A stretch of DNA of 64,000 nucleotides, from assembly GCA_030837965.1 (NCBI GenBank), contig JAUTXP010000047.1, positions 62,001 to 126,000 on the forward strand, written 5' to 3'. Source of the DNA: Acidimicrobiaceae bacterium (GTDB lineage Bacteria; Actinomycetota; Acidimicrobiia; Acidimicrobiales; JAUTXP01). This document shows positions 1 to 64,000 of this stretch, in pieces (positions within the stretch are counted from its first letter, which is position 1; every line of letters starts with the position of its first letter). Both the position numbers and the translations under genes were made by a program. The notes beneath the pieces were generated by a model. It had not been told where the DNA came from. It did no database searches and saw nothing but the letters and a program-made list of their open reading frames with translations.

Positions 1-319
1 CCAATACGCCGCCGATGGGGGACAGGAACAGCAGCGGCCCGAGTTGGGCGAAGCCGAGCAGGGCCACGAACTGGGCCGAGTGGGTGAGCCGATACGCGAA
101 GACGCCCAAGGCGATGTTCTGCATCCACGTGCCGATGTTCGACGCCAGCGAGCCCGACCACACGATGGTGAAGTCGCGATGGGCCAGTGCGGCCCGGGCC
201 GATCCCGGCGTGTAGGGCCGGTCGCCTTCGAGGGCGGCATCCTCCGCGGCCTCGACCGGCTCTTCGAGGGTGGCGTCGAGGTCGGCGTCTGCGGCGGCGT
301 CGTCAGGTCTGCGGGACAT
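1..319 (-). CDS. MFS transporter, N-terminal part (cut by window edge)
   Basis: The reverse strand from an ATG at 317-319 reads open to the window edge, giving about 106 residues. A hydrophilic acidic leader of about 45 residues is followed by two hydrophobic segments carrying NIGTWMQNIALG and GFAQLGPLLFLSPIGGVL. These are hallmarks of the first two helices of the MFS_3 (EntS/enterobactin-exporter-like) family of proton-driven drug or siderophore exporters in the inner membrane. The rest of the gene, including the remaining helices, lies outside the window, so the substrate cannot be guessed. The start codon sits inside an inverted repeat (316-344), which might affect its expression. Confidence 0.85.
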   Translation of the reverse strand, partial: MSRRPDDAAADADLDATLEEPVEAAEDAALEGDRPYTPGSARAALAHRDFTIVWSGSLASNIGTWMQNIALGVFAYRLTHSAQFVALLGFAQLGPLLFLSPIGGVL

Positions 320-344
320 AGGGCGGCGGACAACGACCCTATGT
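316..344. promoter_or_regulatory. Inverted repeat over the start codon of the MFS gene
   Basis: ACATAGGG (316-323) and CCCTATGT (337-344) form a perfect 8-bp inverted repeat with a 13-nt spacer. The ATG of the leftward MFS gene is inside the left arm. It could be a repressor operator or an mRNA hairpin hiding the start codon; exporter genes are often controlled by local repressors. No regulator gene is adjacent in this window, so the role is inference. Confidence 0.3.
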
Positions 345-355
345 GCTCCGAACCG

Positions 356-1921
356 TTAGCTTGCGAACAATACGCCGGGGTTCAGCACGCCCGACGGGTC
401 CAGCGTCGACTTGGCCGCCCGCAGGGCATCGGCAAACAGGTCGGGTCGCTGCCGCTCGTACCAAGGCCGGTGGTCGCGCCCCACCGCGTGGTGGTGGGTG
501 ATGGTCCCGCCTGCGGCCAGCAGGGCCTCGGACGCGGCCTGCTTGACCTCGTCCCACATCTGCACCAGCGAACCCCGCCTGCCCGGCGCCACCACGGAGA
601 AGTAGGGCGCGGGACCGTCCGGGTACACGTGGGTGAAGCGGCACGTGATCCACCCGCCACCGCACACCTCGGCCAAGGCCTTGTCCACCGTGTCCGTGAC
701 GGACGCGTGCAAGGCGCCGAAGCGGTCCCACGTGATCGCCGTCTCGAACGTCTCCACGATCACGTCCATGGCGACCAGCGCGTCACGGGTGTACGGCGCC
801 CGCAGGAACGAGCCCTTCCACGCGCCTGCCGCCCCTTCGCCCGACGACGTGCGCACCCCTTCGGGCAGCGTGCCGCCGTGGTCCTGCACCAGTTCCACGG
901 CCCTGGCCATCCACGCGTCGACCGGATGGTCGGCCGACTCGAAGCCCAGCACCAACAGCGCGCTGCCATCGGCCACGCCCGCCGCGGTCATGGCCTCGCC
1001 CGGGTCGAGCAGCCGGCAGTTGGCGGAGAACAGCGCGGCCTGGCTCAAGGCCCGGACCGCGGCCACGCCCGCGTCGAACGTCTCGAAGCGCACGCCCGCA
1101 GAGGACTTGTGCACGGGTCGCTCCTGCACCCGCATCCATGCCTCGGTGATGATGCCGAGCGTGCCCTCCGAGCCGAGGAACAGCCGGTCGGGCGAGGGTC
1201 CCGCGCCCGATCCCGGCAGCCGGCGCGACTCGACCAGGCCCGCGGGAGTGACCACGCGCATCGACTCGCAGAAGTCGTCGATGTGCGTGTAGTTGGTGGC
1301 GTAGTGACCGCCCGAGCGGGTCGCCAGCCAGCCCCCCAGGGTCGAGAACTCGAAGGACTGCGGGTAGTGGCGAAGGGTGTAGCCCTCGGGTCGAAGCTGC
1401 TCTTCCAGAACCGGGCCGAGCGCGCCGCCTTGGATGCGGGCCGCCCGGCTCGCCCTGTCGATCTCGACCACGCGGTCCATGCGCGTCATGTCGATGCACA
1501 CGCCGCCCGCCAACTCGGTGCCGCCGACTACGGACGACCCGCCGCCGTACGGCACCGCGGGCGCGCCGGCGGATGCGCACCAGTCGAGCAGGGCGACGAC
1601 GTCCGCCTCCGACTCCGGGTAGGCCACGAAGCTGGGCGCGGGCGACAGGTCGCCGTTGAAGCCCCGCACCACGTCTCGGAACGACTTGCCGTAGGTATGC
1701 GACGCACGGTCGAACGGCTCGGTCGAGCACAGGCGGGCCAGCGCGGCAGGCGGCTCGAACCGGGGAGGCGGAAGGACGGCCGCGTCCAGGTCGGGCGGCG
1801 ACTGCACCTCGATGTCGCTCAACCCCAGCCGCGCGCCCACGGCCCCGGCCAGGCTCTGCTTCTGCTCGGAGGTCAGGGCCTGGTCCTCCCAGCCCCAGCC
1901 CCACCAGGACCGTCGGCGCAT
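356..1921 (-). CDS. FAD-linked oxidase, alkyl-DHAP synthase (AGPS)-like
   Basis: The 521-residue protein has the FAD_binding_4 plus FAD-oxidase C-terminal fold. PYGGGSSVVGG (124-134) is the pyrophosphate-binding loop, and a glycine-rich FAD segment runs from STLGGW to HIDDF (193-217). A C-terminal HHH cluster (476-478) followed by AVGRDHRPW, and the ending LDPSGVLNPGVL, are characteristic of alkyldihydroxyacetonephosphate synthase relatives, where the histidines act at the active site. True AGPS makes ether lipids; bacterial homologues are often D-lactate or glycolate-oxidase-like, so the substrate is open. It starts with a leaderless-type promoter, back to back with the WS/DGAT gene, so a shared lipid role is possible but unproven. 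Confidence 0.85.
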   Translation of the reverse strand: MRRRSWWGWGWEDQALTSEQKQSLAGAVGARLGLSDIEVQSPPDLDAAVLPPPRFEPPAALARLCSTEPFDRASHTYGKSFRDVVRGFNGDLSPAPSFVAYPESEADVVALLDWCASAGAPAVPYGGGSSVVGGTELAGGVCIDMTRMDRVVEIDRASRAARIQGGALGPVLEEQLRPEGYTLRHYPQSFEFSTLGGWLATRSGGHYATNYTHIDDFCESMRVVTPAGLVESRRLPGSGAGPSPDRLFLGSEGTLGIITEAWMRVQERPVHKSSAGVRFETFDAGVAAVRALSQAALFSANCRLLDPGEAMTAAGVADGSALLVLGFESADHPVDAWMARAVELVQDHGGTLPEGVRTSSGEGAAGAWKGSFLRAPYTRDALVAMDVIVETFETAITWDRFGALHASVTDTVDKALAEVCGGGWITCRFTHVYPDGPAPYFSVVAPGRRGSLVQMWDEVKQAASEALLAAGGTITHHHAVGRDHRPWYERQRPDLFADALRAAKSTLDPSGVLNPGVLFAS

Positions 1922-1927
1922 GGCGGC

Positions 1928-1933
1928 ACGCTA
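1928..1933 (-). promoter_or_regulatory. Leaderless-type -10 box (TAGCGT) for the FAD oxidase
   Basis: On the minus strand TAGCGT is followed by six bases and then the ATG at 1921-1919. This spacing would place transcription initiation at the start codon, as in actinobacterial leaderless mRNAs. No Shine-Dalgarno sequence lies between the box and the ATG. Confidence 0.45.
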
Positions 1934-1967
1934 GACCGGGCCCGCACCAGCGGGCAGGCTGTAGGGC

Positions 1968-3323
1968 ATGGACCGCATGAGCCCCCTCGACGCCTCGTTC
2001 CTCCACATCGAGAACGAGAACAACCACATGCACATCGCATCGGTGGCCATCTTCGAAGGGCCCGCGCCCGACTGCGCCGAGGTCATGGCCATGGTCGAGA
2101 GCAAGCTGACGCTGGTGCCGCGGTACCGCCAGAAGGTGCGGTTCGTGCCGCTGGAGCTGGGGCGGCCGCTGTGGGTCGACGACCCGCATTTCAACCTCGG
2201 CTATCACGTGCGGGCCACCGCCCTTCCCCATCCCGGCGGCGACCAGCAGTTGCGCAACCTGGTCGGGCGGGTCATGAGCCAACAGCTCGACCGGTCCAAG
2301 CCCTTGTGGGAGATGTGGATGGTCGAGGGGTTGGAGGACGGGCATTGGGCGCTGCTGTCCAAGACCCATCACGCCATGGTCGACGGCGTGTCGGGCACCG
2401 ACCTGCTGAGTGTGGTGCTGGACACGGAGGCATCGCCTGCGCGCCAGCCGGTGGCCGAGTTCGAGCCCGAGCCGGAGCCGAACCGGCTCCGGCTGGTGGC
2501 CGACGCGTTGCGCGACCGGCTGGCGAATCCGTATGAGCAGTACCGGGTGGTGCGGTCCGCCACCCGACAGGTCCGCGACGTGGCGCGCGGCCTGCGGTCC
2601 ATGGCGGGCCTGGTGCGGCCCACGCCCTCGTCGACCTTGAACGGCCCGATCGGGCCGCACCGCACGTGGGCCTGGGCCCGATCCAGCCTGGCCGACGTGA
2701 AGACGGTGCGGGGCGCGCTGGGCGGCACGGTGAACGACGTGGTGCTGGCCGCCATCACGCGCGGCTTCAGGGACTTGCTGATCGGGAGGGGCGAGGGCGT
2801 GGACCGGGTGGTGCGCACGCTGGTGCCCGTGTCCGTGCGGTCTGAGGCCGAGCGGGGCACCTACAACAACAAGGTCTCGGCCATGTTCGCCGCGCTGCCC
2901 GTCGGGATCGAGGACCCCACGGAGCGACTCGACGCCATCAAGGAGCAGATGACCGGGCTCAAGGAGTCGAAGCAGGCGGTTGCGGGCGAGGTGCTCACGT
3001 CGCTCACCGGTTTCGCGCCGCCGCAGTTGCTGGCCCTGGGGACGCGGGTGTTCTCCCGGGTGCAGCAGCGCAACGTGAACACGGTGACCACCAACGTGCC
3101 CGGCCCGCAGTATCCCCTGTACGCCGTGGGCCGCCGGATGCTGGAGGCGTTCCCGTACGTCCCGCTGGCCGGGTCGGTGCGCATCGGCGTGGCCATCTTC
3201 TCCTACAACGGGCTGCTCAACTTCGGCATCACCGGCGACCTGGACACCGCGCCCGACATCGAGGTCCTGGCCCGCGGCATCGAAGAGGGCATGGCCGAAC
3301 TGGTCAAGCTCGCCTCCGCCTAA
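1968..3323 (+). CDS. Wax ester synthase / diacylglycerol acyltransferase (WS/DGAT)
   Basis: The 451-residue protein has the bifunctional WS/DGAT acyltransferase layout. MSPLDASFLHIE lies at the N-terminus, the catalytic HHAMVDG motif (HHxxxDG) at residues 134-140, NDVVLAAI in the C-terminal domain, and NVPGPQYPLY near residue 380. The family transfers acyl groups from acyl-CoA to diacylglycerol or fatty alcohols to make storage triacylglycerol or wax esters, at the membrane and on lipid droplets. The length is typical. The ATG at 1968 is the first in frame that begins the conserved N-terminus. It is divergent from the FAD oxidase with a 46-bp gap, so the two promoters overlap. Family assignment is firm; acceptor preference cannot be read from sequence. 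Confidence 0.93.
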   Translation: MDRMSPLDASFLHIENENNHMHIASVAIFEGPAPDCAEVMAMVESKLTLVPRYRQKVRFVPLELGRPLWVDDPHFNLGYHVRATALPHPGGDQQLRNLVGRVMSQQLDRSKPLWEMWMVEGLEDGHWALLSKTHHAMVDGVSGTDLLSVVLDTEASPARQPVAEFEPEPEPNRLRLVADALRDRLANPYEQYRVVRSATRQVRDVARGLRSMAGLVRPTPSSTLNGPIGPHRTWAWARSSLADVKTVRGALGGTVNDVVLAAITRGFRDLLIGRGEGVDRVVRTLVPVSVRSEAERGTYNNKVSAMFAALPVGIEDPTERLDAIKEQMTGLKESKQAVAGEVLTSLTGFAPPQLLALGTRVFSRVQQRNVNTVTTNVPGPQYPLYAVGRRMLEAFPYVPLAGSVRIGVAIFSYNGLLNFGITGDLDTAPDIEVLARGIEEGMAELVKLASA

Positions 3324-3427
3324 CCCCCCGCGCCGCCCCGCCCGCCCCGCTCGCGCGCCGACCCCCCCCGCCGCCCCCGCCCGCCCCGTCCCTCCCGCCT
3401 CGCGCCGTCCCCGCCCGGGGTTTCGCC

Positions 3428-3474
3428 TTCTGGGCACCTTTTCTTGTCACCCAGACCAGAAAAGGTGCCCAGAA
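3428..3474. terminator. Perfect 17-bp hairpin between WS/DGAT and mscS
   Basis: The arms at 3428-3444 (TTCTGGGCACCTTTTCT) and 3458-3474 are perfect reverse complements around a 13-nt loop. It lies 104 bp after the WS/DGAT stop and 100 bp before mscS, so a terminator function for the upstream gene is likely. There is no clear U-tract. The surrounding 3330-3570 is C- then G-rich filler with no gene. Confidence 0.5.
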
Positions 3475-3574
3475 CGGCGGGCCGGGCGCGACAGGCGGCC
3501 GCGGTGGGGGGTGCGCAGGCGGCCCGACGGGGGGTGCGGCAGGTCGCGGGCGGGGGGTGCGAAGCTGACGGGCC

Positions 3575-4450
3575 ATGAGCCACGGCTACGTCTACGAGCT
3601 GCTGCGCAAGCTGGGGCTGAGCGCGTTCCAGGCCAATACCGGCGAGTTCCTGCTGGTGCGCCCGCTCAAGATCGCGGTGATGCTGGTGGCCGCGGCCGTG
3701 CTCGGCCGGATCGCGGGCCGGGGCGCCCGCCGCTTCGTGCGCGGCCTGCACCGGCGCTCGCCCCTGCTGTTGTCCAGCCCTCGGGCCGAGCAGCGCGCCG
3801 CCACCGTCGGCGACGTGCTGGCCAGCATCGTGCGCGGCGTCATCTGGTCCATCACGCTGCTGCTGGTGCTCGACCAGGTGGGCGTCGACCTGGCCCCGTT
3901 GCTGGCGGGTGCAGGCATCGCGGGCCTGGCCATCGGCTTCGGCGCCCAGAGCCTGGTCAAGGACTTCCTGGCCGGCCTGTTCATCTTGTTGGAGGACCAG
4001 TACGGCGTGGGCGACACCGTCACCCTCTCCGAGACCACGGGCACGGTGGAGGACGTCACCTTGCGCATCACCCGGCTGCGCTCGGTCGACGGGACCGTCT
4101 GGTACGTGCCCAACGGGGAGGTGCGCAAGGTCGGCAACGCGTCGATGGAGTGGTCGCGCGCCATCGTCGACGTGCTGGTCCCTTACGAGGCCGACCTGGC
4201 CCAGGTGCAGTCGGCCATCCGGGCCGCAGCCGACGACCTGGCCGCCGACCCGGACTGGGCCGACGACCTGCTTGAGCCGCCTGAGGTCTGGGGCGTGCAG
4301 GCCACCTCGCCCGACGGACGCACGGTGCGCGTCGTGGCCAAGGCCGCGCCCCGCCGCCAGCCCGCCGTGGCCCGCGAGCTGCGGGGCCGTATCACCGAGC
4401 GCTTCCGCACCGAGCACCTCCCCCTGCCCCGCGCCACCACCACCCCCTGA
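3575..4450 (+). CDS. MscS-family small-conductance mechanosensitive channel
   Basis: The 291-residue membrane protein has hydrophobic helices near 30-48 and 82-105. The pore helix AGAGIAGLAIGFGAQSLVKD (111-130) is the MscS TM3 signature of alternating Gly and Ala. A soluble beta-domain follows with GVGDTVT, GTVEDVTLRITRLR and YVPNGEV, as in MscS. The family opens a pore when membrane tension rises, releasing solutes during osmotic downshock. It is a three-helix, minimal-length member. It is flanked by hairpins on both sides and so is probably monocistronic. Confidence 0.93.
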   Translation: MSHGYVYELLRKLGLSAFQANTGEFLLVRPLKIAVMLVAAAVLGRIAGRGARRFVRGLHRRSPLLLSSPRAEQRAATVGDVLASIVRGVIWSITLLLVLDQVGVDLAPLLAGAGIAGLAIGFGAQSLVKDFLAGLFILLEDQYGVGDTVTLSETTGTVEDVTLRITRLRSVDGTVWYVPNGEVRKVGNASMEWSRAIVDVLVPYEADLAQVQSAIRAAADDLAADPDWADDLLEPPEVWGVQATSPDGRTVRVVAKAAPRRQPAVARELRGRITERFRTEHLPLPRATTTP

Positions 4451-4463
4451 GCGCCTACCCCCG

Positions 4464-4500
4464 CATCTTTTCCACAGCACCTGCTGCTGTGGAAAAGATG
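4464..4500. repeat. Family A palindrome, copy 1
   Basis: Sixteen-bp perfect arms (4464-4479 and 4485-4500) flank a 5-nt loop. The core is CTTTTCCACAGCA-N5-TGCTGTGGAAAAG, shared by four other copies in this window. TTTTCCACA occurs once in each arm, facing inward. The copy lies 13 bp after the mscS stop. Confidence 0.9.
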
Positions 4501-4633
4501 AGAGGGGGTGCCTGACGGGCGCGTCAGTGACGGGCCCGAGTAGGCTCCCAGGGGCCGTCACGGTCCCGTGCCACGCCGTGAGGGTCGCTGTGCCAAACCT
4601 GCGAAGCAACGTGGTGCGTTTGGGGGATTCACC

Positions 4634-6250
4634 GTGGTGGAGAAGCTGCTCGCTCGTCTCCAGAACAACCCGGCGCTCGCCGTGTTGGGCCTGGGCGGCG
4701 CTGCTGTCCTGCTCCTGCTGGTCGGCGTGATCGGGGCCTTCGTGGTGGGCGGCGACGACGCCAAGACGGGCCCGACCGACAACGCCAACGTGGCCGCGGG
4801 CCCGGCGCCCACCGACTCGGCGGGCAACACCATCCCCGGCACCGTCGACCCCACCGCGACCGTTCCCGGCGGCGGTCCCGTCACCGGCCCGGGCGGCACC
4901 ACCAAGCCCGGCGCCAAGACCGGCCCCGGCGGCACCACGGGCACCACGGCCAAGCCCGGGTCGACCACCAACGCCACCCTGCCCAGCTCGCCGGGCGCCA
5001 CCCGCGTCGGCGTGGGCGAGAAGTTCGTGAAGTGGGACATCCACGCGCCCGAGACCTTCGGCACCCTTCCGGTCAACTTCGCCGAGGACCCGCTGAAGGG
5101 CACCCAGATCTACATCGACTACATCAACAAGACGCTGGGCGGCATCAACGGCCGGACCATCGACTACAAGCACTTCAACGACAAGTACGAGGTCGACGGG
5201 GCAAAGGAGGCCTGGAACTCGATCGCCTCGGACAAGCCCTTCTTCGTGAGCGGGACGCTGGGCGTGGACCAGGTCGCCCTGGTCGCCAACGAGGCCAAGA
5301 AGGCCAAGATCCCCTACATCGCGGGCGGCGGCTCCGAGGCCCTGTTCAAGGACATCGGGATGTTCCAGCAGGCGTCGAGCTACGACACCCACCTCATCCA
5401 GCTCGCCCATTTCCTGGCCAAGGAGTCGGCCAAGGGAGTCTGTTCCACCGTCCCCTGTTCGAACGACACGTCGATCTATTCGGGCAAGAAGAAGGTCGCG
5501 GTCGTCGCCCTCAACACCGACTACATCCTGAACGCGGTCAACGTGTTCAAGTCGGAGCTGGGCAAGGTCGGGCTTCAGTTCGGCGGCGTGACCACGGTCC
5601 TCAAGCCCACCGACCAGACCAGCTACAGCAAGCAGATCCAGGACCTGAAGGGCTTCGGCGCCGAGATCGTGGTGCCTGCCCAGGACCCGCTGACCACCTC
5701 TCGCATCGTGGCCGAGTGCCAGACCCAGGGCTGCGCCTGGCGCTGGACCATCTCGGACTTCGCCCACGAGAGCGACGTGGCCTTGACCCTGATGCAGCAG
5801 TCCAAAGACCCCACCAGTCCGAGCAGGCCCGCATGGGCAGGCGTCCGGGGTCTGGCGGGCGGGTGCTACTACACGGTGGGCGGAGCCAGTGAGGCCAACG
5901 CGGCCAACTGCGGCCAGTTGGCCAAGGCCCACCAGCAATGGGTGCAGATCCAAGGCGGCGGCAGCACCGGCGAGGACGACTACAAAAAGGACGGCCAAGG
6001 CGGCGTGGCGGGCTATCAGCTCGTGCACATCTGGGTGAAGGCGTTGGCCGACACCGGCACCGACCCCACCCGCGAGAAGTTCACCGCCGCCCTCAACACC
6101 TATGAGGGCTACAGCGACTTGATCTCCGGTCCCATCACCTACAAGGGGTCGTCGAACCTGTCGCACGGGGCCACCAAGATGGTCGTGTACGAGGCCGACA
6201 CCAGCAACGCCTGGCACCAGCTCGGCCCCGGCTTCGTCGACGGCTTCTGA
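4634..6250 (+). CDS. Branched-chain amino-acid type ABC substrate-binding protein (system 1)
   Basis: From GTG 4634, 8 nt after a GGGGGA ribosome site, the protein is 538 residues. It has a single transmembrane segment at about 15-38, then a Gly/Pro/Thr-rich linker (about 45-120), and then a Peripla_BP_6 (Leu/Ile/Val-binding type) domain with GTQIYIDYIN, DQVALVANEAKKAKIPYIAGG and QDLKGFGAEIVVPAQDP. There is no lipobox, so the receptor is probably tethered by its N-terminal helix and held away from the membrane by the linker. A GTG at 4568 would add 22 residues without a good ribosome site. It is followed after 8 nt by the transporter ATPase gene, forming one operon. The ligand is unknown: amino acids, amides and urea are all family substrates. 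Confidence 0.88.
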   Translation: MVEKLLARLQNNPALAVLGLGGAAVLLLLVGVIGAFVVGGDDAKTGPTDNANVAAGPAPTDSAGNTIPGTVDPTATVPGGGPVTGPGGTTKPGAKTGPGGTTGTTAKPGSTTNATLPSSPGATRVGVGEKFVKWDIHAPETFGTLPVNFAEDPLKGTQIYIDYINKTLGGINGRTIDYKHFNDKYEVDGAKEAWNSIASDKPFFVSGTLGVDQVALVANEAKKAKIPYIAGGGSEALFKDIGMFQQASSYDTHLIQLAHFLAKESAKGVCSTVPCSNDTSIYSGKKKVAVVALNTDYILNAVNVFKSELGKVGLQFGGVTTVLKPTDQTSYSKQIQDLKGFGAEIVVPAQDPLTTSRIVAECQTQGCAWRWTISDFAHESDVALTLMQQSKDPTSPSRPAWAGVRGLAGGCYYTVGGASEANAANCGQLAKAHQQWVQIQGGGSTGEDDYKKDGQGGVAGYQLVHIWVKALADTGTDPTREKFTAALNTYEGYSDLISGPITYKGSSNLSHGATKMVVYEADTSNAWHQLGPGFVDGF

Positions 6251-6258
6251 CCCCGGGC

Positions 6259-8049
6259 ATGGCGGGCCAGCCCAGCCAGGACGATGCCGCCGCGCGCGCC
6301 GCCAGACGCGAGGCCCGACGGGCCCAGCGACGCCAGACTCGTGAAGCGGAGGGGGCCTCGCCTCCTGATGCGACCTCGACCGACGGCCCTTCCCGTCGGT
6401 CCCGTCGTCGGCGACCCACCCCGGCCCCGACCGCCACCCCAACATCGCCAGCCGAGCCCCGAACCCGCGCCGAGACGCCTGTCGTCTTGTCGTGTCGCAG
6501 CGTGTCCGTCCGCTTCGGCGGACTGGCTGCGCTCTCCGACGTGGACCTGGAAGTGCGCGAGGGCGAGATCGTGGGCCTGATCGGTCCCAACGGCGCAGGC
6601 AAGACCACGCTGATGGAGTGCATCTCGGGCTTCCAACGCGTCACCGAGGGCGCCATCGCCTATCGGGGCGCAGACCTGTTGGAGCGGCTGCCCGGCGAGC
6701 GGGCCGACCTGGGCATCGGCCGCACCCTTCAGAACGTGCGCCTGTTCCCGTACCTCACCATCGTCGACAACCTGCGCGTCGCCCTGCACCGCCACATGAA
6801 GCAGGGCGTGTTCGCCCACGCCTTCCGCCTGCCCGCGGCAGGCCAGGAGGAGAAGGGCATCCTGGCCGAGGCCAACCGGCTGGTCGAGCTGTTCGGCATG
6901 CAGGCCTTCGCCGAGAAGTACGCGTCGGAGCTCTCTTACGGCACCCTGCGCCTGTTGGAGCTGGGGTGCATGCTGGCCCTGAAGCCCAACTTCCTCCTGC
7001 TCGACGAGCCCGCATCGGGCATCAGCCAGAAGGAGACCGAGGCCCTCGGCCCGCTGCTGCGGCGCATCAAGCAGGAGACCGACGCCACCATCCTGCTCAT
7101 CGAGCACGACATGCCGCTGATCATGAGCCTGTCGGACTGGATCTACGTGCTGGACGCCGGGCGCAACCTGAGCGAGGGGCCGCCCGAGGTGGTGCAGGCC
7201 GACCAGGCCGTGATCGAGGCTTATCTCGGAACGCCCGCCGAGCAGCGCAAGGTCGCGGCTCAGGCCACGCGCAAGCCGACCGGTGAGGACGAGGCCGCGC
7301 CGGTGCTGCTCGACCTGCAAGGCGTCGACCTGTTCTACGACAAGGTGCAAGTGCTCTACGGCGTCGACTTCCACGTGCGCAAGGGCGAGCGGGTCGCGCT
7401 GCTCGGCACCAACGGCGCGGGCAAGTCGACGGTGCTCAAGGCCGCGTCGCGACTGGTCGAGCCCCGAGCGGGCACCCTCACGTGGAAGGGCAAGGACATC
7501 GGGTCCATGTCGGCCGAGCGGCTCGTGCGCGAGGGCTTGGGCCACGTGCCCGGCGGTCGGGGCATGTTCCCGACGCTGTCGGTCGGCGAGAACCTGCGCA
7601 TGGGCGGCTACATCTATCGGGACGCGAGCAAGGTCGACGCCGAGATCGAGCGGGTCATGCACTACTTCCCGTGGATGAAGGACAGGCTCGACCAGCAGGC
7701 GGGCACGCTGTCGGGTGGCGAGCAGCAGCAGCTCGCCACGGGCCGGGCTCTCATGTCAAACCCCGAGCTGTTGATGATCGACGAGCTGTCGTTGGGCTTG
7801 GCGCCGGTCGTGGTCGAGCGCTTGATGGAGACGGTGCAGCGGCTGCACGAGGAGGAGGGCCTGACCGTCGTCATCGTCGAGCAGCAGGCCAGCTTCGCCT
7901 TGGGCTACACCGACCGGGCCTACTTCATGGAGAAGGGCGAGGTCCGTTACGAGGGACCGTCCGCAGGCCTGGCCGATCGGCCCGACCTGTTGCGGTCCGT
8001 GTTCCTGGCCGGAGCCACCGCGGGCTTCGACAACGGGGGCCGGCCATGA
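6259..8049 (+). CDS. Fused LivG-LivF ABC ATPase (system 1)
   Basis: The 596-residue protein has two complete ABC ATPases in one chain. A basic, disordered N-terminus (1-75) precedes the LivG-like half, with Walker A GPNGAGKT (109-116), the LSYGTLR signature and Walker B LLLDEP. The LivF-like half has Walker A GTNGAGKS (383-390), the LSGGEQQQ signature and MIDELSLGLAP. LivG and LivF are normally separate subunits that pair to drive branched-chain amino-acid import; here a linker at about 325-350 joins them. The stop overlaps the start of livHM by 4 nt (ATGA), so translation is coupled. In system 3 of this window the two halves are in the opposite order. Confidence 0.92.
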   Translation: MAGQPSQDDAAARAARREARRAQRRQTREAEGASPPDATSTDGPSRRSRRRRPTPAPTATPTSPAEPRTRAETPVVLSCRSVSVRFGGLAALSDVDLEVREGEIVGLIGPNGAGKTTLMECISGFQRVTEGAIAYRGADLLERLPGERADLGIGRTLQNVRLFPYLTIVDNLRVALHRHMKQGVFAHAFRLPAAGQEEKGILAEANRLVELFGMQAFAEKYASELSYGTLRLLELGCMLALKPNFLLLDEPASGISQKETEALGPLLRRIKQETDATILLIEHDMPLIMSLSDWIYVLDAGRNLSEGPPEVVQADQAVIEAYLGTPAEQRKVAAQATRKPTGEDEAAPVLLDLQGVDLFYDKVQVLYGVDFHVRKGERVALLGTNGAGKSTVLKAASRLVEPRAGTLTWKGKDIGSMSAERLVREGLGHVPGGRGMFPTLSVGENLRMGGYIYRDASKVDAEIERVMHYFPWMKDRLDQQAGTLSGGEQQQLATGRALMSNPELLMIDELSLGLAPVVVERLMETVQRLHEEEGLTVVIVEQQASFALGYTDRAYFMEKGEVRYEGPSAGLADRPDLLRSVFLAGATAGFDNGGRP

Positions 8050-10070
8050 GCCAGTTCCTCGGTTACGTGGCCATCGGCATCAGCCAAGGGCTGGTGTACG
8101 CGCTGTTGGCGCTCGGCATCGTGTTGATCTACAAGGGCAGCCGCATCGTCAACTTCGCCCATCCGTACTTCGGGCTGCTGGCCGCCTTCGTGTGCTGGTG
8201 GCTCACGGACCGGGCCGGATTCATGCCCTTCGCGGGTGGCACCCGCCCTCGCTTCCTGCTCGCCGCGCTGATCACCGTGGCCCTCATCGCCCTCAACGGG
8301 TTCAGCATCGAGCATTCGATCATGCGCAGGCTCCGCGGCGGCCCGCGGCTGGTGACCCTGGTCGCCACCATCGCCTTGGCCCAAGGCATGGTCGGCATCG
8401 TGCTGTTGCTCTTCGCCCGCAACTTCGAGTCGTTCAACACCTTCCGCAGCCTGCCCACCGTGCTGCCTTGGCACTTCAGCGTCGGAACCCGGGTGGTGAC
8501 CGGGGCCGACATCCAAGTGCTGCTGATCGTGCCCCTCATCTGCGCCGCGCTGGCGGGCTTCTTCCGCTTCAGCAAGTTCGGCGTGGCCGTTCGGGCCGCG
8601 GCCGAGAACGGCGACGCGGCCCGGCTGCTGGGCGTCTCGGTCGACCGGGTGTCGCAGTTCACGTGGGTCACCGGCTCGGTGCTGGCCGCACTGGCGGGCA
8701 TCTTGATCACCGAGGTGCGGGGCAGCCTCGATGTGGCCTCACTGTCCACCGGCTTTTTGGTGCGGGGACTGGCCGTGGCCTTGGTGGGCGGGCTCACCAG
8801 CCTTTCGGGGGCGGTCGCGGGCGGGCTCATCGTGGGACTGGCCGAGGCCATGATCCAGTGGCTGTCGGGCGCGGGCAAGCCCCTCGAGTTCGTGGGCGGC
8901 GGCGGCCCCGAGCTGTTGCTGTTCATCGTGGTCGTGGCCTTTCTCATCCTCAAGCCGGGCGGGCTGTTCGGCGAACGGGAGGAGACGGAGGACAAGGTCG
9001 CCTTCGTCCCCACCCTGCGCGAGCTGCCGGTGCGATTACAGGGCACCATGGCGGCCAAGGCCGTGCGCGTCATGGGCTACGCCATGCTCACCGTGGTGCT
9101 GCTCATCCCGCTCACCACCGGGCCCAAGACCACGGGCACGCTGGTGCTGGTGACGGTGTTCGGCATGGTCGGCGTTAGCCTCACCGTGTTGATGGGCTAC
9201 AGCGGGCAGATCTCCCTGGGCCACTGGGGCTTGGTCGGCGTGGGTGCGTTCGCGGCGGCCAACCTGTTCACCCGCCTCCACATCCCGTACCTGTTGACCA
9301 TGGTGCTGACCGTGCTCATCGGGATGGCCGTGAGCCTGGTGATCGGCCTGCCCGCGCTGCGCATCCGCGGCCTGTACCTGGCCATCGTCACGCTGTCGTT
9401 CAACCTGGCCTGCGAGTACTGGCTCTTCAAGACGCACTTCCTGGCCCAAGGCACGTCCGGTGTATTCATCAACGGTCCCAAGCTGGGACCGCTCAACCTG
9501 GACGACAACAGCAACCGACCCATCTTCTACTTCGCCGTCATCTGTCTGCTGCTGTCCATCGTGGTGGCCCGCAACCTGGCCCGGTCGGGCACGGGCCGCG
9601 GCTTTTTCGCCTTGCGGGAGAACGAGAAGGCGGCGGCCACCCTCGGCGTGCACCTCACCCGGTACCGGCTGTTGTCGTTCGCCGTGTCCGGCGGGATCGC
9701 GGCGCTGGCCGGTGCGGTGTACGGGACCTACAACGGCATCGTGCAGTCCGAGCAGTTCGGCACCGGCGTGTCGCTGGTGCTGGTGGCCATGGTCATGATC
9801 GGCGGGCTGGGCGCGCTTTCGGGTGGGCCGCTGGGCGCGCTGTTGGTGTTCGGCGTACCCGCCTTCTTGGACTTCGCCAACGACTGGGTGGTCAGCATCG
9901 GCACCGGCATCTTGTTGTTGATCGTCATCGTGCGGGCCCGAGGCGGGCTGGCCGGGTTGTTGCAGTGGGCCCGAAGTGGACTGGTCGAGACCATCGACGA
10001 CCTGGCCAAGCAGTCCCAGGCCACGCCGCCCGCACCGACGCCGGTGAGCCCGGCGGCGCCGGCACCATGA
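8046..10070 (+). CDS. Fused LivH-LivM permease (system 1)
   Basis: The 674-residue membrane protein from ATG 8046 (ATGA overlap with the ATPase gene) has two BPD_transp_2 permease domains. The LivH-like half opens with GISQGLVYALLALGIVLIY and has the VRAAAENGDAARLLGVSVD coupling region. After a soluble linker (about 315-335) the LivM-like half has MGYSGQISLGHWGLVGVGAF and ALRIRGLYLAIVTL, both typical LivM motifs. The C-terminus is a short Pro/Ala tail. Together with the fused ATPase, the whole membrane transporter needs only two polypeptides. Substrate specificity would be set by the upstream binding protein. Confidence 0.92.
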   Translation: MSQFLGYVAIGISQGLVYALLALGIVLIYKGSRIVNFAHPYFGLLAAFVCWWLTDRAGFMPFAGGTRPRFLLAALITVALIALNGFSIEHSIMRRLRGGPRLVTLVATIALAQGMVGIVLLLFARNFESFNTFRSLPTVLPWHFSVGTRVVTGADIQVLLIVPLICAALAGFFRFSKFGVAVRAAAENGDAARLLGVSVDRVSQFTWVTGSVLAALAGILITEVRGSLDVASLSTGFLVRGLAVALVGGLTSLSGAVAGGLIVGLAEAMIQWLSGAGKPLEFVGGGGPELLLFIVVVAFLILKPGGLFGEREETEDKVAFVPTLRELPVRLQGTMAAKAVRVMGYAMLTVVLLIPLTTGPKTTGTLVLVTVFGMVGVSLTVLMGYSGQISLGHWGLVGVGAFAAANLFTRLHIPYLLTMVLTVLIGMAVSLVIGLPALRIRGLYLAIVTLSFNLACEYWLFKTHFLAQGTSGVFINGPKLGPLNLDDNSNRPIFYFAVICLLLSIVVARNLARSGTGRGFFALRENEKAAATLGVHLTRYRLLSFAVSGGIAALAGAVYGTYNGIVQSEQFGTGVSLVLVAMVMIGGLGALSGGPLGALLVFGVPAFLDFANDWVVSIGTGILLLIVIVRARGGLAGLLQWARSGLVETIDDLAKQSQATPPAPTPVSPAAPAP

Positions 10071-10106
10071 CCCCGGCACCATGACCCCCAGACCACGACC
10101 CCAGCG

Positions 10107-10772
10107 GTGATCGAGGCCAAGGGCCTGAGCCGCTCGTTCGGCGGACGCGAGGTCGTGCACGACGTCGACTTTCGGGTCGGGCCCGGCGAGGTGGTCGGCT
10201 TCCTCGGCCCCAACGGGGCGGGCAAGACGACGACCATCCGCATGCTGCTCGGCCTGTTGCGGCCCGACCGCGGTTCGGCCGACGTGTCCCGCCCCGTCGG
10301 CTATCTCCCCGAGCAGTTCGCCGGGTACGACGGCATGTCGGTTCGGGGCTACCTCCGGTTCATGGCCCGCATGAAGCAGCCCCCGTCGAACGAGGTCGAC
10401 GCGGCTATGGCCCGAGCGGGGGTGGCCGACCTGGCCCGGCGGCCGCTGGCCCGTCTCTCCAAAGGACAGCGCCAGCGCGTCGGTCTGGCCCAGGCCCTGT
10501 TGGGGTCGCCGCCCGCCTTCGTGCTGGACGAGCCCATGCAGGGCCTCGACCCCAAGCAGGTGGTGGACGCCCGTCACGTGGTGCAGTCGCTGGCCCACGA
10601 GGGCGGGGCCGCGGTGCTGCTCTCCACCCACGTGCTGGCCGAGGCCGCGGCCATCTGCGATCGGGTCGTGGTGATCGTCAAGGGCCGGGTGGTGGCCGAG
10701 GAGCGGCCGGGCGACGCGGCCGATCTGGAGGCCAGGTTCTTGCGGCTGGTCGGCCAGGCCGAACTGGCGTGA
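10107..10772 (+). CDS. ABC transporter ATPase, GldA/CcmA-like
   Basis: The 221-residue single ABC domain has Walker A GPNGAGKT (34-41), signature LSKGQ (118-122), Walker B AFVLDEP (138-144) and switch histidine in LLSTHVLAEA. This is the short ABC-2-exporter type of ATPase (GldA, CcmA, NatA class). The start is a GTG; two upstream ATGs hit stops at once. It overlaps the permease gene by 4 nt (GTGA) and so forms a module with the next two genes. Family assignment is firm; cargo is unknown. Confidence 0.88.
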   Translation: MIEAKGLSRSFGGREVVHDVDFRVGPGEVVGFLGPNGAGKTTTIRMLLGLLRPDRGSADVSRPVGYLPEQFAGYDGMSVRGYLRFMARMKQPPSNEVDAAMARAGVADLARRPLARLSKGQRQRVGLAQALLGSPPAFVLDEPMQGLDPKQVVDARHVVQSLAHEGGAAVLLSTHVLAEAAAICDRVVVIVKGRVVAEERPGDAADLEARFLRLVGQAELA

Positions 10773-11500
10773 GGGGCCTGCGGGCCACCCGGGCCACCCG
10801 GGCCACCTGGGCCGTGGTGGGCAAGGAGCTGGTGGTCCTGTGGACCTCGCCCCTGCCCTACGTCGTCGGGGCTCTGTTGCACATCGTGCTCGGCACCCTG
10901 TACGTGAACCAGTTGCAGGCGCGGGGCCAGGCCCTGGCCCAGCCGCTGTTCCCGTTGGCGGGCTTCCTGCTCATCGCCCTCGTCCCCATCCTCACCATGC
11001 GCACGTTGGCCGACGAGGCCCGCACCGGCTCGCTCGACCTGCTGCACGCGGTACCCGTTCCGACCCGCGCCCTGGTCGTGGGCAAGTGGCTGGCGTCGTG
11101 GGTGACCACCCTCGTCGTGCTGGCCCCCGCCACCCTCTTCGCCGTCTTGTTGGCATGGTGGGGGAACCCCGACCGGGGCCCGATCATCGCGGGCTTCGCC
11201 GGACTGGCCCTGCTCAGCGCGGCGGTGGCGGGCGTCGGCCTGCTGGCCTCGTCGCTCACGTCCAGCCAGCCGGTGGCGGCCATGGTCGGGTTCTTCGTGG
11301 CCCTCCTGTTGTGGTTCGCCCACGTCGGCTCGGAGACGACGTCGGCGGGCCCGCTGCTGGCCGGGTTCTCGATCAGCGAGCGGCTGCGCTCGTTCGCGGG
11401 CGGCGCCATCGACTCGTCGGACGTGGGCTTCTTCGTGCTCCTCACCGCAGCCGCCTTGGTCGCCGCGGCCACTGTCGTCCAAGGCCGGCGGCTGCGATGA
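10769..11500 (+). CDS. ABC-2 permease, GldF-like
   Basis: The 243-residue integral membrane protein has about six helices. The segment LVPILTMRTLADEARTGSLD, followed by LLHAVPVPTRALVVGKWLAS, is the conserved loop and helix of GldF/NosY-type ABC-2 permeases. The N-terminus contains a short (Ala-Thr-Arg)n repeat from three tandem GCCACCCGG units. It overlaps both neighbours by 4 nt. In Bacteroidetes GldAFG supports gliding motility, but outside that phylum homologues are general ABC exporters with undefined cargo, so no gliding role is claimed. Confidence 0.85.
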   Translation: MRGLRATRATRATWAVVGKELVVLWTSPLPYVVGALLHIVLGTLYVNQLQARGQALAQPLFPLAGFLLIALVPILTMRTLADEARTGSLDLLHAVPVPTRALVVGKWLASWVTTLVVLAPATLFAVLLAWWGNPDRGPIIAGFAGLALLSAAVAGVGLLASSLTSSQPVAAMVGFFVALLLWFAHVGSETTSAGPLLAGFSISERLRSFAGGAIDSSDVGFFVLLTAAALVAAATVVQGRRLR

Positions 11501-12822
11501 GCGCGTTCGCCCGCCGCCTGGCGGCCACCGCGGCCGCCCTCGCCGTGCTCTTCCTCGCGGGCGTGCAACTCGAACGGCATCGCACCCAGTTCGACCTCAC
11601 CGCCGACGACCACTTGACCTTGAGCGACCAGACCCGACAGGTCGTCAAGGCCGTGCACTCGCCCACCACGATCGTGGTGTTCCTGCGCAGGGGAGAGGCA
11701 GGAAGGGCCGAGGCCGCGGCCTTGCTGTCTCGGTACCGCAGGCTGAATCGGCGCATCTCGTTTCGCGTCACCGACCCGGACGAGGCGCCGGGCCAGGTGC
11801 GGCGGCTCAACGTCGACCCCGCGCTTGGGGGAGTGGCCATCGCCGCGGGCAGTCGCAGCGAGCAGGTGCCCTTGGCCAGCGAGCAGGACATCACCGCGGG
11901 CCTGGCCCGGCTGCTGCGCCCGGGCGACGCCACCGTGTGCTTCGCCACCGGACACGGCGAGGTGGAGACGGGCCTGGAGACGGGGGAGGGCCTGTCGCAG
12001 GCCGCTGGCCTGTTGCGGGTCAACGGCTACAAGGTCGAGACCGTCGACTTGTTGGCCGACCCGAACGTGCCCGCCCGATGCCGGAGCTTGATCGTGGCCA
12101 CGCCCACTGCACCCCTGGGCCAGGCGGGCGCCAACATGAAGGCGTGGCTGGACGGCGGCGGGCGCGTCCTGTTCCTCGCCGATCCCGTGTCCACTGTCGA
12201 CCTCAACGAGGTGCTCGGCCCGTACGGGCTCGGGCTGGACAGAGGCATCGTGCTCGAAGGCGACGACGGGTCGCGCCTCAAGGACGACCCCATCACGTTG
12301 GTGTTGCGCGACTACCGCTCGGCCAGCCCCATCGTGCGCCGCCTGCCCCCGGCCGTGCTGCCCGGCGCCCAAGCCGTGAGCCAGGTCGACGTCGACCAGA
12401 ACGCAACGGTGGCCGTGGCCCGGTCCAGCGCCAAGTCGTACCTCGAACGCCAGCCCGGTCAGCCCAGCTTCGACCCGGCCACGGACCGGCCTGGCCCGCT
12501 GGTCGTGGCGGCCACTGTCGAGCAGCCCCGCAACGAGGGCGGGCGCATCGTGCGGCCCCGCCTGGCCGTCATCGGCGACGTCGACTTCGCCACCAACTCC
12601 TTCCTCGGGGAGGCGGGCAACTCGCGTCTGTTCATCCAGACGGTGGACTGGCTCACCCTTCGATCCGATTTGGTGTCCGTCGACCCGAACATCCCCGACT
12701 TCCGGCCGTTGGAGCTGACCCGGTCCCGCCTCGGCTACGCCCGCTTGCTGTCCGGCGTCGTCGTCCCTGGCCTGTTCCTGCTGGCCGGGGCCCTGGTCTG
12801 GGCCGTGCGCAGAACACGCTGA
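11497..12822 (+). CDS. GldG-like ABC transporter auxiliary protein
   Basis: The 441-residue protein has an N-terminal membrane helix (about 6-24), a large extracytoplasmic domain and a C-terminal helix (about 412-436). FDLTADDHLTLSDQTRQVVK and a later CFATGHGEVE match the GldG / ABC_transp_aux family, which has a thioredoxin-like plus flavodoxin-like external domain. It is usually encoded directly after the GldF-type permease, as here (4-nt overlap), and is thought to be the periplasmic part of the exporter. Many unrelated bacteria carry this three-gene set. Confidence 0.85.
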   Translation: MSAFARRLAATAAALAVLFLAGVQLERHRTQFDLTADDHLTLSDQTRQVVKAVHSPTTIVVFLRRGEAGRAEAAALLSRYRRLNRRISFRVTDPDEAPGQVRRLNVDPALGGVAIAAGSRSEQVPLASEQDITAGLARLLRPGDATVCFATGHGEVETGLETGEGLSQAAGLLRVNGYKVETVDLLADPNVPARCRSLIVATPTAPLGQAGANMKAWLDGGGRVLFLADPVSTVDLNEVLGPYGLGLDRGIVLEGDDGSRLKDDPITLVLRDYRSASPIVRRLPPAVLPGAQAVSQVDVDQNATVAVARSSAKSYLERQPGQPSFDPATDRPGPLVVAATVEQPRNEGGRIVRPRLAVIGDVDFATNSFLGEAGNSRLFIQTVDWLTLRSDLVSVDPNIPDFRPLELTRSRLGYARLLSGVVVPGLFLLAGALVWAVRRTR

Positions 12823-12853
12823 CCGGCCCAAGCCGGGCATTTCCCTGCTCAGT

Positions 12854-15817
12854 TTGCCGACTCGGACTGCCGATTCCTCCCAGGTGGGTCGACCTGACGC
12901 CACCGAGTCGACGCGGGCGACGCGGCATGTCTCGGGCTCGCTGACCTGGAATGTGGTGAACCTCGTCCGCCGAGAGGCGGGCGACGTCGGCGTGCGCCGG
13001 ATGCTGGACCGGTCCGGTCTGGCCGGGCGGCTGTCCCAGCTCGAAGACGATGGGTCGTGGACGTCGTTCGCCGATGCCCGGTCGCTGTTTCAAGCCGCGG
13101 TGGACGTGGTCGGCGACCCGCACGCGCTGCGCCGGGTGGGTGCGGCCATCGCCCGCCAGGACATGACCAGCGAGGTCGTCGCCCTGTTGCGCACGTTGGG
13201 CGGACCGGGCGAGGTGCTGCGCCACATCGACCAGGTCGTGCCCAAGTTCTGCACTGTCGTGCGCATGGAGGCGGTGGAGGTGGGGGACGGGTTCGCCGTC
13301 TTGAGCGCCCACAACCTGCCCGGTTTCGAGCGCTACTCGCTGCTGTGCGACTTCACGGCCGGGCTGTTGGAGCAGGCGCCGCTGCCCTTCGACCTGCCGC
13401 CCGCACGCGTGGTGGAGGAGGCGTGCATCCTCGACGGGGCCGATCGCTGCCTGTTCCGGGTCGCGTGGCGCGAGGGGAACGGCGCGGCGGCGGACATCGG
13501 GGTGTCGGCCGAGTCGGAGTCGGTGGAGTCGGAGTCGGCAGAGTCGGAGTCGGTCGAGTCGGTGGCGGCCGAGTTGGCCGTGCTCACCTCCCGCTTCGCG
13601 ACCTTCCAGGAGACCGCTTCGGACTTGGTGTCGATCCACGACATGGGCACCCTGCTCGATCGCATCACGGCCAGGGCGGGCCTGTCGGTGCGGGCGCCGC
13701 GCCATGTGCTGGTCGTGCGGCCGACGCGGCGAGGCCCGCTGCAGATCCACGCCGAGGGCTGTACCGAGGAGGAGGCCGAGGCCCTGGCCGCCGACATCAT
13801 GGCTGCCGACATGGCCGATGGTGCCGACGGTACTGACCGCGACCGGGAAAGCTCGATGCTGGTGGTCGAGGTCAAGTCCGTCCACCAGGACTATGGCCGA
13901 CTGGCCGCGGTCTACGACCCTGGGGTCGCGTTCTTCCCGGCCGAGCGCGACTTGTTGGCCGCCTACGCGCGGTTGGCCGCGGCGGCCTTGGACAGCGCCA
14001 CCGCACTGGCCCACTCCCGTCGCCAGACGGCTACGGCCGAGGCCTTGTTGGAACTGGCCAGGGAGCTGGCCGCGGTGGCGGGCGAGGACGAGTTGGCCGC
14101 CCGCCTGGCCCGGGCCATCCCGACGGTGGTGAACACGCGTGTGGCGGGCGTGTGCCTGTGGACCCAGGACGACGGCCTGCGAGTCGCGTCGGTGGAGGGG
14201 GTGAGCGCGGAGACCAGGGCCATGCTCGAAACCGTGGTGATCCACCCGCACGACACGCCTGCGCTGCGCCGGCTGTTGGACAACCCAGGGCCTGGCTTTA
14301 TCGGCGTGGGCGACGACGACCCGTTCCTCGTCCCCTTGGTGCAGATGGTGGGTATGCAGGCGGCTGCATACGTCCCCATCCGCAGCGGCGACCATCTCAT
14401 CGGCGTGGTGGCCGCCGCCTTCGACCGGGACGCGGCCGATCTGGCAGGCGACGCCGACTTGGTGGCCCGACTCGAAGGGCTGGCCGACCTGGCCGCGACC
14501 GCGCTGCACAACGCCCGGCTCATCGAGCGCATCCAGCACCAGGCCCTCTACGACCCGGTGACGGGACTGCCCAACAAGCGGCTGCTGGAGGAGCGCATCA
14601 CCGCCGCCTTCACGGCCCGCAGGCGCACGGGCGACCGGTTCGGCCTCTTGCTCGTGGACCTCGACCGATTCAAGAACGTGAACGACACGCTGGGCCACGA
14701 ATTGGGCGACCGGCTGCTCTGCCAGGTCGCCGACCGCCTGCACTCGGTGGTGCGCGAGGACGACACGCTCGCTCGGCTGGGCGGTGACGAGTTCGCCCTG
14801 CTGCTGTCGCGCCTCGAGCACGTCGACGTGGCCGGCAACGTGGCCGAGCGGGTGCAGCGGGCCTTGGCCGACCCGTTCGACCTGGGCGGGCACCGGCTGT
14901 TCATGACGGCCAGCGTGGGCATCGCCACCGCGCCAGAGGACGGCCACGATCCGGCGACCATGTTGAAGAAGGCGGACATGGCCATGTACCGGGCCAAGGA
15001 GCAAGGCCGCAACCGCCATGCCTTCTACAGCCCCGGCCTCGACCGCGAGTTGTCGGCCCGGCTGCGCATGGAGAGCGACCTGCATCAGGCCATCGCCCGG
15101 GACGAACTGGTCGTGCACTACCAGCCCCAGGTCTCGCTCAGCACCATGGCCGTGATCGGCGTCGAGGCGCTGGTGCGATGGGTCCATCCCGACCTTGGTT
15201 TCGTGGGGCCGGACATGTTCATCCCGCTGGCCGAGGAGACCGGCCTCATCGTCGACATCGACCGGTGGGTGCTGGACGAGGCCTGTCGTCAGGCGCGTGA
15301 GTGGGCCAACGACGGCATAAACCTGCGGGTCGCGGTCAACGTGTCGAACAGGGACCTGCGCGACGTCGGCTTCGTCGACCGGGTGCTGGCCGCCTTGGAC
15401 GGCAACCATCTGTCTTCGGACATGCTCGAACTCGAAGTCACCGAGCAGGTGGTGGACACTGGCGAGCCGGTGGTGCTCGGTGTGCTGGAGCGGTTGCGGA
15501 CCCAAGGTGTTCGTCTGGCCATCGACGACTTCGGCACCGGCAACTCCGGTCTGGCCCGACTGCGGTCCTGTCCCATCCAGACGTTGAAGATCGACAAGTC
15601 GTTCGTGCAGGAGGTGACGGGCTCGGCCCATCACGCCCCGCTGTTGGCGGCCATGATCGGACTGGCCCACGACCTCGGGTTGCACGTGGTGGCCGAAGGG
15701 GTGGAGACGCCCGAGCAGGGCGCCTTCCTGCGCCGCCGCCAGTGCGATCTGGCCCAGGGCTTCTACTTCAGCAGGCCCCATCCGGCCGCCGACATCAAGG
15801 CCCTCGTCACCCGCTGA
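12854..15817 (+). CDS. Bifunctional GGDEF-EAL protein with GAF-like sensor (c-di-GMP turnover)
   Basis: The 987-residue protein starts at TTG 12854; the true start is uncertain because no ribosome site is visible. Residues 30-210 are an unrecognised sensor domain ending RVVEEACILDGADRCLFRVAW, reminiscent of V4R/heme-NO-binding-like sensors. A Glu-Ser repeat linker follows (220-237), then one or two GAF-like regions (about 245-560). The GGDEF domain has an intact GGDEF (643-647) and the product-inhibition RxxD five residues before it (REDD). The EAL domain has intact EAL (771-773) and DDFGTGNSGLARL. Both synthesis and breakdown of cyclic di-GMP are therefore possible. It is probably cytosolic, since no membrane helix is visible. 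Confidence 0.92.
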   Translation: MPTRTADSSQVGRPDATESTRATRHVSGSLTWNVVNLVRREAGDVGVRRMLDRSGLAGRLSQLEDDGSWTSFADARSLFQAAVDVVGDPHALRRVGAAIARQDMTSEVVALLRTLGGPGEVLRHIDQVVPKFCTVVRMEAVEVGDGFAVLSAHNLPGFERYSLLCDFTAGLLEQAPLPFDLPPARVVEEACILDGADRCLFRVAWREGNGAAADIGVSAESESVESESAESESVESVAAELAVLTSRFATFQETASDLVSIHDMGTLLDRITARAGLSVRAPRHVLVVRPTRRGPLQIHAEGCTEEEAEALAADIMAADMADGADGTDRDRESSMLVVEVKSVHQDYGRLAAVYDPGVAFFPAERDLLAAYARLAAAALDSATALAHSRRQTATAEALLELARELAAVAGEDELAARLARAIPTVVNTRVAGVCLWTQDDGLRVASVEGVSAETRAMLETVVIHPHDTPALRRLLDNPGPGFIGVGDDDPFLVPLVQMVGMQAAAYVPIRSGDHLIGVVAAAFDRDAADLAGDADLVARLEGLADLAATALHNARLIERIQHQALYDPVTGLPNKRLLEERITAAFTARRRTGDRFGLLLVDLDRFKNVNDTLGHELGDRLLCQVADRLHSVVREDDTLARLGGDEFALLLSRLEHVDVAGNVAERVQRALADPFDLGGHRLFMTASVGIATAPEDGHDPATMLKKADMAMYRAKEQGRNRHAFYSPGLDRELSARLRMESDLHQAIARDELVVHYQPQVSLSTMAVIGVEALVRWVHPDLGFVGPDMFIPLAEETGLIVDIDRWVLDEACRQAREWANDGINLRVAVNVSNRDLRDVGFVDRVLAALDGNHLSSDMLELEVTEQVVDTGEPVVLGVLERLRTQGVRLAIDDFGTGNSGLARLRSCPIQTLKIDKSFVQEVTGSAHHAPLLAAMIGLAHDLGLHVVAEGVETPEQGAFLRRRQCDLAQGFYFSRPHPAADIKALVTR
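13511..13564 (+). repeat. In-frame GAGTCG repeats coding a Glu-Ser linker
   Basis: The sequence iterates GAGTCG units, giving alternating Glu and Ser (with Val or Ala interruptions) at residues 220-237 of the GGDEF-EAL protein. Such slippage-prone repeats can vary in length between strains. It separates the N-terminal sensor from the GAF-like region. Confidence 0.85.
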
Positions 15818-15853
15818 GCCTTCTCCCTCGCCTCCCTTGCCTCCCTTGTCGGA

Positions 15854-15896
15854 CTGGAGGACATGCCTTGCGGAAACGGCAGGCCATGTCCTCCAG
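15854..15896. repeat. Family B palindrome, copy 1
   Basis: CTGGAGGACATG (15854-15865) and its reverse complement (15885-15896) are joined by a partly paired, GGAAAC-containing loop. It sits between the convergent GGDEF-EAL and csbD-like genes, where it could end transcription from the left. Copy 2 (20859-20901) shares the CATG subtype. Confidence 0.85.
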
Positions 15897-15931
15897 ACCT
15901 GCGGGGGTGGGGGGCTCGGGGTGCAGACGCG

Positions 15932-15971
15932 GCAAGGGGGCCGCCCGCCGTTGCTCGGTCGGCCCCCTTGC
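15932..15971 (-). terminator. Hairpin terminator of the csbD-like gene
   Basis: GCAAGGGGGCC (15932-15942) and GGCCCCCTTGC (15961-15971) form a perfect 11-bp stem with an 18-nt loop. It lies 23 bp past the csbD-like stop on the minus strand. There is no strong T-tract, which is common in GC-rich actinobacteria. Confidence 0.6.
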
Positions 15972-15994
15972 GTCAAGCCCTCAAACGGGCCCGC

Positions 15995-16159
15995 TCAGTC
16001 CCGGTTGAGGACGTCCTTGACCTTGTCGGATGCGTCACCGACCTTGTCCTTCACGGTATCGGTGAACTGGTCGACCTTGCCCTCTCGCTTGAGGTCCTTG
16101 TCGTCGGTGAGGTCGCCTGCAGCTTCTTTGGCCTTGCCTTTGATGTCGTCGATGCCCAT
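15995..16159 (-). CDS. CsbD-like stress protein
   Basis: The 54-residue highly charged protein begins MGIDDIKGKAKEAAGDLTDD and continues with repeated Lys/Asp helices (GKVDQFTDTVKDKVGDASDK). This is the CsbD-like family pattern of an N-terminal IKGKAKEAAG segment and a short amphipathic repeat. CsbD proteins are general-stress proteins (sigma-B regulated in Bacillus) whose molecular role is unknown. The protein is soluble and cytosolic. It is followed by its own hairpin terminator and lies 35 bp downstream of the VOC gene on the same strand, so it may be co-transcribed with it. Confidence 0.88.
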   Translation of the reverse strand: MGIDDIKGKAKEAAGDLTDDKDLKREGKVDQFTDTVKDKVGDASDKVKDVLNRD

Positions 16160-16194
16160 GCCCCTTGCCTACCCGTCGACCGGTCTCGGAAACG

Positions 16195-17013
16195 TCAGCG
16201 CGAAACGAGCCGCAGTCGGGTGCCCTTGTTCTCGCTCGGGTTCACTGTGCCCGCACTGTCGGTCTCGAAGGCCAGGTACAGCACCCGACCCGGCCTGCCT
16301 TCCAGCCACGCGGCGACAGGACTGGTAGGACCGGTCGGCTCGACCAGTCGCACGCGGCCGGGTCCCTTCCACCCCAGCTCGACCCAGCGCGTCTGGTTGG
16401 ACTGGTCCTCGCCCGCGTCGACCCGCTGCCCGGACAACAGGCCCTCGAACAGCCGCAGCCCCTCGTCCATGGACGACACCGCGTGGGCCACGTGCAACAG
16501 CGCAGCGGGCTTGCGGCCCGCCGGGGGAGAGGGCAGCGCGGGCGGGGGCGGGCTCTGCCAATCGCCCGAGGCCTGGGCCAGTTGCACGACGACGCCGGGC
16601 GCGTCCTTGGGATGCAGGAACGCCTCCTTCCAGTCGGGGTTGTCCAACTGGGCGTTGACCGGCCGATAGCCCGCAGCCTCGGCCGCGGCCAGCCCGGCGT
16701 AGATGTCCCTCACCTTGTAGGTGAGGTGGTGGGGGCCGGGCCCGTTGCGGTCGAGGAAGCGGCGCAGGAAGTCGTTGTGCTCCACGTTGGCGGGCTCGAG
16801 GACTTCGAGCTTCATGCCGTTGGCGTAGCGGATCTGGGCCGCGGCGAAGCCGATGGCCTCGCCGCCCGAGACCCACTGGCCCGCCAGTTCGGCGATGTAG
16901 CGGGGCCAGACGTCGGTGTGGTGCTCGACGGCCACGGCCACGTGGTCGAGGTCGATGTCGGATGCGGGGATGCGCGAGTGGCGTGGGTCGTCGGATTCGG
17001 CGGGAGCGGCCAT
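16195..17013 (-). CDS. VOC (glyoxalase/bleomycin-resistance) superfamily protein
   Basis: The 272-residue protein has two VOC-type halves. The first contains LDHVAVAVEHHTDVW with the metal-ligand His, and IRYANGMKLEVLEP with the Glu ligand, followed by GPHHLTYKVRDI, closely resembling methylmalonyl-CoA epimerase. The second half (from about 165, LLHVAHAVSSMDEGL) is weaker, with HxxH-like features. VOC proteins include epimerases, dioxygenases and glyoxalases, so the reaction is unassigned. It is divergent from the amidase gene with a 62-bp gap. Confidence 0.75.
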   Translation of the reverse strand: MAAPAESDDPRHSRIPASDIDLDHVAVAVEHHTDVWPRYIAELAGQWVSGGEAIGFAAAQIRYANGMKLEVLEPANVEHNDFLRRFLDRNGPGPHHLTYKVRDIYAGLAAAEAAGYRPVNAQLDNPDWKEAFLHPKDAPGVVVQLAQASGDWQSPPPPALPSPPAGRKPAALLHVAHAVSSMDEGLRLFEGLLSGQRVDAGEDQSNQTRWVELGWKGPGRVRLVEPTGPTSPVAAWLEGRPGRVLYLAFETDSAGTVNPSENKGTRLRLVSR

Positions 17014-17063
17014 GGGCAGAGCCTTGTCCGCACGCGCCCCGGTGCTGCAAGTCCGAGTGGGCC

Positions 17064-17069
17064 TAGTGT
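17064..17069 (+). promoter_or_regulatory. Leaderless-type -10 box (TAGTGT) for the amidase
   Basis: TAGTGT is followed by exactly six bases and then ATG 17076. No ribosome binding site fits in between, matching a leaderless transcript. Confidence 0.5.
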
Positions 17070-17075
17070 CCGCGC

Positions 17076-18476
17076 ATGGACTTTCGCAGGGAGTCGGTGG
17101 CCGACCTGGCCGAGTGGGTGCGGACGGGGAAGGTGGCGGCGCGGGAACTGGTGCAGCACGCGCTGGACCGCATCGAGATCCTCGACGAGCAGGTCAACGC
17201 CTTCACCGCGCTGGACCCCGAGGCCGCCCTCACGGCCGCGGCCGCCATCGACGAGCGGGTCGCCCATGGGGACGACGTGGGCGAGTTGGCAGGCATACCG
17301 ATCGCGGTCAAGGACCTGGAGGACGCGGCCGGCTTCGTGACCTCGCATGGCTCGGCCGCGTGGGCCGACGACGCCCCGGCCACGGCCGACTCGCTGTTGG
17401 TCACGCGCCTCAAGGCCGCGGGCTGTGTGGTGGTGGGCAAGACCAACACGCCCGAGCTGGGCTGGAAGGGTGACACCGAGAACGCGGTGTTCGGCGCCAC
17501 CCGCAACCCGTGGAACCTGGCCCACTCGCCGGGCGGCTCGTCGGGAGGGAGCGCGGCGGCCATCGCCGCGGGCATGGTCCCGCTGGCGACCGGCTCGGAT
17601 GGCGGCGGGTCCATCCGCATCCCCTCCGCGCTGTGCGGGCTGTCGGGCATGAAGGCATCGCTGGGGCGGGTGCCGTCTGGCGGGCCGCACCCGCCCGACT
17701 GGATGCACCTGTCGACCAAGGGACCCATGGCCCGCCGACTGGCCGACGTGGCCTTGGCGTTGGACCAGGTCATCGGACCCGACCCGTCGGACCTGCGGTC
17801 GCTGCCCATGCCCGAGCCTTCGTGGATGGGCGCGTTGGAGACCGCGCACGTCCCCATGCGCGTGGCCTGGTCGCCGACGCTCGGATACGCCACCGTCGAC
17901 GCCGAGGTGCGGGAGGTGTGCGAGCGGGGGGTGCGCGTGCTGGCCGACTTGGGCGCCGAGGTCACCGAGGTCGACACCGTGTTCACCGAGGACCCGGTGT
18001 GGGACTGGCTGAAGCTGACCAGCGTGTACTGCCTGCGGGTGCTCGAGCCGTATCGAAACACGCCCGCGTGGGAGCACATCGATCCGGGGTTGCGCCAACA
18101 GGTCGAGATGTTCGGCGGGATCGACGCGGTCGAGCTGGTGAAGGCCGAAGACACCTGCCACCGGTTGAACTGGCGACTGGTGCAGCTCTTTCACGACGTG
18201 CGCATCCTGGTCACGCCCACCACTGCGGCCCCGCCGCCCCTGTCGGGCAGGCCGGGGGTGATCAACGGGGAGGAGGACATGAACTGGGTCCGCTTCACCT
18301 ACCCGTTCAACATGACCCGCTCGCCCGCGGCGACGGTATGCGTGGGCTTCACCGCCGCGGGCCTGCCGGTCGGGCTGCAACTGGTCGGGCCCCAGCACGG
18401 GGACCTGGTGGTGCTGCGGGCCGCGGCGGCCCTGGAGGCCGCATTGGCCCTGGACCCCGTCGCCCCCCTCGGCTGA
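17076..18476 (+). CDS. Amidase signature family hydrolase
   Basis: The 466-residue enzyme has the complete Ser-cisSer-Lys triad of the amidase signature family. Lys79 lies in IAVKDLED, cis-Ser155 in GGSSGGS (153-159) and nucleophile Ser179 in GSDGGGSIRIPS. The family hydrolyses carboxylic amides, from GatA-type glutaminase to aryl acylamidases. The absence of a gatB/gatC neighbour and the C-terminal sequence (FTYPFNMTRSPAATVCVGFT) point to a catabolic amidase rather than GatA. Substrate unknown. The length is standard and it is probably cytosolic. The next gene follows after a family A palindrome. Confidence 0.92.
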   Translation: MDFRRESVADLAEWVRTGKVAARELVQHALDRIEILDEQVNAFTALDPEAALTAAAAIDERVAHGDDVGELAGIPIAVKDLEDAAGFVTSHGSAAWADDAPATADSLLVTRLKAAGCVVVGKTNTPELGWKGDTENAVFGATRNPWNLAHSPGGSSGGSAAAIAAGMVPLATGSDGGGSIRIPSALCGLSGMKASLGRVPSGGPHPPDWMHLSTKGPMARRLADVALALDQVIGPDPSDLRSLPMPEPSWMGALETAHVPMRVAWSPTLGYATVDAEVREVCERGVRVLADLGAEVTEVDTVFTEDPVWDWLKLTSVYCLRVLEPYRNTPAWEHIDPGLRQQVEMFGGIDAVELVKAEDTCHRLNWRLVQLFHDVRILVTPTTAAPPPLSGRPGVINGEEDMNWVRFTYPFNMTRSPAATVCVGFTAAGLPVGLQLVGPQHGDLVVLRAAAALEAALALDPVAPLG

Positions 18477-18482
18477 CCCCCC

Positions 18483-18517
18483 ATCTTTTCCACAGCAACA
18501 GGTGCTGTGGAAAAGAT
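18483..18517. repeat. Family A palindrome, copy 2
   Basis: Fifteen-bp perfect arms (18483-18497, 18503-18517) surround the loop ACAGG. It starts 7 bp after the amidase stop and 34 bp before the next gene on the same strand. Confidence 0.9.
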
Positions 18518-18550
18518 TCCGGAGGTGGGGGAGGTGGGTATGCACCGTCC

Positions 18551-20833
18551 GTGCGGAAACTCCTGTTTGTCGCGTCCCTGCTCGCTCTCGGCCTGATGGC
18601 GGGCGTGGCGCCGGGCCCGTCGACGGCTGCGTCGACCGTGACCTTCGGCGTGCCCCGCGTGGTCGACCCGATCCACACCTACGGCGAGCCCAACATCAAG
18701 GTGGCGCCCAACGGCGACGTGCACGTGTCCGGCCCCCAGGGCACGGGCGTGCAGCGCTCGATCTGGAACGTGTCGGTGGACGGGGGCGACTCGTGGCGAC
18801 TGGTCCAGGCCATCCCCTTCGCCGACTCGTCGCCCCTCGTCCCGAACAAGGTCGACCTGGGCCCCGGCGGCGGCGACACCGAGATCGCCATCACCCGTTC
18901 GGGCCGGGTGTTCTTCAACGACCTCTGGGCATTGACGTGCTTCACCGCGGCCGTCACGGACGACCGGGGCAAGACCATCCAGTCCCAGCCCGCGGGCTGC
19001 TCGCACCCGCCCGCCGACCGGGAGTGGATGGGCATCCTCGACCCCGCGCCCGAGGACGCCTCCACGGCCCCGTACTACCTGGCCCACAAGAACGACCCGG
19101 GCGGGTACCAGCCGCTCAACTACGACGTCTACGACGACTTCCAGGGCGATCAGGCCGACATGACCACCGACGGCCTCGTCTACATGAACGCGGGGCACTA
19201 CGCCGATGACGCAGGGCATTCCCTGGTCAACGGCAACGTGGTCGTCGACCAGAAGACGGGCGCGCTGATCGGGCTGGTCGGCCAGAGCGGGTCGGACAAC
19301 ACGCACTTCGGACTGGCCGTCGCCCTCGGCACCCCTGCGGCGGACGGGACCCAGACGTTCACCTACAAGACGATCAGCAACACCCTCCCCGGCGACCCGC
19401 AGACGCTGTTCCCTGTGCTGGCCCAGGACAAGGCCCGCAACCTGTATGTCACGTGGGCCACCGACTGCGGCAACACCAATGCGGCCATCCCTGACCCGTG
19501 CTTCCGCATCTACTACTCGTACGCGTCGGCGGCCGACGGATGGACCACGTGGTCGGCGCCCAAGCGGATCGACACCGCGCCCGTGCAGTCGTCCGTCATG
19601 CCGTGGATCGCGGCGGGCGCGGACGGCATCGTCGACATCGTGTGGTACGGCACCGACTTCACCGACAAGGGCAGGCGCATCCACCCGAGCGAGCAGCGCA
19701 ACCAGAGCTGGGACGTCTACATGGCCCAGATCACCAACGCCGACACCGCGTCGCCCGCCATCGCCCAGACCAAGGTGACGCCCCATCCCATGCACTACAA
19801 CGACATCTGCCTGCTGGGCACGGGCTGCATCACCCAGGTGGGCGACCGCAACCTGGCCGACTTCTTCCAGGTCACCATCGACAACGACGGTCGGGCCCGC
19901 ATCGTGTACGCCGACACGTCGAACGGGCTCATCCAGCCCAACTTCCCTGAACAGATCGACCACTCGGGCGCGGCGCTGGTCACGGTGGCTACCCAGGACA
20001 CCGGGATCAATGCGTGGACCGGGCAGCCGCTGACCACCGAGGAAAAGGCTGCTCCCCTCGACGGCGTGACCGACCCCGTGGGCGACGCCCTCATGAAGCC
20101 GTTGGGCGGGGCGACCAAGCTGCCCGGGCTGGACATGAAGAACGTGGCGCTGTCGCTGGTGGGCGACACCCTGCACGTCAAGATCACGACCGAGGGCGAC
20201 TCCATCGGCGACGCGGCCAAGGCGGCCAACGCGTTGTTCGGCCAGTTGCTGGTGCGCTGGCAGATGGGCGACAAGCTCTACTACGCAGGCGTGCAGCAGA
20301 GCGCGGCGGGCGGGGCGTTGACGTGGTACGCGGGGCCGAGCGGCACGGTGGACCTGTGCTCGGTGAGCGCGTGCGACCCGCACTACATCACCTATCCGGC
20401 CCCGCCCGCGGGCGGCACCGCGGTGACGGGGACGACGGCGGCCACGCACTCGACGGTGTACGACATCGCCGTGCCCGCGGCCGCGGTCGGCGGGTTGAAG
20501 TCGGACTCGCTCCTGGAAGAGGTGATGGGCTTTTCGACGGTGTCGGCCACGCCCGCCGAGTTGCCGCTGACCAACCCCCAGGCCGACGCCGACATCGTCC
20601 CCTTGCAGGTCGAGGGGACGCGCACGTTCAACTACACCGCAGCGTCGACGGGGACGTTCACGCCCGCGCCTTCGCCGGGCGGGGGGACGACGGCCGGGTC
20701 GGCCGGCGGTGGCAGCGCCCAGTTGCCCGCCACCGGCGCCGACGCCACGTGGTGGCTCTCAGGCGGCGGGCTGCTGCTGGCCCTGGCCCTGGTGACCCGC
20801 ACCCGCCCCCGCCGGCCCCTCCGCACCCGCTAG
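18551..20833 (+). CDS. LPXTG-anchored sialidase-like beta-propeller surface protein
   Basis: From GTG 18551, preceded by a GGAGGTGGGGGAGG tract, the protein is 760 residues. It has a signal peptide (RKLLFVASLLALGLMAGVA) with cleavage after about residue 25. Residues 30-480 have BNR/Asp-box-like repeats (VSVDGGDSWRL, DDRGKTIQSQPA, ADGWTTWSAP), typical of six-bladed sialidase-like propellers. A second beta-rich domain (about 500-690) follows. The C-terminus is a cell-wall sorting signal: LPATG (725-729), a hydrophobic stretch and an arginine-rich tail. Sortase would attach it to the wall. The catalytic residues of true sialidases could not be confirmed, so a hydrolase role is open. Confidence 0.82.
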   Translation: MRKLLFVASLLALGLMAGVAPGPSTAASTVTFGVPRVVDPIHTYGEPNIKVAPNGDVHVSGPQGTGVQRSIWNVSVDGGDSWRLVQAIPFADSSPLVPNKVDLGPGGGDTEIAITRSGRVFFNDLWALTCFTAAVTDDRGKTIQSQPAGCSHPPADREWMGILDPAPEDASTAPYYLAHKNDPGGYQPLNYDVYDDFQGDQADMTTDGLVYMNAGHYADDAGHSLVNGNVVVDQKTGALIGLVGQSGSDNTHFGLAVALGTPAADGTQTFTYKTISNTLPGDPQTLFPVLAQDKARNLYVTWATDCGNTNAAIPDPCFRIYYSYASAADGWTTWSAPKRIDTAPVQSSVMPWIAAGADGIVDIVWYGTDFTDKGRRIHPSEQRNQSWDVYMAQITNADTASPAIAQTKVTPHPMHYNDICLLGTGCITQVGDRNLADFFQVTIDNDGRARIVYADTSNGLIQPNFPEQIDHSGAALVTVATQDTGINAWTGQPLTTEEKAAPLDGVTDPVGDALMKPLGGATKLPGLDMKNVALSLVGDTLHVKITTEGDSIGDAAKAANALFGQLLVRWQMGDKLYYAGVQQSAAGGALTWYAGPSGTVDLCSVSACDPHYITYPAPPAGGTAVTGTTAATHSTVYDIAVPAAAVGGLKSDSLLEEVMGFSTVSATPAELPLTNPQADADIVPLQVEGTRTFNYTAASTGTFTPAPSPGGGTTAGSAGGGSAQLPATGADATWWLSGGGLLLALALVTRTRPRRPLRTR

Positions 20834-20858
20834 CCACTCACCCCTAACCCCCCCACGA

Positions 20859-20901
20859 CTGGAGGACATGGCCTGCGGAAACCGCAGTCCATGTCCTCCA
20901 G
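20859..20901. repeat. Family B palindrome, copy 2
   Basis: Twenty-bp arms (20859-20878, 20882-20901) with one mismatch flank an AAA loop, the strongest family B hairpin here. It lies between the convergent LPXTG-protein and glycosyltransferase genes and probably acts as a two-way terminator. Confidence 0.88.
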
Positions 20902-20927
20902 AAAACCGGCGGGGGGTGGGGCGGGGG

Positions 20928-21950
20928 TCAGGTGCGGGCGGCGAGGATGTCCTCGAACAGGGCGATGTGCTCGGCGACCATGCGCTGGGTCGAGAAGTAC
21001 CCCTCCACCGACGCCCGGCACGCGGCCCGGTCGATCGAGTCGATCCGTTGGATGGCCTCCACCATCTCGGCCACGTCGTTGCACAAGAACCCGGTCTCGC
21101 CGTGGGCCACCACCTCGGGCGCGGCCCCCTCGGGAAACGCGAGCACCGGCGTCCCGCAGGCCATGGCCTCGATCATCACCATGCCGAACGGCTCGTTCCA
21201 CCGGATCGGGAACAGCAGGCCCCGGGCCCCGGCCAACAGCTCCAGCTTCTTCTCGTGCGGCACCTCGCCCAGATACACCAGGTCGTCGTTGAGGTACGGC
21301 TGCACGGCGTGCTCGAAGTAGTCGTACTCCAGCGACTCGCGCATCTTGGCCGCCATGATCAGCGGGACCCCCGCCTTGTAGGCCGCCTCCATGGCCCGGT
21401 GCGCGCCCTTGTCCGGCGACATCCGGCCCAGGAACATGAAGTAGCCGCCGTCGCCCGACCCGTACGGGAACTCGACCGCGTCCACCCCGTGGTGAATGAC
21501 GCGGGCCACCTGCACCTGCGGGGCCGGTCGACGCTGCGCCTCCGAGATGGCGATCACCGGCACCCGCTCGTGGATTCGCTCGTAGACCTGGGCCAGCTCG
21601 CCGTCCAAGGCGCCGTGCACGGTCGTGACCACGGGCCGGTCGGGGAAGCGCTCGCAGTAGAACGGCCCGAACACCGTGTGGTCGTGAATGATGTCGACGT
21701 CGCTGAGGGCGTCGTAGCCCGCGGTGACATGGATGATCTCGGGGACGGCGAAGCCGATCCGCCAGCCCTGGGCCACGGGCAGGATGTGGCGCTTCTCCAC
21801 CGCGCACGTCGAGTCGCCCGTGGTGAACAGCACCACCTCGTGACCCGCGGCTTGGAACCCGGTGGCCAGCCGGTCGACCACCAACTCGATCCCGCCGTAC
21901 AGGCGCGGCGGCACCGGCGTCCACGGCGGGGCGAGCAGGCCGATGCGCAT
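20928..21950 (-). CDS. GT4-family glycosyltransferase
   Basis: The 340-residue GT-B enzyme has the N-terminal acceptor half beginning MRIGLLAPPWTPVPPRLYGG with IIHDHTVFGPFYCERF. The donor half has YFMFLGRMSPDKG, and FPIRWNEPFGMVMIEAMACG contains the EX7E-type donor-sugar motif of family GT4. Such enzymes transfer sugars with retention of configuration from nucleotide-sugars, often onto polysaccharides or glycolipids at the inner membrane face. It appears to stand alone between convergent neighbours. Donor and acceptor are unknown. Confidence 0.9.
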   Translation of the reverse strand: MRIGLLAPPWTPVPPRLYGGIELVVDRLATGFQAAGHEVVLFTTGDSTCAVEKRHILPVAQGWRIGFAVPEIIHVTAGYDALSDVDIIHDHTVFGPFYCERFPDRPVVTTVHGALDGELAQVYERIHERVPVIAISEAQRRPAPQVQVARVIHHGVDAVEFPYGSGDGGYFMFLGRMSPDKGAHRAMEAAYKAGVPLIMAAKMRESLEYDYFEHAVQPYLNDDLVYLGEVPHEKKLELLAGARGLLFPIRWNEPFGMVMIEAMACGTPVLAFPEGAAPEVVAHGETGFLCNDVAEMVEAIQRIDSIDRAACRASVEGYFSTQRMVAEHIALFEDILAART

Positions 21951-21976
21951 GCCCGCGATTCAAGCAGGGGCGGCGG

Positions 21977-22525
21977 TCAGGCCCGGTACAGCGCCCGATC
22001 GATGCGATCGAGCACGGTCTTTCGGGCCGCGTGGGCGGCCTCGTACTCCCGCACGGTCTGAAGCTGCGACTCGCTCAGCGCCCCCGACGTCACCAGCTTG
22101 CCGACCTGCTCTGCGCTCATCTCGTCGTACCCGGCAAGAGGCGCACCATCCGCGGCCCCCACACCCGAACCCGAGCCGTTGCCGTTGACCCCGGCCGCGG
22201 CCGCGGCCTTCATGGCCGCACCTGCCGGCGACATGGTCGGCAGTTGGTCGACGGGCACATACATGACCACCGCCGCGGTCGTGGGGTCGAGGCCCTGCGG
22301 CGCGCCGATCGGCCCGCCGACGCCGCCAGCCCCGACGCCGCCAGCGCCGGGCGCAGCGCCGACCAGCCCGGTGCGACGGGCGATGCTGTAGGCCACGGCC
22401 AGCACCGCGCCCGCGGCCACGGTGCAGACCAGGCACAGCATGAGCAGCAGCACGCTCGACTTGGCGATCCCCGCGACGAGCAGGGCGAGGGCCAAGGCCA
22501 GCAGCCCGAGGGCGGTGAAGATCAC
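21977..22525 (-). CDS. Small membrane protein of unknown function
   Basis: The 182-residue protein is not a family I recognise. Two membrane helices (about 3-20 and 24-48) are followed by a Gly/Ala-rich linker (about 55-125) and a charged helical C-terminus (AEQVGKLVTSGALSESQLQT, about 135-180) that resembles short oligomerisation (SHOCT-like) tails. It starts at GTG 22525, 9 nt after an AGGAAAGGAAG ribosome site. It is the last gene behind the system 2 transporter, 54 bp after the binding-protein gene, so it is probably co-transcribed and may be an accessory subunit; this is inference. Confidence 0.6.
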   Translation of the reverse strand: MIFTALGLLALALALLVAGIAKSSVLLLMLCLVCTVAAGAVLAVAYSIARRTGLVGAAPGAGGVGAGGVGGPIGAPQGLDPTTAAVVMYVPVDQLPTMSPAGAAMKAAAAAGVNGNGSGSGVGAADGAPLAGYDEMSAEQVGKLVTSGALSESQLQTVREYEAAHAARKTVLDRIDRALYRA

Positions 22526-22536
22526 GGTGCTTCCTT

Positions 22537-22560
22537 TCCTAGAACAGTTCCTAGAACAGC
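22537..22560. repeat. 12-bp perfect tandem duplication
   Basis: TTCCTAGAACAG occurs twice head to tail (22537-22548, 22549-22560) in the short gap between the binding-protein gene and the small membrane-protein gene. It overlaps the ribosome-site region of the latter. Confidence 0.8.
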
Positions 22561-22579
22561 GTTGCGTGAGACGGGCGCC

Positions 22580-24100
22580 TCAGAGACAGACCTTGTTGGA
22601 GTCGAACACCCACTTGTCGCCCCGCACCACCACCGGGTAGCCGCACGTCCACGGCACCCGCGGCAGGTCGGTCCGCCACGTGATGGTGTTGCCGAATCCG
22701 GTCTCGAACGGCCCGAAACTCTCCGCCGCCTTCACCAGGTTGTCCCGGGTCAGCGCGTTCTGGATGCCCTTCTGCTTCACCATCGAATAGAAGACGTAGC
22801 CCGCGTGGTAGTAGTTGATGGCGATGAAGCCCGTCGTGTCCACGTTGGGCGCGTACTTGGCCATGTTCTGCCGGTAGGTCTTCATCTGCTCGGTCTGCGA
22901 CGTGCGGGGGTCGTTGAACACGGTCCCGATCGACAGCATGCCTTCGCACAGCGGCTTGCAGTTGTCCACTTCGAGCTGGAGGTTGGAACCGCCGCTCCAC
23001 CCCTTGAGCCACGGCGTGTTGGCCGATCCCGGTGCCACCGAGTACTGCCGGGCGGCGCGCAGGCAGGCCAGCAGCACGGCACTGGCCGTGGGCATGACGA
23101 GGTACTCGGGCTTGCCCGCCGTCGCTCGGGAGAACTGCGTGGAGCACTCGCTCGCGGTCGACGCGATCTCGACGTACTCCACCTGTTTCACGCCGTAGGC
23201 CTCGGCCGCCTTCTTCCACGACTCCTTCACCGGCGTGGTGTCCACGGACGGCAGCACGTCTTGGATCACCGCGAACGACTTGATGCCGAAGCGCTCCTTG
23301 GCCGTCTTGATGCGGATCGGGTTCCGGGTCTGCTCGGACGGCGCGGTGGCGAAGATGTAGCGGTTCGTATACGACTTGGGCGACAGGCCGATGTCGCCGA
23401 TCATCGGGAAGTGGGCTTCGTCCAGGTAGCGGGCGGCCGACTCGGGCGACGTGATGCCGCCCAGGTAGAGGACGTGGTCCACTTCGTTGAGGCGCTGGAC
23501 GTACTGCAGCGTCTTGGCCGGGTCGAGGTTGTCGTCGTACCAGATCAGCTTGGCCTTGCGCAGTTGCTCCTTGGGCGCGATCACCGAGTTGAAGTAGGCG
23601 ATCCACGCCAGGCCGCCCTTGATGCCCTGGTCTCCGTAGACGGCCAGCGGCCCGGACAGCACGGTGGTGCCGCCCACCAGGAAGTGGTCGCAGAACACGC
23701 CGAACTTGGGGCTGTAGTCAGGGCAGTCGGTGCCGTTGTGGGGCAGAAGGCGCTTGTCGGTCACGGCCTTCGTGCCGGTGGCCGTGGGGGAGGCCGAGGC
23801 GCTGGCTCCGCCTCCACCGCCGCCGGCGCCGCCCGACGTGGCGCCTGAGCCGCCCGACGCGGAGGGTCCCGTGGCCCCGGCCACGCCCTCCGGCCCGGCC
23901 AAGGCCGAGTCGTCCGAAGACGTGGCGCCCGTGTCGCCGGCCTGGTCCCCACTCGCCGACGGGCCAGAACCGTCGCCCGCGGCCACGGTCGATCGGTTGT
24001 CGGCCCGCACGATGGAGATGGCGCTCAGCGTCGTGACGAGCATGGCCGCGCAGAACACGGCCAGCGCCTTGCGCATCACGGCCATCGTGATCTCGTTCAT
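22580..24100 (-). CDS. Branched-chain amino-acid type ABC substrate-binding protein (system 2)
   Basis: The 506-residue protein has an N-terminal hydrophobic segment (about 9-31, MRKALAVFCAAMLVTTLSAI) and a long Ser/Gly/Ala low-complexity linker (about 35-108). The Peripla_BP_6 domain follows with GPLAVYGDQGIKGGLAWIAY and DPAKTLQYVQRLNEVDHVLY. The signal or anchor lacks a lipobox cysteine. Four or more cysteines in the mature part may form disulfides. The start has a GAGGTGAGG ribosome site. It is downstream of livHM, livG and livF on the same strand, in the reverse of the gene order of systems 1 and 3. Ligand unknown. Confidence 0.88.
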   Translation of the reverse strand: MNEITMAVMRKALAVFCAAMLVTTLSAISIVRADNRSTVAAGDGSGPSASGDQAGDTGATSSDDSALAGPEGVAGATGPSASGGSGATSGGAGGGGGGASASASPTATGTKAVTDKRLLPHNGTDCPDYSPKFGVFCDHFLVGGTTVLSGPLAVYGDQGIKGGLAWIAYFNSVIAPKEQLRKAKLIWYDDNLDPAKTLQYVQRLNEVDHVLYLGGITSPESAARYLDEAHFPMIGDIGLSPKSYTNRYIFATAPSEQTRNPIRIKTAKERFGIKSFAVIQDVLPSVDTTPVKESWKKAAEAYGVKQVEYVEIASTASECSTQFSRATAGKPEYLVMPTASAVLLACLRAARQYSVAPGSANTPWLKGWSGGSNLQLEVDNCKPLCEGMLSIGTVFNDPRTSQTEQMKTYRQNMAKYAPNVDTTGFIAINYYHAGYVFYSMVKQKGIQNALTRDNLVKAAESFGPFETGFGNTITWRTDLPRVPWTCGYPVVVRGDKWVFDSNKVCL

Positions 24101-24140
24101 TGCCTCACCTCTCAGTAACCACTCAAGTCAAGAACACAGC

Positions 24141-24884
24141 TCAGTGGGCCGCGGCCAGGAAGACCGACCGCAGCAGGTCGTCGCGCTCCAACAACTCCTT
24201 GGACGACCCGTCGAAGCGGATCTGTCCCTTCTCGATGAAATAGGCGTGGTCGGTGATGGACAGGGCCAGGTTGGCCGACTGCTCCACCAGGATCATCGAA
24301 ACCCCGCTGGCATTGATGTCGCGCACGATCTGCACGAGCTGTTGCACGATGAGCGGGGCCAAGCCCAACGACAGCTCGTCGATCATCATCATCTTGGGTT
24401 GCAGCATCAGCGCCCGGCCGATGGCCAGCATCTGGGCCTCGCCGCCCGACATCAGACCCGCGAGCTGGCGGCGCCGCTCCGACAGCCGAGGGAAGGTCTC
24501 GTAGACCCGCTCGTAACCGGCCTTCACCGCCTTTTTGTCCTTGCGGATGGGATAGGCGCCCATGCGCAGGTTCTCCTCGACCGTGAGGTTGGGGAGCAGG
24601 CCCCGCCCACCTGGAACCTGGGTGATGCCGAGCTGCACGGTCTCCTCGGTGGTGATGCCGGCCACGTCCCTGCCGTCGAAGGAGATGACGCCGCTGTCGG
24701 GCCGCAGGAGCCCGGAGATGCAGCGCAGGATCGTCGACTTGCCCGCCCCATTGGTGCCGAGCAGGGCGACGATCTCACCCCGGGCGACGGTGAAGTCGAT
24801 GCTCCGCAGCACCTCCACCGCGCCGTACGAGGCCCGCAGGCCCCGGATGTCAAGAAGGAGGTCGTCGCGCTCGCTCGCCGTCAC
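24141..24884 (-). CDS. livF: LivF-like ABC ATPase (system 2)
   Basis: The 247-residue single ABC domain has Walker A GTNGAGKS, ITQVPGGRGLLPNLTVEENL, the MSGGEAQM signature and Walker B MMIDELSLGLAP, all typical of LivF. The start is GTG 24884, whose GTGA overlaps the livG stop, with a GAGGAGGT ribosome site inside livG. Unlike systems 1 and 3 the two ATPases here are separate proteins that must form a heterodimer. The gene symbol is by family; the substrate may not be leucine. Confidence 0.92.
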   Translation of the reverse strand: MTASERDDLLLDIRGLRASYGAVEVLRSIDFTVARGEIVALLGTNGAGKSTILRCISGLLRPDSGVISFDGRDVAGITTEETVQLGITQVPGGRGLLPNLTVEENLRMGAYPIRKDKKAVKAGYERVYETFPRLSERRRQLAGLMSGGEAQMLAIGRALMLQPKMMMIDELSLGLAPLIVQQLVQIVRDINASGVSMILVEQSANLALSITDHAYFIEKGQIRFDGSSKELLERDDLLRSVFLAAAH

Positions 24885-25831
24885 GCGACGACCTCCTCGA
24901 GGTCGACCCGGCCGCCGAGATAGGCCTCGACCACCTCGGCGTTGTCCTGGATCTGCTCCGGCGCGCCCTCGGCCAGCACGTGGCCCGCGGCCAAGGCGAC
25001 GATGCGATCGGAGATGCCCATGATCAAGGGCATGTCGTGCTCGATGAGCAAGAAGGTCGCGCCCAGTTCCTCGCGCAGCTCGAGCAAGAGCGGGCCCAAG
25101 GCCTCGGTCTCGCGCTGGGCGATGCCGGACGACGGCTCGTCCAACAGCACCAGCTCGGGCTCCATGGCCAGCATGGTGGCCAGCTCGGTGAGGCGCAGGG
25201 TGCCGTACGACAGCTCCGAGCACATCTTCGGCGCGTAGTCGCCAAGCCCGAGCCGGTCGATGATGTCGCGGGCTCTGCGGTCGACCTCGAGCTCGGCCTT
25301 GATCGACCCGGCCGTGCCCAGCATTCCGGTGACCAGGCCCTTGACCGCGCCGCCGCTGATGCGGCGATGACACGCCGTCTTCACCGCGTCGAGCACGGTC
25401 TCGTTCTGGAAGAGCCGGGCCGTCTGAAAGGTGCGGCCCAGTCCCAGCCAAGCCCGTCGATACGGGCGCTCGTCGACCAGGTCGACGCCTTTGAAGTAGA
25501 TGTGGCCCGCATTGGGCTGGTGGAAGCCGCTGATGACGTCGAACAGGGTCGTCTTGCCTGCGCCGTTGGGCCCGATGAGCCCGACGATCTCGCCCTTCTG
25601 CACGTGGAAGTGCACGTCGTCGAGGACTTGCAGCCCGCCGAAGCGCAGGGACACCGCTGCCACCTCGAAGTACGGGCGTTCGGGTCGGGCTGCGTTGGCC
25701 TCGACAGGCACGCGGGCTGCCGTCGGCGCGGGCTCGCCGGCGTCAGCGCTGCTGTTGCCGTCGTCGCTTGCGTCGGTCGTCGGTGCCTTGAGCGGCGCGT
25801 CCCTGCGACGGCTTCTGCGCTCGTTAGGCAT
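24881..25831 (-). CDS. livG: LivG-like ABC ATPase (system 2)
   Basis: The 316-residue protein from ATG 25831 has a basic and Ala-rich N-terminal extension of about 55 residues before the ABC domain. It has Walker A GPNGAGKT, LGLGRTFQTARLFQNETVLD, a variant signature LSYGTLR and Walker B LLDEPSSGIAQRE. The H-loop is in LLIEHDMPLIMGISDRI. The start overlaps the end of livHM by 8 nt. The N-terminal extension is similar in character to that of the fused ATPase of system 1. Confidence 0.92.
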   Translation of the reverse strand: MPNERRSRRRDAPLKAPTTDASDDGNSSADAGEPAPTAARVPVEANAARPERPYFEVAAVSLRFGGLQVLDDVHFHVQKGEIVGLIGPNGAGKTTLFDVISGFHQPNAGHIYFKGVDLVDERPYRRAWLGLGRTFQTARLFQNETVLDAVKTACHRRISGGAVKGLVTGMLGTAGSIKAELEVDRRARDIIDRLGLGDYAPKMCSELSYGTLRLTELATMLAMEPELVLLDEPSSGIAQRETEALGPLLLELREELGATFLLIEHDMPLIMGISDRIVALAAGHVLAEGAPEQIQDNAEVVEAYLGGRVDLEEVVA

Positions 25832-27983
25832 GGGTGGTCTCCAACTCCTCGGCCGCATGCGCGAACAGCTCGGGCTCGTCCGCCTCCGCGCTGGCCAACG
25901 CGGCCTCGGGGGCGGGGGCGCCCGCGGCCTCGTCCGTGGTCCACGCCACTCGCTCGCTGGGGGAGAAGGGCCGCAACAGCCTGCTCCAGAAGGCGGCCAC
26001 GCCGTTGGGGTAGTCGATGGTGGCGCGCACCGCGAGGTAGCCGGAGAGGATGAACAGCGACTGGTTGGTGCCGGTCGTGGTCCGGGCCGTCAGCGTCGGC
26101 ACGATGACGAAGAGGATGGGTACGAGGAAGGCGCCAGCCTGCAGGCCGAGGCCCGCGATGACGGCGAACGTGATGAAGGTCAGCGAGAAGAAGAAGGTGA
26201 AGCTGCCCGACACGACCTTGAGGTTCATGTAGCCGAACGACCCGCCTGCGATCCCGGCGATGAACCCGGACAAGGCGAAGGCCAACAGCTTGTACTTCAC
26301 CGGGTCGATGCCCATGGACACGGCCGTGTTCTCCGAGTCCCTGATGGCGTGGAAGGCCCGGGCCACCTTGGTCTTGCCCAGGTTGCGCACGCCCAGGAAG
26401 ACGAGCAGGGCGAAGCCGAGGGAGAGGTAGTAGGAGGGCTGGCTGAGGTCGACCCGCAGGAACATGCGGTCGACGTCGTTGCGGGTCGTGAGGCCGGGCT
26501 GGGTGAACAGCCAGCTCTCGCAGGCGACCATGAACGCCAGCGTGGCCAAGGCCAGGAAGAAGCCGCGCAGGCGCAGGGCGGGCACGCCGATGAGCACGGC
26601 CAAGGGCACGCCGATCAGGCCGCACAAGGGCAGGACCACGAACGGCGGGAGGTGGGCCTGCGTCGAGAGCAGGGCCGAGCCGAAGGCGCCCGCGCCCGCG
26701 AAGGCCAGCGCGGCGAGGGAGATCTGCCCGGTCCAGCCGGTGAGCACGACGATGGACAGCGCGATCAGGGCGTAGAAGACGGCCGCGCCCAGCACCGTCG
26801 ACCAGTAGGAGACGGTGAAGATGGGGACGGCCAGGGCGGCCACGGCGACCATGCCCGCCAATGCGAACCGGCCCGTCGTCCAGTCCTTCAAGAGCAGCAT
26901 CAGCGCGCCCCTGCGGTCGAGGGCCCGTCGGAGCCGGTCCTCGGGCTGGAGACCCGAGCTGGCGCGGCCGAAGCCGACGCCCGAGTCCTCGTCGACCCGC
27001 ACGCCCTTGAAGATGAACTTGGGCCGGGTCATCAACACGATGATCACGACCATGAAGGAGACGAACTGGGGGACGCCCGCGGAGCTGAAGATCTCGCGGA
27101 AGAACCCGTCTGGCCACCGGATGCCGACGAAGAGGGCCTCGGCCACGCCGAGGGTCAGGCCGCCGACGAAGGTGCCCACCAGGCTGATGAACCCGCCGAA
27201 CATGGCCGCCGCGAAGCCGGGGAGGATCAGCAGGGTCAGGCTGGTGAAGTCGAGGCTGCCGTTGCCCCGGCTGATGATGAGGATGGCCGACAGGGTCGCC
27301 AGCGCGGACCCGACGGCCCACGAGAACTGGGCGACACGGTTGGCGTTGATGCCGAGCAGTCGGGCCGTCTCGCGAGAGTCGGCGGTGGCCCGGATGGCGA
27401 TGCCCAGACTGGTGAAGCGGAAGAAGGCGCCCAGGGCGAGGGCCAAGGCCAGGGCGATGACGGCGACGAGCACGTCGGAGTTGAAGAAGTGCACGCCCAG
27501 CGCGGTGTAGCGCTGCTCACGGATGATGGGCGGGACGGTCTCGCTCTGCTGGTTGAAGAAGTCGATGGCCAGGCCGGTGATGAGGATGAACAGGCCGACG
27601 GTGGCGACGATGAGGCCGATGGTGGGCGCGCCCACCAGGTAGCGCATGAAGAGACGCTCGATGAGGATGCCGAGCACGACGCTGACGGCCAAGGCCAAGA
27701 CCAGCGAGAGCAGGAGGGGCAGGCGGGGGGTGGTGGGGTCCCAGTGCGACCACCACGCCTTCGAGTCGGCGAACGGGATCTGGAAGTGCAGGTGCTTGAT
27801 CTGGAGGCGGGGTTGCGAGGCCTTCCACGTCTTGTAGAAGACGAAGGCGCCGACCGTCCCGATGGCCCCGTGGGCGAAGTTGGGCACCCGCGTGGCCTTG
27901 TAGACCATGGTGATCCCGAGGCCGTAGAGCGCGTACACGGCGCCCACGAACAGGCCTGCCACCAGCAGTTCTGCCCAGTACAT
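25824..27983 (-). CDS. Fused LivH-LivM permease (system 2)
   Basis: The 719-residue membrane protein from ATG 27983 is LivH-like in its first half (LFVGAVYALYGLGITMVYKA, then IRATADSRETARLLGINANR). The LivM-like second half begins at about residue 390 with VVLTGWTGQISLAALAFAGA and PALRLRGFFLALATL. A hydrophilic linker of about 45 residues joins them. The C-terminal 50 residues are acidic and cytosolic. It is the first gene of the leftward operon livHM-livG-livF-binding protein-membrane protein. The divergent region 27984-28185 holds its promoter and that of the surface protein. Confidence 0.92.
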   Translation of the reverse strand: MYWAELLVAGLFVGAVYALYGLGITMVYKATRVPNFAHGAIGTVGAFVFYKTWKASQPRLQIKHLHFQIPFADSKAWWSHWDPTTPRLPLLLSLVLALAVSVVLGILIERLFMRYLVGAPTIGLIVATVGLFILITGLAIDFFNQQSETVPPIIREQRYTALGVHFFNSDVLVAVIALALALALGAFFRFTSLGIAIRATADSRETARLLGINANRVAQFSWAVGSALATLSAILIISRGNGSLDFTSLTLLILPGFAAAMFGGFISLVGTFVGGLTLGVAEALFVGIRWPDGFFREIFSSAGVPQFVSFMVVIIVLMTRPKFIFKGVRVDEDSGVGFGRASSGLQPEDRLRRALDRRGALMLLLKDWTTGRFALAGMVAVAALAVPIFTVSYWSTVLGAAVFYALIALSIVVLTGWTGQISLAALAFAGAGAFGSALLSTQAHLPPFVVLPLCGLIGVPLAVLIGVPALRLRGFFLALATLAFMVACESWLFTQPGLTTRNDVDRMFLRVDLSQPSYYLSLGFALLVFLGVRNLGKTKVARAFHAIRDSENTAVSMGIDPVKYKLLAFALSGFIAGIAGGSFGYMNLKVVSGSFTFFFSLTFITFAVIAGLGLQAGAFLVPILFVIVPTLTARTTTGTNQSLFILSGYLAVRATIDYPNGVAAFWSRLLRPFSPSERVAWTTDEAAGAPAPEAALASAEADEPELFAHAAEELETTHA

Positions 27984-28185
27984 GGTCTCGGTGTGACCCC
28001 CACCGTCGTGATCGCCTGTGTGGCACCCGTCACATTCGTCACAGGTACTGGAAAGTCCTGCCCAAACCGCGTCATCGACACGCCCGGAGAGCGTCTGTGG
28101 CCCGGTGTGATCGCACCGTAGGTGCAGGACTTCTACCGTGTGACAGAGAACACACGGATACGACGTCGCTGAGGCGAGGGGACAT
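27984..28185. promoter_or_regulatory. Divergent promoter region of Liv system 2 and a surface protein
   Basis: This 202-bp gene-free stretch separates the leftward livHM start from the rightward surface-protein start. It includes TACCGT followed by GTGTGAC (about 28134-28145) as a possible rightward -10, and GAGGGGAC as the ribosome site before ATG 28186. GTGTGGCACCCGTCAC and similar GTGAC/GTCAC half sites (28015-28040) could bind a regulator. No specific protein is assigned. Confidence 0.4.
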
Positions 28186-29826
28186 ATGCGTAGCAGCAGC
28201 ACGGCGCTGGGCAGATCGGTGGCGGCGGGCCTCCTGGCGGTCGGCTTCGCCGTGGCCATGGGCCCGACGGATGCGGGCGCCCTGTCGGCCAAAGAGGTGC
28301 CCACCTCGATGCACGGCGCAGTCGAGACCCAGGCCGTCACCGTGGGCAACGGCGCGCTCTCGCTGCTGGTCGACCCCGGCACCGCCTACGCCTACTCGAC
28401 CCTGGACAGAGACGACTACGGCCAGGACTCGGTCAGCTACACCATGACGGCCCGCGGGGCCAACGTGAACCTGGGCACCATCGCCTACGCCGTGTTGTGG
28501 GCGCCCCCTTCGTGCGACACCAACAACGTCCCGTGCTTCCTGTCCGGAAGCAAGGACCCGCACATGCCCAACACCGGGCTGCACGAGGCCAAGGGGTTCC
28601 CCGGCTACGCCGAGGCCCTGTACCCGCCGCCTCCGGCGAGCGACGCCGCGTCGCAAGAGCGTGTCTACAAGTGCATCGTGAACAAGGACGGCCCCGGCTC
28701 GCCTCCTGGCAACGGTCAGGCCCAGGACATCTGCAAGACCAGTGACTCGGTGCCGATGTCGGCGTGGGCCGAGACGCTGGCCGACGACTACGCGGCCAAG
28801 GGCTTCTCGCGGGCGGCCGGGTTCGACCTGGGCGTGCTGGCCGTGCGGGGCAGCGAGTCGCGATCCGAGGTCAGGGCCGTGGGCGACGGCAAGGTGCGGT
28901 CGTTCGGCTACTCGAACGTCAGCGGCATCTCCGTGCTCGGCGGCTACATCCGTATCGACAACGTGTACTCCCAGGCGACGATCGTGTCGTCGGACGCGGG
29001 CGTGGACGCCAAGAAGTCGAGTTCGTCGTGCTCGTTCACCGGGCTGAGCGTGGCTGGGCAGTACTTCGGCAACGACGCCGCCGGTTTGGCCGACCCCCGT
29101 CTGCAATCCGCGCTGGACCAGGTGGCGGCCGCCACCAAGTACAAGGTCGAGTTGATCCCGCCCGCTCATTCCGACGTGACCCAGGTCGACGACGGCAAGT
29201 TCACCACTGGGTGCGCAGGGTTCCAGATGAAGTTCACCGACCTGCACGACCAGGCCCCGGTCCCCGGCGGGTGCGTGCCCTTCACGCCGCCCGAGGGCGT
29301 GCCCCAGTGCGTGCCCGCGCTGGGCAACCGTGAGGAGTTCAGCTTCGGGCGCATCAGCACGCAGCAGGCGGTCAACGAGTTCCCCACGTCGGATGGGCTC
29401 GGTGTGGGCGGGCTGGACGACGTGACCGGTGGCGGGGACTTCGGCTCTGGGGCCGGGGGCGCGGGTGCGGGCTCGGTCAGCGGGTCGGACGCCGGCAGCC
29501 TGGCCGGGGCAGGCGGTTCGGGCTTGGGCTCTGATCTGGCCGGGGCCGACGCGTCCGGGGCGGGCTCGGGTTTGGCCGATGCCGCGGGGTCTGGGTCTGG
29601 CTCTGGGTCTGGGGGGCGATCCGGTCGGCAGGCCGTGAGTAGCGGTCCCGGGGCGGGCGACTATGCGGTTGGTTTGGGGGCGCAGAAGGGCCTCGATACG
29701 AAGTTGATCGGGGCCATGACGGCTGCCGGCGGGGCGGGACTGCTCATCGGCGTGTTGGCATTGATCGGGGTGGTCAACGCCCTGGCCGCCGGTCGGCGGT
29801 TCCGCTGGCCCGGCTTCGGCGAGTAG
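28186..29826 (+). CDS. Secreted, C-terminally membrane-anchored protein of unknown function
   Basis: The 546-residue protein is not recognised. It has a signal peptide (about 1-33, SVAAGLLAVGFAVAMGPTDAGA) and an ordered extracytoplasmic domain (about 35-400) with at least eight cysteines in Cys-rich patches, including CDTNNVPC and CSFTG. A Gly/Ser/Ala-rich low-complexity stalk (about 405-490) leads to a C-terminal membrane helix (LIGAMTAAGGAGLLIGVLAL) and a short basic tail. There is no LPXTG. The ATG follows a good ribosome site. It is divergent from Liv system 2; a similar stalk-and-helix protein follows system 3, hinting at an envelope role near these transporters. Confidence 0.7.
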   Translation: MRSSSTALGRSVAAGLLAVGFAVAMGPTDAGALSAKEVPTSMHGAVETQAVTVGNGALSLLVDPGTAYAYSTLDRDDYGQDSVSYTMTARGANVNLGTIAYAVLWAPPSCDTNNVPCFLSGSKDPHMPNTGLHEAKGFPGYAEALYPPPPASDAASQERVYKCIVNKDGPGSPPGNGQAQDICKTSDSVPMSAWAETLADDYAAKGFSRAAGFDLGVLAVRGSESRSEVRAVGDGKVRSFGYSNVSGISVLGGYIRIDNVYSQATIVSSDAGVDAKKSSSSCSFTGLSVAGQYFGNDAAGLADPRLQSALDQVAAATKYKVELIPPAHSDVTQVDDGKFTTGCAGFQMKFTDLHDQAPVPGGCVPFTPPEGVPQCVPALGNREEFSFGRISTQQAVNEFPTSDGLGVGGLDDVTGGGDFGSGAGGAGAGSVSGSDAGSLAGAGGSGLGSDLAGADASGAGSGLADAAGSGSGSGSGGRSGRQAVSSGPGAGDYAVGLGAQKGLDTKLIGAMTAAGGAGLLIGVLALIGVVNALAAGRRFRWPGFGE

Positions 29827-29915
29827 CTCGTCGGGCCGGCCTACCCTTCGTCAGACGCAGGAGCCCAGCGGGACTGGGCGATGCGACGGACGAGGGGACG
29901 GAGGGACGGGAGGCC

Positions 29916-30476
29916 ATGACCACACTCGAGAACCGCTCCAACACGGCACTGCTTGTCATCGACGTGCAGAACGACGTGGTGGCGGGCGCCCACGAGCGGG
30001 ACGCGGTCGTCGCCAACGTGGCCACCCTGGTCGACAAGGCCAGGCACGAGCGGGTGCCCGTCGTCTGGGTGCAGCACTCGGACGAGCAGTTGGCGCGGGG
30101 CACCGATGGTTGGCGGATCGTCCCCGAGCTGGCGCCGGACGAGGCCGAGCCGTTGGTCGAGAAGACCTATGGCGACTCGTTCGAGGACACCAACCTCGAG
30201 ACGGTGTTGGCGGGCCTGGGCGTCGGGCGGCTCGTCGTCGCCGGCGCGCAGACCGACCAGTGCGTCCGGTCCACGCTTCACGGCGCGCTCGTCAGGGGGT
30301 ACGACGCCACCCTGGTCAGCGACGCCCACACCACCGAGGACCTGACGGAATGGGGCGCGCCGCCGCCCGGTCAGGTCATCGCCCACACCAACATGTACTG
30401 GAAGCACCAGACGGCGCCGGGGCGCACGGCAGGCACGGTCGAGACCAAAGACGTCGACTTCGCAGGCCCGTCCTGA
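29916..30476 (+). CDS. Isochorismatase-family cysteine hydrolase
   Basis: The 186-residue protein has the cysteine-hydrolase triad: Asp16 in LLVIDVQND, Lys83 in VEKTYGDSF and Cys116 in AQTDQCVRSTLHGA, the last after a family-typical cis-peptide region. Members hydrolyse isochorismate, nicotinamide or N-carbamoyl amides; the closest pattern is the unassigned general cysteine hydrolase group. GGGAGG lies 7 nt before ATG 29916. It is cytosolic and apparently monocistronic, followed by the repeat and hairpin at 30496-30586. Confidence 0.9.
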   Translation: MTTLENRSNTALLVIDVQNDVVAGAHERDAVVANVATLVDKARHERVPVVWVQHSDEQLARGTDGWRIVPELAPDEAEPLVEKTYGDSFEDTNLETVLAGLGVGRLVVAGAQTDQCVRSTLHGALVRGYDATLVSDAHTTEDLTEWGAPPPGQVIAHTNMYWKHQTAPGRTAGTVETKDVDFAGPS

Positions 30477-30495
30477 GACTGGCTCGCCTGTCCGT

Positions 30496-30531
30496 CCGTC
30501 TGACGGTCCGTCTGGCGGTCCGTCTGGCGGT
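30496..30531. repeat. Three 12-bp tandem units after the hydrolase gene
   Basis: The unit CCGTCTGGCGGT occurs three times in tandem (first unit with one change) just after the isochorismatase-family stop. Each unit contains an inverted CCGTC/GGCGG-like element, so the RNA could form small stems. Confidence 0.75.
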
Positions 30532-30540
30532 GCGTTTGCC

Positions 30541-30586
30541 TTCTTGTCATCCTGAGTTCGGCATGCCGAACTGAGCCTGACAAGAA
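30541..30586. terminator. 46-bp imperfect palindrome
   Basis: Two 23-nt arms meet at GCATGC with three mismatches, beginning TTCTTGTCATCCTGAG. It lies 64 bp after the hydrolase stop and is a plausible terminator. GTCATCCTGAG-type intergenic palindromes occur widely in other bacterial genomes, so this may be a repeat element with a single copy in this window. Confidence 0.5.
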
Positions 30587-30651
30587 CGGCGAGGAATGGC
30601 GGTGGGCGGGGCCACGGGGCCACGGGGCATCGGCGCCGTCGGGCGGGTGGT

Positions 30652-30657
30652 TACGCT
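30652..30657 (+). promoter_or_regulatory. -10 box (TACGCT) for the decarboxylase-like gene
   Basis: TACGCT is followed by eight bases and then GTG 30666, without a ribosome site, so a leaderless or nearly leaderless transcript is likely. Confidence 0.4.
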
Positions 30658-30665
30658 CGGGGCGC

Positions 30666-31400
30666 GTGGCTCATCCTCCGTGGCATCTGTCGGGCGAGCT
30701 GTTGGCGGCCATGTTGTGGCGACCCGCCCTTGGTCCGTATCGAGGCCACGGGCTGCCAGGCGGCGTCGACCCGCTGCCCGGTCCAGCGCTGCTTCTGGCC
30801 GCCCACTACGCCGACTCGCCCATCGGCCCATTCTCCGAGTTGGCCGTGGCCGAGCCCGCTCGACTGGGGTTGCGGCCCGGGTTCTGCGTGACAACCTCCG
30901 TGGTCGCCGCGTCGGAGTGCCGGGTCGACTACCGGCTCAACTGGGGCGTGCCCGCCGAGGTGGGGACGCTGTTGTGGGACGTCGACGTGGCCGGGGCGAG
31001 GACCCGGCGGCTCACGTGGGTGGAGCGGGGGATCGTGGTGTCGGGCCGGCCGACCCCAATGCGCACGCCCGCGTGGCTTCCTGTCCGGGGCGTGCAGCGC
31101 CGAGCCGACGGCGCCATCCTCGTGCCCCGGCGGGTGTGGGGCTGGCTCTCCCTCACCCGTGTCTGGGTGGGCGCGCCTGACGACGACCCCCTCGCATGGG
31201 CCGCGGGCGGCCACCTTGGCGGGGTGATGACGGGCATGCGCATGGTCGTCGACCCCGCCCGCCATCCCGCCGGTCTGCTGTCCAGCCTGCGGGCCCCACT
31301 GCAGGCTCCCGGCACCGGTCTGACCGCCTCCGTCGGACGGGAGGCCGCGCCCGCAGCCGCTAGAGTTGCCGTCCCGCGGGCGTATGGCTCAGTTGGTTAG
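30666..31400 (+). CDS. Acetoacetate-decarboxylase-like protein, overlapping tRNA-Val
   Basis: The 244-residue protein has the ADC-like fold pattern: YADSPIGPFSELAVAEPARL, then GLRPGFCVTTSVVAASECRV and YRLNWGVPAEVGTLLW, which align in order with acetoacetate decarboxylase relatives. The Schiff-base Lys of true ADC is not evident, so decarboxylase activity is unlikely or altered. The reading frame runs 23 nt into the tRNA-Val gene and stops at TAG 31398-31400 in its D-arm region. The last residues (AVPRAYGSVG) are therefore encoded by tRNA sequence. Confidence 0.65.
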   Translation: MAHPPWHLSGELLAAMLWRPALGPYRGHGLPGGVDPLPGPALLLAAHYADSPIGPFSELAVAEPARLGLRPGFCVTTSVVAASECRVDYRLNWGVPAEVGTLLWDVDVAGARTRRLTWVERGIVVSGRPTPMRTPAWLPVRGVQRRADGAILVPRRVWGWLSLTRVWVGAPDDDPLAWAAGGHLGGVMTGMRMVVDPARHPAGLLSSLRAPLQAPGTGLTASVGREAAPAAARVAVPRAYGSVG

Positions 31401-31451
31401 AGCGCAGCCTTCACACGGCTGAGGTCACAGGTTCGAGTCCTGTTACGCCCA
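31378..31451 (+). tRNA. tRNA-Val (anticodon CAC)
   Basis: A cloverleaf can be drawn with acceptor GGGCGTA (31378-31384) pairing TACGCCC (31444-31450). The D-arm is GCTCAGTTGGTTAGAGC, the anticodon stem CAGCC/GGCTG with loop TTCACAC gives anticodon CAC (valine, codon GUG), and the T-arm is CACAGGTTCGAGTCCTGT. Discriminator A is at 31451. CCA is not encoded. It overlaps the end of the upstream protein gene. The sequence after it becomes more AT-rich and gene-poor. Confidence 0.97.
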
Positions 31452-31688
31452 CTACGCTTGTCTTGTACTAACACCGGTCTCGGTTGAGCCACCAGGCTCG
31501 GCCGCGGTCGCGTCGTTGTGACCGTGGGGACCCCCGCAGCACGCCGGAACTGCTGCCTGGGGGACGACACCCTGGACGTCACCCCCTGGTGAATTGACCC
31601 ATTTGGTGTTGCCTCCTCGCTCTGGACATGATATATCACGATGTACGCTAGGGCATGTCAGAATGACTGCCTGTTGAGGAGGAGCGAG
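31452..31688 (+). other. Gene-free spacer after tRNA-Val with a stem-loop and a promoter
   Basis: I see no gene in this spacer. CCCCCGCAGC (31531-31540) pairs with GCTGC and GGGGG (31552-31563, 2-nt bulge), possibly ending the tRNA transcript. TTGCCT (31609-31614) and TATATC (31632-31637), 17 bp apart, are a candidate -35/-10 promoter for the small secreted protein. The local AT content is clearly higher than in the flanks. Confidence 0.4.
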
Positions 31689-31967
31689 ATGAAACGTTTA
31701 CTACTTTCCGCCATCCTGGCGGTGGGGGGCCTCACCGGGGCAGCGGCGCTCAACGCGCCGAGCGCCCATGCCAGTTGTGCACCAGGTAACGACTGCGTCG
31801 AGATTCCCGTCCAAGAGTGTAATGACACCCTCCTCCATGGGTGCACGCCGGGCTCTGTGGAGCGGAAGCCGGGCCACATCTGCATTGGCACCGAAGACGA
31901 GAACACTCCGGGCTCAGGCCCGGCCGTGTGCGTGTCGTACATCCCGGCCACGCCCGCCGCTCGCTGA
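31689..31967 (+). CDS. Small secreted cysteine-containing protein, unknown
   Basis: The 92-residue protein starts at ATG 31689 with a strong GAGGAGGAG ribosome site. A signal peptide (MKRLLLSAILAVGGLTGAAA) with an Ala-X-Ala type site (AHA-S) is followed by about 65 mature residues with six or seven cysteines. These are spaced CAPGNDC, C-N6-C, CIG and CVS, suggesting disulfides. No family was recognised. A hairpin with a T-rich tail follows immediately, so the gene looks like a self-contained, expressed unit. Confidence 0.7.
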   Translation: MKRLLLSAILAVGGLTGAAALNAPSAHASCAPGNDCVEIPVQECNDTLLHGCTPGSVERKPGHICIGTEDENTPGSGPAVCVSYIPATPAAR

Positions 31968-31987
31968 CCGAGAGCGAAAGCTCCCAG

Positions 31988-32035
31988 TGGCCGTCGGCCC
32001 GCCGACAGATGACGGGCCGACGGCCATTGTTGCTT
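31988..32035 (+). terminator. Intrinsic terminator after the small secreted protein
   Basis: A perfect 14-bp stem (TGGCCGTCGGCCCG at 31988-32001 with 32013-32026) is followed by TTGTTGCTT. It is the most classical Rho-independent terminator in the window. Confidence 0.8.
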
Positions 32036-32318
32036 CAGCCCGAGCCGGCTAGGCGCCCGCTCGAGCCACGTGGTTGCACGACATGACTCCATCATCGTCC
32101 TCCTCGAGATAGACGAGGCTTTCCGAGTCGGTTCGGAGACGGGCGTTGTCGATCTCACGCCCACTGCCCTTGGCTTTGTACCGCGTGAGAACTGTCGAGG
32201 GCTGGGCCTTGCCGCCTCGACCGGGTTCGCGACACCTGCGTCGCGCTCAACGCCCGCTCGACACGCGGAAGGTGCCAGGGCTCGCTGGAGGCAGGCGGCG
32301 CGGCGCAATGATGGAGCG
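32036..32318. other. Gene-free spacer upstream of the DinB-like gene
   Basis: No convincing gene or repeat is seen here. The open frame running through it in phase with the DinB-like gene has no family features. GGAG at 32313-32316 is the likely ribosome site of the next gene. Confidence 0.5.
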
Positions 32319-33029
32319 ATGCCTGAGCGTTTCGAGTTTCAAGACCTGAGCGAGGCCGTCTTCTGGGGAGTCGACCTGCAGCGTGCGACGTTCCGGGACG
32401 TTGACCTCATGGGGGCGCGGGTCTCTCACGCCCGAGTCGTCGATGTGGTCATCGATGCGGAGATCGATCGCCTCGTCGTCAACGGAGTCGATGTGACCGG
32501 CTACGTCAACGAACGCGACGGGTGGTTCGCGCTCCGTTCCCAGCTTCACCCGACGGAGCCGCAGGCAATGCGACGAGGATGGCAGGCATTCGCCACAGCA
32601 TGGGCCAGCGCCATCGACCGGGCGAGGGGTATGCCTGAGGTGCAGCGGTACGCGTCCGTCGATGGCGAGTGGTCGTTCGTCCACACGCTGCGGCACCTCG
32701 TCTTCGCCATCGACAAGTGGTTCACCGTGCCGATCCTCGGCGCTGCGTTTCACCCAATTGGACTCCCGAACTCCGGGTCGGCCGACTTCGGCTGGCCTGG
32801 CCTTGACGATGTCGCCGATCCCAGCTTCGACGATGCTGTCGCGGCGTGGCGGGACCGCACGGAGCGGCTGCACGACTATCTCGGCGGTGTCCGGGCGTTG
32901 TCCTTGAGTGTCGAGGTACCGGTTCTTGAGAACGGCGCCAATGCCGTGCATGACTGCCTCGGCGTCGTCTTTGAGGAGCACTTCCAGCATCTCCGCTATG
33001 CCCTACGCGATCTCGATCGCCTTGGTTGA
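32319..33029 (+). CDS. DinB-fold protein with N-terminal pentapeptide repeats
   Basis: In this 236-residue protein residues 8-40 (FQDLSEAVFWGVDLQRATF and DVDLMGARV) are pentapeptide-repeat-like. A linker containing INGVDVTGY-type sequence follows, then a four-helix DinB_2-type bundle with metal-ligand candidates in WSFVHTLRHLVFAIDKWF and the late HFQHLRYALRDL. DinB-fold proteins are metal-dependent and often thiol-linked enzymes; this combination with pentapeptides is common in actinobacteria but functionally uncharacterised. The upstream in-frame extension is not conserved-looking, so ATG 32319 with GGAG at -6 is preferred. Confidence 0.75.
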   Translation: MPERFEFQDLSEAVFWGVDLQRATFRDVDLMGARVSHARVVDVVIDAEIDRLVVNGVDVTGYVNERDGWFALRSQLHPTEPQAMRRGWQAFATAWASAIDRARGMPEVQRYASVDGEWSFVHTLRHLVFAIDKWFTVPILGAAFHPIGLPNSGSADFGWPGLDDVADPSFDDAVAAWRDRTERLHDYLGGVRALSLSVEVPVLENGANAVHDCLGVVFEEHFQHLRYALRDLDRLG

Positions 33030-33187
33030 TGGCGCATTGCCGATCATCCCCCGAGTCGGTCGAGAATCGCTCGGCGCCTGCTCGCGGCTCACTGACGACC
33101 CGCAGTAACACGCCTCGAAACGGTGGAGCGAGGGTCGACGGGCCCAGCCCGGCGCTGGGACGGGCGTACACGCGGAGGGCGAGTGCA

Positions 33188-33496
33188 ATGAGCAACAAAG
33201 CTCGACGGTGGTGTCCGGTGGTCGGCTTGCTCGCGGTCATCGCCGTGGGTGCCTGTGGGGTAGATAGCGACGCAGGCAGGTCCGACGACGCCAGCCAGCG
33301 GGTGGTCGTGCACTTCACCAAGTCGGCACCAACCTCCGCGGAAGGGGCAAGGTTCGATGACATGCCGCACGACGGCGGCGTCGTCAAGACTGAGCAAGCC
33401 GTCCTGCTCGACAGCCCGAGTGGATCGGCGCGGGTCGCCGTCCGCTACGGCTGCCCGGTAGGTATCGGCGACGGCAGCGGCGACAACGACGCGTAG
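33188..33496 (+). CDS. Putative lipoprotein, probably truncated by an in-frame amber codon
   Basis: The 102-residue product starts at ATG 33188. The signal MSNKARRWCPVVGLLAVIA ends in VGAC, a lipobox-like site with the lipidated Cys at about residue 23. The mature part is hydrophilic. The frame stops at TAG 33494-33496 but continues open in the same phase to 33634 and beyond, with sensible beta-rich sequence (VQGDSLIVVLHQPEPPPE, LSVSLPQDVTVERVTLEH). This suggests one longer ancestral protein split by a single substitution. No family was recognised. It is the last apparently translatable gene before a region of decay. Confidence 0.5.
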   Translation: MSNKARRWCPVVGLLAVIAVGACGVDSDAGRSDDASQRVVVHFTKSAPTSAEGARFDDMPHDGGVVKTEQAVLLDSPSGSARVAVRYGCPVGIGDGSGDNDA

Positions 33497-33634
33497 GTCC
33501 AAGGCGACAGTCTGATCGTGGTGCTCCACCAGCCGGAGCCGCCGCCAGAGGCATGCACGGGCAGCCTGACTGCACCCGTGCTCTCTGTTTCGCTGCCCCA
33601 AGACGTGACCGTCGAGCGGGTAACTCTCGAGCAC

Positions 33635-33845
33635 AGATCCACCTGGGACAGGCTTCTCGCGGCCGTTGTCCCGCTCGACAGTGTCGACGCCACGAGCTTC
33701 GGGCGACTGCTCGGAGCGAGCGGCCCGTTGACGTCGCGGACCCCACGTCGTGGTCTGCGCCCGGCGGGTCTCCCACCAGGTGGTCACATCGGACCCCGAC
33801 GATCTTCGTTGCGTCGACCCTCAACTCGAGGTGGTCGTCGTCTGA
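33635..33845 (+). pseudogene. Remnant of a VapC-like PIN-domain toxin (two frameshifts)
   Basis: Three consecutive frames together spell the C-terminal half of a PIN toxin. 33635-33724 gives WDRLLAAVVPLDSVDATSFG and RLLGASG; 33730-33741 gives DVAD; 33744-33845 gives HVVVCARRVSHQVVTSDPDD and the ending LEVVVV plus stop. The joins are each explained by loss of one nucleotide. TSDPDD and the pre-DVADAH region are classic VapC landmarks. The N-terminal half, with the first catalytic Asp, is missing: the segment follows the lipoprotein frame directly. No antitoxin remains nearby. A sequencing error is possible but would have to occur twice. Confidence 0.6.
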
Positions 33846-34015
33846 GCCCCTGGTGCTGCTCGGCGGCGTGAGCGACGTCGTCTACGCGCGGGCCGGGCGG
33901 ACGTGGCCGGCGGGGGCGTGGACCGCTGGCGGCGCCGCCGCCCGAGCCCCGGCCACGGTCCGGCGGGCAAGGGTCGCGCACCGGGCAACCGCCTACGGGG
34001 CTGCCGACGGGCGGG

Positions 34016-34912
34016 TCAGCACCAACGGCGGCACAGCAGGTCGCCGACCGGCGTGAGGGCCGGGGCCACGTTGTCGTCGTAGGCGGCCTTGCCCTGGTCG
34101 TAGGCGGCCGAGCCTTGCTCGTATAGCGCAGCCGCGGCGTCGGCCAGTGCACCGAAGGCGGCGATGGCCGCCTGCTCGGCTTGGTCCCGAAGCTGCTGGA
34201 AGATCGGCGCCAGCGTGTCGTACGCCTGCTGGCCGGCTGCCTCGATGGCGTCACGGGCCTGGTTGCGGGCGTCGGTCAGGGCAGCGGCCACCGTCTGGCC
34301 GGTGGAGACCAGCGTGCCGAAGGCCTGCTCGATGCCGTCGCGGGCCGCCTGCTTGCCCGATTCGTAGGCCGCGAGCAACTGCTCGAAGACCGGGACCAGC
34401 GTCTCGGCGACCTGGTGGCCGACGGCCTCGAGCTGCGCCCGGGCATCGTCCTTGGCCTGGTCGATGGTGCCGAACGCCTCGACCGCAGCGGCCACCGCCG
34501 CGTCCCTGGCCGCATGGAGTTGGGCCGCGGCCTCTTCGAACACGGCCTCGACCTGCGCGGCGGCGGCGTCGAAGGCGGCCCGGCCCTGCTCGTAGGCGGC
34601 CTGGCCCTGGGCCCGGAGCTGGGCATAGGCGTCGGCCAGCACGGCGATGGCCGCGTCACGCCCGTCCTCCAACTGCTGCGCCAACTGCTCGAAGACGGGG
34701 CCCAGCGTGTCGTACGCCGTCTGTCCTGCGGCCGCGACCGCGTCGTGGGCCTGGGCCGCTACCGGGCCGACCGTGGCCCATGCCTGCTCGAAGGCGTCAT
34801 GGGCGGCTTGCTGCACCGGATCCAGCGGTCCGGCCGATGCCCGGCCCACGAACGAGGCCGACATCGTCACTGCACACACGAGCGCGACGAATAGCCTTGA
34901 AAAGCCCTTCAT
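34016..34912 (-). CDS. Secreted alanine-rich helical repeat protein
   Basis: The 298-residue protein has a signal peptide (MKGFSRLFVALVCAVTMSAS, cleavage near residue 27) and an almost purely helical mature part with roughly 38-residue repeats. Repeat landmarks are AAGQTAYDTLGPVFEQL and AAGQQAYDTLAPIFQQL, with related YEQGRAAFD / YEQGSAAYD units. The pattern of Ala, Gln and charged residues suggests long amphipathic helices like apolipoprotein or LEA-type proteins. It ends in CRRWC. No enzymatic family fits. It has its own leader and no obvious operon partner. Confidence 0.65.
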   Translation of the reverse strand: MKGFSRLFVALVCAVTMSASFVGRASAGPLDPVQQAAHDAFEQAWATVGPVAAQAHDAVAAAGQTAYDTLGPVFEQLAQQLEDGRDAAIAVLADAYAQLRAQGQAAYEQGRAAFDAAAAQVEAVFEEAAAQLHAARDAAVAAAVEAFGTIDQAKDDARAQLEAVGHQVAETLVPVFEQLLAAYESGKQAARDGIEQAFGTLVSTGQTVAAALTDARNQARDAIEAAGQQAYDTLAPIFQQLRDQAEQAAIAAFGALADAAAALYEQGSAAYDQGKAAYDDNVAPALTPVGDLLCRRWC

Positions 34913-34990
34913 TTTCCCCTACCTCCCGTGTCGGTGAGACCCCGGAAAGGGAACGGGCCAGTCGCTCAAACCTTGCGACAAACGCAGCGC

Positions 34991-35854
34991 TCAGCTCACG
35001 AGGTCGAAGGCCTGGTCCAGGCCGCCGAGGAGCCACTGGTGCTCGGCGGCAACCCCGTGGGCCAGGGGCGCACGGAAGGTGAGGCCTTCGATCAGGTCGA
35101 CGGCCTGGCCGCGCAGTTCGGCGTCAGCGCCAGCACCAACGCCGGCGCCGCCGGCATCACCAGCCGAGGGTTCTCGAACGACGACCGTCGGACCGGCTTC
35201 CACGACGAACGCAATCGAAGGATCGTCGGCCTCGACCGACAACGTACCGACGCGCGTCGAGCCGCAGGTTGCCAACAGCGCGGGACCGATGGCGGCGGCG
35301 TACACGAGTGACCCGAGGATCTCGTCGGGCTCGGCCGCCTGCGTCAGCCCGAGGGGCAGCATGATGTCGCGCTCGTGCGTCCAGGCGTCCCACAGCGCGT
35401 GCAGCGCGACAGCTCGCAATGCGATATGACCAGGGGGCGCCTCGGCGGGCAGGGACCAGGCCTCGTCGGACAAACCGGTGACGGCCGCGGCCAGGCCGTC
35501 CACGGACTCGGTGTACTGCGCTAGGACGGCGGACGGTGACAGCCCGCGGGTCGGCTCGACCAGCGCGGCGGGGGTGGCCACCGGGTCGAAGGACTCCAAG
35601 AACCGCGTGGGCGAGCCCGCCAGGGCCGACGAGATCGACAGCGTCCAGAACTGGTTGGTGCTGACCAAGTGGGCCACCACGTCCTGCACGGACCAGCTCT
35701 CGCAGCGGCTCGGCACCGACCAGTCGCCCTCGGCCAACGCAGACAACGTCTGCCCCAGTCGCCGCCGCTGCCGGACGAGGGGGATCGACGGGTCCCCCAG
35801 CGGCACTTCGATGCGGAGCACGTCCGGGCCGTTGTAGCGAGGCGTGAGCAGCAT
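34991..35854 (-). CDS. Mycothiol-dependent maleylpyruvate isomerase family protein
   Basis: The 287-residue protein from ATG 35854 has an MDMPI_N/DinB_2-type helical bundle. LSALAEGDWSVPSRCESWSV, followed by VQDVVAHLVSTNQFW, is the family's signature, with His ligands in VAHL and later LHALWDAWTHERDI. Actinobacterial members use mycothiol as cofactor; only a few have assigned reactions. A C-terminal SCP-like/sterol-carrier-type segment (about 195-287) completes it. An upstream extension in the same frame is rejected because a -10 box (TACCGT) lies 6 bp before this ATG. Confidence 0.82.
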   Translation of the reverse strand: MLLTPRYNGPDVLRIEVPLGDPSIPLVRQRRRLGQTLSALAEGDWSVPSRCESWSVQDVVAHLVSTNQFWTLSISSALAGSPTRFLESFDPVATPAALVEPTRGLSPSAVLAQYTESVDGLAAAVTGLSDEAWSLPAEAPPGHIALRAVALHALWDAWTHERDIMLPLGLTQAAEPDEILGSLVYAAAIGPALLATCGSTRVGTLSVEADDPSIAFVVEAGPTVVVREPSAGDAGGAGVGAGADAELRGQAVDLIEGLTFRAPLAHGVAAEHQWLLGGLDQAFDLVS

Positions 35855-35860
35855 GGCCAG

Positions 35861-35866
35861 ACGGTA
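35861..35866 (-). promoter_or_regulatory. Leaderless-type -10 box (TACCGT) for the MDMPI-family gene
   Basis: TACCGT on the minus strand is separated by six bases from ATG 35854. No ribosome site is present between them. Confidence 0.5.
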
Positions 35867-35980
35867 GGCGCTCGGTCTCAACGCAGGCCAGGCCAGGCCG
35901 CGCCAGGACGCGTCGACCCGACCCGACTCGACCCCGTCTGGCATGGTTGGCGAACACAGAGGCTGGACACAGGAGGACCC

Positions 35981-36340
35981 ATGAGCGTGGCCGTCGATCT
36001 GGCCGAACTGGCCGAGCACATCGAGTCGTTCGGGCCCGTCGCCTATCTGGTCACCACGGGCGAAGGGGGAGGGGCGCACGTCGTCTCGGTGATGCCGGTC
36101 TGGAACGACGACGAGCTGAGCACTCCCGCGGGTCGCAGCACCAGTGCCAACGTGGCCGCCAACGGCCGGGCCACCTTGCTGTGGCCCGCGGCCTCGGGCG
36201 CCGACTATTGCCTGCTGGTCGACGGGACGGGACGGGTCGTCGAGGACCCGTCGAGTGTGGCCGTGCGGCCCACGCGCGCCGTGCTCCATCGGCTGCCCCA
36301 GGCCGACGCGTCGCTGCCCTCCTGTGTGACCGTTCTCTGA
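35981..36340 (+). CDS. Pyridoxamine-5'-phosphate-oxidase-like (FMN/F420 split-barrel) protein
   Basis: The 119-residue protein has the small split-barrel pattern: AYLVTTGEGGGAHVVSVMPV, then a Ser/Thr-rich loop, and GRATLLWPAASGADYCLLVD. This family binds flavins or F420, often as oxidoreductases or pigment-binding proteins. The reaction is not assignable. A perfect AGGAGG lies 5 bp before ATG 35981. It is divergent from the MDMPI-family gene. Confidence 0.72.
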   Translation: MSVAVDLAELAEHIESFGPVAYLVTTGEGGGAHVVSVMPVWNDDELSTPAGRSTSANVAANGRATLLWPAASGADYCLLVDGTGRVVEDPSSVAVRPTRAVLHRLPQADASLPSCVTVL

Positions 36341-36387
36341 GCTCTCCGAGCTCTCTGAGCCGCGGCCGAAGACGCGGCCCCACAGGA

Positions 36388-38538
36388 TCAGGCCAGCACT
36401 TCGGCCAGCGCTCCTCGGCGTCGGCTCGGCAACGCCGCCGCGTACCCGTCGATCAAGCGGATCAGCGTGGCCTCATCGGCCTTCGAGACGGGCCACACGT
36501 CGAGGGGGAAGCGGGTGGTGGCGAAGTCATCCGTCGGCGAACCGCTGATCAACAGGATCGGCCCGGAATAACCCGCATCCCGCAAGGCGGGGACGGTTTC
36601 GATGCCGCTTGTCCCCGGCAGCAGGTGGTCGAGGATGATCACATCGGGCATCCGAGTCCGCAGCTTCTGGAGGGCGGAACTCCCGCTGTGGGCCTCCACC
36701 ACCCGATGGTGGCGTTCCTTGAGCCGGGTACGCAGCGCGGCCCGCACGGCGACCTGGTCGTCGACGAGCAGGACGTCCAGGGCCCGGCTCACACCAGTTA
36801 GAACGCCCCCCGGCGCCGGGGGCATGGTGTTGTCGGCCAGCCACCGAGTCGTCGCCTGGGCATTGCAAGGCCTGGCGATGACGTACCCCTGCAAGAAGTC
36901 GACCCCCAGCCGGAGCAGTTGCTCGGCCAAGGCCTCGTCCTCCACGCCTTCGGCGACGGTGCTGAGGTCCAGGCTGTGGGCCAGGTCGATGATCGAGTGC
37001 ACGATTCGTTCGGCCCTGCCGTCGGACCGGAGGGCGGCCACGAAGGACCGGTCGATCTTGAGCTCGTCGACTGGGAGGTCCTTGAGATAGGTCAGCGAGG
37101 AGTACCCGGTGCCGAAGTCGTCGATCGAGATGCGAACCCCTCTCTCCCGCAGCGTCTCGAGCTCGGCCCAGATGGCCTTGTTGTCCCCCGCCGCGATCGC
37201 GGTCTCGGTGATCTCCAGCGTGAGCGCGGTGGGCGGCAGGCCTGCTGCGGCGATGGTCCGGGTGATCTCGTCGACCAAGCCGGGGTCCGCGACCAGCATC
37301 CCCGACAGGTTCACGGCCACGGGCACGATGGCGCCTTCGGATCCCCATCGAGCTGCCTGTTGGACGGCGCTGGTGAGCACGTGGGTGGTCAGCGCCGAGA
37401 TCATGCCGTGCTGCTCGGCCAGCACGATGAACTGGTCCGGCGGTACCGGCCCGCGCGTGGAGTGGAACCACCGGGCCAGGGCTTCGAAGGTATGGACCCT
37501 GCCCTCGCGGTCGACGATGGGCTGATAGGCGACGGTCAGGTCACCGCCCACAATGGCGGCCCGTAGGTCGCCAACGAGCCCCAGTTCGTCCTGACTGGCA
37601 TTCCCCCCGCCGGCGGGGGGAACGGCCCACCCGCTGGAGCGGACCTTGGCGTCGTTGCAAGCGTCCGTGGCTCGCCGAACCAGCGTGACCGCGTCCGTGC
37701 CGTTGTTGGGCGCAGTGGACACGCCCACCCGCGCGGAGACGAACACCGCGTTCCCGTCAGCCCAATACGCCTCGCCGAGGCGGTGGAGCAGGGCAATCCC
37801 CAACACCACGGCGTCGTCGGGCATGGTGACGCCGGGAGCAAGCACGGCGAACCAGTCTCCTCCGAGCCGGGCGACAGTTCCCTTCCCGCCGGTGACCTCC
37901 ATGATTCGCCTGGCCACTTCAACAAGGATCAGGTCCGCGGCGACATGCCCCAGACCAGCATTCAGTTGTTGGAATTTGTTCAAATTGACGACAAGAACAG
38001 CCAACCTCCGGGCCGGGCGCCGTGGATTGACCAAGGCCAGGGAGAGACGCTCATAGAAGAGTCGACGGTTGGCTAGATCCGTCAAATCGTCGTATGACTC
38101 CTTTCGATTCAGGGCTGCTGCCAAGGAGTCGCGCTCGCTGAGATCGTCGAATCGGATGATGACGCGGCGCAGGCCGCCCCGCTGGTTGCGCACGGCCACA
38201 CCCGTCACCCGAGCCCAGACGTGCTCGCCTCGGGACGTCACGCACCGTGTCTCCATCTCGAACTCCGACGACCCTGCGTCCAAGTCCGTGAAGTCATTGG
38301 TGACATCGGAGGCGTCGTGGGCCACTGTGAGGTCTGAGAACGACATGCTGGTCAAGGTGGGCGCCGGATGCCCGAGGAACGAGCACAGCGCCTGATTCAC
38401 CGCCAACACCCGGCCGGAGCGGTCCGTGATGGCCATGCCCACATGGGCTTGGCGGAAGGTGGCTTCCACCAGGTCGTCGCCATTGACGCCGGCAATCCCA
38501 CCACTGCGATCACGGCCATCGTGGGTCGCTTGCAACAT
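36388..38538 (-). CDS. PAS - degenerate GGDEF - EAL - REC protein
   Basis: The 716-residue protein has a PAS domain (about 21-135). Its GGDEF-like domain has the motif as GGDWF (226-230), and the first metal Asp is replaced (VVNLNKF), so diguanylate cyclase activity is very unlikely. The EAL domain is intact (FEALARW, EAL 352-354; DDFGTGYSSL; EGVEDE) and should hydrolyse cyclic di-GMP. A response-regulator receiver domain at the C-terminus (about 587-700) has acidic DD 593-594, phospho-acceptor Asp637 in IILDHLLPG and a late Lys. A C-terminal REC on a GGDEF-EAL protein is unusual. No partner histidine kinase is adjacent. It is predicted cytosolic. Confidence 0.9.
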   Translation of the reverse strand: MLQATHDGRDRSGGIAGVNGDDLVEATFRQAHVGMAITDRSGRVLAVNQALCSFLGHPAPTLTSMSFSDLTVAHDASDVTNDFTDLDAGSSEFEMETRCVTSRGEHVWARVTGVAVRNQRGGLRRVIIRFDDLSERDSLAAALNRKESYDDLTDLANRRLFYERLSLALVNPRRPARRLAVLVVNLNKFQQLNAGLGHVAADLILVEVARRIMEVTGGKGTVARLGGDWFAVLAPGVTMPDDAVVLGIALLHRLGEAYWADGNAVFVSARVGVSTAPNNGTDAVTLVRRATDACNDAKVRSSGWAVPPAGGGNASQDELGLVGDLRAAIVGGDLTVAYQPIVDREGRVHTFEALARWFHSTRGPVPPDQFIVLAEQHGMISALTTHVLTSAVQQAARWGSEGAIVPVAVNLSGMLVADPGLVDEITRTIAAAGLPPTALTLEITETAIAAGDNKAIWAELETLRERGVRISIDDFGTGYSSLTYLKDLPVDELKIDRSFVAALRSDGRAERIVHSIIDLAHSLDLSTVAEGVEDEALAEQLLRLGVDFLQGYVIARPCNAQATTRWLADNTMPPAPGGVLTGVSRALDVLLVDDQVAVRAALRTRLKERHHRVVEAHSGSSALQKLRTRMPDVIILDHLLPGTSGIETVPALRDAGYSGPILLISGSPTDDFATTRFPLDVWPVSKADEATLIRLIDGYAAALPSRRRGALAEVLA

Positions 38539-38753
38539 CGAAATCCGCCTCTCGAGTGGGCCAAAAAACGGCTTCCTCGATCAAAGGGTATCCCAAGGTG
38601 CGTTCATTGCGCACTGGGCTCGCACGCGATAGTTGTATCTTGCCCGACTCGTTGTGGCGAAATGCGTGCGTCGATCTCACTCTTATCACCTGTTGAGCGG
38701 CGGCGAACGTGGTCCTGGCGCGGCCAGCGTGCTGTCGCTCGTAGCCGCGCTGT

Positions 38754-38957
38754 CTACCCCGTGTGGCAGGGGACGGCGCAGTAGTAGCAGCCGTTCACCT
38801 GCTTGAAATGCTTGCGCGCCTCGCGCACGGCCAGCGCGCACTCGATGAAGTCGCCGAGATAGATCCGCTCCTGGATGCTCGGCAGGAACGAACACGTCGA
38901 CGCATGCACCTCGTGGTCGCCGTTGTCCTGGGCGCGCCGATGCACGAAATACTCCAT
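38754..38957 (-). CDS. Small cysteine-rich conserved-looking protein, probable SOS target
   Basis: The 67-residue protein starts at ATG 38957 behind a strong GGAGGAGGT ribosome site. Key elements are NGDHEVHASTC, ERIYLGDF, EARKHFKQV and the C-terminal CYYCAVPCHTG, giving five cysteines and several histidines, a likely metal or Fe-S/Zn-binding arrangement. I know of similar small HEVH...C, DLG and GC..C..CHT proteins of unknown function in bacteria. A LexA-type box lies 54-67 bp upstream. It is transcribed away from the pseudogene at 39031-39480, which ends just above the box. Confidence 0.72.
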   Translation of the reverse strand: MEYFVHRRAQDNGDHEVHASTCSFLPSIQERIYLGDFIECALAVREARKHFKQVNGCYYCAVPCHTG

Positions 38958-39010
38958 ATGACCTCCTCCAACACGCCGAACTCGGCGTGCCTCCCGTAGG
39001 CCCAGAGTAT
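38958..39010 (-). promoter_or_regulatory. 5' leader of the small cysteine-rich gene
   Basis: The leader contains GATACTCT just inside the LexA box edge as a probable -10. A small hairpin CGCCGAGTTCGGCG follows, and then GGAGGAGGT at 7 nt before the ATG. The overlap of -10 and LexA box would allow repression. Confidence 0.4.
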
Positions 39011-39024
39011 CGAACATATGTTCG
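39011..39024. promoter_or_regulatory. LexA (SOS) box
   Basis: CGAACATATGTTCG is a perfect 14-bp palindrome. It matches the Gram-positive/actinobacterial SOS consensus CGAAC-N4-GTTCG, with T before it as in TCGAAC. Such a site is rare by chance in this GC-rich window, and I saw no second one. Confidence 0.7.
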
Positions 39025-39030
39025 CCTGAC

Positions 39031-39480
39031 AAGCCTCGGAACGGAGTTCGGGCGGGGGCACCGGCGCGCCATTGGCGCCTGCCACGTGGGCCGTGCCTGC
39101 CAGGGTGGCGGCCAACAGCGGGCTGCGGGGATCGAGGGCGACGGGCAGGCCGTACACGGCGGCGGGGGTGGCGGCGTGCAGGTCGAGGCTCGTCCCCATG
39201 TCGTCGAGGAGGTAGACGCCGACGGCCTCGTCGGCCAACGCGACGCTGACCTTGTCGACCAGGTCGGGCAACTGCCGTTCGCCTGCCGGGGCGTCGGCCG
39301 TCCATGCCGCCAGCCGGCTGCAGCCGTGCCCACGCCGAGCAAGGCCAGCGCGGCCCACATGACGTAGAGGCCCGTCGGGGCGGCGGCGCGGGCCTGCTCC
39401 GAGCGACCGAACACCGCTTCGCGAACGACGAGGCATGCGGCCCCAACCCGACGAGGCAGCTCACGACAGCCCGGGCCCGC
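39031..39480 (-). pseudogene. Remnant of a membrane/GAF-domain protein
   Basis: On the minus strand about 39290-39480 encodes a membrane segment (REAVFGRSEQARAAA then GLYVMWAALALLGVGTAAAG). A different phase (about 39031-39280) encodes GAF-like sequence (LPDLVDKVSVALADEAVGVY, then LPVALDPRSPLLAATLAGTA and ANGAPVPPPELRSEA). The two parts are joined by a frameshift, and the end is lost at the LexA-box region. No full-length gene can be made. The family assignment as GAF is tentative. Confidence 0.4.
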
Positions 39481-39621
39481 ACGACCCGCAGGGTACGTAC
39501 AGGTGGCCTTGACCGGGTCGGGCCGACGCCTGGCCGGGGGCGAGAGTTGGGGATGTGTTGGGAGGGGCGCCCGGTATGCCCTTGATGGGCGGCGTCGGGC
39601 GGCGTCCGTTTACGCCGTGCG

Positions 39622-39897
39622 TCAGCCGCCGGAGATGGCGGGCAGCACGGTGACCTCCACGCCCTCGGGCACCACGGTGTCGGTGCCGTCCAGATCCTTG
39701 GCGTTGTCGGCGCCGACGAAGACGTTCACGTGTCTGCGCAATGCGCCCGACTCGTCCCGTACACGCCGGCCGATGGCCGGATGGGCGGCGGCCAAGGCGT
39801 CGAGCACGGCACCCACCGACGCGGGCGGGGGCACGTCCAGGTCGACCGACGACGCCCCTTCGGCATGCTGGCGTAGGGCCGCGGCCAGCCGGACCAC
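39622..39897 (-). CDS. MoaD/ThiS-family ubiquitin-like sulfur carrier
   Basis: The 91-residue beta-grasp protein ends in the C-terminal Gly-Gly (VTVLPAISGG). In MoaD/ThiS this terminus is adenylated and thiocarboxylated to carry sulfur for molybdopterin, thiamine or other pathways. GALRRHVNVFVGADNAKDLD and LDALAAAHPAIGRRV are typical. The gene follows the BNR-repeat gene, starting at GTG 39897 only 5 bp past its stop. The pairing of MoaD-like proteins with BNR-repeat proteins recurs in actinobacteria, though no joint function is known. The sulfur acceptor is unknown. Confidence 0.88.
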   Translation of the reverse strand: MVRLAAALRQHAEGASSVDLDVPPPASVGAVLDALAAAHPAIGRRVRDESGALRRHVNVFVGADNAKDLDGTDTVVPEGVEVTVLPAISGG

Positions 39898-39902
39898 GAC
39901 GG

Positions 39903-41024
39903 TCAGCGAAGCACCGCCGTCTTCACGCACAGCACGGGCGGCAGATGCCGGGCCAGCTCCGTCCACGACTCGCCCGCGTCCGGCGAGCCGTACACGTCGC
40001 CGGTGCGAGTGCCGACGTAGAGACCGGCCGGGTCGAGCCGGTCGGCGGTGAAGCCGTCGCGCAGCACCGTGACGTAGGCGTTCTCCTGGGGCAGGCCCTG
40101 TCCGAGCGCGTCCCACGTGTCGCCGCCGTCGGTGGTGCGGTAGACGCGCAGGCGGCCGTCCGGCGTGCAGCGGAACATGTCCGACGTCAGGGGCAGGACG
40201 TAGGCGGTGCCCGCCCGGTTCGGGTCGGCCACGACAGGGAAGCCGAAGGTGGACGGCAGGGCGTCGGCGCCCACCTCCTCCCACTTGCCGCCGAAGTCGC
40301 TCGACCGGTAGACGCCCCAGTGGTGCTGGAGGAACAGCGTGTCGGGCTCGGCTGGGTGGCGGTCGACCTTGTGTACGCACTGGCCGAACTCGGGGGCGGG
40401 TTCGGGGAGGAAGGGGGCCCGGATGCCGACGTTGGCCGCCTCCCAGTTCTGGCCGTCGTCGGTGCGGTAGAAGCCGGCGGCCGAGATGGCGATGCCCAGC
40501 CGGGGCCCGCCCGCCGGGTCGGGCACGATCGTGTGCAGGCACAGGCCGCCGCCGCCGGGCTGCCACTGGGGCCGGTGCTCGTGACCCCACAGGCCTTCGT
40601 TCAGGTGGAACGACTGGCCGCCGTCGTCCGAGCGGAACAGGGCCGCGGGCTCGACGCCCGCGTACACCACGTCGGGCTGGGCGTCGCCCGCGGGCTGGAG
40701 CTGCCACACGTGGGCGACGGCCGCGCCGACGCCTTCAGGGAAGGCGAGGGTCTGGGGCTCGGGCTCAATCCAGGTCCCGCCCAAGTCGTCCGAGCGATAG
40801 ACGGACGGGCCCCAGTGCGAGCTGGTGGCGCCGACGAGGAGGCGGGCGCGGCCGCCTCGACAGTCGAGGGCGGCGGCGTAGATCTCCTCGCCCATGAACC
40901 ACGGTCCGGCCAACGTCCAGTCCGTGCGGTCAGGTCCGGCGGTCAGGGCGAAGAGCCCCTTGGTGGTGCCCACCAGCACCACGACGTCGCCAGCCGATGC
41001 GTTGATGCTCGCCTGTTCCACCAT
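39903..41024 (-). CDS. WD40/BNR-repeat beta-propeller protein
   Basis: The 373-residue protein from ATG 41024 has repeated Asp-box motifs (S/T-x-D-x-G-x-x-W): YRSDDLGGTWIE, FRSDDGGQSF, YRTDDGQNWEA, YRSSDFGGKWEE, YRTTDGGDTWDA and GSPDAGESWTE. It lacks a signal peptide and so is probably cytosolic, unlike extracellular sialidases. It may be a glycosidase-like or scaffold propeller. It precedes the MoaD-like gene by 5 bp. A -10 box lies 7 bp from the ATG, and a family A palindrome lies upstream between it and the divergent methyltransferase. Confidence 0.85.
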   Translation of the reverse strand: MVEQASINASAGDVVVLVGTTKGLFALTAGPDRTDWTLAGPWFMGEEIYAAALDCRGGRARLLVGATSSHWGPSVYRSDDLGGTWIEPEPQTLAFPEGVGAAVAHVWQLQPAGDAQPDVVYAGVEPAALFRSDDGGQSFHLNEGLWGHEHRPQWQPGGGGLCLHTIVPDPAGGPRLGIAISAAGFYRTDDGQNWEAANVGIRAPFLPEPAPEFGQCVHKVDRHPAEPDTLFLQHHWGVYRSSDFGGKWEEVGADALPSTFGFPVVADPNRAGTAYVLPLTSDMFRCTPDGRLRVYRTTDGGDTWDALGQGLPQENAYVTVLRDGFTADRLDPAGLYVGTRTGDVYGSPDAGESWTELARHLPPVLCVKTAVLR

Positions 41025-41031
41025 CCGCCGG

Positions 41032-41037
41032 ATGCTA
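41032..41037 (-). promoter_or_regulatory. Leaderless-type -10 box (TAGCAT) for the BNR-repeat gene
   Basis: TAGCAT on the minus strand is seven bases before ATG 41024, with no ribosome site. The family A palindrome at 41071-41101 is centred about 50 bp upstream of the box. Confidence 0.45.
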
Positions 41038-41070
41038 GATGCTCTGCCCCTGCCCTGCCCGGCCCCCCAT

Positions 41071-41101
41071 CTTTTCCACAGCAGCAGGTGCTGTGGAAAA
41101 G
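41071..41101. repeat. Family A palindrome, copy 3 (divergent position)
   Basis: Thirteen-bp arms (41071-41083, 41089-41101) flank the loop GCAGG. It lies between the start of the leftward BNR-repeat gene and the start of the rightward methyltransferase gene, so it is upstream of both. Confidence 0.9.
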
Positions 41102-41181
41102 CGCGGGGGTGGAAATCACTGGTGGCGCGGGCGGGTGGGCGAGCAGGCTGGCGGCCGTGATCACGGTGATGGCGGTGTTCC

Positions 41182-41730
41182 GTGCCCGGGGCCGGACGGC
41201 CGCGGTGGGGGTGGCACCAGCTCGCTGACCCGTGGGCGCGGCTGTTGGTCGACCAGGCCTGCATCCGACCGGGCGACGTGGTGCTGGACATCGGCGCGGG
41301 GGCGGGCGTGCTCACCGCTCGGCTGGTGGCGGTCGGGGCGCGGGTCGTGGCCGTGGAGCTGCATGCGGGGCGGGCCGAGCGGCTGCGTCAGCGCTTCGCC
41401 GACGCGCCAGTGACCGTCGTGCAGGCCGACGCCTCCGACCTGCGCCTGCCCGGCCGCCCCTTCAAAGTGGTGGCCAACCCGCCGTTCGCCGTCACGACGG
41501 CCGTGTTGCGCCGGCTCCTGTCGCGCCACAGCGCCTTGGCGGGCGCGGCGCTGGTGGTGCCGGACTATGCCGCGGCCCGCTGGGCGGGCGGGCGCGGCGT
41601 CGACGCTCGGAAGTGGCAGGCCGTGTTCGACGTTCGGGCCGGCGTGCGGCTCCCGCCGTCCGCCTTCACACCGCCGGGCCCGCCCGCTCGCGTCCTGACC
41701 ATCCACCGCCGCCCCCGCCCCGGCGCCTGA
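41182..41730 (+). CDS. rRNA adenine N6-methyltransferase-like (Erm/KsgA family)
   Basis: The 182-residue protein has the Rossmann methyltransferase core. VVLDIGAGAGVLTARLV (33-49) is the S-adenosylmethionine motif I; VVAVELHAG and VVQADASDLRLP follow; NPPF (99-102) is the adenine-pocket motif IV. It is shorter than Erm or KsgA (about 240-280) and lacks most of the C-terminal substrate domain, ending soon after FTPPGPPARVLTIHRR. The start is GTG 41182. Function could be 23S or 16S rRNA methylation or another nucleic-acid target. An Erm-type resistance role is possible but unproven. Confidence 0.8.
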   Translation: MPGAGRPRWGWHQLADPWARLLVDQACIRPGDVVLDIGAGAGVLTARLVAVGARVVAVELHAGRAERLRQRFADAPVTVVQADASDLRLPGRPFKVVANPPFAVTTAVLRRLLSRHSALAGAALVVPDYAAARWAGGRGVDARKWQAVFDVRAGVRLPPSAFTPPGPPARVLTIHRRPRPGA

Positions 41731-41737
41731 CCCCCGA

Positions 41738-41768
41738 CTTTTCCACAGCAGCATGTGCTGTGGAAAAG
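41738..41768. repeat. Family A palindrome, copy 4
   Basis: Thirteen-bp arms surround the loop GCATG. It sits between the convergent methyltransferase and hydrolase genes, 7 bp after one stop and 4 bp from the other, so a bidirectional terminator function is likely for this copy. Confidence 0.9.
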
Positions 41769-41772
41769 CGCG

Positions 41773-43287
41773 CTAGAGGCCGGCGCGGGCTACGTCGTTG
41801 CAGGACACCTCGTGCACGGCCGTGGCCGCGCCGAGCGTCGTCGGACCCAACGTGGACGGCACGCCTTTGAGCGCACCGGACACCGGGCCCGACTCGTCGC
41901 CGTAGGCGTTGGCCGTGTCGTAGCACGAGCCCCCGGTCGACCAGATGTCGAACCCGCGGGCGTCGGCCTTGGCCTTGACCGCGTCCTCCGGCAGCAAGAA
42001 CCCGGCCGCCCTGGCCCGGTCGGCCGATGCGTCGACCTGGGCCAGATAGTCGGCCTGGGTCGGGTACATGGCCTTCACCTTGGCGACCGGCCACGGCGCG
42101 TACGTCCCGAACAGCGGGCAGCCCTCGGAGGTGTTGAGGGCAACGGGCGCGTCGATGAACGGGAAGCGGATGCCGCCCAGGGCCAGGCCGTTGTCGTCCC
42201 TGGCCACCGCGGTGCCCTCACGCTGGACGCGGGGGGCGATGGGCGGGGCGATGTCGAACACGACCCACCTGCTGATGGCGATGAGGGCGGCCCGGTGCGT
42301 GTAGTCGCTGGTGCCCCGGTTGTTGGAGCAGGCCGCGTTCACCGCGTTCAGCCCGGCCGAGTTGCCCGCCAGGTCCCGTCCCGTCGACTTGGACACATAG
42401 TCCTGCCATGCCGCGGGCGCGTGCGAGATGCCCGCCTCCTGCCAGAACCGGAAGTGGTTGTCGTCGGTCTGCGCCGCGCTCGAGAAGTTGTTCTCCTCGT
42501 TCAGGTTCAGGACCGGGACCTTGAGGTTCGGGTAGGGGCCGCCACCTCGGGTGATGAGGAACCCGTCGATGACGCCGGACAGGTCCTGGTAGCCGCCATT
42601 GATGTAGCTCGTGAGCCGGCTGGCCGACTGCGACGCGCCGTGGGCGATGACGTCGCGGACCTTGAGCCCGCCCGCCGGGTCGACCACGGTGCCGCCGTAC
42701 AGGGTCGACGTGCGGTTGCGCTCGGGATGGCGCACGGCCTGGATGGCCTGGCTGAAGATGTCGAAGGAGAAGTCGTCGCCCGGATGGCTGAGCGAGCCGT
42801 AGCGCACCGGGTCCCACACCTTCAGCGAGCCTGGGCCGCAGCACACGCCCACGAGCTGGGCCGACACGCTGATCCACATGTAGCCCGCCCGCATGGCCAG
42901 CTCGCCGTCCGAGGGCCAAAGGGTTTCGAGGTCGTAGCTGCCGGTCACGTTGACCCACTCGGCCACGGCGATGCCGTTGAAGCGGCTGGCGCTCACCGGC
43001 CTGCGCACGATGATGCGGGTCTTGTACGGGGCCTCCTTCACGGGCAGGGTGGCCGACAGCGTGCGGGCCGTCCCCTCCAGGAAGAACTCCTCCTCCGCAT
43101 AGCCGTGCGGCTCGACCGGATACAGGCTGGCCTGCCACGGCCCGCCCGTCCTGATCCCGCCTTGCACCGGCCCGGTCACGATCGGGTTGGGCGTCGACGG
43201 CGCGGCCGCCTGCCCGGGCATGGCGGCCAACAACAGGGCGACCAGCGCGGTGACGACGGCCCCTCCGACGATGCGGCGTGTCCGCAT
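41773..43287 (-). CDS. Secreted alpha/beta-hydrolase domain protein
   Basis: The 504-residue protein from ATG 43287 (ribosome site GAAAGGAG) has a signal peptide (MRTRRIVGGAVVTALVALLL then AAMPGQAAA). The mature part has IVRRPVSASRFNGIAVAEWV and, near residue 210, HGASQSASRLTSYIN with the nucleophile-elbow-like GASQS. It belongs to a large family annotated only as alpha/beta hydrolase domain-containing proteins, several secreted, with no known substrate. Later histidine (FRFWQEAGISHAPAAW) could complete the triad. The gene is divergent from the hicA-type operon. Confidence 0.8.
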   Translation of the reverse strand: MRTRRIVGGAVVTALVALLLAAMPGQAAAPSTPNPIVTGPVQGGIRTGGPWQASLYPVEPHGYAEEEFFLEGTARTLSATLPVKEAPYKTRIIVRRPVSASRFNGIAVAEWVNVTGSYDLETLWPSDGELAMRAGYMWISVSAQLVGVCCGPGSLKVWDPVRYGSLSHPGDDFSFDIFSQAIQAVRHPERNRTSTLYGGTVVDPAGGLKVRDVIAHGASQSASRLTSYINGGYQDLSGVIDGFLITRGGGPYPNLKVPVLNLNEENNFSSAAQTDDNHFRFWQEAGISHAPAAWQDYVSKSTGRDLAGNSAGLNAVNAACSNNRGTSDYTHRAALIAISRWVVFDIAPPIAPRVQREGTAVARDDNGLALGGIRFPFIDAPVALNTSEGCPLFGTYAPWPVAKVKAMYPTQADYLAQVDASADRARAAGFLLPEDAVKAKADARGFDIWSTGGSCYDTANAYGDESGPVSGALKGVPSTLGPTTLGAATAVHEVSCNDVARAGL

Positions 43288-43472
43288 GCGTGCTCCTTTC
43301 CCCTCCAAGAACGTGCACAGGGATTCGGCAGGAAGCGGACCAAACCTCCGAAACCAGCAGGAATCGTGCACGTTGCCTGGGCCGTCAAAAAAGCACCAGG
43401 GGAGACTGAGGCTGTCGAGAAATATTGGAACGTCAAAACAAGGCATGAGAGTGACGGAAGGAGCAATATTCC

Positions 43473-43500
43473 TTGACAAACTTCAGAGTTACGTTACCGT
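43473..43500 (+). promoter_or_regulatory. Promoter of the HicA/HTH pair
   Basis: TTGACA (43473-43478) and TACCGT (43495-43500) are spaced 16 bp, a good sigma-70-type promoter. The region 43440-43475 is AT-rich and contains an AAGGA-N7-TCCTT inverted repeat that could be an autorepression operator. Confidence 0.55.
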
Positions 43501-43530
43501 GGCCGGAGTGGGCGTTCCCAGAGGCGTGCC

Positions 43531-43755
43531 GTGGACGAGGCCGAGCTTGAGCGGGCCGCCCTCGATCAGGGCTGGCTGGTCGAGGGCACAAGGCGAGGGC
43601 ACCGGCGCTTCGTTCCGCCGGACCAGACGAGGAGCATCGTGATCGGCAGCGGCACGCCCGGCGACTACCGGGCAATCCGGAACCTGCTCGCGCAGCTCAA
43701 GCGGCAGGGCATGGTGTGGCCGTGGCCGCCGGCACAGGGAGGGTGGAATGGGTGA
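43531..43755 (+). CDS. HicA-family mRNA interferase toxin
   Basis: The 74-residue protein has the HicA dsRBD-like pattern. GWLVEGTRRGHRRFVPPDQ contains the catalytic GHRRF-type His, and TPGDYRAIRNLLAQLKRQGM is the family C-terminus. HicA toxins cleave mRNA and are neutralised by a partner encoded next to them. It starts at GTG 43531, about 30 bp after the -10 box. The next gene overlaps it by 8 nt. Length and motifs are intact. Confidence 0.82.
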   Translation: MDEAELERAALDQGWLVEGTRRGHRRFVPPDQTRSIVIGSGTPGDYRAIRNLLAQLKRQGMVWPWPPAQGGWNG

Positions 43756-44353
43756 ATCCAGCGTCGAGTGGAGCGTGGACATCGACCTCGGCATCGACAC
43801 ATCACAACGCAAAGAGCGGGTCGCCGAGGCGGCTGAGGACCTGCTCGACCTCCTCGCCGACACCGACGCCGACGCCGCCGCGGTCGTGAGTGTCGGTGGG
43901 TCGTCGGTCGGGGTGCGGCTGTCCGTTCGCTCGAAGTCGGCCGCGGCCGCGGTGAAGGCCGCGGTCACGCGAGTCGAACGGGCCGCGGCGGAGGCAGGGC
44001 TGCACCACTCGGGGGCACGCAGGGTCGAGGCGGCAACCGCCGAGTGGCTCGACGCGGCCCTGGCCGAGCCTTCGATGCCGGTCCTGGTCGGCACCTCGGA
44101 GGTTGCCGCCCTGCTCGGCGTCACGCGCCAGCGTGTCTCCGAGCTCGCCCGCGCCGGACACTTCCCTTCGCCGCTGGCGATTCTCGCCTCGGGCCCCGTG
44201 TGGATGGAGACCGCCATCGCCCGGTTCGTCGAGTCGTGGGACCGAGCGCCGGGCCGTCGGCCGATTGCCGACCGGGCCAAGACCCCGGCCGCCGAGCGGA
44301 TCGCGCCGAAGTCAGTCGCACGGGTGCGGCCGAAGCATCGGACGTCGACCTAG
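43748..44353 (+). CDS. HTH-domain antitoxin-like partner of HicA
   Basis: In this 201-residue protein residues 1-100 are an alpha/beta domain (WSVDIDLGIDTSQRKERV then ASVG-type GVRLSVRSKSAAAAV). Residues 110-165 hold an AlpA/MerR-like helix-turn-helix: VGTSEVAALLGVTRQRVSEL followed by ARAGHFPSPLAILASGPVWM. Classical HicB antitoxins have a partial RNase H fold plus a ribbon or HTH; whether the N-terminal domain here is a diverged HicB fold cannot be told by eye. The 8-nt overlap with hicA, in the toxin-first order of HicAB, supports an antitoxin and autorepressor role. Confidence 0.65.
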   Translation: MGESSVEWSVDIDLGIDTSQRKERVAEAAEDLLDLLADTDADAAAVVSVGGSSVGVRLSVRSKSAAAAVKAAVTRVERAAAEAGLHHSGARRVEAATAEWLDAALAEPSMPVLVGTSEVAALLGVTRQRVSELARAGHFPSPLAILASGPVWMETAIARFVESWDRAPGRRPIADRAKTPAAERIAPKSVARVRPKHRTST

Positions 44354-44357
44354 ACGA

Positions 44358-44614
44358 TCACGGCGGTGTCGTGTTGCCGCACCACGACAGCGTCTCGGCC
44401 GCCGCCTCCCGGGTCACCAGGTTGAGTTGGGGCTGGAAGGTGTCGAGTGGCGGACCCGCTCGCACGTGTCGAGGTCGGCGGCCGTGAAGTTGCTCAGGCC
44501 GACGGCCCGGTGGATGGCGGCGATGGAGTCGGCGTCGTCCTGCGGGCCCCCTCCCCCCTGCCACTCGCCGCCGCCGATGGCCCAGGCACCCAGCCCCAGC
44601 CGGGTGATCTCCAT
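44358..44614 (-). pseudogene. Aldo/keto reductase remnant with internal deletion and frameshift
   Basis: ATG 44614 begins MEITRLGLGAWAIGGGEW and continues with QDDADSIAAIHRA, the N-terminus of an aldo/keto reductase. It then jumps directly to VGLSNFTAADLDTCERVRH, normally about 120-130 residues further on. A change of frame then gives LDTFQPQLNLVTREAAAETL and a stop. Active-site Tyr and Lys are in the deleted part. It overlaps no other gene and lies just after the HTH antitoxin gene on the opposite strand. Confidence 0.8.
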
Positions 44615-44891
44615 GTCAGTTGTGCCAGCCGACGGGTCGCCAGTGCCACGTGGCCTCCTTTTCCAGGCACGACTACCGCACCCCTGGTGTCCTCGAATCA
44701 CGCATTTGTGACCTCTTGCCGCCGTTGCCGACCCTCCGCCGACCCCGCGGTCATTCCGTACCGTTCGACCGAATCGGGCGGGCGGCTCTGCGCCCAGGAG
44801 GCCGTACCCGTACAACGGGTAAGGACTATGGATGTCACCGTCCGCGACAAATCACCTTCGGTGAGATTCGAATCCTGCCGATGGCAGCCAC
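44615..44891. other. Gene-free spacer before the membrane GGDEF-EAL gene
   Basis: No protein gene is seen. It contains TACCCGTACAACGGGTA (about 44805-44821, a small inverted repeat) and the hairpin TCACC-TTC-GGTGA with an adjacent T-arm-like ATTCGAATCCTGCC (44852-44879). The promoter of the next gene is probably here but cannot be placed with confidence. Confidence 0.4.
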
Positions 44892-47183
44892 ATGGCGCGT
44901 CTTCGGGCAGTCGCACGACGGGTGGCGAAAAGCATCCCCGCGGGCGTTGAGCTGGCCAAGGAGGACTGGGACCTGCGCCACCGTTGGATTGCAGGCCTGC
45001 TGTGGCTCCACGTGCCCGTGATCGTCGTGTTCGCCTTCGTCCGCGGCAACGGGGCCGTGCACAACTTTGCCGAGGCCCTGCCCGTGGCCTTTTTGGCCGT
45101 GTTGGCCAGCGACAAGCACTCGGGCCAGCGCCGCCGGTCGATCCTGGCCGGCCTCGGGCTCATGGTGTCGTCCGCCGTGCTGGTCCACCTCTCGGGCGGC
45201 ACGACCGAGATGCACTTCCACTTCTTCGTCATGCTCGGCGTGATCAGCCTGTACCAGGACTGGCGGCCGTTCCTCGTGGCCATCGCCTTCGTGGCCGCCC
45301 ACCACGGGATCATGGGCTCCCTCGCCCCGCGGGACGTGTTCGACCACTCCGAGGCGTGGCGGTCGCCGCTCAAGTGGGCGCTCATTCACGCCTTCTTCGT
45401 GCTCGCGGCCTGCGGCGTGTCCGTGGTGTCGTGGCGGATCGTGGAGGACGGACACCGCCGCTCGCGCGCCGCGCTGGAGGAGAGCGAGCGCCGGTTCCGA
45501 GCCATGATCGAGCACTCCACCGATGTGGTCACGGTCCTCGACGGCAACGGCGTGATCCTCTACGACAGCCCGTCGGCCGTAAGGGTGCTGGGCTTCGACC
45601 GCGAGACCCGGCTCGGCGCCTACGGCATCGACTTCGTGCATCCCGAAGACAGAGAACGCGCCCTCGGTGCCATGGAGCGGGTCGTCGCCGTGGGCGGCAC
45701 GGTCTCGTCGCTCGAACTGCGGGTGCGGCACCTGGACGGGTCGCACCGACTGCTTGAAGTGGCCATCACCAACCTTTTGCACGAGCCCGCGGTCGGCGCC
45801 CTGGTGGTGAACTTCAGGGACGTGACCGAGCGACGGCTGCTCGAGGACCAACTGGCCCACCAGGCCTTCCACGACCCGCTCACCGGGCTGGCCAACCGGG
45901 CCCTGCTGCTCGACCGCCTGGAGCACGCGCTGGCCACGGCCCGCAAGCGGACGCACACCCGGCTGGCTCTTTTGTACATCGACCTCGACGACTTCAAGAC
46001 CATCAACGACGGCCTGGGCCACGAGACCGGCGACGAGCTGTTGCGGGCCACCGCGGCGCGCATCGAGTCCGCCCTGCGGCCCGGCGACACCGCGGCCCGG
46101 CTGGGCGGCGACGAGTTCGCCATCCTGGTCGACGGACTGTCGAACCCGGGCATGGCCTACGACGTGGGTGCCCGGCTGCTGGAGGCGCTGCGCGAGCCGT
46201 TCCACCTGGGCGGGAACGAGGTCGTGGTCAACGCCAGCCTCGGCATCGCCGTCAGCACCAAGGAAGACGACGCCGCCTCGCTGCTGCGCAACGCCGACCT
46301 GGCCATGTACCGGGCCAAGGGCCAGGGCAAGGGCCGCTTCGAGGTCTACGAGGCGGGCATGCACGCGGCCGTGGTCGAGCGCATGGAGGTCAAGGCCGAC
46401 CTGCGCCGGGCCATCGACGCGGGCGAGTTCGAGCCGCACTACCAGCCCATCGTCGAACTGGCCACGGGCCGGGTCGTGGGCGTGGAGGCACTGGTCAGGT
46501 GGCGGCATCCGGAGCGGGGCCTCGTCGTCCCCGCCGCGTTCATCCCCATGGCCGAGGAGACCGGCCTCATCGTGGCCATCGGCCGGGGCGTGCTCGACCA
46601 GGCCTGCGCCGACGCGGCCATGTGGCAGCGCACCCTCGGCGCCGACGCGCCCGAGTCGGTGTCGGTCAACCTGTCTGCCCGCCAGATCCAGCACCCGGAC
46701 TTGGTGGCCGACGTGGCGTCCGCCCTGCGGGTCAGCGGCCTGAAGCCCAGCGCGCTGACCTTGGAGATCACCGAGAGCATCCTCATCGACGACGCCGACG
46801 CCGCGTCGCGCACCCTGGCCCGGCTCAAGGGCCTGGGCGTGCGCATCGCGTTGGACGACTTCGGCACCGGGTACTCGTCGCTCAGCTATCTCGACCGGTT
46901 CCCGGTGGACACCGTGAAGATCGACAAGTCGTTCATCGACTCGCTGGCGGGCGAGCACCCGGCCGGTTCGCCGCTGGTGACCGCCATCATCAACCTGGGC
47001 AGCCTGCTCGGCCTGGACGTGACGGCTGAGGGCATCGAGGGCGGGGACCAGGCGGCCCGGCTCACCCAGCTCGGCTGCACGCACGCCCAGGGCTACTTCT
47101 TCGCCAAGCCCATGCCCGCCGAGGCCCTGGCCGCCCACGTGGCCGCCCACCGCGTCCCGGCCGGACTCCTCCCCACGCCGTAG
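44892..47183 (+). CDS. Membrane-bound PAS-GGDEF-EAL protein (c-di-GMP turnover)
   Basis: The 763-residue protein has an N-terminal membrane domain of about five or six helices (28-190). It contains GGTTEMHFHFFVMLGVISLY and AIAFVAAHHGIMG, with clustered His that may bind metal or cofactor. A PAS domain (about 200-320) follows, then GGDEF with intact motif (405-409) and an upstream RxxD inhibition site (RPGD), and EAL with intact EAL (532-534) and DDFGTGYSSLSYL. Both activities look possible. The signal sensed is unknown. It ends 11 bp before a family A palindrome. Confidence 0.92.
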   Translation: MARLRAVARRVAKSIPAGVELAKEDWDLRHRWIAGLLWLHVPVIVVFAFVRGNGAVHNFAEALPVAFLAVLASDKHSGQRRRSILAGLGLMVSSAVLVHLSGGTTEMHFHFFVMLGVISLYQDWRPFLVAIAFVAAHHGIMGSLAPRDVFDHSEAWRSPLKWALIHAFFVLAACGVSVVSWRIVEDGHRRSRAALEESERRFRAMIEHSTDVVTVLDGNGVILYDSPSAVRVLGFDRETRLGAYGIDFVHPEDRERALGAMERVVAVGGTVSSLELRVRHLDGSHRLLEVAITNLLHEPAVGALVVNFRDVTERRLLEDQLAHQAFHDPLTGLANRALLLDRLEHALATARKRTHTRLALLYIDLDDFKTINDGLGHETGDELLRATAARIESALRPGDTAARLGGDEFAILVDGLSNPGMAYDVGARLLEALREPFHLGGNEVVVNASLGIAVSTKEDDAASLLRNADLAMYRAKGQGKGRFEVYEAGMHAAVVERMEVKADLRRAIDAGEFEPHYQPIVELATGRVVGVEALVRWRHPERGLVVPAAFIPMAEETGLIVAIGRGVLDQACADAAMWQRTLGADAPESVSVNLSARQIQHPDLVADVASALRVSGLKPSALTLEITESILIDDADAASRTLARLKGLGVRIALDDFGTGYSSLSYLDRFPVDTVKIDKSFIDSLAGEHPAGSPLVTAIINLGSLLGLDVTAEGIEGGDQAARLTQLGCTHAQGYFFAKPMPAEALAAHVAAHRVPAGLLPTP

Positions 47184-47194
47184 CGCCCTCCCAA

Positions 47195-47225
47195 CTTTTC
47201 CACAGCAGCAGGTGCTGTGGAAAAG
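47195..47225. repeat. Family A palindrome, copy 5
   Basis: Thirteen-bp arms (47195-47207, 47213-47225) surround the loop GCAGG, identical in arms and loop to copy 3. It sits between two rightward genes, 17 bp before the -10 box of the flippase gene. Confidence 0.9.
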
Positions 47226-47242
47226 CGCGGGGAGGGGGCGCG

Positions 47243-47248
47243 TACAGT
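47243..47248 (+). promoter_or_regulatory. Leaderless-type -10 box (TACAGT) for the flippase
   Basis: TACAGT is followed by six bases and ATG 47255. It lies just past the family A hairpin, so the flippase operon starts its own transcript here. Confidence 0.5.
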
Positions 47249-47254
47249 CCGGGC

Positions 47255-48703
47255 ATGGAGGGGGCCAGGGGGCGGGTCCTGCGCAATGTCGCCTTGCGGG
47301 GCATGGCCGAACTGGGCGCCAAGGCCTCCACCCTCGCCCTGTTCATGGTGATGGGCCGCAAGCTGGGCGACCAGGGCGTGGGCGTCTACTCCTTTGCCCT
47401 TTCGACGGCGGCGTTGGCGACCATGTTCGCCGACTTCGGCCAGGACCAGGTCCTCACCCGCGAGGTGGCCAGGGATCACGCGGCCCTGCCTCGCTACTAC
47501 GCCGACACCATGGCCGTGCGCACGCTCGTCGGCCTGCCGCTGCTGGCCGCGGCCGTCGTCGTCGTGCCCCTCTTCGGCTACGGCGGCCAGGCCCAACTGT
47601 CCCTGCTGCTCGTGGGCGCGGGCGTGCTGGTCGACATGCTGGCCAAGACCACGATGGCCGTCTTCCAGGCCTACGAGCGCATCGGCTACCTGTCCTCCGT
47701 CCTCGTGACCGAGCGCTGGCTGCTGTCCGTGGGCGGCGTCGTGGCCATGGTCATGGGCGCGGGCGTGGTGGCCGTGTCCGCCGTCTTCCTGGCCGCCGCG
47801 GTGGTGGCGCTGGTCCTGGCCACCATCCTCCTGCGTCGGGTCGTGACCGTGCCCATCCGCGTCAGCCCGGGGACGTGGGCCGGCCTCATGCGGACGTGCG
47901 CGCCCTTCGGACTGGCCGGCTTCTTCGGCGCCATCCTCTTCCGGGTCGACGCCACCATGCTGGCCGCCTTCACCGACGCGTCGACGGTCGGCAACTACGC
48001 CGTGGCCTACCGACTCTTCGAGACCACGCTGTTCGTCAGTTGGAGCATCAACACGGCGTTCTATCCCGTGTTCGCCCGATCCGGCCCGGGGGAGGAGCGC
48101 GACGCGGCTACCGCGTTCGAGCACGCGTTGAAACTGGGGTTGTCCGCCGTGCTGCCCGTGGCCATCGGGTTCGCGGTGCTGGCCCACCCGCTGATCAGGA
48201 CCGTGTTCGGATCGGGCCCCCACAGCGACTTCGGCCGGGCCCCGCAAGCGGTGCGCCTGCTGGCGCCCGCCGTGTGCTTCTACCCGGTCAGCTTCCTCGC
48301 CGACTACCTCATCCTCAGCCGCAAGGCGGACCGAAAGCTGACCGCGCTGTACGCGGCAGTGGCGGTCGAGAACATCGTGGCCAACCTCATCCTCATCCCG
48401 CGCTACTCGCTGCACGGCGCGGCCGCGTCGACCAGCGTCTCCGAAGGCCTGTCCGCGCTGGGCACCATCCTCATCGCCCGCAGGCTGGTCGGGCCTTTGG
48501 ACTGGCGTCGCGTGCTGGCCGGGCCGGTGGGCGCGGCCCTGCCCGCCACCGCCGTCCTCCTCGCCCTGCGAGGGCTGGTCAACCCGCTGGCCGCGGCCGT
48601 CGCCGCGGGCCTGGTCTACGCCGTCGTCCTGCTGGCCATCGAGCGGGCCCGCCACCCGGACGACCTGGCCGCACTGCGGGACATGGTGCGCCGCCGCGGC
48701 TGA
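47255..48703 (+). CDS. Oligosaccharide flippase (Wzx/MOP-type)
   Basis: The 482-residue protein has about 12-14 membrane helices. LRNVALRGMAELGAKASTLA, then a MOP-type first helix, FADFGQDQVLTREVARD and ILFRVDATMLAAFTDASTVG with its conserved Asp, are typical of polysaccharide-biosynthesis flippases. These move undecaprenyl- or lipid-linked sugars across the membrane, using ion gradients. It heads a short operon with a GNAT/FemAB-like acyltransferase, which suggests building of a cell-envelope glycan or lipid-linked product. No glycosyltransferase is adjacent. Confidence 0.88.
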   Translation: MEGARGRVLRNVALRGMAELGAKASTLALFMVMGRKLGDQGVGVYSFALSTAALATMFADFGQDQVLTREVARDHAALPRYYADTMAVRTLVGLPLLAAAVVVVPLFGYGGQAQLSLLLVGAGVLVDMLAKTTMAVFQAYERIGYLSSVLVTERWLLSVGGVVAMVMGAGVVAVSAVFLAAAVVALVLATILLRRVVTVPIRVSPGTWAGLMRTCAPFGLAGFFGAILFRVDATMLAAFTDASTVGNYAVAYRLFETTLFVSWSINTAFYPVFARSGPGEERDAATAFEHALKLGLSAVLPVAIGFAVLAHPLIRTVFGSGPHSDFGRAPQAVRLLAPAVCFYPVSFLADYLILSRKADRKLTALYAAVAVENIVANLILIPRYSLHGAAASTSVSEGLSALGTILIARRLVGPLDWRRVLAGPVGAALPATAVLLALRGLVNPLAAAVAAGLVYAVVLLAIERARHPDDLAALRDMVRRRG

Positions 48704-48715
48704 GCGCGGCGGACG

Positions 48716-48721
48716 TACGCT
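48716..48721 (+). promoter_or_regulatory. Leaderless-type -10 box (TACGCT) before a 21-codon ORF
   Basis: TACGCT is followed by six bases and ATG 48728, the start of a short ORF that ends overlapping the TTG start of the acyltransferase gene. Confidence 0.35.
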
Positions 48722-48727
48722 CGCCCG

Positions 48728-48793
48728 ATGCTCCCGACCGGCCTGCGCGTCCCCCGCATCGGGCTCGACCCTGCGCCCGGACCGGCCAGTTGA
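48728..48793 (+). CDS. 21-residue leader peptide ORF
   Basis: ATG 48728 to TGA 48793 encodes MLPTGLRVPRIGLDPAPGPA plus Ser. Its stop overlaps the TTG start of the next gene (TTGA). With the perfectly spaced -10 box upstream, translation of this ORF could drive or couple expression of the acyltransferase. The peptide itself shows no family. It may equally be a chance ORF. Confidence 0.3.
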   Translation: MLPTGLRVPRIGLDPAPGPAS

Positions 48794-49980
48794 GCGCAGG
48801 CGGGGCACAGCAGGCCCGCGGCTGCGACGCACTCCACCGCTGGGGCGCGGCGCTGGACGACCTGCTCGACGCGGTGGACGCGCCGGTCACGGCCCGCAGG
48901 CCGTGGCTGGCCACGTGGGTCGACGCGTCCCTCGGCGCCGAGCCCTGGCTGGTGTGGCTGCCCGGCTCGGACGGGCGCATGGAGGCGGCGGCCCTGCTGG
49001 CCAGGTCCCGACGCCGCCTGGCCGGGGCGAGCATCGTGGGCCTCGGCCACGGCACGTCGGACCGCAGCGTGTGCTTCCCGTCCCGCACCACGGCGGCGGC
49101 CATTGCCCTGGCCGCCGCGGTGGCCGAGGCCTTGTCCCGAGAGCACGGCCCGTGGTCCCTGGTGGTCGAGCAGCAGCCCGCCGACGACCCGGCCGTGGTC
49201 GCCCTGGCCCGCCTGCTGCGCGCGGCGCGGGCCGAGGCGGGCGACGGATGCCCGGTGCTGCGGGTCGAGGGCCGGGCCCTGTCCGACTACTCGACCAAGA
49301 AGACGCGCAGGGACGTGCGTCAGGCCCGCGAGCGGATCGAGGCCGAGGGCCGCACGGTGAGCGTCGACCGCCTCGTCGACCGCACTGCAATCGAGCGGGC
49401 CCTGCCCGAGGCCATCGACCTGCACCGGCGCAGGGACCATGCCGCGGGCAGGCGCAGCGACCTCGACCACCCGGCCCGTCGCGCGTTCTACGAACGGGCC
49501 GTCGCGCTGCACGCGGAGCGGGGCGAGGTGGAGCTGTGGCTGGTCCGCATCGACGGCGCGCTGGCCGCCTACGACGTGGCCTTCATCGACGGGCGCGCCT
49601 ATCGCATCTGGGACGGCCGCATCGCGCCGGACCTGACCCGCTTCGCGCCCGGCCACCTGTCCCGCCAGGCCATCGTCGAGCGGGCCTTGGCCGACCCCGG
49701 CATCGACCAGATCGACTGGATGCGCGGCGTGCAGTCCTACAAGCAGGAACTGGCCCGCTCGGTGGACGCCACCGTCCAACTGCGGGCCTGGTCGTCGCCC
49801 GCGGCCGAGGCCGTCCTCGACCTGCCCAGGCGGGCCCGACTGGCCTTCGCCCACGCCCGCGACGAGCACCCGCCACTGGAGCGGACATGGATGGCGGTCA
49901 AAGAGCGCACCGTGCTGCGCCGGGCCCGCCAGTCCGATGCCCGGTCCCAGTCCCGGTCGGGTCGAGACCAAGGGGCCTGA
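48790..49980 (+). CDS. GNAT/FemAB-like acyltransferase (BioF2-like)
   Basis: The 396-residue protein has a double-GNAT fold of the FemAB/Acetyltransf_6 type: KTRRDVRQARERIEAEGRTV, then YERAVALHAERGEVELWLVR and IWDGRIAPDLTRFAPGHLSR, with the late IDWMRGVQSYKQELARSV. This group transfers aminoacyl or acyl groups in envelope or lipid biosynthesis. It follows the flippase gene. The start at TTG 48790 is uncertain; the upstream frame is not coding-like, and internal GTG codons are later alternatives. Confidence 0.72.
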   Translation: MSAGGAQQARGCDALHRWGAALDDLLDAVDAPVTARRPWLATWVDASLGAEPWLVWLPGSDGRMEAAALLARSRRRLAGASIVGLGHGTSDRSVCFPSRTTAAAIALAAAVAEALSREHGPWSLVVEQQPADDPAVVALARLLRAARAEAGDGCPVLRVEGRALSDYSTKKTRRDVRQARERIEAEGRTVSVDRLVDRTAIERALPEAIDLHRRRDHAAGRRSDLDHPARRAFYERAVALHAERGEVELWLVRIDGALAAYDVAFIDGRAYRIWDGRIAPDLTRFAPGHLSRQAIVERALADPGIDQIDWMRGVQSYKQELARSVDATVQLRAWSSPAAEAVLDLPRRARLAFAHARDEHPPLERTWMAVKERTVLRRARQSDARSQSRSGRDQGA

Positions 49981-49984
49981 CGCG

Positions 49985-50425
49985 GTGGACCTGACCGGCG
50001 AGGGTGTGGTGCCCGCCGGGCTGGAGGCCGTGTTCGCCTACGTGGCCGACCTGGCCACCTATCCGCGCTGGCTCGGCATCGTGCAGACCGCCGATCCCGA
50101 AGCTGACAACCAAGCCGACAGGGACCCCGCGTGGCTCGTCGGTCTGGGCGCCCGCCTCGGACCGCTGCGCAAGACGAAGCGGGTGCGCATGGTGCGGGCC
50201 GCGTGCCGGCCGTCCAGCCACGTGCGCTTCGAGCGGGTCGAGCAGGACGGGCGCGATCACTCGGCCTGGGTGCTGACCGCCGACCTGCTGCCAGAAGGGT
50301 CGGGCACCCGCTTGTGCATGCACCTTCACTACGGCGGCGGCCGCTGGCTGCCGGGCCTTGATCTGCTCCTGCGTGAGGAGGTGCGCAGGGCCACCGGCCG
50401 GCTGTCTTTGCTGGTTCAGGACTAG
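49985..50425 (+). CDS. SRPBCC (START-like) family protein
   Basis: The 146-residue protein from GTG 49985 has the helix-grip pattern: [20 protein letters not shown] followed by WLGIV is the SRPBCC start, and later [18 protein letters not shown] forms the central beta strands. The family binds hydrophobic ligands (polyketides, lipids) in a cavity. AAGGGG is about 10 nt upstream. An ATG at 49937 would overlap the previous gene by 44 nt and is less likely. Probably co-transcribed with the acyltransferase. Confidence 0.75.
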
Positions 50426-50456
50426 TTTCGGCACCGTCACCGTAAGGGGGAGACCA

Positions 50457-51875
<1,419 letters not shown>

Positions 51876-51902
51876 CCCGCCGGCCCCGCCGGCCCCGCCG
51901 GA

Positions 51903-51945
51903 CTGGAGGACATAGCCACCCGCTGGGTGTGCCTATGTCCTCCAG
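51903..51945. repeat. Family B palindrome, copy 3
   Basis: CTGGAGGACATAG (51903-51915) pairs perfectly with CTATGTCCTCCAG (51933-51945); the inner part is partly paired. It lies 27 bp after the aldehyde dehydrogenase stop. Confidence 0.88.
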
Positions 51946-52044
51946 ACGCGGGAGGGGGCGGGGTGGCGGGGGGCGGGGGGCCGACGCAGGGACGTAGGGG
52001 TGACGTGCCGGGGAGAGCCCTGCCGCACTACCCTCGGGAGTCGC

Positions 52045-52060
52045 CGTGACTGCGGTCACG
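52045..52060. promoter_or_regulatory. Inverted repeat upstream of the system 3 binding protein
   Basis: CGTGAC-TGCG-GTCACG (6-bp arms, 4-bp spacer) is centred about 40 bp upstream of ATG 52093. Its size and position suit an operator of a small dimeric repressor. Sequence downstream has AAGGGGAACACG as ribosome site. Confidence 0.35.
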
Positions 52061-52092
52061 GGGCGCGCTGTCAACGCTCCAAGGGGAACACG

Positions 52093-53898
52093 ATGAACCG
52101 CTCCACCCTCGCACGGCGGTATGCGCCTCTCGCCGTGGTGATCGCCGTCCAGCTCCTGCTCGTGGCCGTGGTCCCCTCGACCGCGTCGAAGAAGGTGGCC
52201 GCATCCAACCTGGCGGCCGGGCAGACCGGCCCCAGCCAGTTCGTGGACGACAACGGCAACGCGGTGAACGCCGACGGCACGCCTGTGGTCGGCGACGGCA
52301 CGGCCACGGGTCCGGGCTCGACCGGCGCCAACGGGCCGGGCGCAGCCCGCCAGGTGACGGGCTCGGTGCCGGGTGCGCCTCCCGGGGTGACGGAGGGCGA
52401 CACCACCCACTGCGTGAGCGGCCACACCTTCGACCCGGCCCTGGCCTACTACGCGCCGCCGTGCGTGCCGGGCACGCCGGGCGGGGCGTTCAAGAACAAC
52501 GGCGGCAAGACCTACCGAGGCGTGACCCCCACCGAGATCACCATCGTCGACTACGTCACCAACTACGGGGCCGAGGTCAACGCCATCCTCGAGGCCCAGC
52601 ACAACCTCATCAAATACGAGGACGCCAAGGTCTTCGACAAGGCCATCGAGACCTTCGTCAACAAGCACTACGTCCTGTTCGGCCGCAAGCTCAAGATCAT
52701 CACGTACCAGGGCCAGTGCACGAGCGTGCCGCCCGACACCAAGTGCCTCTTCCCGGAGATGGAGCGCATCGTGGCGTCGTACAACCCGTACGCCGTCTTC
52801 TGGAGCACCACGCTGTGCTCCGAGTGCTTCGCCAAGATCGCCCAGCAAAAGGCCATCGCCTTCGGCGGCATCGGGTTCAGCGACAAGTTCGCCAACGACA
52901 ACGCGCCGTACTTCTACAACGCGGGCATGAGCGCGACGCGGATTCAAAAGCTGTTCGCCGAGTGGTGGTGCAGTCAGATGTCGAGCAAGAACGTGCCGTC
53001 GCGAACGGCCAAGTTCGCGCTCCACAGCAACCCGGCCCAGGACTTCAACGGCCAGCGCCGCGAGCTGGGCGTCATCTCCACCAACGACCCGGACAACCAG
53101 AACACGGTCGAGGAGATCCTGTTCAAGGAGTTGGAACGGCGCTGCGGTGAGAAGGTGACCCACACCTACTACTACGCCCAGGACATCAACACCGCGGCGA
53201 CCCAGGTGCAGGCGGGGATCGCGGCCATGGACACGCCCAACAACCCGGCCACCACCGTTCTATGCCTGTGCGACTCGGTGGCCCCGTCGTTCGTGTACCA
53301 GGGCGAGCAGAACAACAACTACTTCCCCGAGAACGTGCTCGGCGACGTGCAGAACATGGGGTACGACAACGTGGCCCAGGCCTACGGCGCGGCGCCGGAC
53401 GGCTCGTCCAGCCTCGCCTGTCCCAAGCCGCCACAGGGATGCCCGTACGACGGCGCCCTCGGCGTGGTCGACAGCCCCAACCCCCAGTCCGCCGACACGA
53501 TGGAGGGCGTGAAGATCTTCAAGGACGGCGGCGGCGGCACCCTGCCCCAGGCCCTGTCCGCCTTCACCGCCACCAACCTGGCCCGCAGCTATTTGATGAT
53601 GGCCAACCTCATGCAGAACACGGGTCCGAACCTCACCCCGGAGAACATGGCGGCCCGAGCCTCGGCCCTGCCCGCGGTGGGCGGCGGCGCATCGGGCCAG
53701 CCCTTGCTGGCCTTCCCCAAGGGAAGCTGGAACTGGGTGCAAGACGCCAGAGTCGTCTACTGGAACAAGAGCAAGGCCTCCCCGTACAACCAGGTCAAGG
53801 GCGCGTACGTGAACATGGGCGGCTCCCGGTACTCCATCGGGTCGTTCCCGGCCATGCCCAACGGGCCGGACGCGCCGCCCGCCACCGAGCGCAAGTAG
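52093..53898 (+). CDS. Branched-chain amino-acid type ABC substrate-binding protein (system 3)
   Basis: The 601-residue protein from ATG 52093 has an N-terminal hydrophobic anchor or signal (YAPLAVVIAVQLLLVAVVPS). A Gly/Thr/Pro-rich linker (about 45-110) precedes a large Peripla_BP_6-type domain with TPTEITIVDYVTNYGAEVNA and AKVFDKAIETFVNKHYVLFG. It is about 200 residues longer than LivJ/LivK and has eight or more cysteines (CTSVPPDTKC, CSECF, CLC), implying disulfides. There is no lipobox. The gene opens the system 3 operon: 9 bp to livHM. Confidence 0.85.
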   Translation: MNRSTLARRYAPLAVVIAVQLLLVAVVPSTASKKVAASNLAAGQTGPSQFVDDNGNAVNADGTPVVGDGTATGPGSTGANGPGAARQVTGSVPGAPPGVTEGDTTHCVSGHTFDPALAYYAPPCVPGTPGGAFKNNGGKTYRGVTPTEITIVDYVTNYGAEVNAILEAQHNLIKYEDAKVFDKAIETFVNKHYVLFGRKLKIITYQGQCTSVPPDTKCLFPEMERIVASYNPYAVFWSTTLCSECFAKIAQQKAIAFGGIGFSDKFANDNAPYFYNAGMSATRIQKLFAEWWCSQMSSKNVPSRTAKFALHSNPAQDFNGQRRELGVISTNDPDNQNTVEEILFKELERRCGEKVTHTYYYAQDINTAATQVQAGIAAMDTPNNPATTVLCLCDSVAPSFVYQGEQNNNYFPENVLGDVQNMGYDNVAQAYGAAPDGSSSLACPKPPQGCPYDGALGVVDSPNPQSADTMEGVKIFKDGGGGTLPQALSAFTATNLARSYLMMANLMQNTGPNLTPENMAARASALPAVGGGASGQPLLAFPKGSWNWVQDARVVYWNKSKASPYNQVKGAYVNMGGSRYSIGSFPAMPNGPDAPPATERK

Positions 53899-53907
53899 GC
53901 GGGAGCA

Positions 53908-56334
53908 TTGACGGCCACGCTGGAACCCTCCGCCGAAGCCCCGCCGCCGCCTGAGCCCCCCGAGCGCAGGCCTCGGCCGCGCCCGCAGTTCGGCGCGCGC
54001 CAGCGCTGGGACGACGCCTACCAGCGCCTGATGGCCGACACTGCCCTGATGCGGCTGGTGCGGCCGGTGCTGGCGTCGGTCGTGTTCCTAATCGTCATCC
54101 AGTGGTTCTTCGACATGAGCTTGAAGGACTACGTGAACGGCGTGGCCCTGGGCTCGCTCTACGGCATCGTGGCCGTCGGCCTGATCCTGATCTACCGGAC
54201 CAACCGCATCATCAACTTCGCGGCGGTGGCGGTGGGCGCGGTGCCCGCCATCTGGGCCCTGCTTCTGGATGTGCAAAGCGGCTACAACTACCTGGCCGTC
54301 CTGCCCATCGTGTTGATCGGCGGACCGCTGATGGGCGCGGCCATCGACGTCGGCGTGATGCGCCGGTTCAGCCGCTCGCCCCGACTCATCACGACGGTGG
54401 TCACCATCGGCGTGGCCCGGGGCCTGGCCGCCATCGGCTTCTTCATCCCGGTGTGGATGGGCGCGGCCGCGGCCCGCATCCCCAACGTGCCCACGCCGTG
54501 GGCCGACGTGGCCTGGCACACCTCGAAGGGCAAGCCCATCCTCAGCGGCGACCAGGTGGCCGCGCTGGTGACGGTGATGCTGGTCTCAGCCGCCTTGGGC
54601 GCGTTCCTGCGCTACACCCGCATCGGCATCGCGTTGCGGGCGTCGGCCGAGAACGCGGACCGGGCCGCCCTGCTCGGCATCCCGGTCAAGCGGGTGGGGA
54701 CGGTGGCGTGGATGCTGGCCGGCCTGTTGGGCGGCATCGCCATCTTCGTGCAGGCCCCGCTCATCGGCGTGCCCAACAACGCGACCCTCGGCTTCGACTC
54801 GCTGCTGTACGGACTGGCCGCCGCGGTGGTGGCCCGCATGGAGCGCATCGGCATCGCCTTGTTGGCGGGCGCGGGCACGGGCATCTTGATCTTCGGGTCG
54901 GTGTCGAGACAGGGCGACAACAACCTGGCCTCGGCCTTGATGCTGCTTGTCATCCTGGGCGCGCTGCTGTTGCAGCGGGGGTCGCTGTCGAGGGCCATGG
55001 ACACGGGCGTGTCGACCTGGCAGGCGGTCAAGCACTTCCGCCCCGTGCCTTCGGAACTGCGCAACGTCCCCGAGGTGCAAGGGGCCAAGTGGGGCCTGCT
55101 CGCCGTGATCTCGGTGATGGCCGTGGCCGCCCCGTTCGTGCTGGACATCGCCGACGTGCCTCTGCTGATCGTGTTGCCCATCTTCGCCATCGTGGCCGTG
55201 TCGCTGGTGGTGCTCACCGGCTGGGCGGGCCAGATCAGCCTGGGCCAGTTCGGCTTGGTGGGCATGGGCGCGGGCGTGGCCGGCGGGCTGGTGGCCAAGC
55301 ACAACATCGACTTCTTCGTGGCCATCGGCATCGGCATCGCCGTGGGCGTGGTGTCCGCCGTCATCATCGGCCTGCCCGCGGTGCGCATCCAGGGCATGTA
55401 CCTGGCTGTCACCACCTTGGCCTTCGGCTTCGCGGTGCAGAACTACGTGTTGAACAAGCACTACTGGATCGGCTCGCACCTGTTGCCCAAGAGCCTGGCC
55501 GCCAGCATCGAGCCGCCCGTGCTGTACGGCCGACTGGACCTGGCCAACAAGCGCACCTTCTACTTCGTGTGCCTGGCATTCCTGCTGCTGTCCATCTTCG
55601 CGGCGTCGTCGTTCAGGAAGAACCGCAGCGGGCGCATCCTCATCGCGGCGCGCGACAACCAGCGGGCCGCCCCTGCCTACTCCATCAACCTGGTGCGGAC
55701 CCGGCTGGCCGCCTTCGCCGTGTCAGGTGGGATGGCGGGCATGGCGGGGGTGCTGTTCGCCTACTCGCAGGGCTCGGTCAGCCCCAGCTCGTACGACGTG
55801 CAGAGCAGCCTGTTCGTGTTCCTCGCCGTGGTCATCGGCGGGCTGACCTCGGTGCCCTTCGCGGTGGCGGGCGCGGTGCTGGCCGAGGGCTTCGTGCTGT
55901 TCTCGCCCCGCTTCACGAACCTGCTGGGCGACAACGTGACCGCCATCATGCCGCTGCTGCTCACCGGGCCGCTGCTGGTGCTCAACCTCTACTTCTATCC
56001 CGGCGGCACGGCCGAGAACGGCTACGCGCTGCGGGACAAGTTCCTGCGGTGGGTGGCCCGTCGCCGCGACATCCATGTGCCGTCGCTGGTGGCCGACCGG
56101 CTGGTCGAGCAGGAGCAGGAGCGGGCCGAGGACGTCATCGTCAAGGCCGAGCAGCACGTGGAGGAGGTGGAGTCGTTCGACGTGATCGGCACCATCGCCT
56201 GTCCTGTGTGCGGCGCCGTGCTCACGGCCGAAGAGGCCATGGAGCACGACCACTTCAAGCCTGGAAGGGGTGGGCTGGCCGCGGGCGCGTCGGCCCGTCG
56301 CTCGGCTCGGCGTGAGAGTCGGGCGGGCCGATGA
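53908..56334 (+). CDS. Fused LivH-LivM permease with C-terminal Cys/His motif (system 3)
   Basis: The 808-residue protein starts at TTG 53908 with GGGAG 5 nt upstream. An N-terminal Pro-rich cytosolic segment (1-45) is followed by a LivH-like half (GVALGSLYGIVAVGLILIYR) and a LivM-like half (VVLTGWAGQISLGQFGLVGM, AVRIQGMYLAVTTLAF). The last 110 residues are cytosolic, acidic and coiled-coil-like, and end in CPVCGAVLTAEEAMEHDHF (765-783), a C-x2-C...H-x-H arrangement that could bind zinc. A basic tail follows. This zinc-finger-like extension is absent from the two other fused permeases in the window. Confidence 0.9.
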   Translation: MTATLEPSAEAPPPPEPPERRPRPRPQFGARQRWDDAYQRLMADTALMRLVRPVLASVVFLIVIQWFFDMSLKDYVNGVALGSLYGIVAVGLILIYRTNRIINFAAVAVGAVPAIWALLLDVQSGYNYLAVLPIVLIGGPLMGAAIDVGVMRRFSRSPRLITTVVTIGVARGLAAIGFFIPVWMGAAAARIPNVPTPWADVAWHTSKGKPILSGDQVAALVTVMLVSAALGAFLRYTRIGIALRASAENADRAALLGIPVKRVGTVAWMLAGLLGGIAIFVQAPLIGVPNNATLGFDSLLYGLAAAVVARMERIGIALLAGAGTGILIFGSVSRQGDNNLASALMLLVILGALLLQRGSLSRAMDTGVSTWQAVKHFRPVPSELRNVPEVQGAKWGLLAVISVMAVAAPFVLDIADVPLLIVLPIFAIVAVSLVVLTGWAGQISLGQFGLVGMGAGVAGGLVAKHNIDFFVAIGIGIAVGVVSAVIIGLPAVRIQGMYLAVTTLAFGFAVQNYVLNKHYWIGSHLLPKSLAASIEPPVLYGRLDLANKRTFYFVCLAFLLLSIFAASSFRKNRSGRILIAARDNQRAAPAYSINLVRTRLAAFAVSGGMAGMAGVLFAYSQGSVSPSSYDVQSSLFVFLAVVIGGLTSVPFAVAGAVLAEGFVLFSPRFTNLLGDNVTAIMPLLLTGPLLVLNLYFYPGGTAENGYALRDKFLRWVARRRDIHVPSLVADRLVEQEQERAEDVIVKAEQHVEEVESFDVIGTIACPVCGAVLTAEEAMEHDHFKPGRGGLAAGASARRSARRESRAGR

Positions 56335-58118
56335 AGGTCGGAGCCCGCTTTCGCGGCGCACTCAAGGAGGCGGCCGAGGCCGCGTCGGCCAACGCTCCGC
56401 CCGAGGACGCGCCCGCCTTCTTGCAGTGCCGGGGCGTGGACGTGGCCTACGACAAGGTGCAGGTCCTGTTCGGCGTCGACCTGGACGTTGCCGAGGGCGA
56501 GATCATCGCCCTGCTGGGCACCAACGGGGCCGGGAAGTCCACGCTGCTGAAGGCCATCTCGGGCCTGGTGCGGCCCAGTGCCGGGCGGGTGCTGTTCGAC
56601 GGCAAGGACATCACCAAGGCCGACGCCGTGGAGACCTCCCGCCTGGGCATCGTGCAGGTGCCCGGAGGCAAGGCCGTGTTCCCCACCCTCACCGTCGAGG
56701 AGCACTTCAAGGCGGGCACCTGGCTCTACGCCAGAGAGGACCCGGCCGAGGTGAAGGCCAGGGTCGACGAGGTGCTGGAGCGGTTCCCGCGTCTGCGCGA
56801 GCGGTGGGACCAGATGGCGGGCAACCTGTCCGGCGGCGAGCAGCAGCAGCTCGCGCTGGGCATGGCGTTCGTGGCCAAGCCCCGTCTGCTCATCATCGAC
56901 GAGCTGTCGCTGGGCCTGGCCCCCACCATCGTGGAGATGTTGCTCAACATGGTGCGGGCCATCCACGAGCAGGGCTGCACCATCATCCTGGTCGAGCAGT
57001 CGGTCAATGTGGCCTTGACTGTGGCCACCCGCGCCTACTTCATGGAAAAGGGCGAGGTCCGCTTCTCGGGTCCAACCCAGGAGCTGTTGGCGCGAGGCGA
57101 CATCCTGCGCTCGGTGTTCCTCGAAGGGGCGGCGTCCATGTCCGGCAAGGACAACGGGGCCTCGCCGTTCGCCGGGGCCAAGGCCCGTCAGGCCCTGGCC
57201 GAGCGGGCGGCGCGGGCTGCGGGGGAGGAGCGCAAGCCCATCCTCGAAGTGCGCTCCCTGACCAAGCGCTTCGGCGGCATCCTCGCCGTGGACGACGTGA
57301 GCTTCACGCTGATGCCCGACGAGATCCTGGGGCTCATCGGCCCCAACGGGGCGGGCAAGACCACCATCTTCGACATGCTGTCGGGCCTGCTGCCGCTGGA
57401 CGGCGGGCACGTGTGGTTCAAGGGCGTGGAGATCACCGACTGGGGCCCGGACAAGCGGGCCGCGGTGGGGCTGGGCCGGTCGTTCCAAGACGCCCGCATC
57501 TTCCCTTCGCTCACCGTCGCCGAGAACATCGCCATCGGCTTGGAGCGCCACCTCGAGGTGCGGGACCACCTGGCCGCGCTGTTGAACCTGCCCGCCGTGC
57601 AGGAGATGGAGGAGGACGTCGCCTTCACCGTCGAGGACCTGGTCGAGCTCATGGGCCTGGGCGCGTTCAGGGACAAGTTCGTGGCCGAGCTGTCCACTGG
57701 CAGCAGGCGCATCGTCGACCTGGCCATGGCCATCGCCCACGACCCGGCCGTGCTCATTCTCGACGAGCCGTCGTCCGGCATCGCCCAGCGCGAGACCGAG
57801 GCCCTCGGCCCCCTGCTCCTGCGCATCAAGGAGGAGACGGGGTGCGCCATGCTCATCATCGAGCACGACATGCCCTTGATCACCGCCATCTCCGACGAGA
57901 TCCTCGCCTTGGAACTGGGCGCGGTGGTGACGCGGGGTGCGCCCGCCGACGTGCTGTCCAACCCGCGCGTAATCAGCTCGTACCTGGGCGGCGACTTGGA
58001 CGTGATCCACCGTTCGGGCGCGGCGGCTGCGGCTGAGACTCAGGCTTCTGAGGCTCAGGCTTCTGACGGATCGGCGGCGCCTCGGGCCCGGCGGTCGGCG
58101 CGAAGGGTCAAGGGATGA
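56331..58118 (+). CDS. Fused LivF-LivG ABC ATPase (system 3, reversed order)
   Basis: The 595-residue protein has a LivF-like half first, with Walker A GTNGAGKS (63-70), LSGGEQQQLALG and IIDELSLGLAP. The LivG-like half follows, with Walker A GPNGAGKT (337-344), a variant signature LSTGSRR, LILDEPSSGIAQRE and the LIIEHDMPLITAI H-loop. An Ala-rich linker (about 275-310) joins them and a basic C-terminal tail ends the chain. The order is opposite to that in system 1, implying independent fusion events. Overlaps of 4 nt with both neighbours (ATGA) indicate coupled translation of permease, ATPase and surface protein. Confidence 0.92.
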   Translation: MKVGARFRGALKEAAEAASANAPPEDAPAFLQCRGVDVAYDKVQVLFGVDLDVAEGEIIALLGTNGAGKSTLLKAISGLVRPSAGRVLFDGKDITKADAVETSRLGIVQVPGGKAVFPTLTVEEHFKAGTWLYAREDPAEVKARVDEVLERFPRLRERWDQMAGNLSGGEQQQLALGMAFVAKPRLLIIDELSLGLAPTIVEMLLNMVRAIHEQGCTIILVEQSVNVALTVATRAYFMEKGEVRFSGPTQELLARGDILRSVFLEGAASMSGKDNGASPFAGAKARQALAERAARAAGEERKPILEVRSLTKRFGGILAVDDVSFTLMPDEILGLIGPNGAGKTTIFDMLSGLLPLDGGHVWFKGVEITDWGPDKRAAVGLGRSFQDARIFPSLTVAENIAIGLERHLEVRDHLAALLNLPAVQEMEEDVAFTVEDLVELMGLGAFRDKFVAELSTGSRRIVDLAMAIAHDPAVLILDEPSSGIAQRETEALGPLLLRIKEETGCAMLIIEHDMPLITAISDEILALELGAVVTRGAPADVLSNPRVISSYLGGDLDVIHRSGAAAAAETQASEAQASDGSAAPRARRSARRVKG

Positions 58119-59245
58119 GGCGCCTTTCTGCGGCCCGGCGGGTGGCCCTCGGGCTGGTCGTGGCCGCGGGCGCGGTGGCCGTGTGGCCGGGCCACGGGGC
58201 GGACGCGCTCGCCCCGCGCAAGGTGGGCTACTGGGTGCAGGCCCAGTCCGGCTCGCTGCCCGCGCCCCTGCCCACCCCGCCGGTCGTGCCCGCGGGCGGG
58301 CTGTACGTGGCCAACGGGCCCGACGGGCCCAAGGCGGTGTCCGCCATCGCCTATGAGGTGGAGCCGGACGTGAGCGGGCTGTTGGTGCTGCACGTGCACA
58401 GCATGGCCACGGGCCTGCCCCCGTCCCCGCTGGCGGGCACGCCCGCCCAGCCGCCTGCGCCCGACCCGGTCTTGGCCCACCTGAGCGCGTGTGTGGTGCA
58501 GGGCGACTGGGCCGCCCCTGACGGCGCTGGGGTGTGGGAGGCCAGGCCCGCGTTCGACCCGGCCCAATGCGTGATCGGGCAGTTCTCGACCGACGGGGCC
58601 ACCGTCACCTTCCCGCTGGGCGCCGAGCGCCAGGCCGGGCCCGGCGAGTTCAACCTGACCATTGTGCCCAACCCGGCGTTGACGGGGACCGACAACACGC
58701 CGTTCTCCGTCACCTTCGAGCCGCCGCTTGAGGAGAGCATGATGCCCGGGGAGGCGGCCGGTTCTGATTCGGGCGAGGAGCCCGTGTTCCAGCCGCCCAC
58801 CACCGAAGTGGAGCCGCCGCCGGCCGACGTGCCCTTCGACTCCGGCACCGCCTTCGGCCCCACGACTGACTTCAGCCTGCCCTCCGTCCCGACGCCGACC
58901 AGCGTGGTGCGCAGGCCGCGCCCGCCCCGCGTGAACCTGCCCCCGCAGGCCGCGGTGCCCGCCGTCGCCGTCCCCGATGGGCGGGGCGAGCGGATCATGG
59001 CCGTGTTGTTGCTGATGGCATTGGCCGTGGGCTGGTGGTGGGTCGGCGGGCAGCAGGCCCGGGGCCCGCACCTGCTGGGCTCGCTGGCGGCCGAGGGCTC
59101 GTCGGCGGGGTCGGGGTCGGGGTCGGCCGAGTCGGTGTCAGGGTCGGCGTCGGGGTCGTCCGGCCGTGGGCGCGGGGCCGAGCCCAACGGCGGCATCGGC
59201 CGCTTCGCCCGCCCCCGCAAGGGTCGCCCCCGCCCGCTGATCTAG
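58115..59245 (+). CDS. Secreted, membrane-anchored protein of unknown function
   Basis: The 376-residue protein is not recognised. It has a signal peptide (AARRVALGLVVAAGAVAVWP) and an ordered beta-rich domain (about 35-215) with two cysteines (LSACVVQGDW, DPAQCVIGQF). A Pro-rich stalk (about 220-285) leads to a membrane helix (ERIMAVLLLMALAVGWWWVG, about 289-308) and a Gly/Ser and Arg-rich cytosolic tail. Its ATG overlaps the stop of the fused ATPase by 4 nt, tying it to transport system 3. It could present a ligand-binding or wall-linked accessory domain. No LPXTG is present. Confidence 0.68.
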   Translation: MRRLSAARRVALGLVVAAGAVAVWPGHGADALAPRKVGYWVQAQSGSLPAPLPTPPVVPAGGLYVANGPDGPKAVSAIAYEVEPDVSGLLVLHVHSMATGLPPSPLAGTPAQPPAPDPVLAHLSACVVQGDWAAPDGAGVWEARPAFDPAQCVIGQFSTDGATVTFPLGAERQAGPGEFNLTIVPNPALTGTDNTPFSVTFEPPLEESMMPGEAAGSDSGEEPVFQPPTTEVEPPPADVPFDSGTAFGPTTDFSLPSVPTPTSVVRRPRPPRVNLPPQAAVPAVAVPDGRGERIMAVLLLMALAVGWWWVGGQQARGPHLLGSLAAEGSSAGSGSGSAESVSGSASGSSGRGRGAEPNGGIGRFARPRKGRPRPLI

Positions 59246-59275
59246 CCCCCTCTCGCTCTCTCGTCTTTCCGCGGA

Positions 59276-59318
59276 CTGGAGGACATAGCTACCGCCTGGG
59301 TGGGGCTATGTCCTCCAG
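59276..59318. repeat. Family B palindrome, copy 4 (encodes the CbtA C-terminus)
   Basis: CTGGAGGACATAGC (59276-59289) pairs with GCTATGTCCTCCAG (59305-59318). Read leftward it supplies the last codons (LEDIAPPRR) and the TAG stop (59289-59291) of cbtA. It also lies 30 bp after the rightward surface-protein stop, in a convergent position. Confidence 0.9.
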
Positions 59319-60029
59319 AGCGCGTTGGGAGGGGGTGGGGCGGCTCGAGCGCAGGAGCAGCCAGCCCAGCACGCAGCCGGTCAGTCCCCAGAAGACGGCC
59401 TCGCCGCCGATGGACGCCAGCCGGAAGCGCCAGACCAGGGTGGCGGGCGCGTCGATGGCGTCGGGCGAGCCGGGCAGCACGATGAAGCCGAGGGCCACGA
59501 CTGCGGCCCACACCCCGACGGTGGCAGGCAGCCGGGTGTGGTCGGCCGCGCCCCGCGCCCGCAGCCACTGGGTCATCCGCCAGCCCGCCCAGGTGGCCAC
59601 CACCGACCAGGCGATCATCACCAGGTAGAGCGCGGTGCGTCTGCCGATGGTGTCGGGGTCGCCCACCGCAGGCGGGTTGGCCGGGTACTTCACGAACGGG
59701 ACCAGCGAGACGGTGACGAAGGCCAGCGCGGCCACCGTCACGGCCCGGCGCCAGTCGTCCCGCGCGGCCAGGCGGTGTCGCAGCAGGGCGAACACCACGG
59801 CCAGCACCGCGCCCGCGCACACGCCGTAGACGGCCGCGCCGATCATGCCGCCCACCTGCTGGGTGGCCCGGCTGAACATCTCGTCGTGGGCCGTGCCCGC
59901 GGCCCGTCGGGACGCCTCCAAACGCACGGCATCGCCGATGGGCCCTTCGCCCACCAGCCGCAGGAACAGGGCCAGGACCACGCCGCCGACCAGGCCGGCC
60001 AGCGCCCCCAGCTTCAACAACCGGCTCAT
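59289..60029 (-). CDS. cbtA: CbtA-type cobalt transporter subunit
   Basis: The 246-residue membrane protein from ATG 60029 has about six helices and the family hallmark VPFVKYPANPPAVGDPDTIG followed by RRTALYLVMIAWSV. CbtA and CbtB form a cobalt transporter typically controlled by B12 and linked to cobalamin genes, as here. The natural C-terminus appears replaced or extended by a family B palindrome that encodes LEDIAPPRR and the stop. It is last in the cobalamin operon, 90 bp after cbtB, with another family B hairpin between them. Confidence 0.9.
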   Translation of the reverse strand: MSRLLKLGALAGLVGGVVLALFLRLVGEGPIGDAVRLEASRRAAGTAHDEMFSRATQQVGGMIGAAVYGVCAGAVLAVVFALLRHRLAARDDWRRAVTVAALAFVTVSLVPFVKYPANPPAVGDPDTIGRRTALYLVMIAWSVVATWAGWRMTQWLRARGAADHTRLPATVGVWAAVVALGFIVLPGSPDAIDAPATLVWRFRLASIGGEAVFWGLTGCVLGWLLLRSSRPTPSQRALEDIAPPRR

Positions 60030-60048
60030 GGCTCCATCTCTCTTCGGT

Positions 60049-60091
60049 CTGGAGGACATAGCCCCGCGTAACGGCGGGCTATGTCCTCCAG
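60049..60091. repeat. Family B palindrome, copy 5 (inside the cbtB-cbtA gap)
   Basis: Arms beginning CTGGAGGACATAGCC (60049-60063) and their complement (60077-60091) form a 15-bp perfect stem with partial inner pairing. It lies between two genes normally expressed together and could lower cbtA expression relative to cbtB. Confidence 0.88.
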
Positions 60092-60119
60092 ACGGACAAC
60101 ACACCGGACGAACGGTGGG

Positions 60120-60314
60120 TCAGTGGCAGGGGACGCCGACGAAGTGCCGGGCGTCATGGAAGAACTCGTGCAGGGTCCCGGCCGACTTGGCCAGCACCAT
60201 GCCGTTCTCCAACGTCAGGGCCCATACGACGGCCAAGGCCAAGACCACGACCAGCCACGTCCACGCAGGGACGGTGATGGGTGCAAGGGCTTGTTCTCGC
60301 TCCAGGGTTGTCAC
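60120..60314 (-). CDS. cbtB: CbtB-type cobalt transporter small subunit
   Basis: The 64-residue protein has one membrane helix (about 16-36, TVPAWTWLVVVLALAVVWAL) and the family-typical C-terminal metal motif HEFFHDARHFVGVPCH, with four His and one Cys for cobalt. CbtB partners CbtA. It starts at GTG 60314, directly behind GGGGAGG, which overlaps the end of cbiX (6-nt gap). Confidence 0.92.
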   Translation of the reverse strand: MTTLEREQALAPITVPAWTWLVVVLALAVVWALTLENGMVLAKSAGTLHEFFHDARHFVGVPCH

Positions 60315-60320
60315 CTCCCC

Positions 60321-61208
60321 TCAGTGCTCATGCTCGTGTTGGTGAGCGTGCTCGTGATCGTGACCGTGTGGCTGCAGCGCCACCGGCGCGCCCACTCGGG
60401 ACTCGTAGCCAGGCAGCGGCGCCCGGTAGATGCAGCAGTCGCAGTTCATGCGGGCCTCGCCCCGGCGGGCCTCGTGGTAGCGCTCCAACACCAGGTCGGC
60501 GATGCGCACGTCCGGCCCCAGCTCGGGTCCGACGACCACCGACACGTCGGGATGGGCCGCGGCCCACGCCTCGGCCTGGGCCCGGATGCGCTCGACCAGC
60601 ACGCCGGTGAACAAGAAGTAGGGCACTACCGCGACGCGCGACGCGCCCAGGCGCAGGCACCGGTCCAGGGCCGCGGCCACGTCGGGCACAGCCAACGAGA
60701 CGAAGGCGGGCTCGACCAGCCGCAGGCCGCGCGAGTCGGCCAGGAGCCGACCCACCTTGTACAGGTCGGCGTTGGCGTCGGGGTCGGACGACCCCCGGCT
60801 CACCAGCACGACGCCGTCGACCTGGCTCGCACCCGCGCCCGCCGCGTCCCGCACCCGCTCCTCGGCCACGGCCAGCACGGACGGATGGATGCCGAGGTCC
60901 CTGGCGTACGAGAAGGACACGCCCGGATGCCGCAGCCTGCCCCGGGCCAATGCCGCGGGCCCGTCGCTCTTCAGGTGGCCCGCGCCCAACAGCACCAAGG
61001 GCACGGCCACCACCGAGGTGGCCCCGCCCGCCACCAGGTCGTCGATGGCCGTGTCGAGGTCGGGCGCGGCCAACTCGATGAAGCCGCAGCCGATGCGCAG
61101 GTCGGGCGCCCGGTCCCGCAGCACGGCCGCGAACTCCCAATACGCGTCCACGCCCGCGGCCGAGCGCGAGCCGTGGCCGACGAGGAGGAGTGCGGGCGCG
61201 TCAGCCAC
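60321..61208 (-). CDS. cbiX: CbiX-type sirohydrochlorin cobaltochelatase with His-rich tail
   Basis: The 295-residue protein has two CbiX halves. The first has LLVGHGSRSAAGVDAYWEFA with the catalytic His; the second has GVVLVSRGSSDPDANADLYK. It inserts cobalt into sirohydrochlorin early in the anaerobic-type cobalamin route. The C-terminus ends in HGHDHEHAHQHEHEH, a metal-storage or delivery tail seen in some CbiX proteins. The start GTG 61208 overlaps the cobH stop by 8 nt. The adjacent cobalt transporter genes fit a supply role. Confidence 0.92.
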   Translation of the reverse strand: MADAPALLLVGHGSRSAAGVDAYWEFAAVLRDRAPDLRIGCGFIELAAPDLDTAIDDLVAGGATSVVAVPLVLLGAGHLKSDGPAALARGRLRHPGVSFSYARDLGIHPSVLAVAEERVRDAAGAGASQVDGVVLVSRGSSDPDANADLYKVGRLLADSRGLRLVEPAFVSLAVPDVAAALDRCLRLGASRVAVVPYFLFTGVLVERIRAQAEAWAAAHPDVSVVVGPELGPDVRIADLVLERYHEARRGEARMNCDCCIYRAPLPGYESRVGAPVALQPHGHDHEHAHQHEHEH

Positions 61209-61788
61209 GGGCGAACCGGGCCAGTGCGTTGAGCGCGGCCGCGGCCACTGCCGACCCGCCCTTTTCGCCCACGTTGCTGATGGAGATGTGGGCCAGCCTG
61301 CTGTCGCGCAGCGCCTGCTTGGACTCGGCCGCGCCCACGAAGCCCACCGGCATGCCCACGACGACGGCCGGATGGAGCACGCCTTCGTCGGCCAGTCGCA
61401 CCACCTCGAACAACGCGGTGGGCGCGCACCCGATGACGAACACCGCGCCCGCCGGATGGCGCTCGGCGGCCAGCCGCATGGCCGCGGCCGACCGGGTCAA
61501 CTCGCCGGTGCTGCCCTCCACCTCGGCGAGATAGCACTCGGCGGCCACGCCGCTCAGGCCGGCCCGCACCATCTCCACGTCGGTGACCACCGGCGCGCCC
61601 GCCCGCAACGCCTCGATGCCGTGGACCACGGCATGGCTGCCGACCACGGTCGACGTGGCGTAGTCCACGTCCGCGCTGGCGTGGATGATCCGGGCCACCA
61701 CCTCCCTGGCCCCGCGCGACCAGCGGGACAGGTCGACGCGCGACTCCATGATCCGGTAGCTCTCGGCCTCGATGGGGTGGATGTTCAT
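61201..61788 (-). CDS. cobH: Precorrin-8X methylmutase
   Basis: The 195-residue protein has IHPIEAESYRIMESRVDLSR, then RIIHASADVDYATSTVV with the catalytic His, VVTDVEMVRAGLSG and GMPVGFVGAAESKQALRDS. It moves the C11 methyl to C12 of precorrin-8X (cobalt-precorrin-8) to give hydrogenobyrinic acid. The ATG overlaps the ferredoxin stop (ATGA). Confidence 0.95.
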   Translation of the reverse strand: MNIHPIEAESYRIMESRVDLSRWSRGAREVVARIIHASADVDYATSTVVGSHAVVHGIEALRAGAPVVTDVEMVRAGLSGVAAECYLAEVEGSTGELTRSAAAMRLAAERHPAGAVFVIGCAPTALFEVVRLADEGVLHPAVVVGMPVGFVGAAESKQALRDSRLAHISISNVGEKGGSAVAAAALNALARFARG

Positions 61789-61988
61789 CGACCCGCCACT
61801 CCCAGCACCGTCGGCTCCACGGTTATGGCGTCGACCGGGCAGACCTCCACACACGCCATGCACGCGGTGCAGCGCGACAGCACCACATCCGGGCGCTTGG
61901 GGGCGCGGTGCAGCGCGTTCTCCGGGCAGGTCGACAGGCACAGGCCGCACGCCGTGCACCGGGAGTCGATGACGAGTCCGGTCGTCAT
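61785..61988 (-). CDS. Bacterial-type 2[4Fe-4S] ferredoxin
   Basis: The 67-residue protein has two complete cluster motifs: CTACGLCLSTCP (from residue 12) and CTACMACVEVCP (from about 40). A ferredoxin in a cobalamin operon most likely supplies electrons for a reductive step of corrin synthesis or cobalt reduction. It overlaps the CbiG-CobJ gene and cobH by 4 nt each. Confidence 0.92.
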   Translation of the reverse strand: MTTGLVIDSRCTACGLCLSTCPENALHRAPKRPDVVLSRCTACMACVEVCPVDAITVEPTVLGVAGR

Positions 61989-63439
61989 GCGTCGTATCCC
62001 CTCGGCGTGACCATGCGGCCGTTCACCATACGGGTCGTGGACGATCCCACCAGGACGCAGGTGGTCATGCCCACGCCGGCCGGGTCGAACTGGGCGAGGG
62101 TCGAGAGCACCACTCGCTGGCCGGGTCGGCCCGCGTCGGTGACGGCGGCCACCGGGGTGGTGGGCGGCCGGTGCTCGGCCAGGATGGACAGGGCCTGGGC
62201 CAACTGCCAGTCTCGCCCTTGCGATCGGGGGTTGTAGAACGACACCACGAAGTCGCCTTCGGCCGCGGCGCGCAGCCTGCGCTCGATGACGGGCCACGGG
62301 GTGAGCAGGTCCGACAACGACACCGCGCAGTGGTCGTGTCCGAGCGGCGCCCCCACGGCCGCGGCTGCGGCCAGGGCCGCGGTCACGCCGGGGACGACCT
62401 CGATGTCGATCTCGATCGCGGCGTCGTCGGACGCCAGTTCGAGGGCGATGGACGCCATGGCGTACACGCCGCTGTCGCCGCTGCAGACGAGGGCGACCCG
62501 CTTGCCCTCCGCCGCCTCGGCCAACGCCTGCTTGGCCCGCACCACCTCGTCGCCGATGGGCGAAGGGATGCGGGTCTGGCCGTCGTGCAGGAGGTCGGCG
62601 CACTGGTCGATGTAGGGGCCGTAGCCGATGACGACGTCGGCGTGGCGCACGGCCGCCGCGGCCGCGGCCGTGCGGTGGCGGGACGAGCCGGGGCCGAGGC
62701 CGACGAGGGCGAGCGAGCCTTTCGTGGCCCGACGGGCCACCGCCGCGGTGGCGGTGGCGTTCTTGTGCTTCGGCGTCACCAGCGCCGCGCCCGGGCCTGC
62801 GGCGAGGAGGGCGGCGGCCTCGGCCACCGATGGCGTGCCCACCGCGTCGAGCACGGCGTCGCTGGGGGACGGCACGTCGACCGCGGCCAACTGCTCGGCG
62901 GTGAAGGCGTGCACGGGCAGGCCCAGGGCGAGTACAGCCGGGTGCTCGGCCCGGCGGTCGATGGTGGCCACCGCGTCCGCCCGCCGGCCGGCGAGGGCCT
63001 GGTCGACCACGGCCTGCACGTCGTGGGCCGCGGCGTGCGTCGAGCAGCCCACGCCGACCACGAGACCGTGCCCCAGCGAGTAGCCCACCTCGCTGGCCGT
63101 GGTGATGACGGGCTCGGCGCCCAGGGCCGCGGCCACCGATCGGGCCAGGTCGTTGGCCCCGCCTTGGTGGCCGCCGCACACGGCGATGGCGAAGCGGGCG
63201 GCCTCGTCCACGCAGACCACCGCCGGGTCGGTGCGCTTGTCGGCCAACAGGGGAGCGACGATGCGCACGGCGGCGCCCACGGCGAGGAACAGGACGAAGG
63301 CGTCGACATCGCCTGCCGCCCAGCGACGACGAATGGTGTCGCCCGCCGAGCCGTGCACGTGCTCGTAGGGCAGGCCCCGGGCGTGGGCCGCGCCCGCCTC
63401 GGTGACCGACACCGACAGCACCCTCATGGCATCGCTCAC
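61985..63439 (-). CDS. CbiG-CobJ fusion (cobalt-precorrin-5A hydrolase / precorrin-3B C17-methyltransferase)
   Basis: The 484-residue protein starts at GTG 63439 (GTGA overlap with cobL); ATG 63427 is a later alternative. Residues 1-240 are CbiG: FAIAVCGGHQGGANDLARSV, VGVGCSTHAAAHDVQAVVDQ and TPKHKNATATAAV. Residues 243-484 are a CobJ/CbiH methyltransferase: LALVGLGPGSSRHRTAAAAA, VIGYGPYIDQC, VCSGDSGVYAMASIALEL and SFYNPRSQGRDWQL. CbiG opens the lactone of cobalt-precorrin-5A and CobJ methylates C17 with ring contraction. CbiG belongs to the cobalt-early route, so cobalt is probably inserted first, by CbiX. Confidence 0.92.
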   Translation of the reverse strand: MSDAMRVLSVSVTEAGAAHARGLPYEHVHGSAGDTIRRRWAAGDVDAFVLFLAVGAAVRIVAPLLADKRTDPAVVCVDEAARFAIAVCGGHQGGANDLARSVAAALGAEPVITTASEVGYSLGHGLVVGVGCSTHAAAHDVQAVVDQALAGRRADAVATIDRRAEHPAVLALGLPVHAFTAEQLAAVDVPSPSDAVLDAVGTPSVAEAAALLAAGPGAALVTPKHKNATATAAVARRATKGSLALVGLGPGSSRHRTAAAAAAVRHADVVIGYGPYIDQCADLLHDGQTRIPSPIGDEVVRAKQALAEAAEGKRVALVCSGDSGVYAMASIALELASDDAAIEIDIEVVPGVTAALAAAAAVGAPLGHDHCAVSLSDLLTPWPVIERRLRAAAEGDFVVSFYNPRSQGRDWQLAQALSILAEHRPPTTPVAAVTDAGRPGQRVVLSTLAQFDPAGVGMTTCVLVGSSTTRMVNGRMVTPRGYDA

Positions 63440-64000
63440 GGTGTTGGGCCCCACACGACGAACACGGGGTTCTCGGCCGCCAGCCGCCAGCCCCCGTCGG
63501 GCAGCCGCCGCCCTCTGGCCGCGCCGACCTGCACCAGCGACCCCAGCCGGTCGGCGCCCGCCGCGGCCCGGTCGATGGCGGCGTAGGTGGCCACCACCCT
63601 GCCGCCCGGGCGCAGCCGGGCCAGCACGGCGTCGAGCACGTCGATCCCGCCGCCGCCCACAAAGGCCCGGTCCGGGTCGGGGAGCCGGTCGAGGCAGGCG
63701 GGTGCCTCGCCGTGGACCACGTGCAGGGGGTGGGCCAGGGACTCGGCGTTGGCCTCGATCCTGCGCACGTCGTCCCCGTTGCGCTCGACCGCGTAGACCT
63801 CCAGAGCGGGCGCGGCCCGGGCGCACTCGACGGCCACGCTGCCGCTGCCCGCGCCCACGTCCCACGCCACGCCAGGACCGGCGGGAAGGGCCAGCTTCGA
63901 CAGGGCCACGGCCCGCACCTCGGCCTTGGTGATCATCCCGGCCCGGTGGTCGAAGCCGTCGTCATCGAGCACGCCCCAAGCGAGCGACTTCTCAGTTGAG
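63436..64000 (-). CDS. cobL: CobL (precorrin-6Y methyltransferase), C-terminal part cut by window edge
   Basis: The frame is open to the window end. The readable part ends with the CbiT-like domain: AGMITKAEVRAVALSKLALP, then WDVGAGSGSVAVECARA (S-adenosylmethionine motif I) and GGGGIDVLDAVLARLRPGGR. The open frame upstream (KSLAWGVLDDDGFDHR) matches the junction between the CbiE and CbiT halves of CobL. The enzyme methylates C5 and C15 and decarboxylates the ring C side chain. A GTG at 63972 could start a free CbiT, but the open frame above it favours the fusion. Confidence 0.82.
   Translation of the reverse strand, partial: STEKSLAWGVLDDDGFDHRAGMITKAEVRAVALSKLALPAGPGVAWDVGAGSGSVAVECARAAPALEVYAVERNGDDVRRIEANAESLAHPLHVVHGEAPACLDRLPDPDRAFVGGGGIDVLDAVLARLRPGGRVVATYAAIDRAAAGADRLGSLVQVGAARGRRLPDGGWRLAAENPVFVVWGPTP

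What the first reader, a model, noticed from the sequence alone, without database searches (positions are those of the whole stretch)
43473..44353. HicA toxin paired with an AlpA-like HTH partner instead of an evident HicB
An intact HicA (GHRRF motif) is followed with 8-nt overlap by a 201-residue protein whose C-terminal half is an AlpA/MerR-like HTH and whose N-terminal half I cannot place. A good TTGACA/TACCGT promoter precedes the pair. The antitoxin may bind the toxin through an uncharacterised domain, or that domain may be a diverged HicB fold.
Basis: partly seen in the sequence, partly recalled or inferred. Interest (0 to 1): 0.5.

Follow-up and report, generated by a model that had tools for sequence, protein, structure and literature searches.

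The report
HicA toxin with candidate non-HicB antitoxin
A small bacterial gene that looks like a known RNA-cutting toxin is followed by a gene for a likely antidote that is built on a different fold from the usual antidote, and the same two-gene arrangement recurs in other bacteria, plasmids and a prophage.

Summary
The pair is real: a 74-aa HicA-like gene (GTG, 43531-43755) overlaps by 8 nt a 201-aa gene (43748-44353). The toxin model has HicA's order (helix, three strands, helix); in the VIA re-ranking its five best solved matches are HicA, though it scores below Pfam's HicA threshold. The partner is not a HicB: its first 97 residues model confidently as beta-alpha-beta-beta-alpha-beta (ferredoxin-like), followed by a MerR/BldC-like winged HTH. 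In loci not used for training, 12 of 19 new N-domain+HTH proteins had a HicA-like gene immediately upstream, against 0 of 45 HTH-only relatives; some HicA-like genes are followed by what looks like the N-domain alone. So the N-domain, not the HTH, tracks the toxin. Best reading: a HicA-family toxin-antitoxin module with a ferredoxin-like antitoxin domain plus an autoregulatory HTH. It is related to PADLOC's candidate PDC-M06; the parts of the 2024 HicA survey that I read list no such class. Toxicity, neutralisation and DNA binding are untested. In 12 of 24 aligned paired toxins an aromatic residue replaces HicA's catalytic His; the window copy keeps it. The 'good' promoter was not confirmed.

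The parts
43413..43478 (.). candidate operator: imperfect inverted repeat TGTCGAGAAATATTG - 36 nt - CAATATTCCTTGACA (13 of 15 complementary), right arm ending in TTGACA
   Evidence: (1 of 300 shuffles of 43380-43530 held such a repeat; region chosen after the fact)
43473..43500 (+). possible weak promoter: TTGACA, 16 nt, TACCGT
   Evidence: the consensus scan found no promoter here
43531..43755 (+). HicA-like toxin gene, 74 aa, GTG start, GH motif kept; model helix-strand-strand-strand-helix
43748..44065 (+). partner, N-terminal domain (about residues 1-106): ferredoxin-like fold, acidic; candidate toxin-neutralising domain
44066..44257 (+). partner, MerR/AlpA/BldC-like winged helix-turn-helix (about residues 107-170)
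44258..44353 (+). partner, basic lower-confidence C-terminal tail (net charge +7) and stop

Best explanation
A type II-like toxin-antitoxin module. The first gene makes a HicA-family protein (dsRBD-like, GH motif kept), expected to cut RNA when free. The second, overlapping gene makes the antidote: its acidic ferredoxin-like N-domain binds the basic toxin and blocks it, and its winged HTH binds inverted repeats at the promoter and represses the operon. Shown here: the gene pair, its recurrence, both modelled folds, the tie between toxin and N-domain, and inverted repeats upstream in many relatives. Inferred: toxicity, RNA cleavage, binding, neutralisation, repression, and a role in phage defence or in maintenance of mobile elements.
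For: Toxin fold: the five best VIA rows are HicA (1whz, titled only 'hypothetical protein', a HicA homologue from memory, Z 6.2; 6g26 5.8; 5yrz 5.6; 6hpb 5.4; 4p78 4.9), next an unrelated row at 4.3. The profile of divergent toxins also pulls in canonical HicAs (Pfam 76-87 bits) whose neighbours are Pfam HicB_lk antitoxins (3 of 3 tested). Partner: N-domain beta-alpha-beta-beta-alpha-beta. Association in held-out loci: N+HTH proteins 12 of 19 with a HicA-like gene upstream, HTH-only 0 of 45 (p 1.5e-8, rows not independent); third batch 2 of 4 against 0 of 15. N-domain-only neighbours of HicA-like genes (profile against profile E 8.4e-7, prob 91.5). Charges: 24 of 24 HicA-like rows of A9 basic (+2 to +9), 23 of 23 N-domain rows of A11 acidic (-7 to -17). 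Palindrome TTGNC-N3-6-GNCAA upstream with at most 1 mismatch in 19 of 26 pair loci, 3.7 expected. Purifying selection on both genes (dN/dS 0.11-0.22 by NG86 in two pairs of loci). Overlapping reading frames in the window, prophage and N. farcinica plasmid.
Against: No experiment. Orphans exist: 7 of 19 held-out N+HTH proteins have no HicA-like gene detected, and N-domain-only genes also sit in an unrelated-looking operon. HicA-like genes of this branch also occur in 116 phage records; in the one of these that I opened (Baloo) and in DirtyBubble no partner of this type is annotated next door. In the Streptomyces plasmids the genes do not overlap but are 82 nt apart. In 12 of 24 aligned paired toxins an aromatic residue replaces the catalytic His. 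The window's own upstream region has the palindrome only with 2 mismatches. The palindrome was defined on the same sequences, and also occurs upstream of HTH-only genes (10 of 73 perfect, 20 of 73 with at most 1 mismatch). Sequence profiles reach HicA in the PDB only weakly (E 0.04-0.9, mixed with unrelated chains). N-domains from other contexts are acidic too. No complex was modelled.
Confidence: 0.68

Rival explanations
1. A regulatory pair, not a toxin and antidote: the HicA-like protein is a non-cleaving RNA- or protein-binding subunit, and the pair controls gene expression of a mobile element (excisionase-like HTH).
For: His replaced by Tyr, Phe or Trp in 12 of 24 aligned paired toxins, yet a Tyr-type toxin is under purifying selection (dN 0.049, dS 0.46); in the Adephagia HicA gp91, His-to-Ala strongly abrogates toxicity (PMC11373665, passages; another HicA branch); partner resembles excisionase families (phrog_66, phrog_2620); phage copies without an annotated partner.
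Against: The window copy keeps GH; close pairing and opposite charges look like a toxin-antidote pair; canonical HicA pairs are caught by the same profile.
Confidence: 0.17
2. A phage-defence module of the PDC-M06 kind, acting by abortive infection; the antidote also senses infection.
For: Partner matches PADLOC PDC-M06B (2.8e-9); 33 of 39 aligned members, the window's included, match PDC-M06B; a related pair matches PDC-M06A and B together (L012); HicA proposed for defence (PMC10865869, abstract and sections) and one HicA domain validated in defence (PMC13092281, passage; its partner not given there).
Against: PADLOC candidates rest on gene neighbourhood, as I recall; the window toxin itself does not match PDC-M06A; in the window the pair lies between an esterase-like gene and a GGDEF/EAL gene (my reading of the ORFs), not in an evident defence island. 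Compatible with the best explanation rather than exclusive.
Confidence: 0.1
3. The partner is a diverged HicB and this is ordinary HicAB class 3.
For: Same gene order and a C-terminal HTH as in class 3 (PMC10865869); phrog_8245 HicB-like antitoxin matches at E 0.38 only.
Against: N-domain topology differs and is confident; no Pfam HicB match up to E 10; the HTH is MerR/BldC-like rather than Xre or RHH.
Confidence: 0.04

Closest known systems
HicAB class 3 (hicA then hicB with C-terminal HTH), Gerdes 2024 PMC10865869
   Same: small HicA first, larger partner second, N-terminal toxin-binding domain expected and C-terminal HTH, autoregulation expected
   Different: N-domain is ferredoxin-like, not partial RNase H; HTH is MerR/BldC-like
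PADLOC candidate PDC-M06 (PDC-M06A + PDC-M06B)
   Same: partner matches PDC-M06B; HicA-like plus N-domain+HTH order; a related pair matches both parts (L012)
   Different: window toxin matches PADLOC 'HicA-like', not PDC-M06A; window partner matches PDC-M06B over residues 102-179, that is the HTH
M. abscessus prophage prophiGD91-4 genes 36/35, annotated toxin/antitoxin (MW584206; PMC8092301, passages)
   Same: same two-gene arrangement, 4-nt overlap, homologous N-domain and HTH
   Different: toxin has Tyr at the catalytic-His position; no family name or mechanism given in the passages I saw
PIN toxin with truncated MerR antitoxin (PMC2701414, passage)
   Same: antitoxin = small N-terminal domain plus MerR-like HTH
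   Different: toxin is PIN, not HicA; N-domains not compared here
HicA-like genes of actinophages without annotated partner (Baloo gp88; DirtyBubble gp31)
   Same: same HicA branch (Baloo gp88 matches profile A9, 45 bits; DirtyBubble gp31 aligned in A2)
   Different: no partner of this type annotated next to it in the two regions opened

Membership tests
HicA toxin | helix-strand-strand-strand-helix dsRBD-like fold | tested here: met
   H3-12 E16-19 E25-28 E37-39 H46-58, mean pLDDT 86.8; top VIA rows HicA, Z 4.9-6.2
HicA toxin | catalytic His after Gly | tested here: met
   window RGHR; not general in the branch: 10 His, 2 with His one column away, 12 aromatic in the 24 paired rows of A7
HicA toxin | Pfam HicA_toxin gathering score | tested here: not met
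   13.1 bits, cut-off 27; filed as a HicA-like branch, not as a Pfam HicA
HicA toxin | RNA cleavage and growth arrest | not testable with these tools
   no bench work
HicB antitoxin | partial RNase H fold, beta-beta-beta-alpha-beta | tested here: not met
   model is beta-alpha-beta-beta-alpha-beta
HicB antitoxin | match to HicB sequence families | tested here: not met
   no Pfam HicB family up to E 10; phrog_8245 E 0.38
HicB antitoxin | presence among fold-search matches | tested here: inconclusive
   the listed rows (50 per search) are a part of the matches and do not exclude it
PADLOC PDC-M06 | PDC-M06B partner | tested here: met
   E 2.8e-9, residues 102-179
PADLOC PDC-M06 | PDC-M06A toxin-side protein | tested here: not met
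   window toxin matches only PDLC02910 HicA-like
type II toxin-antitoxin module | two small adjacent co-directional genes, mobile distribution | tested here: met
   8-nt overlap in the window; prophage and plasmid copies, the Streptomyces ones 82 nt apart
type II toxin-antitoxin module | antitoxin binds an operator in its own promoter | tested here: inconclusive
   palindrome in 19 of 26 pair loci; window only a 2-mismatch site and a 13/15 inverted repeat; HTH-only genes carry it too
type II toxin-antitoxin module | antitoxin neutralises toxin | not testable with these tools
   needs co-expression

The most novel reading that the evidence does not exclude
HicA-like toxins of Actinomycetota have a second antitoxin family unrelated to HicB: a ferredoxin-like domain, used alone (about 85-110 aa) or fused to a MerR/BldC-like HTH, and within this family the toxin's catalytic His has been exchanged for an aromatic residue in about half of the paired members while the pair is still maintained, implying a changed chemistry or a switch from RNase to binding protein.
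Probability: 0.5. Interest if true: 0.68.

Novelty: new variant of a known kind. Interest (0 to 1): 0.52.

Why it matters
A 2009 census described HicA-HicB as a strict pair, not seen in other toxin-antitoxin combinations (PMC2701414, passage), and the 2024 survey lists 14 contexts whose antitoxins are HicB-based apart from the Viperin and SMC contexts (PMC10865869: abstract, find passages, section 4 part 1, section 9). A HicB-unrelated antitoxin for HicA would break that rule, give a simple two-gene test, turn an unnamed PADLOC candidate (PDC-M06) into a toxin-antidote hypothesis, and offer natural His-to-Tyr toxins for asking what HicA does without its catalytic residue.

Tried and rejected
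Ordinary HicB: rejected on topology and sequence; I saw no HicB among the listed fold matches, which alone proves nothing. AlpA/excisionase HTH alone: HTH-only relatives had no HicA-like neighbour (0 of 45 new rows; 0 of 15), so the HTH does not explain the pairing. Integration at a tRNA: a tRNA-like 3' end at 44865-44890 is single-copy in the genome at up to 3 mismatches and ARAGORN finds only tRNA-Val at 31378 in the window. Consensus promoter and terminator: none. A second copy in the genome: only the window pair at E up to 0.001; with profile A9 three further places at E 0.06-0.99, not pursued. Natural fusion (L022, Nocardia farcinica, toxin and partner in one 298-aa frame): a frameshift or sequencing error cannot be excluded; a mixed alignment for modelling it was misaligned (A6) and not used. 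Published toxicity of HicA-like proteins: Adephagia gp91 (toxic, PMC11373665) is another HicA branch (profile A9 3.3 bits); Amelie gp73 (toxic, PMC11797047) and the non-toxic orphan LeBron gp82 (PMC13148394) are reported as 68% identical to gp91 and 44-49% identical to the two toxic ones (passages), so none of them tells whether the present branch is toxic. Papers searched for a non-HicB partner of HicA; none of the titles and abstract beginnings listed described this pair, but lists were capped, supplements were not read, only open-licence papers are held, and of the 2024 survey the rest of section 4 and Table S1 were not read beyond section 9 and find passages. In PMC10440598 (NetFlax) HicA occurs only in the reference list. 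The PADLOC 2022 paper does not contain 'PDC'.

Rows dropped before counts: re-fetches of earlier loci were among the rows; one search removed them: N+HTH 3 of 22 (all with a HicA-like gene), leaving 12 of 19; HTH-only 3 of 48, leaving 0 of 45; N-only 2 of 5, leaving 0 of 3; partial matches 2 of 8 with a HicA-like gene. One of the 12 (L114) is weak (E 0.003). In the third batch 2 of 6 N+HTH and 1 of 16 HTH-only rows were re-fetches, leaving 2 of 4 and 0 of 15. In one search (29 HicA-like rows; fetched locus L191 gave none): 14 had an A8-profile match downstream within 244 nt, 7 of them pairs known beforehand; 3 had HicB; 6 had an N-domain-like neighbour by eye; 6 had none that I noted, among them two canonical-looking HicAs (L190, L192) whose neighbours were not examined. 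For seven N-only candidates the leave-one-out E-values were 5.8e-6, 3.1e-4, 0.0039, 0.0089, 0.014, 0.29 and none: two firm, three suggestive, two by eye alone. The His count is over the 24 paired rows of A7; paired toxins outside A7 were L036 and L035 (His by eye in a poorly aligned frame; Tyr), L114 (unclear), and the later L204 and L206 (both His).

Full report
Anatomy. The window lies in a 3.55-Mb draft genome (88 contigs). At 43531-43755 (+) a GTG-started frame encodes 74 aa with the motif RGHRRF; at 43748-44353 (+) an ATG-started frame encodes 201 aa; the frames overlap by 8 nt and each has a purine-rich site upstream. Third-position GC is 0.88 and 0.87, slightly below three neighbouring genes (0.94-0.96).

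The toxin side. Pfam HicA_toxin scores 13.1 bits, below its cut-off of 27; PADLOC 'HicA-like' E 9.9e-9 and phrog_2089 E 3.3e-9 are clear. A sequence profile of 24 relatives reaches four HicA-type chains in the PDB only weakly (E 0.04-0.88), mixed with unrelated chains. A model from those 24 relatives (mean pLDDT 86.8) has the order helix, three strands, helix. Foldseek ranks 1whz and 6g26 first with weak E-values (0.15-0.23) and an unrelated chain fourth; VIA gives Z 6.2, 5.8, 5.6, 5.4 and 4.9 (rmsd 2.3-2.9, 56-61 aligned) to 1whz, 6g26, 5yrz, 6hpb and 4p78, then 4.3 to an unrelated protein. Four of the five are titled HicAB or toxin-antitoxin complexes; that 1whz is a HicA homologue is from memory. 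The profile also retrieves, among 396 genomes of the phylum, canonical HicAs (Pfam 76-87 bits) whose neighbours are canonical HicB (Pfam HicB_lk_antitox, 3 of 3 tested). I conclude that the 74-aa protein is a divergent HicA.

The partner. Pfam gives only sub-threshold HTH_17 (21.5 bits) and no HicB. PADLOC gives PDC-M06B, E 2.8e-9, over residues 102-179. A model from 39 aligned sequences (mean pLDDT 89.4, pTM 0.66) shows strand 6-16, helix 22-39, strand 45-50, strand 53-62, helix 65-82, strand 87-97, then helices 98-106, 116-123 and 127-136, a two-stranded wing and helix 154-163. The first part is ferredoxin-like: several Foldseek and VIA rows are ferredoxin-like domains or designs (best Z 8.7; Z values of 7-8 are common and a shared fold shows no function), and its order differs from HicB's. 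The second part matches BldC (6ama, Z 7.7, rmsd 2.2, 54 aligned). The last 31 residues are basic and mostly of lower confidence.

Recurrence. One Streptomyces cynarae plasmid was hit independently by both proteins, in neighbouring genes beside transposition genes. Partner hits in a Nocardia farcinica plasmid, a [Kitasatospora] papulosa plasmid and M. abscessus prophage prophiGD91-4 proved to lie directly after a homologous HicA-like gene; in the prophage the two genes are annotated toxin and antitoxin, in the Streptomyces and Kitasatospora plasmids they are 82 nt apart instead of overlapping. Of seven non-window genomes found with the PADLOC HicA-like model among 296, three carry the partner directly downstream. 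The named carriers are Actinomycetota; that the window is one too is inferred from the 'same phylum' searches.

What tracks the toxin. I built profiles from loci L001-L069 and tested later loci. After removal of re-fetched loci, 12 of 19 proteins with N-domain and HTH had a HicA-like gene immediately upstream; of 45 HTH-only relatives none had one, of 3 N-only proteins none, of 8 partial matches 2 (Fisher p 1.5e-8, rows not independent). A third batch of viral contigs gave 2 of 4 new N+HTH rows and 0 of 15 HTH-only. Searching the other way, from the toxin profile, 29 HicA-like rows include 14 with an A8-profile match downstream (7 known before; one of the 14, L175, an N-domain without HTH), 3 with canonical HicB, 6 followed by a small protein that by eye looks like the N-domain, and 6 without a noted partner. 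Leave-one-out profile searches support two of seven N-only candidates firmly (5.8e-6, 3.1e-4), three weakly (0.004-0.014), and not two (0.29, none); profile against profile gives E 8.4e-7, probability 91.5. So the constant companion of this HicA branch appears to be the ferredoxin-like domain, with the HTH optional. Charges fit a binding pair: 24 of 24 HicA-like rows of A9 are basic and 23 of 23 N-domain rows of A11 acidic, though A11 includes N-domains from other contexts.

Against a simple story. Seven of 19 held-out N+HTH proteins have no HicA-like gene detected; one of the 12 positives (L114) is weak, and one L207 gene has at best a very divergent candidate by eye. The branch occurs in 116 phage records; in Baloo, one of them, and in DirtyBubble no partner of this type is annotated next door. 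Of 24 aligned paired toxins, 10 have His at the catalytic position, 2 have it one column away and 12 have Tyr, Phe or Trp; yet both genes of a Tyr-type pair are under purifying selection (toxin dN 0.049, dS 0.46; partner dN 0.049, dS 0.335). In the HicA of phage Adephagia, His-to-Ala strongly abrogates toxicity (PMC11373665, passages), but that protein is of another branch, and so are the toxic Amelie gp73 and the non-toxic orphan LeBron gp82 by their reported identities (passages). So I found no toxicity datum for this branch, and Tyr-type members may not be RNases or may use other residues.

Regulation. Upstream of 26 pair loci the palindrome TTGNC-N3-6-GNCAA occurs without mismatch in 6 (0.19 expected from shuffles) and with at most one in 19 (3.7 expected, largest of 300 shuffles 9); 13 of these 19 begin 22-36 nt before the toxin start that I chose. 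The motif was chosen after looking at these sequences, relatives share it by descent, and HTH-only genes also have it (10 of 73 perfect, 20 of 73 with at most one mismatch), which fits an operator of the HTH rather than of the pair. Two later pair loci gave 1 and 2 mismatches. In the window the best site has 2 mismatches, but a 13-of-15 inverted repeat ends in TTGACA (43413-43427 and 43464-43478), seen in 1 of 300 shuffles.

Placement. It works like a toxin-antitoxin pair with HicA as toxin, by inference. By membership the toxin is HicA-like (fold and His met, Pfam threshold not met), the partner is not a HicB (fold tested, not met), and the pair is a relative of PADLOC's PDC-M06 (B met, A not met). 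The 2024 survey lists 14 HicA contexts; in the parts I read (abstract, find passages, section 4 part 1, section 9) none has a ferredoxin-like antitoxin or a MerR-type HTH. PMC10440598 mentions HicA only in a reference. A PIN toxin with an antitoxin of small N-domain plus MerR-like HTH was predicted in 2009 (PMC2701414, passage), so the architecture has a precedent with another toxin.

Verdict. A real, recurrent, probably functional HicA-family module with a non-HicB partner; a new variant of a known kind; the decisive tests are simple co-expression assays.

Noticed in passing
window 4468-4496, 18486-18514, 41072-41100, 41739-41767, 47196-47224: A perfect palindrome TTTTCCACAGCA-5 nt-TGCTGTGGAAAA occurs five times in the window (0 expected) and at 163 places in the genome. 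It holds two inverted TTTTCCACA elements, which recall DnaA boxes (from memory); function unknown.
   Followed up: partly
L070 2719-3015, L071 2765-3058, L072 2412-2699, L073 726-1010 (all - strand): A free-standing relative of the ferredoxin-like N-domain (94-98 aa) lies after a VWA-like gene (in L070 and L071 also an AAA-ATPase-like gene; both named by my reading, no family search) and before a ~150-aa protein; the one of these proteins scanned (L070) has no Pfam match.
   Followed up: partly
L022 1709-2605: In one Nocardia farcinica contig the HicA-like gene and its partner are read as one 298-aa protein; frameshift or sequencing error not excluded.
   Followed up: no
L004 2922-4231 (- strand): A second gene pair annotated toxin/antitoxin lies directly beside the HicA-like pair in prophage prophiGD91-4, in the opposite direction.
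   Followed up: no
window 44414-44815 (- strand): The frame looks like a decayed aldo/keto reductase fragment (my reading of the translation), just downstream of the pair.
   Followed up: no
   Followed up: no
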